Origin: Candidatus Aenigmatarchaeota archaeon
GTDB taxonomy: Archaea > Aenigmatarchaeota > Aenigmatarchaeia > QMZP01
Assembly: GCA_003663225.1 (NCBI GenBank)
Contig: QMZP01000009.1
Coordinates: 1-11,667, forward strand
Reading direction: 5' to 3'
Length of the DNA: 11,667 nucleotides
Position 1 is the first letter of the stretch. Each line of letters starts with the position of its first letter. Position numbers and translations under genes: made by a program. This document shows, piece by piece, positions 1-11,667 of the stretch. The notes beneath the pieces are model-generated. The model was not told the origin of the DNA and ran no database searches. It saw nothing but the letters and a program-made list of their open reading frames with translations.

Positions 1-41
1 GAGCCTTCCTTTAGCTGCGTTGTCAGCTTCCTTTCCATCAT
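1..41 (-). CDS. 5' end of an unidentified divergent gene (partial)
   Basis: Reading leftward, two adjacent ATG codons (41-39 and 38-36) open a frame that stays open to the window edge and begins MMERKLTTQLKEG. A GTGAT motif at 47-43 lies 4 nt before the second ATG and matches the anti-Shine-Dalgarno complement, in the same style as the two genes across the spacer. Codons (AGG, AAG, CTG) look like those of the neighbours. Only about 13 residues are visible, so no function can be given. The evidence is the start signal and the divergent promoter region, nothing more. Confidence 0.45.
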   Translation of the reverse strand, partial: MMERKLTTQLKEG

Positions 42-107
42 AATCACTATCAAAATTGGCTCCAATCTTTATTAACTTTACATTCAATTAAATAAACCGG
101 TGACAGC
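42..107. promoter_or_regulatory. Divergent promoter region between the partial gene and the OB-fold gene
   Basis: This AT-rich 66 bp spacer holds a TTTATTAA-type TATA element (about 67-76) and a second AT-rich block, AATTAAATAAA (86-96). A GGTGA Shine-Dalgarno motif (99-103) sits 4 nt before the ATG at 108. TATA at about 72 would place rightward transcription near 97, giving a leader of about 10 nt. The leftward promoter is less clear; the same element could serve both directions. Confidence 0.5.
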
Positions 108-443
108 ATGGCAGACGGTTTCCAGGACTTCCAGAGGCAGATGCCATCTGTGGACAGGAAGGTTTCCGAGATAAAGCAGGACGACGTGAGGGTGGCCATA
201 ATAGGCACCGTCCTCGACGCGCAAGGCAACAGGCTTGCCATAGATGACGGTACAGGCAATGTCAACGTGAGCTTCGAGGAGGACGTTAGCACTGAGCCCG
301 GGAAGATGGTAAGGGTGCTTGGCAGGGTCATGCCCATGGAAGGCGGAGTCGAAATACAGGGCGATGCGCTGCAGGACATGTCAGGCCTTGACATGGAACT
401 GAAGAAGAAGGTGGATGAACTGGCCGGCACCGGAAAACAATAA
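108..443 (+). CDS. Small OB-fold nucleic-acid-binding protein (RPA-like)
   Basis: The 111-residue protein has a single OB-fold. Beta strands around residues 26-75 include VRVAIIGTV, then a DDGTG motif (about 47-51) followed by NVNVSF, and a later VRVLGRV strand. This DDGTG/strand pattern is typical of RPA32/Stn1-like and archaeal single-stranded-DNA-binding OB domains. The C-terminus (about 92-106) is a charged helix, which in RPA families mediates oligomerisation. There is no zinc finger, and the protein is much shorter than multi-OB archaeal RPA. It lies 35 bp upstream of the PCNA gene, so a replication or repair role is plausible. That role is inferred from fold and neighbour; an RNA-binding OB protein is not excluded. 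The start is supported by GGTGA 4 nt upstream. Confidence 0.75.
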   Translation: MADGFQDFQRQMPSVDRKVSEIKQDDVRVAIIGTVLDAQGNRLAIDDGTGNVNVSFEEDVSTEPGKMVRVLGRVMPMEGGVEIQGDALQDMSGLDMELKKKVDELAGTGKQ

Positions 444-478
444 AAATACAGAGGTTAAGAATTGTCAAGTGATTCATT

Positions 479-1231
479 ATGGCTTTCAAGATGGTCTTGT
501 CTGATGTTGACATACTCAAGAACTCCATACCCATAATAGCCGAGATAATAGACGAGGGCATATTCAACGTGTCCAAGGACGGCATAAACATGCTGTGCCC
601 CGACAGGACCATGGTCTCTGTCATAGACCTCAAGATACTCTCTTCGGCTTTCGAGGAGTACAGGGTCGACGAGGAGGAGGCGATGGGCCTGAACATGGCC
701 AACCTGTCAGCGCTCCTCAAGAGGCTCAAGCCTGGGAACAAGCTCACATTGGAATCCACCGGCAAGGGGAGGCTGAAACTCAGCGTCTCCGGGAACGGCG
801 TAAGGACGTTCGAGCTCCCAATAATAGACGTTAAGATAGACAAGCCACCGGTAGACCAACTGCAGTTCAACACCAAGATAGACCTGCATTCTGACGTTGT
901 GGAAGAGGGCATATCTGATGCAGAGCTTATAGGGGATTCCGTCATATTCGAGGCAAGCCCCGAGAACTTCAGGATAGAGGCCAGGGGCGACGTCTCTTCT
1001 GCCCGGCTGGAGCTTGCAAAGGACGACAAGAGCGTCGTGAAGTACCAGTCGGACGGGAACGCGAAGTCCCAGTACCCGCTCGAGTACCTTAAGAAGATGA
1101 TAAAGGCCAGCAAGCTCTCGAAGAACATGTCTTTGGAGTTCGGGACAGATTATCCCATGAGGATGTCATTCAAGGCCATGGATAAGATGCAGCTCTCGTT
1201 CATACTGGCGCCAAGGGTCTCGGAAGACTGA
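479..1231 (+). CDS. pcn: DNA polymerase sliding clamp PCNA
   Basis: The 250-residue product has the normal length of archaeal PCNA. The N-terminus (about 4-50) has the clamp pattern of a helix followed by NVSKDGINMLCPDRTMVSVIDL, equivalent to the conserved region ending in D-x-x-x-V-x-x-x-D/L. A basic helix LSALLKRLKPGNKLTLE follows (about 77-93). An interdomain connector lies around residues 113-128, and the C-terminus is LSFILAPRVSED, the usual PCNA tail just past the PIP-box pocket. It forms the trimeric ring that tethers polymerase, FEN1 and ligase to DNA. GTGAT (469-473) lies 5 nt before the ATG. The gene is probably co-transcribed with the OB-fold gene, though an AT-rich stretch at 439-448 could act as an extra TATA box. 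Confidence 0.97.
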   Translation: MAFKMVLSDVDILKNSIPIIAEIIDEGIFNVSKDGINMLCPDRTMVSVIDLKILSSAFEEYRVDEEEAMGLNMANLSALLKRLKPGNKLTLESTGKGRLKLSVSGNGVRTFELPIIDVKIDKPPVDQLQFNTKIDLHSDVVEEGISDAELIGDSVIFEASPENFRIEARGDVSSARLELAKDDKSVVKYQSDGNAKSQYPLEYLKKMIKASKLSKNMSLEFGTDYPMRMSFKAMDKMQLSFILAPRVSED

Positions 1232-1306
1232 TCCCAATATTCTCTTAGCAGCACTGTCCTTCTGTGCAGACCGAATGCTTCCATGCATTCCTCCGGCACA
1301 TCAGGT

Positions 1307-1753
1307 CTATGCCCTCGCATGTTTCACAAGTGACAGGTCCCCGTTTATCACAACCGGCTTTGTCCCCTTTATCTCGTCGCGGAAGAACGCCAGCTCCTCG
1401 TGGTCCGGTATGGGGTTCAGGAGGAATATAGGCTTGCCGCAATAGAATGCGAACATCATCTCTGCGAACGTGGCGCCGCCTATGTAGTTTGGGATGCCTT
1501 TCTTTTCAGGGTTGACCACCAGTATGGCATCGCCTTCCTTTATCTCGTTGAAGTGCGCTATGGTGCGCTCTCCCTTTATCCTGTCTATGTAGTCCTCGCT
1601 CGTCTTGAGGCGCTGGGCGTCTTCATAGCTGTTCAGGTTGTCCTTATCTATGGACGCAGGGAGCACAACAGAATGGCCGAGCTCCTCAAGGCCTGCCCTG
1701 ACTTCCTTCATCTTCTCAGGGAAGTTGACAGAGCCGCAGATTACGATTTTCAT
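1307..1753 (-). CDS. Nucleoside 2-deoxyribosyltransferase-like protein
   Basis: The 148-residue protein has the Rossmann-like fold of the nucleoside 2-deoxyribosyltransferase superfamily. It starts with strand MKIVICGSVNF (phosphate/ribose loop at G7-S8). A central strand GDAILVVNPEKKG (about 74-86) leads into YIGGATFAEMMFAFYCGKPIFLL, where E98 occupies the position of the family's catalytic glutamate and GKP closes the motif. Known members transfer or hydrolyse the N-glycosidic bond of (deoxy)nucleosides or nucleotides. Substrate cannot be told from sequence, so only the superfamily is assigned. The gene is divergent from nth and predicted leaderless, with a TATA box centred about 25 bp before the ATG. 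It ends in TAG (1307-1309), with a second in-frame TGA two codons on. Confidence 0.7.
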   Translation of the reverse strand: MKIVICGSVNFPEKMKEVRAGLEELGHSVVLPASIDKDNLNSYEDAQRLKTSEDYIDRIKGERTIAHFNEIKEGDAILVVNPEKKGIPNYIGGATFAEMMFAFYCGKPIFLLNPIPDHEELAFFRDEIKGTKPVVINGDLSLVKHARA

Positions 1754-1786
1754 ACACTTAATTAAACTGCCCGTTTAATAAACAGC
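1754..1786. promoter_or_regulatory. Interleaved divergent promoters (NDT-like gene / nth)
   Basis: The 33 bp between two divergent ATGs contains two TATA-like elements. TTAATTAAA (1758-1766) is centred 25 bp before the plus-strand ATG at 1787. The minus-strand copy of TTTAATAAA (1774-1782) is centred 25 bp before the minus-strand ATG at 1753. Both mRNAs would be leaderless. Each TATA lies next to the other gene's start, so the two preinitiation complexes should exclude each other. Confidence 0.7.
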
Positions 1787-2461
1787 ATGGGAAAGCCGGT
1801 CGAACGCATATTGAAGCTCATATCCAAGAGCCTGGAGATGGGGAAGCCCGTCTGGGGCAAGAAGCGGCTGATGCAGTGGGAAAGCACCAAATCGGACCCC
1901 TTCAAGTCTCTGATAGGCACCGTTCTCTCGCAGAGGACGAGGGACGAGAACACGGCAATGGCAACAGAGAGGTTGTTCAACAGGTATGACACACCTGAAG
2001 GGATAGCGAATGCCAAGGCCAGCGAACTGGAGAGGCTGATAAGGCCGTCTGGATTCTACAAGGTCAAGGCCAGGAGGATAAAGCAGATAAGCAGACTCAT
2101 AATTGACAGGTATGGGGGCAAGGTTCCCGATGACATGGATGTTCTGTGCTCCATTCCGGGAGTTGGCAGGAAGACAGCGGGCTGCGTGCTCGTCTACGCG
2201 TTCGGCAAGCCTGCCATACCGGTGGATACCCATGTGCACAGGGTTGCCAACAGGATAGGAATCGTCAAATCCAAAAGCCCTGACAAGACAGAGCAGGCGC
2301 TTCTGAGGGCAGTCCCCAGGAGATACTGGATAATGGTCAACGACCTGCTCGTGAGGTTCGGGAAGAAGGTATGCAGGCCTGTAGGCCCAAGATGCGCGGA
2401 ATGCCCTGTAAATAAATATTGTGATTACTACAAGAACGTATATGTGGAGGGCAAACCATGA
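1787..2461 (+). CDS. nth: Endonuclease III (DNA glycosylase/AP lyase)
   Basis: The 224-residue protein has all hallmarks of Nth. The helix-hairpin-helix LCSIPGVGRKTA (120-131) contains the catalytic lysine K129. The active-site aspartate is D147 in VDTHVHRV. A [4Fe-4S] loop has the canonical spacing C196-X6-C203-X2-C206-X5-C212. LSQRTRDEN (47-55) matches the conserved LSxQTxD region, with R in place of the usual Q/T variant. It excises oxidised pyrimidines and nicks AP sites in base-excision repair. It is the first gene of an operon; its TGA overlaps the tatD ATG (ATGA). A TATA box 25 bp before the ATG implies a leaderless mRNA. Confidence 0.96.
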   Translation: MGKPVERILKLISKSLEMGKPVWGKKRLMQWESTKSDPFKSLIGTVLSQRTRDENTAMATERLFNRYDTPEGIANAKASELERLIRPSGFYKVKARRIKQISRLIIDRYGGKVPDDMDVLCSIPGVGRKTAGCVLVYAFGKPAIPVDTHVHRVANRIGIVKSKSPDKTEQALLRAVPRRYWIMVNDLLVRFGKKVCRPVGPRCAECPVNKYCDYYKNVYVEGKP

Positions 2462-3222
2462 TAGACTCTCATTGCCATCTGGAGCAGAATGACTACGACA
2501 AGGACAGGGACAGCGTCATAAGGGCATGCAGGAACGAAGGCATAAGGGCGGCAGTGACGTCTTGTGCTAGGCTGCCCGACTTCGGTAAGACGCTGGAAAT
2601 AGCAAACAAGCACAGCGACTTCGCGTTCCCTGTGTTCGGCATACATCCGGAGTTCATAAAGGATGTCAGCCCGTCTGACGTGGACACTTTCATGGAAAAG
2701 GTCAAGGGGCACAAGGACAGGGTTTTTGGAATAGGTGAAGTGGGGCTGGACTACAACTGGATAAGGGACCCCGGCTGGAGGGAGAAGCAAAAAGACCTCT
2801 TCATCCAGATGATAGGGTTTGCGAAGGAGATACGCAAGCCCGTAGTTGTGCATTCAAGGGATGCATACGAAGACTCATTGAGGATACTCGAGCAGCAGGA
2901 TGCAAGGGACGTACAGCTGCACATGTTCGGTGACAACAGGCTCGTGGGGAGGGTGATAGAGGACGGATACTTTGTGTCAATCAATGCCATAGTGCTAAGG
3001 AGCAAGAAGCACAGGAAGATAGCGAGGGACATGCCCATGGACAGGCTTATGCTGGAGACCGATGCGCCGTGGCTGGACCCGGATGGTGGCCGCAACGACC
3101 CGCGGACGATAAGGCGGGTCGCTGAGAAGATAGCGGACATCAGGAAGGTGGATTTCGAGGAGGTATGGAAGGCTAGCGGAAGGAACGCTGTCAGCTTTTT
3201 CAACCTGCCCGTCAAATTATAA
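2458..3222 (+). CDS. tatD: TatD-family metal-dependent deoxyribonuclease
   Basis: The 254-residue TIM-barrel hydrolase has the TatD metal ligands in order: H5 and H7 in IDSHCHL, E94 in GIGEVGLDY, H132 in VVVHSRDA, H155 in QLHMFG (where many homologues read HCFSG), and D202 in ETDAPWL. Other family motifs are present, such as FGIHPE (60-65). TatD proteins are 3'-5' exonucleases/DNases acting in DNA repair and turnover. It is slightly shorter than bacterial TatD (about 260). Translation is coupled to nth by a 4-nt overlap and to the next gene by a 1-nt overlap (TAATG), so the three genes form one operon. The LHMFG variant keeps the histidine, so activity is expected. Confidence 0.93.
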   Translation: MIDSHCHLEQNDYDKDRDSVIRACRNEGIRAAVTSCARLPDFGKTLEIANKHSDFAFPVFGIHPEFIKDVSPSDVDTFMEKVKGHKDRVFGIGEVGLDYNWIRDPGWREKQKDLFIQMIGFAKEIRKPVVVHSRDAYEDSLRILEQQDARDVQLHMFGDNRLVGRVIEDGYFVSINAIVLRSKKHRKIARDMPMDRLMLETDAPWLDPDGGRNDPRTIRRVAEKIADIRKVDFEEVWKASGRNAVSFFNLPVKL

Positions 3223-3644
3223 TGATGAAAGGCACATACGTCCTTTTTCTGGAATCCAAGAAGGACCAGGACATTGTGATAGGGAAGCTGGGTGAATGCA
3301 GATTGAAGGGTGGGCTGTATGCATACATAGGCTCTGCCATGGGAAGCTCGGTCAATCTGGAGAACAGGATAGGAAGGCATAAGAGGATGGCGGAAACCAA
3401 GGAGGGCAACAAGCAGTGGCACATAGACTATGTCACCACATCGACCGGCGTTGTTGTCACAGGAACGCTTAAGGTCGTGGGGAAGGCGATGGAATGCAAG
3501 CTAGCAGGGATGATGAAGTCCAGTGGTGGCAGGGTTGTACTCAAGGGCTTCGGCTCGTCTGACTGCGGGTGTGAGACACATTTCTTCAGGATAACGCCAG
3601 AAGTGGCAGAAGCCTTCCTGAAAGCGATACCGGACGCGCTCTAA
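3222..3644 (+). CDS. COG1833/DUF123 GIY-YIG-type nuclease (Uri superfamily)
   Basis: The 140-residue product matches the archaeal DUF123 family. GTYVLFLE (4-11) and GGLYAYIGSA (30-39) form the GIY-YIG core. A basic LENRIGRHKR helix (about 46-55) follows, then QWHIDYV (about 66-72), the conserved E-C-x-L-A segment (about 91-95), and GFGSSDCGC followed by THFF near residues 109-122. The family is predicted to be a DNA endonuclease. In some archaea it is fused to endonuclease III, which agrees with its place here as third gene after nth and tatD and supports a base-excision or AP-site repair role. The ATG overlaps the tatD stop by one base; a second ATG follows immediately. The stop (3642-3644) abuts the stop of the convergent protease gene with no base between. 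Confidence 0.85.
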   Translation: MMKGTYVLFLESKKDQDIVIGKLGECRLKGGLYAYIGSAMGSSVNLENRIGRHKRMAETKEGNKQWHIDYVTTSTGVVVTGTLKVVGKAMECKLAGMMKSSGGRVVLKGFGSSDCGCETHFFRITPEVAEAFLKAIPDAL

Positions 3645-4409
3645 TCATGTGTAGAAATGTCCCAGCGCGGACCGCACGTTCTGGACCTCGACAACATGTA
3701 TGCCAGACTCCTCTGCAACGTCATGGCTCATTTGCACAGTCTCTGTGCTGCAGTATTCCGTCCATCCCATCTGCCGGCAGTTCTTCTTGGTCTCATACGT
3801 TATCTCAACTGACTGTCCGGGCGGCACGAGGAGTTTCTTTGCCCCTATGGATGCGGCCGCCTTTGCCTTTTCAAGAACGCCACCAACCGGGCCTATTGTG
3901 CCGTCCTCCCGGATAGTGCCGGTCATCATGACGCTTCTGTTGGTCTCCGCGCCTTCAAGGGCCGCTATGGTAGCGACCGTCAGCGCGGCCCCGGCCGAAG
4001 GACCTTCCACTATGGAGGCGTTTGCCCTTATCGTGTAGAATATGTCCTTCTTCTATAGGTTCATGCCCAGGATGTTCTCAGCGACGTGCATGGCCGTCCT
4101 TATAGAGTTCTGCGTATCGACCCAGAAGAACAACCGGTCTATGTTCACGAGCGACTTGCCAGAGCCAGGGACGACCTGGACGAGCAGAACCGTGGGAACC
4201 CCGACCCCGTTGTCATCCACTGCGGGCACCACGACCCGCGCGCTGGTCATGTTGGGGTTAGTGATGTTGCTGCTGTAAGGCTCGAACACATACTGGGAAC
4301 CCCACATCGTGGGCTTCTCATACACATATATGGTATTCGTATTGAGCAGTCCGCCAAGGGCGAATGCTATGACGAAAATGACCAGCAGAACCGGGAATGC
4401 ATATCTCAT
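3645..4409 (-). CDS. Membrane-anchored Lon-type (S16) serine protease, interrupted by an in-frame TAG
   Basis: Read from the ATG at 4409, residues 1-118 hold an N-terminal hydrophobic anchor or signal (about 4-21) and the first strands of an archaeal S16 domain, including ARVVVPAVD. A TAG lies at 4055-4053 (codon 119). The same frame then continues without a frameshift: KKDIFYTIRANAS, catalytic S138 in EGPSAGAA, MMTGTIREDG, GPVGGVLEK with K181 (43 residues after the Ser, as in Lon), ending in TGA. Both halves are needed for one S16 domain, so this is one gene of 254 codons with a premature amber stop. It could be a nonsense mutation, translational readthrough or a sequence error. GTG at 4010 could reinitiate, but no Shine-Dalgarno is seen. 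The intact family (COG1750) is a secreted or membrane protease without the AAA+ module. Confidence 0.85.
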
Positions 4410-4444
4410 GGAATTTATTTATTGTTTTGTTTTAAATTTTGTTC
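4410..4444. promoter_or_regulatory. Interleaved divergent promoters (S16 protease / mtnP)
   Basis: This 35 bp spacer is almost pure A/T. TTTATTTA (4414-4421) is centred 27 bp before the plus-strand ATG at 4445. TTTAAA (4431-4436) is centred about 25 bp before the minus-strand ATG at 4409. Both transcripts would be leaderless, the same design as at 1754-1786 and 6790-6822. Confidence 0.7.
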
Positions 4445-5272
4445 ATGGCAAGCGGCTCCAGGCTGGAAGACGACACCGATATCGTGCAGGACAGGGTGGC
4501 AGACATAGGGATAATAGGCGGCACGGGTGTTTATGACCCGGACTTGCTCAAGGACTCACGGACAATAGAGATGAAGACCCCGTACGGCCAGCCGTCCGAT
4601 AAGATAACGGTCGGCATGTACGAGGGCAAGAAGGTGGCCATACTGCCGAGACACGGCTCAAGGCATACGATACCTCCGCACAAAATAAACTTCAGAGCGA
4701 ATATATGGGCACTGAAGAAAATGGGCGTGAGCAGGGTCTTCGCCACTGCTGCCGTGGGGTCGCTGAAAGAGGATTACAGGGCAGGTGACGTGGTCATACC
4801 AGACCAGTTCATATGCTGGGACAGGGGGGTCCATACCTTTTATGATGGACCCAACGTGTATCACGTATCCATGGCCGACCCGTTCTGCAGGGACATGAGG
4901 GACACCCTGATAAGAGCTGCCGGTGAGCTGGGCATAAGCTTTAAGGACAGGGGCACATACCTCAGGATAGAGGGGCCGCAGTTCTCCACCAGGGCAGCCT
5001 CCAAGATGTACAGGCAGTTCGCGGACATAATAGGGATGACAGCCGTGCCAGAAGCCATACTTTGCAGGGAACAGGAGATATGCTTCGCGGTTGTAGCCAC
5101 TGTGACAGATTATGACGTGTGGGCCGACGAGCCGGTTTCTATAGAGGCCATAAAGAGTGTGATGGCGCAGAACCTCAAGAACATGAAGAGTATACTGGAG
5201 AGGGCCATAAGGGACATCCCGCTGGACCGGGGTTGCGAGTGCAAGGATGCGCTGAAGAGTGCCGGCGCATAG
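4445..5272 (+). CDS. mtnP: S-methyl-5'-thioadenosine phosphorylase (PNP family 2)
   Basis: The 275-residue enzyme is from the MTAP branch of the purine nucleoside phosphorylase family. It shows IGIIGGTGVYD (21-31, phosphate site), PRHGSRH (68-74), TAAVGSL (101-107), EGPQFSTRAASK (176-187), GMTAVPEA (197-204) and TDYDVW (221-226). The aspartates of TDYD give adenine rather than guanine/hypoxanthine specificity. It phosphorolyses 5'-methylthioadenosine from polyamine or SAM metabolism to adenine and MTR-1-phosphate. ATG at 4445 is chosen because a TATA box lies 27 bp upstream. It adds about 17 residues before the usual N-terminus, so GTG at 4496 is a possible alternative. TTG at 4439 is less likely. 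The stop TAG (5270-5272) abuts the convergent MFS stop. Confidence 0.93.
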   Translation: MASGSRLEDDTDIVQDRVADIGIIGGTGVYDPDLLKDSRTIEMKTPYGQPSDKITVGMYEGKKVAILPRHGSRHTIPPHKINFRANIWALKKMGVSRVFATAAVGSLKEDYRAGDVVIPDQFICWDRGVHTFYDGPNVYHVSMADPFCRDMRDTLIRAAGELGISFKDRGTYLRIEGPQFSTRAASKMYRQFADIIGMTAVPEAILCREQEICFAVVATVTDYDVWADEPVSIEAIKSVMAQNLKNMKSILERAIRDIPLDRGCECKDALKSAGA

Positions 5273-6418
5273 CTAGAACAGGATGAATGCAAGCGAAGCC
5301 AGCGAGCTGCCATAGAACGCGAGCCCGAGGCTGAATGACAGCAACAGGACAACTAGCAGCAACACCCTGCCGAACGCGAATGAGAATTCCTTGAATGCCA
5401 GGTACTCTATAGGTGAACCGCTGTCCCTGGAATGATTGTATATGCGAGATTCATATGGCACATTCAGGGTCGCGGTGAAGAACCCCGACACAAGGAACAG
5501 ATATACGAACATGGGCGAGTCAAGGAACAGGCCCAGGCCCAGGAATATCAGCGCGTTGAGCACTCCCCCCGTCCTTATTATCAGCACCCTGCCATGCCTG
5601 TCGCTAAGCTTTCCCACGGCTATGCTGACTATAGTGAAGCACAAGGATATCAGGGACACCAGGAACCCCAGCGACAGTATGTCATTAGAGTATATGAAGA
5701 CCGCGACGGGGAGTATTATCATCTCCGATACAGTCTTTATGCCGTACAGGTTGAGGAAGAGGAAGTCCCTGAGCTCGAACTTCAGGCTTCTGAAGAATGT
5801 CAGCGTGAATGTTGGGTGGTCCAGATTCTTCTTGACAAAGGACAATGGTATGAGGGAGAGCAGCATTATGACCATGACCGAGGCAAACAATGTCATGAAC
5901 CCTGAGAATACCACTATAGCACCGCCGAGGGCCGGCCCTATTATTGAAACCATCTTGGGGACTGCCATGAACTCCGCGGTCTTCTCGTTCTGCTTGCGCT
6001 CCCCGACATACGTAGCGAAGAGGGATGTTATGGAGAGGGTATATAGCCCGCCCGAAATGCCACTCAATAATGCCGCTATCAGGTAGAGGCCATGCCATTG
6101 TTGGGATTCCAGCAGTGTTAGGATGAACATGGAAGCAGCGAACAGTGGGGTCCTTATCAGTATGACCTCTCTCAGCCCGATCCTCCTTATCACCTTCCCG
6201 TACAGGGGCGAGGGCAGACCAAACATCGCCCACTGCACTATTATGAACAATATGACAGAAGGCAGGCTGAAACCAACCGTCAGGAGGTATATGGGCATGA
6301 ATACTGAAATCAGCGACACTGCAAACGTTTGCATGAGAAGGTGCCAATAGAGCTTGCCAAGCCGGCTTCTCAGGTGCAGTATCTTCTCTATATGATGGTG
6401 GTGCCTGCTTGTAAACAT
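5273..6418 (-). CDS. Major facilitator superfamily transporter
   Basis: The 381-residue integral membrane protein has about 11-12 hydrophobic segments (the first at about 22-45, the last at the extreme C-terminus). It shows MFS-type cytoplasmic loops after TM2 (GKVIRRIGLRE, about 74-84) and after TM8 (GKLSDRHGRVLIIR), the two half-repeats of the motif-A loop G-x-L-x-D-R-x-G-R/K. This duplicated pattern supports an MFS fold; the substrate cannot be assigned. The cytosolic N-terminus carries a natural HHHH run (residues 6-9). A TATA element 27 bp before the ATG suggests a leaderless mRNA from a promoter just past the SRP RNA gene. Its TAG stop (5275-5273) abuts the MTAP stop, forming TAGCTA. 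Confidence 0.87.
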   Translation of the reverse strand: MFTSRHHHHIEKILHLRSRLGKLYWHLLMQTFAVSLISVFMPIYLLTVGFSLPSVILFIIVQWAMFGLPSPLYGKVIRRIGLREVILIRTPLFAASMFILTLLESQQWHGLYLIAALLSGISGGLYTLSITSLFATYVGERKQNEKTAEFMAVPKMVSIIGPALGGAIVVFSGFMTLFASVMVIMLLSLIPLSFVKKNLDHPTFTLTFFRSLKFELRDFLFLNLYGIKTVSEMIILPVAVFIYSNDILSLGFLVSLISLCFTIVSIAVGKLSDRHGRVLIIRTGGVLNALIFLGLGLFLDSPMFVYLFLVSGFFTATLNVPYESRIYNHSRDSGSPIEYLAFKEFSFAFGRVLLLVVLLLSFSLGLAFYGSSLASLAFILF

Positions 6419-6441
6419 GATTTAATCTTTGGCCTTTCTGG

Positions 6442-6449
6442 AATATAAC
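6442..6449 (-). promoter_or_regulatory. TATA box of the MFS gene
   Basis: On the minus strand GTTATATT is centred about 27 bp before the MFS ATG (6418), predicting a leaderless transcript. It lies about 24 bp past the end of the SRP RNA helix 1, so SRP RNA transcription must end within, or be processed from, this short interval. No clear oligo-T terminator is visible there, only the weak TTCTCATT. Confidence 0.5.
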
Positions 6450-6472
6450 TATGGGACACGCATAATGAGAAT

Positions 6473-6789
6473 GGCAGGGCACCTCGGTGGGCACACGCCA
6501 GAAAACCTGGCTGCCCCGGACGTCTCCTCCATCCTGCTGACCCGCAAGCAGTGTGTCAACAGCTTAGGGCTGCTCACTTTCGGGCACAACGGCTTGCTTC
6601 TTTCGGATTAAGCCGTCACGCTTTCCGTGCCTGACCCGGTTCACTGCAGGCACAGCCCTGCAGGACAGGACTTCTCAGTTGACGAACAGGACCAGATAAG
6701 CTGGCCTGCGCCGCCCTTGGCATTCGGCTCCGCTAAAGACCGTTTCACGGAAAGAGGTGCGGCCTAAACACCCGGCCTAGCCCTGCCGG
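6473..6789 (-). ncRNA. ffs: Signal recognition particle (7S) RNA, with an insert in helix 8
   Basis: Minus-strand sequence matches archaeal SRP RNA. The 5' end has GGGCTAGGCCGGG (6783-6771) and a helix 4 hairpin CCGT-GAA-ACGG. The SRP54 site has GTGAACCGGGTCAGG (6645-6631) on one side and GAGCAGCCCTAAG (6575-6563) on the other. Helix 1 closes the molecule: GGCAGGGC (6787-6780) pairs perfectly with GCCCTGCC (6480-6473). A further long-range helix 5 pairing is GTCAAC with GTTGAC. A minus-strand TATA box (6816-6808) lies 23-26 bp before the 5' end. The RNA scaffolds SRP19 and SRP54 for co-translational targeting to membranes. The normal short loop between GTCAGG-CAC and GTG-AGCAGC is replaced by about 50 nt (see separate entry). 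Without the insert the RNA would be about 272-273 nt. Exact ends are inferred from helix 1. Confidence 0.93.
6578..6622 (-). other. Candidate 44-45 nt BHB-type intron in SRP RNA helix 8
   Basis: The insert lies between CACGGAAA (6629-6622) and AAAGTG (6580-6575). It forms a 12-bp stem (6621-6610 with 6595-6584, including three G-U pairs) with a 14-nt loop. Beneath it, CGG (6627-6625) can pair with CCG (6583-6581). This short helix is flanked by an AAA bulge on the 5' strand (6624-6622) and an AAA/AAAG bulge on the 3' strand (6580-6577), a relaxed version of the 3-nt bulge / 4-bp helix / 3-nt bulge cut by the archaeal tRNA splicing endonuclease. Removing 45 nt gives CAC-GGAA-GTG, the canonical SRP tetraloop hairpin; removing 44 gives CAC-GGAAA-GTG. 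It could instead be a retained extension. Confidence 0.6.
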
Positions 6790-6822
6790 TTTTATTTATG
6801 TCAACGCTATTTAAATCTTATC
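6790..6822. promoter_or_regulatory. Interleaved divergent promoters (SRP RNA / radical SAM gene)
   Basis: TTTATTTAT (6791-6799) is centred 28 bp before the plus-strand ATG at 6823. The minus-strand ATTTAAATA (6816-6808) is centred 23-26 bp before the SRP RNA 5' end at about 6786-6789. Spacer length (33 bp) and layout match the divergent promoters at 1754-1786 and 4410-4444, here pairing an RNA gene with a protein gene. Confidence 0.7.
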
Positions 6823-7557
6823 ATGATTGTGAAGGAGGTCAAGTGCAGGTCTGTGCTGAATGCATCAAAGCTGCCGGGCATAGACTACTGCATCAACCCA
6901 TACACGGGTTGCGGGCACGGATGCAGGTACTGCTACGCCGATTTCATGCGGAAGTACGCCAAGCGTCCCGAGGCGTGGGGCTCTTTCGTGGATGTGAAGG
7001 TGAACGCGCCCGATGTGCTGAGGAAGCAGATGAGAAGCATGTCGGAGGGGACTGTATATTTCAGCTCCGTTACCGACCCTTATCAGCCCCTTGAAAGGAA
7101 GTACGAGCTGACCCGCAGATGCCTGGGGGTCCTGGCAGGCCATGGCTTCAGCGTATCCATACAGACGAAGTCAGCTCTTGTATTGAGGGACATGGATATG
7201 ATAAAGGGGTTCAAGTCCATAGAGGTCGGGTTCAGCATCTGCATGAATGACCATGACGCAGCCAGACTGGAGCCCGGAGCCGATCCTCCGTCGGAGAGGA
7301 TAAAGGCGTTGAAGAATATCCATTCCAAGGGGGTAAGGACGTATGTGTTCCTTGCGCCCGTGATAGCGGGGATAACGGATTATCCAAAGATAATAGAAGA
7401 CACATTCAAATGGGCAGACCACTACTTCATAGACCGGCTCAACATGAGGGGTTGCGCATCCAGGAACATGGAATCCCCTCCAAAAGGATACTACGATGAC
7501 GTCAAGAACGAGATATCATTCCTGCTGAAGGGCAAGCCGCACACATTCTGTTTCTAG
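6823..7557 (+). CDS. Radical SAM protein, spore-photolyase-like family (COG1533)
   Basis: The 244-residue protein begins with the family's VNASKLPGIDYCINPYTGCGHGCRYCYADF-like region, in which C30-X3-C34-X2-C37 binds the [4Fe-4S] cluster that cleaves SAM. FSSVTDPYQPLE (about 80-91) and the following YELTRRCL helix are diagnostic of the COG1533 (SplB-related) group. It is shorter than spore photoproduct lyase (about 340) and lacks the C-terminal cysteine region beyond residue 230 except C243 near the end. A DNA-repair or RNA/protein-modifying role has been proposed for such archaeal proteins, but the substrate is unknown. Predicted leaderless. Its TAG stop overlaps the stop of the convergent reductase gene (CTAG). 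Confidence 0.88.
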   Translation: MIVKEVKCRSVLNASKLPGIDYCINPYTGCGHGCRYCYADFMRKYAKRPEAWGSFVDVKVNAPDVLRKQMRSMSEGTVYFSSVTDPYQPLERKYELTRRCLGVLAGHGFSVSIQTKSALVLRDMDMIKGFKSIEVGFSICMNDHDAARLEPGADPPSERIKALKNIHSKGVRTYVFLAPVIAGITDYPKIIEDTFKWADHYFIDRLNMRGCASRNMESPPKGYYDDVKNEISFLLKGKPHTFCF

Positions 7558-8762
7558 AGCAACTTCCTTGCTAGCTTGATGAGGCGGGGCTTCTTCATGA
7601 GTATCTTCCCAAGCTTCACAAGCCCGGAACCGCCCCTTGAGAACTCCACGAGGTCGTCTCCTTTCAGGTACTCAGCAAGCCAATTGAGGTCGTCGTCGCT
7701 CATGGTCTCTATGACCTCTCTCAGCTTCAGTATCTTCTTGAGCCTGGTTCCCCGCTGGTCGTTCCATGCCTTGTCATACCTTTTGAGGAAGCCCTTAGAG
7801 AAGTCACGCGCCTTCAATGCCTCGCTAGCCGTCTCTGCCGCGAGCCTGCCTGCCATGTAAGCCTCGGGTATCCCGCCGCCGTGTATGGGGTTTACATGAT
7901 GGGCCGCATCCCCGACAACTATCAGATTGTCATCAACGGCATCCGTCAGGAACCCGCCAACAGGCACTCCGCCCGAGTTGACCTCTATTATCGAAGCATC
8001 CTTCAGCTCCGGCCTTGACTGTACGAAATCGTCGAGGTATTCCAAAGCCGTCTTCTTCGCCCAAGGCTTCCGTATGCCTATGCCTACGTTCGCCACGCCC
8101 CTGCCCTTGGGGAATATCCATATGTATCCGCCGGGTGCAGTATCGTTGCCGAAGAAGAACTCTATCATATTGCCCGTGTGCTTGATCCCCGCCATCTCAT
8201 ACTGGACTCCGGCGCATATGTCTGGTAGCTTGTTGAAGGTGTTTATACCCATCTCCCTGGCGACCTTGGACTCAACGCCATCGGCTGCTATAATTATCTT
8301 GGAGGTGACTTCCTTGCTTTCGTTGCCGGACTTCAGCGTAACCTTCACCCTGCCGTTCTCCCTTCTGAACCCGGAAGCCTCTGTCTTGGCTATCACCCTC
8401 GCACCGGCTTCCGCAGCAAGGGATGCCAGGTGCTTATCAAACACCTTCCTTTCGACGACCCAGCCTTCAGGACCGTCATAATCCACCTTTATGCTCGTCC
8501 CGTTTGGTGCGTAGACTATTGCGCCATGCACCTCCTGAACTATCCACGGACCTTTCGGCTCTATGCCTATCCTTTCTGTCATGCCGTGCCTGGATATGGC
8601 CTCTCCGCATCTCTTGGGAGCCCCTATCTCGGCCCTTTTCTCGACCCCTATAACTCTGAGTCCGAGCTCCGCACACCGCTTGGCCGCGCCAGAACCACCA
8701 GGACCCATTCCCACGACAAGCACGTCCACTTCATCAGGCAGGTTCGAAAGCATGTCAATCAT
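7554..8762 (-). CDS. Digeranylgeranylglycerophospholipid (geranylgeranyl) reductase
   Basis: The 402-residue flavoprotein of the GGR family has an N-terminal dinucleotide fold VDVLVVGMGPGGSGAA (12-27). It then has KRCGEAIS with C52 in the conserved CGE motif, YIWIFPKGRGVANVGIG, and the second FAD motif VVGDAAHHVNPIHGGGI. It saturates the geranylgeranyl chains of archaeal membrane lipids at the membrane surface. It follows the ferredoxin gene in an operon. In Methanosarcina acetivorans a ferredoxin encoded beside GGR is needed for full reduction of the lipids, which fits the order here. ATG at 8762 overlaps the ferredoxin stop by 8 nt. ATG at 8753 (MLSNLPDE) is an equally good start, with GGATGAT placed as a Shine-Dalgarno motif just upstream. 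Confidence 0.93.
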   Translation of the reverse strand: MIDMLSNLPDEVDVLVVGMGPGGSGAAKRCAELGLRVIGVEKRAEIGAPKRCGEAISRHGMTERIGIEPKGPWIVQEVHGAIVYAPNGTSIKVDYDGPEGWVVERKVFDKHLASLAAEAGARVIAKTEASGFRRENGRVKVTLKSGNESKEVTSKIIIAADGVESKVAREMGINTFNKLPDICAGVQYEMAGIKHTGNMIEFFFGNDTAPGGYIWIFPKGRGVANVGIGIRKPWAKKTALEYLDDFVQSRPELKDASIIEVNSGGVPVGGFLTDAVDDNLIVVGDAAHHVNPIHGGGIPEAYMAGRLAAETASEALKARDFSKGFLKRYDKAWNDQRGTRLKKILKLREVIETMSDDDLNWLAEYLKGDDLVEFSRGGSGLVKLGKILMKKPRLIKLARKLL

Positions 8763-8928
8763 CCTTTATCGAAAGCGCCCCGACAGGGCAGAAGTTGACG
8801 CAGCTCTTACATGACGTGCACCTCCCGCTGCACTTTATGCCATGCTCCGTGAGCTCCAGCGCAGACACCGGGCAGACGCCCACACATCCTCCGCACCTCA
8901 GGCACTTATCAGTATCGACCTTTATCAT
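8755..8928 (-). CDS. Small 2[4Fe-4S] ferredoxin
   Basis: This short gene encodes 57 residues starting MIKVDTDKCLRCGGC. Two cluster motifs are seen: C9-X2-C12-X2-C15-X3-C19-P and C37-X2-C40-X2-C43-X3-C47-P, with a spare cysteine at C33. The cross-over pattern (each CP serves the other cluster) is that of bacterial-type dicluster ferredoxins. It lies directly upstream of, and overlaps, the geranylgeranyl reductase gene. It is therefore the likely electron donor for lipid double-bond reduction; the pairing is known in Methanosarcina, while its use here is inferred. The ATG at 8928 is preceded by GGTGG (8935-8931) and a TATA box about 45 bp upstream. Confidence 0.92.
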   Translation of the reverse strand: MIKVDTDKCLRCGGCVGVCPVSALELTEHGIKCSGRCTSCKSCVNFCPVGALSIKDD

Positions 8929-8966
8929 GTTCCACCAACGTGTAAGAATTGTATGATTTTACGTTT

Positions 8967-8980
8967 GTATATATAAAAAT
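8967..8980 (-). promoter_or_regulatory. TATA box of the ferredoxin-GGR operon
   Basis: Minus-strand ATTTTTATATATAC is a strong archaeal TATA element. Its centre near 8974 predicts transcription starting near 8948 and a leader of about 20 nt that contains the GGTGG Shine-Dalgarno motif. Nothing else is apparent between 8929 and 9002. Confidence 0.65.
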
Positions 8981-9002
8981 GATTCAAATCCAAAAATGGA
9001 AG

Positions 9003-9025
9003 AAAAATAAAAAGGGGGTGACCCT
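9003..9025 (-). terminator. Oligo-T terminator after the small membrane protein gene
   Basis: Immediately past the TGA of the upstream gene, the minus strand reads AGGGTCACCCCC followed by TTTTTATTTTT. This is a small GGG-TCA-CCC hairpin and T-runs, as expected for archaeal termination at oligo-T. A further TTTTT run lies at about 8997-8993. It separates this gene from the ferredoxin operon. Confidence 0.65.
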
Positions 9026-9026
9026 A

Positions 9027-9371
9027 TCAAGGCTTCCTTGCTATGTTGTAAACCTCTTTAAGGGCCACTACGAGCGCCGCTGGCGCAACGAATGCTGCAA
9101 CGTTCTGCACTATGGATGCCAGGTATATGCCGACATAGGGTATGGCCGCCAGATTCGCTGTGCCTACCGCCATAAGTGCTATGGCAGCTATAAGGAATCC
9201 CTGAACGTCTTTGTCGCCAACGTTAAGCAGTCCCACGACAAGGCCAAGGACAACCAGCAGGAGTGTTATCCACCCAGCGTACATGGCAACCGCGCCAGCC
9301 GCTAGACCGGCTATTATTGCAACAAGCACGCCAAGGATGAATGCCCATCCCCCAACTTTTTGGTTCACCAT
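9027..9371 (-). CDS. Small four-helix membrane protein of unknown function
   Basis: The 114-residue, very hydrophobic, Ala/Val/Gly-rich protein has about four membrane segments (roughly 8-30, 32-50, 55-78, 80-105). A short polar loop, NVGDKDVQGF (about 50-59), sits between TM2 and TM3, and the C-terminal tail is basic (KEVYNIARKP). I do not recognise a characterised family. Its gene has by far the best Shine-Dalgarno sequence in the window and its own promoter and terminator, suggesting it is monocistronic and strongly translated. That points to an abundant membrane component, but this is inference only. Confidence 0.75.
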   Translation of the reverse strand: MVNQKVGGWAFILGVLVAIIAGLAAGAVAMYAGWITLLLVVLGLVVGLLNVGDKDVQGFLIAAIALMAVGTANLAAIPYVGIYLASIVQNVAAFVAPAALVVALKEVYNIARKP

Positions 9372-9376
9372 ATTTT

Positions 9377-9466
9377 ACCTCCTTCCCCTAGAATATCATA
9401 AACGGGGACTTCATTGGTATATTATTATGGTATCGCTGAAATATAAAGTATGTTCGTCAATCAGCG
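9377..9466 (-). promoter_or_regulatory. Promoter, leader and strong RBS of the four-helix membrane protein gene
   Basis: Minus-strand GGAGGT (9382-9377) lies 5 nt before the ATG, a near-perfect Shine-Dalgarno. Upstream, TTTATATT (9447-9440) is a good TATA box and predicts a start near 9418 with a leader of about 47 nt. ATAATATAC (about 9427-9419) is a weaker second candidate. The TATA box is bracketed by an inverted repeat: CGCTGA at 9434-9439 and TCAGCG at 9461-9466 (21-nt spacer), a possible operator. Confidence 0.6.
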
Positions 9467-9494
9467 AAAAACAACCCAATTATACGTCATATGC

Positions 9495-10328
9495 TTAAAC
9501 ATAGACCTCTATGCCAGCCGCAAGCAGTATCAGGACAAACGCGACTATCATTATCTTTATGGCATCTGTCACAACCACGCTGAGCACCTTTGAGCCGTGG
9601 CGCCTTATCACTGCCGCGGATATGAGGCCTCCTGCCAGGCCTGCCATTATATAACCGGCTATCTCCGGCACCCCGTGTGGTATGAATGACAGCGACACCA
9701 CAGGTATGTCCAGGAAGTGTTTGGTTAGCTGGCCTATGTATACCCCCAGTATGGAGGCGTTCCAGACTAGTATGAAGACCGCGCCTGCCCCGAATATGAA
9801 CGAGAACAGGAACGCGAATATCATCACCTGCATGTTGTTCATGAATATGCTGTAGAATATTGATGCCTGGCTGGCTGATGAAGCGCCAGACAGAGCCCCG
9901 GTGGCTGCCCCGGTCAGCCCATGTATCTGGTTTATCTTGGCTGTCTGGACAAGGAATGCGTCGCCTGGCAGTATCATGCTCCATATGGTGAAAGCAAGGG
10001 TCACGCCGGTGAAGTAGAGAAGGAACACGATAAGGTCCTTCTCATGCCTCTGCCAGAACCACCCGCCGCCAAAGTAGTGCTTCTTTATATGCTCTTCTTC
10101 AAGGGCTTCCTCGCGCTTTATCACCATGGTGACGAAGAAGACCGAGGGTATGACCGTGAACATGACCGAGAAGATTCCCGTAAGGTTGACGTTGATGCCT
10201 GAGATGTTTATGTGGAACCAGAGCTGGTTGGCCACAAGTATGGCTATGGACGTGAGCACGAGAGACCAGAAGAATATCACCCACGGCCTCTTCTCTATCT
10301 CATCGAAGTCAACGAAAGACTCGAGCAT
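9495..10328 (-). CDS. SpoIIM/DUF95-family integral membrane protein
   Basis: The 277-residue membrane protein starts MLESFVDFDEIEKRPW, close to the archaeal DUF95 N-terminus, then has about six membrane segments. The family's core is visible in the C-terminal half: NNMQVMIFAF, then WNASILGVYIG, FIPHGVPEIAGY and AGLAGG. Homologues include stage II sporulation protein M, a membrane protein of the engulfment complex in spore-forming bacteria. Archaea do not sporulate, and the archaeal function is unknown. I choose ATG 10328 over 10343 because the family begins MLES and because the extra MCGCV is atypical. AT-rich TATA candidates lie at 10344-10354 and 10361-10370. Confidence 0.88.
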   Translation of the reverse strand: MLESFVDFDEIEKRPWVIFFWSLVLTSIAILVANQLWFHINISGINVNLTGIFSVMFTVIPSVFFVTMVIKREEALEEEHIKKHYFGGGWFWQRHEKDLIVFLLYFTGVTLAFTIWSMILPGDAFLVQTAKINQIHGLTGAATGALSGASSASQASIFYSIFMNNMQVMIFAFLFSFIFGAGAVFILVWNASILGVYIGQLTKHFLDIPVVSLSFIPHGVPEIAGYIMAGLAGGLISAAVIRRHGSKVLSVVVTDAIKIMIVAFVLILLAAGIEVYV

Positions 10329-10508
10329 AACACAACCACACATTTATTTATTATGCAATCTGTATTTATTTGCGTTCAGGCAACCAGTCCCTTGGCACAT
10401 ATTTAAGAGTTGGCGGGCATATAATAAAGCAATTCTTGGCGCTTGCGTGGTATGCGCATGGCCGGATGAGAAGGAGCATGATAGTGCTTTTTCATTGGGG
10501 ACGATACC
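10329..10508. promoter_or_regulatory. Divergent intergenic region: spoIIM-like and smc promoters, smc leader
   Basis: For the minus strand, TATA-like TTTATTATGC (10347-10354 on plus) and TGTATTTATT (10361-10370) precede the SpoIIM-like gene. For smc, two plus-strand TATA candidates, CATATTTAAG (10398-10407) and CATATAATAAAG (10418-10429), predict starts near 10430 or 10448. The leader would be 60-80 nt, unlike the leaderless genes elsewhere. The leader contains a weaker GCGC/TGCG-type inverted repeat (10438-10458) and the hairpin listed separately. No convincing gene is present. Confidence 0.55.
10470..10493 (+). promoter_or_regulatory. Hairpin in the smc leader
   Basis: GAAGGAGCA (10470-10478) pairs along all 9 positions with TGCTTTTTC (10485-10493), including two G-U pairs, around a 6-nt TGATAG loop. 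It ends 15 nt before the smc ATG. It includes the only Shine-Dalgarno-like GGAG in the leader, so it could mask ribosome binding, or the following T-run could attenuate transcription. Function is inferred. Confidence 0.45.
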
Positions 10509-11667
10509 ATGGTAAAACTTGAGAAACTGGTCATACAAGGCTTCAAGTCCTTCAAGAGGAAGGTATCGATACCCATAAACGACGGCTTCTCTGTCTTCAC
10601 CGGGCCCAACGGTTCGGGAAAGACAAACATATCTGACGCCATATGTTTCGTTCTGGGCAGGAGCTCATCCAAATCCATGAGGGCACCAAAGACAGAGAAC
10701 CTCATATTCCACGGAAGCAAGAGCAAGAAGGCATCAGACTACGCCATGGTCTCGCTGCAGTTCGACAACACCGACAAGACGCTACCCATAAAGGAGGACA
10801 AGGTCAGCGTGTCCAGAAGAATAAACAAGAAGGGTGTCAGCACATACCGGCTGAACGGAAAGGTTGTGACAAGGCAGCAGGTTGTCGACATCCTCAACCA
10901 GGCCCACATGAACCCCGACGGACACAACATAATACAGCAAGGCGACGTCACCCAGATAGTAGAGATGGATGCAGTAGGCAGGAGGGAGATAATAGATGAG
11001 ATATCCGGCATCGCTGAATACGAGGACAAGAAGGCAAAGGCCATGAAGGACCTGCGGAAGGTGGAGACCAAGCTGCAGGAAGCGTCGTTGCTTCTCCAGG
11101 AGAAGGAGAACATAATGGAGAAGCTGAGAGGTGAGTATGAGAGTGCGGTCAAGTTCAAGAGGCTCAACGACGAGCTTGAGAAGATAAGGGTGGCCGTGGT
11201 ATGGAACAGCTACAGCAGGAGTGAGGACGCTCTCGGTGATGTTGACAAGAAGCTCGTGGAAAAGGAAGAGGAGCTGAGGAGCCTGGAGAAGGACATAGCC
11301 GACTTCGACAAGGAGCTATCAAAGGAAGAAGAAAGGCTGGAATCGCTTACCAAGGACGTCATCAAGGCTTCAAGCCAGATAGAGTCAAGCAAGAAGCTCG
11401 CCAGGCTCCAGGCAGAGATAGAAGCCAAGAGGGGCAGGATAGATTCCAACAAGCACGAGATAGAAAGGCTGCGTGAGATGATAGAGAGACTGCAGTCCAT
11501 TGAGGGCAGGTCGACACCTGCACTGAAGGCCATCAGGAAATTCAGCGGGGTTGAGGGAACGGTATCAGAGCTTATAAAGGTCCCGGCAGATTATACCGTG
11601 GCTGTGGACGTCGCTGCAGGCGCAAGGCTGAACGACGTTGTCGTCACGAGCACCAACACCGCCGTCA
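10509..11667 (+). CDS. smc: Chromosome segregation ATPase SMC (N-terminal part, truncated by window edge)
   Basis: The frame runs 386 codons to the window end. Residues 1-160 form the SMC head: LEKLVIQGFKSF (4-15), Walker A GPNGSGKTN (32-40), and FVLGRSSSKSMRA. The Q-loop is in NIIQQGDVTQI (140-150), and RREIIDEISGIAEYEDKK (158-175) leads into the arm. Residues about 175-340 are heptad-rich, Lys/Glu-rich coiled coil. From G347, GVEGTVSELIKV followed by AVDVAAGARLNDVVV is the start of the SMC hinge. SMC dimers entrap DNA and organise chromosomes with kleisin ScpA. The hinge normally starts near residue 500, so this arm is roughly half the usual length. The C-terminal coil, Walker B and signature motif lie beyond the window. 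Confidence 0.95.
   Translation, partial: MVKLEKLVIQGFKSFKRKVSIPINDGFSVFTGPNGSGKTNISDAICFVLGRSSSKSMRAPKTENLIFHGSKSKKASDYAMVSLQFDNTDKTLPIKEDKVSVSRRINKKGVSTYRLNGKVVTRQQVVDILNQAHMNPDGHNIIQQGDVTQIVEMDAVGRREIIDEISGIAEYEDKKAKAMKDLRKVETKLQEASLLLQEKENIMEKLRGEYESAVKFKRLNDELEKIRVAVVWNSYSRSEDALGDVDKKLVEKEEELRSLEKDIADFDKELSKEEERLESLTKDVIKASSQIESSKKLARLQAEIEAKRGRIDSNKHEIERLREMIERLQSIEGRSTPALKAIRKFSGVEGTVSELIKVPADYTVAVDVAAGARLNDVVVTSTNTAV

Follow-up and report, generated by a model that had tools for sequence, protein, structure and literature searches.

The window analyzed here, the whole 11,667-nt stretch of contig QMZP01000009.1 from a Candidatus Aenigmatarchaeota archaeon (GCA_003663225.1), carries an SRP RNA gene on its minus strand. 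The archaeal SRP RNA model RF01857 aligns end to end with positions 6787 to 6473 and scores 112 bits against a gathering score of 96.5, which identifies the gene as an archaeal SRP RNA. The covariance search proposed in the initial annotation hence recovers the insert-bearing gene, and this is the sole RF01857 match in the whole genome, a MAG of 165 contigs that is 63% complete. The gene order is collinear with the model and both termini lie in helix 1, so that the gene is not permuted. A TATA-like box, probably the promoter of the gene, is located upstream; its sequence, ATTTAAATAG, has a single exact match within the window, where 0.03 would be expected. The features of the locus are as follows, in the order of transcription.

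6807 to 6816, minus strand: TATA-like box, approximately 25 nt 5' of the predicted transcript start
6473 to 6787, minus strand: SRP RNA gene (precursor, 315 nt), aligned to RF01857 model positions 1 to 317
6623 to 6787, minus strand: putative exon 1, ending ...CACGGAA
6630 to 6635, minus strand: GTCAGG, 5' half of the conserved SRP54-binding motif (RF01857 alignment)
6625 to 6628, minus strand: central helix, strand 1, ACGG
6622 to 6624, minus strand: bulge 1, AA/A, with the predicted cut between 6623 and 6622
6578 to 6622, minus strand: putative intron, 45 nt, at the helix-8 apical loop
6610 to 6621, minus strand: inner intron stem, 5' strand, 12 bp with 6584 to 6595
6584 to 6595, minus strand: inner intron stem, 3' strand
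6580 to 6583, minus strand: central helix, strand 2, CCGA
6577 to 6579, minus strand: bulge 2, AA/G, with the predicted cut between 6578 and 6577
6473 to 6577, minus strand: putative exon 2, beginning GTGAGCAGCC
6569 to 6574, minus strand: AGCAGC, 3' half of the conserved SRP54-binding motif (RF01857 alignment)

In the RF01857 alignment, a single model position in the helix-8 loop corresponds to 46 nt of the gene. The minus strand reads GTCAGG (6635 to 6630), CAC (6629 to 6627), GGAA (6626 to 6623), 45 extra nucleotides (6622 to 6578), GTG (6577 to 6575), and AGCAGC (6574 to 6569). The distance between GTCAGG and AGCAGC, the two halves of the SRP54-binding motif, is consequently 55 nt, versus 10 nt in most of the relatives read. 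An insert that parts CAC from GTG at the apical loop had been described in the initial annotation, and its coordinates are correct.

The ends of the insert and the adjoining exon bases can be arranged as a bulge-helix-bulge (BHB) motif. Its central helix (6625 to 6628 with 6580 to 6583) contains three of four possible pairs, with A6628 and A6580 mismatched, and is flanked by two 3-nt bulges, as in a strict BHB. Because of this three-out-of-four helix, in place of the 4 bp of a strict BHB, the element was classed as relaxed. The CGG/CCG helix, the relaxed motif, and the 3-nt bulges agree with the earlier description, which had placed an AAA bulge on each strand; the second bulge is AAG instead. 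Beyond the helix lies the previously described 12-bp stem (6621 to 6610 with 6595 to 6584), an uninterrupted run of pairs that includes three G-U and adjoins the BHB without a gap on both sides. BHB elements are cut between the second and third nucleotides of each bulge. This usual rule removes exactly 6622 to 6578 and gives CACGGAA^GTG, with no special cut required, in line with the 45-nt excision proposed earlier to restore CAC-GGAA-GTG. As expected of a relaxed BHB, cleavage of the element, which has the 12-bp stem directly beside it, would thus restore a functional RNA.

The structure of the insert was compared with that of shuffled sequences. With the register fixed, none of 20,000 mononucleotide shuffles of the insert and none of 5,000 dinucleotide shuffles scored as high for central helix and inner stem combined, and neither did any of 1,000 shuffles when the scan was free to choose the junction. 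What these tests measure is structure in the BHB register, and much of this signal would also be expected from a retained stem extension. The central helix by itself is not significant (P = 0.18). RNAfold predicts the 12-bp stem in the isolated 80-nt helix-8 tip, although the folding energy of this tip does not stand out (z = -1.26; equaled or exceeded in stability by 25 of 200 shuffles), and the BHB is absent from the minimum free energy structure of the 105-nt precursor tip.

SRP RNA was found in 126 of the 156 genomes of the same class, the remaining 30 giving no match, and 21 of the 126 genes are at least 284 nt long. The alignment with related SRP RNAs, another check named in the initial annotation, covered all 21 long genes and 59 of the 105 shorter ones; the other 46 were judged by length alone. 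Among the 80 SRP RNAs read, five have inserts at the helix-8 tip, namely that of the window and those of genomes G005 (45 nt), G017 (32 nt), G032 (34 nt), and G055 (18 nt). G005 and G017 belong to the same family as the window genome and G032 to the same order. The inserts vary in length and sequence between carriers, and G022, a genus-mate of G017, has a plain tip. In each of the four relatives, excision would leave a GGAA or GGGA loop on three closing pairs (including a wobble pair in G032). Tips in the shorter genes are ordinary. Of these 59, 56 could be parsed; three closing pairs are present in 53 and a GGAA loop in 39, and the three unparsed tips appear ordinary by eye. Folding of the joined exons with RNAfold gives the tip hairpin in three of the five cases (G005, G017, and G055) and none for the window or G032.

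The pattern of helix-8-tip inserts was also searched for over the genome contigs. Three of the 38 stretches obtained are the SRP RNA inserts of G005, G032, and G017 (L074, L075, and L085, respectively). Two of the remaining 35 were inspected and rejected, since helix 8 of L101 is ordinary and merely followed by another AGCAGC that occurs by chance, and L081 does not lie at an SRP gene; the other 33 lie under bacterial titles. Two of the insert carriers, G005 and G017, have no SRP54 match.

Inserts are also present elsewhere in the SRP RNAs of the class, in the helix-4 loop (G021 and G010), the 5' strand of helix 4 (G029), and the strand 3' of helix 8 (G029, G035, G001, and G025). Away from the helix-8 tip, the junctions were picked by eye ahead of testing. 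Combined by Fisher's method, the five helix-8-tip inserts give P values of 7e-8 with mononucleotide and 2e-6 with dinucleotide shuffles, and the twelve Aenigmatarchaeota inserts give 7e-14 and 4e-11, respectively. The central helix is fully paired (4/4) in 8 of the 12, and AA opens both bulges in 10 of the 12. Not significant singly are G005 (P = 0.10), G032 (P = 0.41), and the G029 insert 3' of helix 8 (P = 0.08). In G001, the register that restores the length has two of four central pairs, and the register one nucleotide longer has four of four.

A scan free to choose the junction was applied to the 24 inserts that the 21 long genes contain. Seven gave P values below 0.05: G000, G001, G055, the helix-4 insert of G029, and those of G120, G111, and G115 in the Alu domain. 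Its top register coincides with the chosen junction in 10 of the 12 inserts, G032 and G001 being the exceptions. For G005 the scan gave a P value of 0.55, and for G032 one of 0.98, with a best register that does not restore the product. The Alu-domain inserts near UGU^AACC measure 35 to 120 nt at six loci of family f6 (L042, L105, L106, L107, L109, and L110), in three of which the scan found BHB-like registers that restore the UGU^AACC consensus. The products equal to the class consensus, CCTGT^AACC, are those of G041 (P = 0.065), G115 (P = 0.028), and G114 (P = 0.13). G111 and G120 were rejected as introns of this kind, since their products fail to restore UGU^AACC despite good scan scores. 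The scan resolved no intron register in G112, G128, G129, G044, or G084. The long inserts of G128 and G129 (L108 and L111 among the recorded loci) lie near helix 3.

Three further inserts were found in another DPANN phylum, that around a Woesearchaeota-titled record, from which 371 genomes were drawn and 328 have an SRP RNA match. Among the best-scoring 150 matches, three SRP genes exceed 300 nt, a count that covers this top part of the ranking and is not a rate. Their inserts (L166, L167, and L168) are 30 or 49 nt long and have fully paired central helices (4/4), with cuts that would fall inside the SRP54-binding motif (P = 0.002, 0.0005, and 0.046, with the junction chosen by eye). The spliced products would read exactly GGTC^AGG in G395, GTC^AGA in G228, and GCC^AGA in G383. 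The strongest argument for removal of these inserts is that an insert within GGTC^AGG or its variant would break the motif if kept.

The window genome appears equipped for splicing. It encodes a tRNA splicing endonuclease (EndA) of 398 amino acids that matches the ARMAN-2 enzyme (PDB 4fz2) over residues 9 to 398 (E = 3.6e-102) and is, judged by this match, of the three-unit ARMAN-2 type. The check for an EndA gene and its type suggested in the initial annotation was thereby answered; the three-unit enzyme considered there is present, in a host that belongs to Aenigmatarchaeota and not to an ARMAN-like lineage (Micrarchaeota), the possibility raised there. Relaxed substrate recognition is described for the ARMAN-2 EndA in PMC12397907. 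An RtcB gene (C55:2533-3801) covers the whole family model, so that the predicted EndA and RtcB would provide the permissive nuclease and the ligase that a relaxed BHB calls for. The SRP54 M domain is encoded as well. Among 15 tRNA-model matches, ARAGORN reports introns of 17 to 87 nt in seven. In a BHB scan of these introns, tRNA-Asp, tRNA-Val, and tRNA-Lys have four of four central pairs and tRNA-Asn has three of four, so that a three-out-of-four helix is not exceptional among the introns of this genome; for the remaining three, no BHB register was convincing. The tRNA-Lys intron (C61:4344-4504), at 87 nt the longest of the seven, contains extra stems.

Taken together, positions 6622 to 6578 on the minus strand very probably constitute an intron of the relaxed-BHB kind, 45 nt long, that interrupts the SRP RNA gene. 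Before splicing, the tip of helix 8 would run on into the BHB, with the exon CGG paired to the intron CCG, AAA and AAG bulged out, and the 12-bp intron stem stacked beyond. The three-unit EndA would cut AA/A and AA/G, after which ligation of the exons by RtcB would restore CAC-GGAA-GTG and allow SRP19 and SRP54 to bind. We infer that the segment is excised from the SRP RNA by such cleavage and ligation and that the unspliced RNA would be non-functional.

An intron is favored over an extension, the two readings offered in the initial annotation, because four relatives share this architecture at the same site and further relatives have BHB-like inserts elsewhere in SRP RNA, and because EndA, RtcB, and intron-bearing tRNAs are all found in the host genome. 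RNA expansion segments are common, and a lineage-specific expansion whose stem is kept in the mature RNA would be compatible with the present data, since the insert forms a clean stem that stacks onto helix 8. Such a retained extension would, however, destroy the ordinary short tip seen in the 59 shorter SRP RNAs of the class. It would also have to account for tip inserts that occur in just 5 of the 80 genes read, vary in length and sequence, and are missing in a genus-mate, and comparable inserts elsewhere split GGTC^AGG. Retention is possible for the window alone and unlikely given a family of inserts at several sites; overall we regard it as an improbable explanation.

The fragmented state of the MAG raises the question of an assembly or binning artifact or an SRP RNA pseudogene copy. 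This is very improbable, given a single, full-length RF01857 match above the gathering score, a TATA-like box in position, and same-site inserts in other genomes. The insert also coincides with the helix-8-tip ligation site of the permuted Thermoproteus tenax SRP RNA, as described by Plagens et al. 2015 (PMC4731332), which could point to processing into a circular or permuted RNA. The window gene is collinear with the model, however, with both termini at helix 1; cutting would therefore release an intron from between two exons and would not make the mature RNA circular, and we consider this alternative scarcely credible. A simple intron remains the preferred reading.

To our knowledge, the few stable RNAs with archaeal BHB introns are tRNA and rRNA, and SRP RNA would join them if the present reading is true. 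BHB introns also occur in archaeal mRNA, and those of rRNA and mRNA likewise place the motif outside tRNA, but in other host genes. The insert resembles archaeal tRNA introns in its length, its BHB geometry, and the expected involvement of EndA and RtcB; it differs in that it interrupts an SRP RNA, which has no tRNA body to guide the enzyme. At 45 nt, it is also too short for a homing endonuclease gene, unlike many BHB introns, which often carry one according to PMC6125680.

The closest known system is the permuted SRP RNA of T. tenax and T. uzoniensis, presented in PMC4731332 and also, for Thermoproteus, in PMC7758197. In both systems the tRNA splicing machinery acts on the SRP RNA (by inference in the window), and EndA-type BHB processing at the helix-8 tip restores, or would restore, the apical loop. 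In Thermoproteus, however, the leader and trailer of a permuted gene form the BHB and the RNA becomes circular, whereas the window has an internal insert in a collinear gene. The initial annotation had seen here a mirror case and evolutionary intermediate, an idea that agrees with Plagens et al. 2015, who think an ancestor with simple BHB introns plausible. The inserts reported here would, if truly introns, be candidate cases of that ancestor. The passages of PMC4731332 considered here report no simple BHB introns in SRP RNA, and term searches gave no mention of SRP in the available text of PMC6125680 and none of SRP RNA, 7S RNA, or signal recognition in the available main text of PMC7714728. 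In a literature search conducted mostly outside subscription journals, none of the papers listed reports an archaeal SRP RNA intron by title or abstract opening.

More generally, we think it probable that EndA/RtcB introns recur in the SRP RNA genes of DPANN archaea, at several sites, that SRP assembly in the carriers depends on splicing, and that helix-8-tip introns represent the predicted intermediate toward permuted circular SRP RNAs. The sites covered by this proposal are the helix-8 tip, helix 4, the strand 3' of helix 8, UGU^AACC in the Alu domain, and GGTC^AGG. Annotation of DPANN SRP RNAs may overlook or misfold intron-bearing copies. The system also poses a testable question, namely, whether a three-unit EndA cuts a substrate that is not a tRNA and whose central helix has 3 bp.

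Some rtcB genes of the genomes surveyed appear to be interrupted themselves. In G014 and G011 (L170 and L169), rtcB is split over two frames near LPDMHWG...GLPMGAVSAFD. Removal of 31 nt in G014, in a BHB-like register with three of four central pairs, would give GLPDMHWGYGLPMGAVSAFD, so that the gene for the ligase may itself contain an mRNA intron; in G011 no BHB register is clear. The rtcB genes of G025 (L173) and G013 have very long open frames (1016 and 924 amino acids, respectively), in which the RtcB match falls in separate pieces, possibly owing to an intein.
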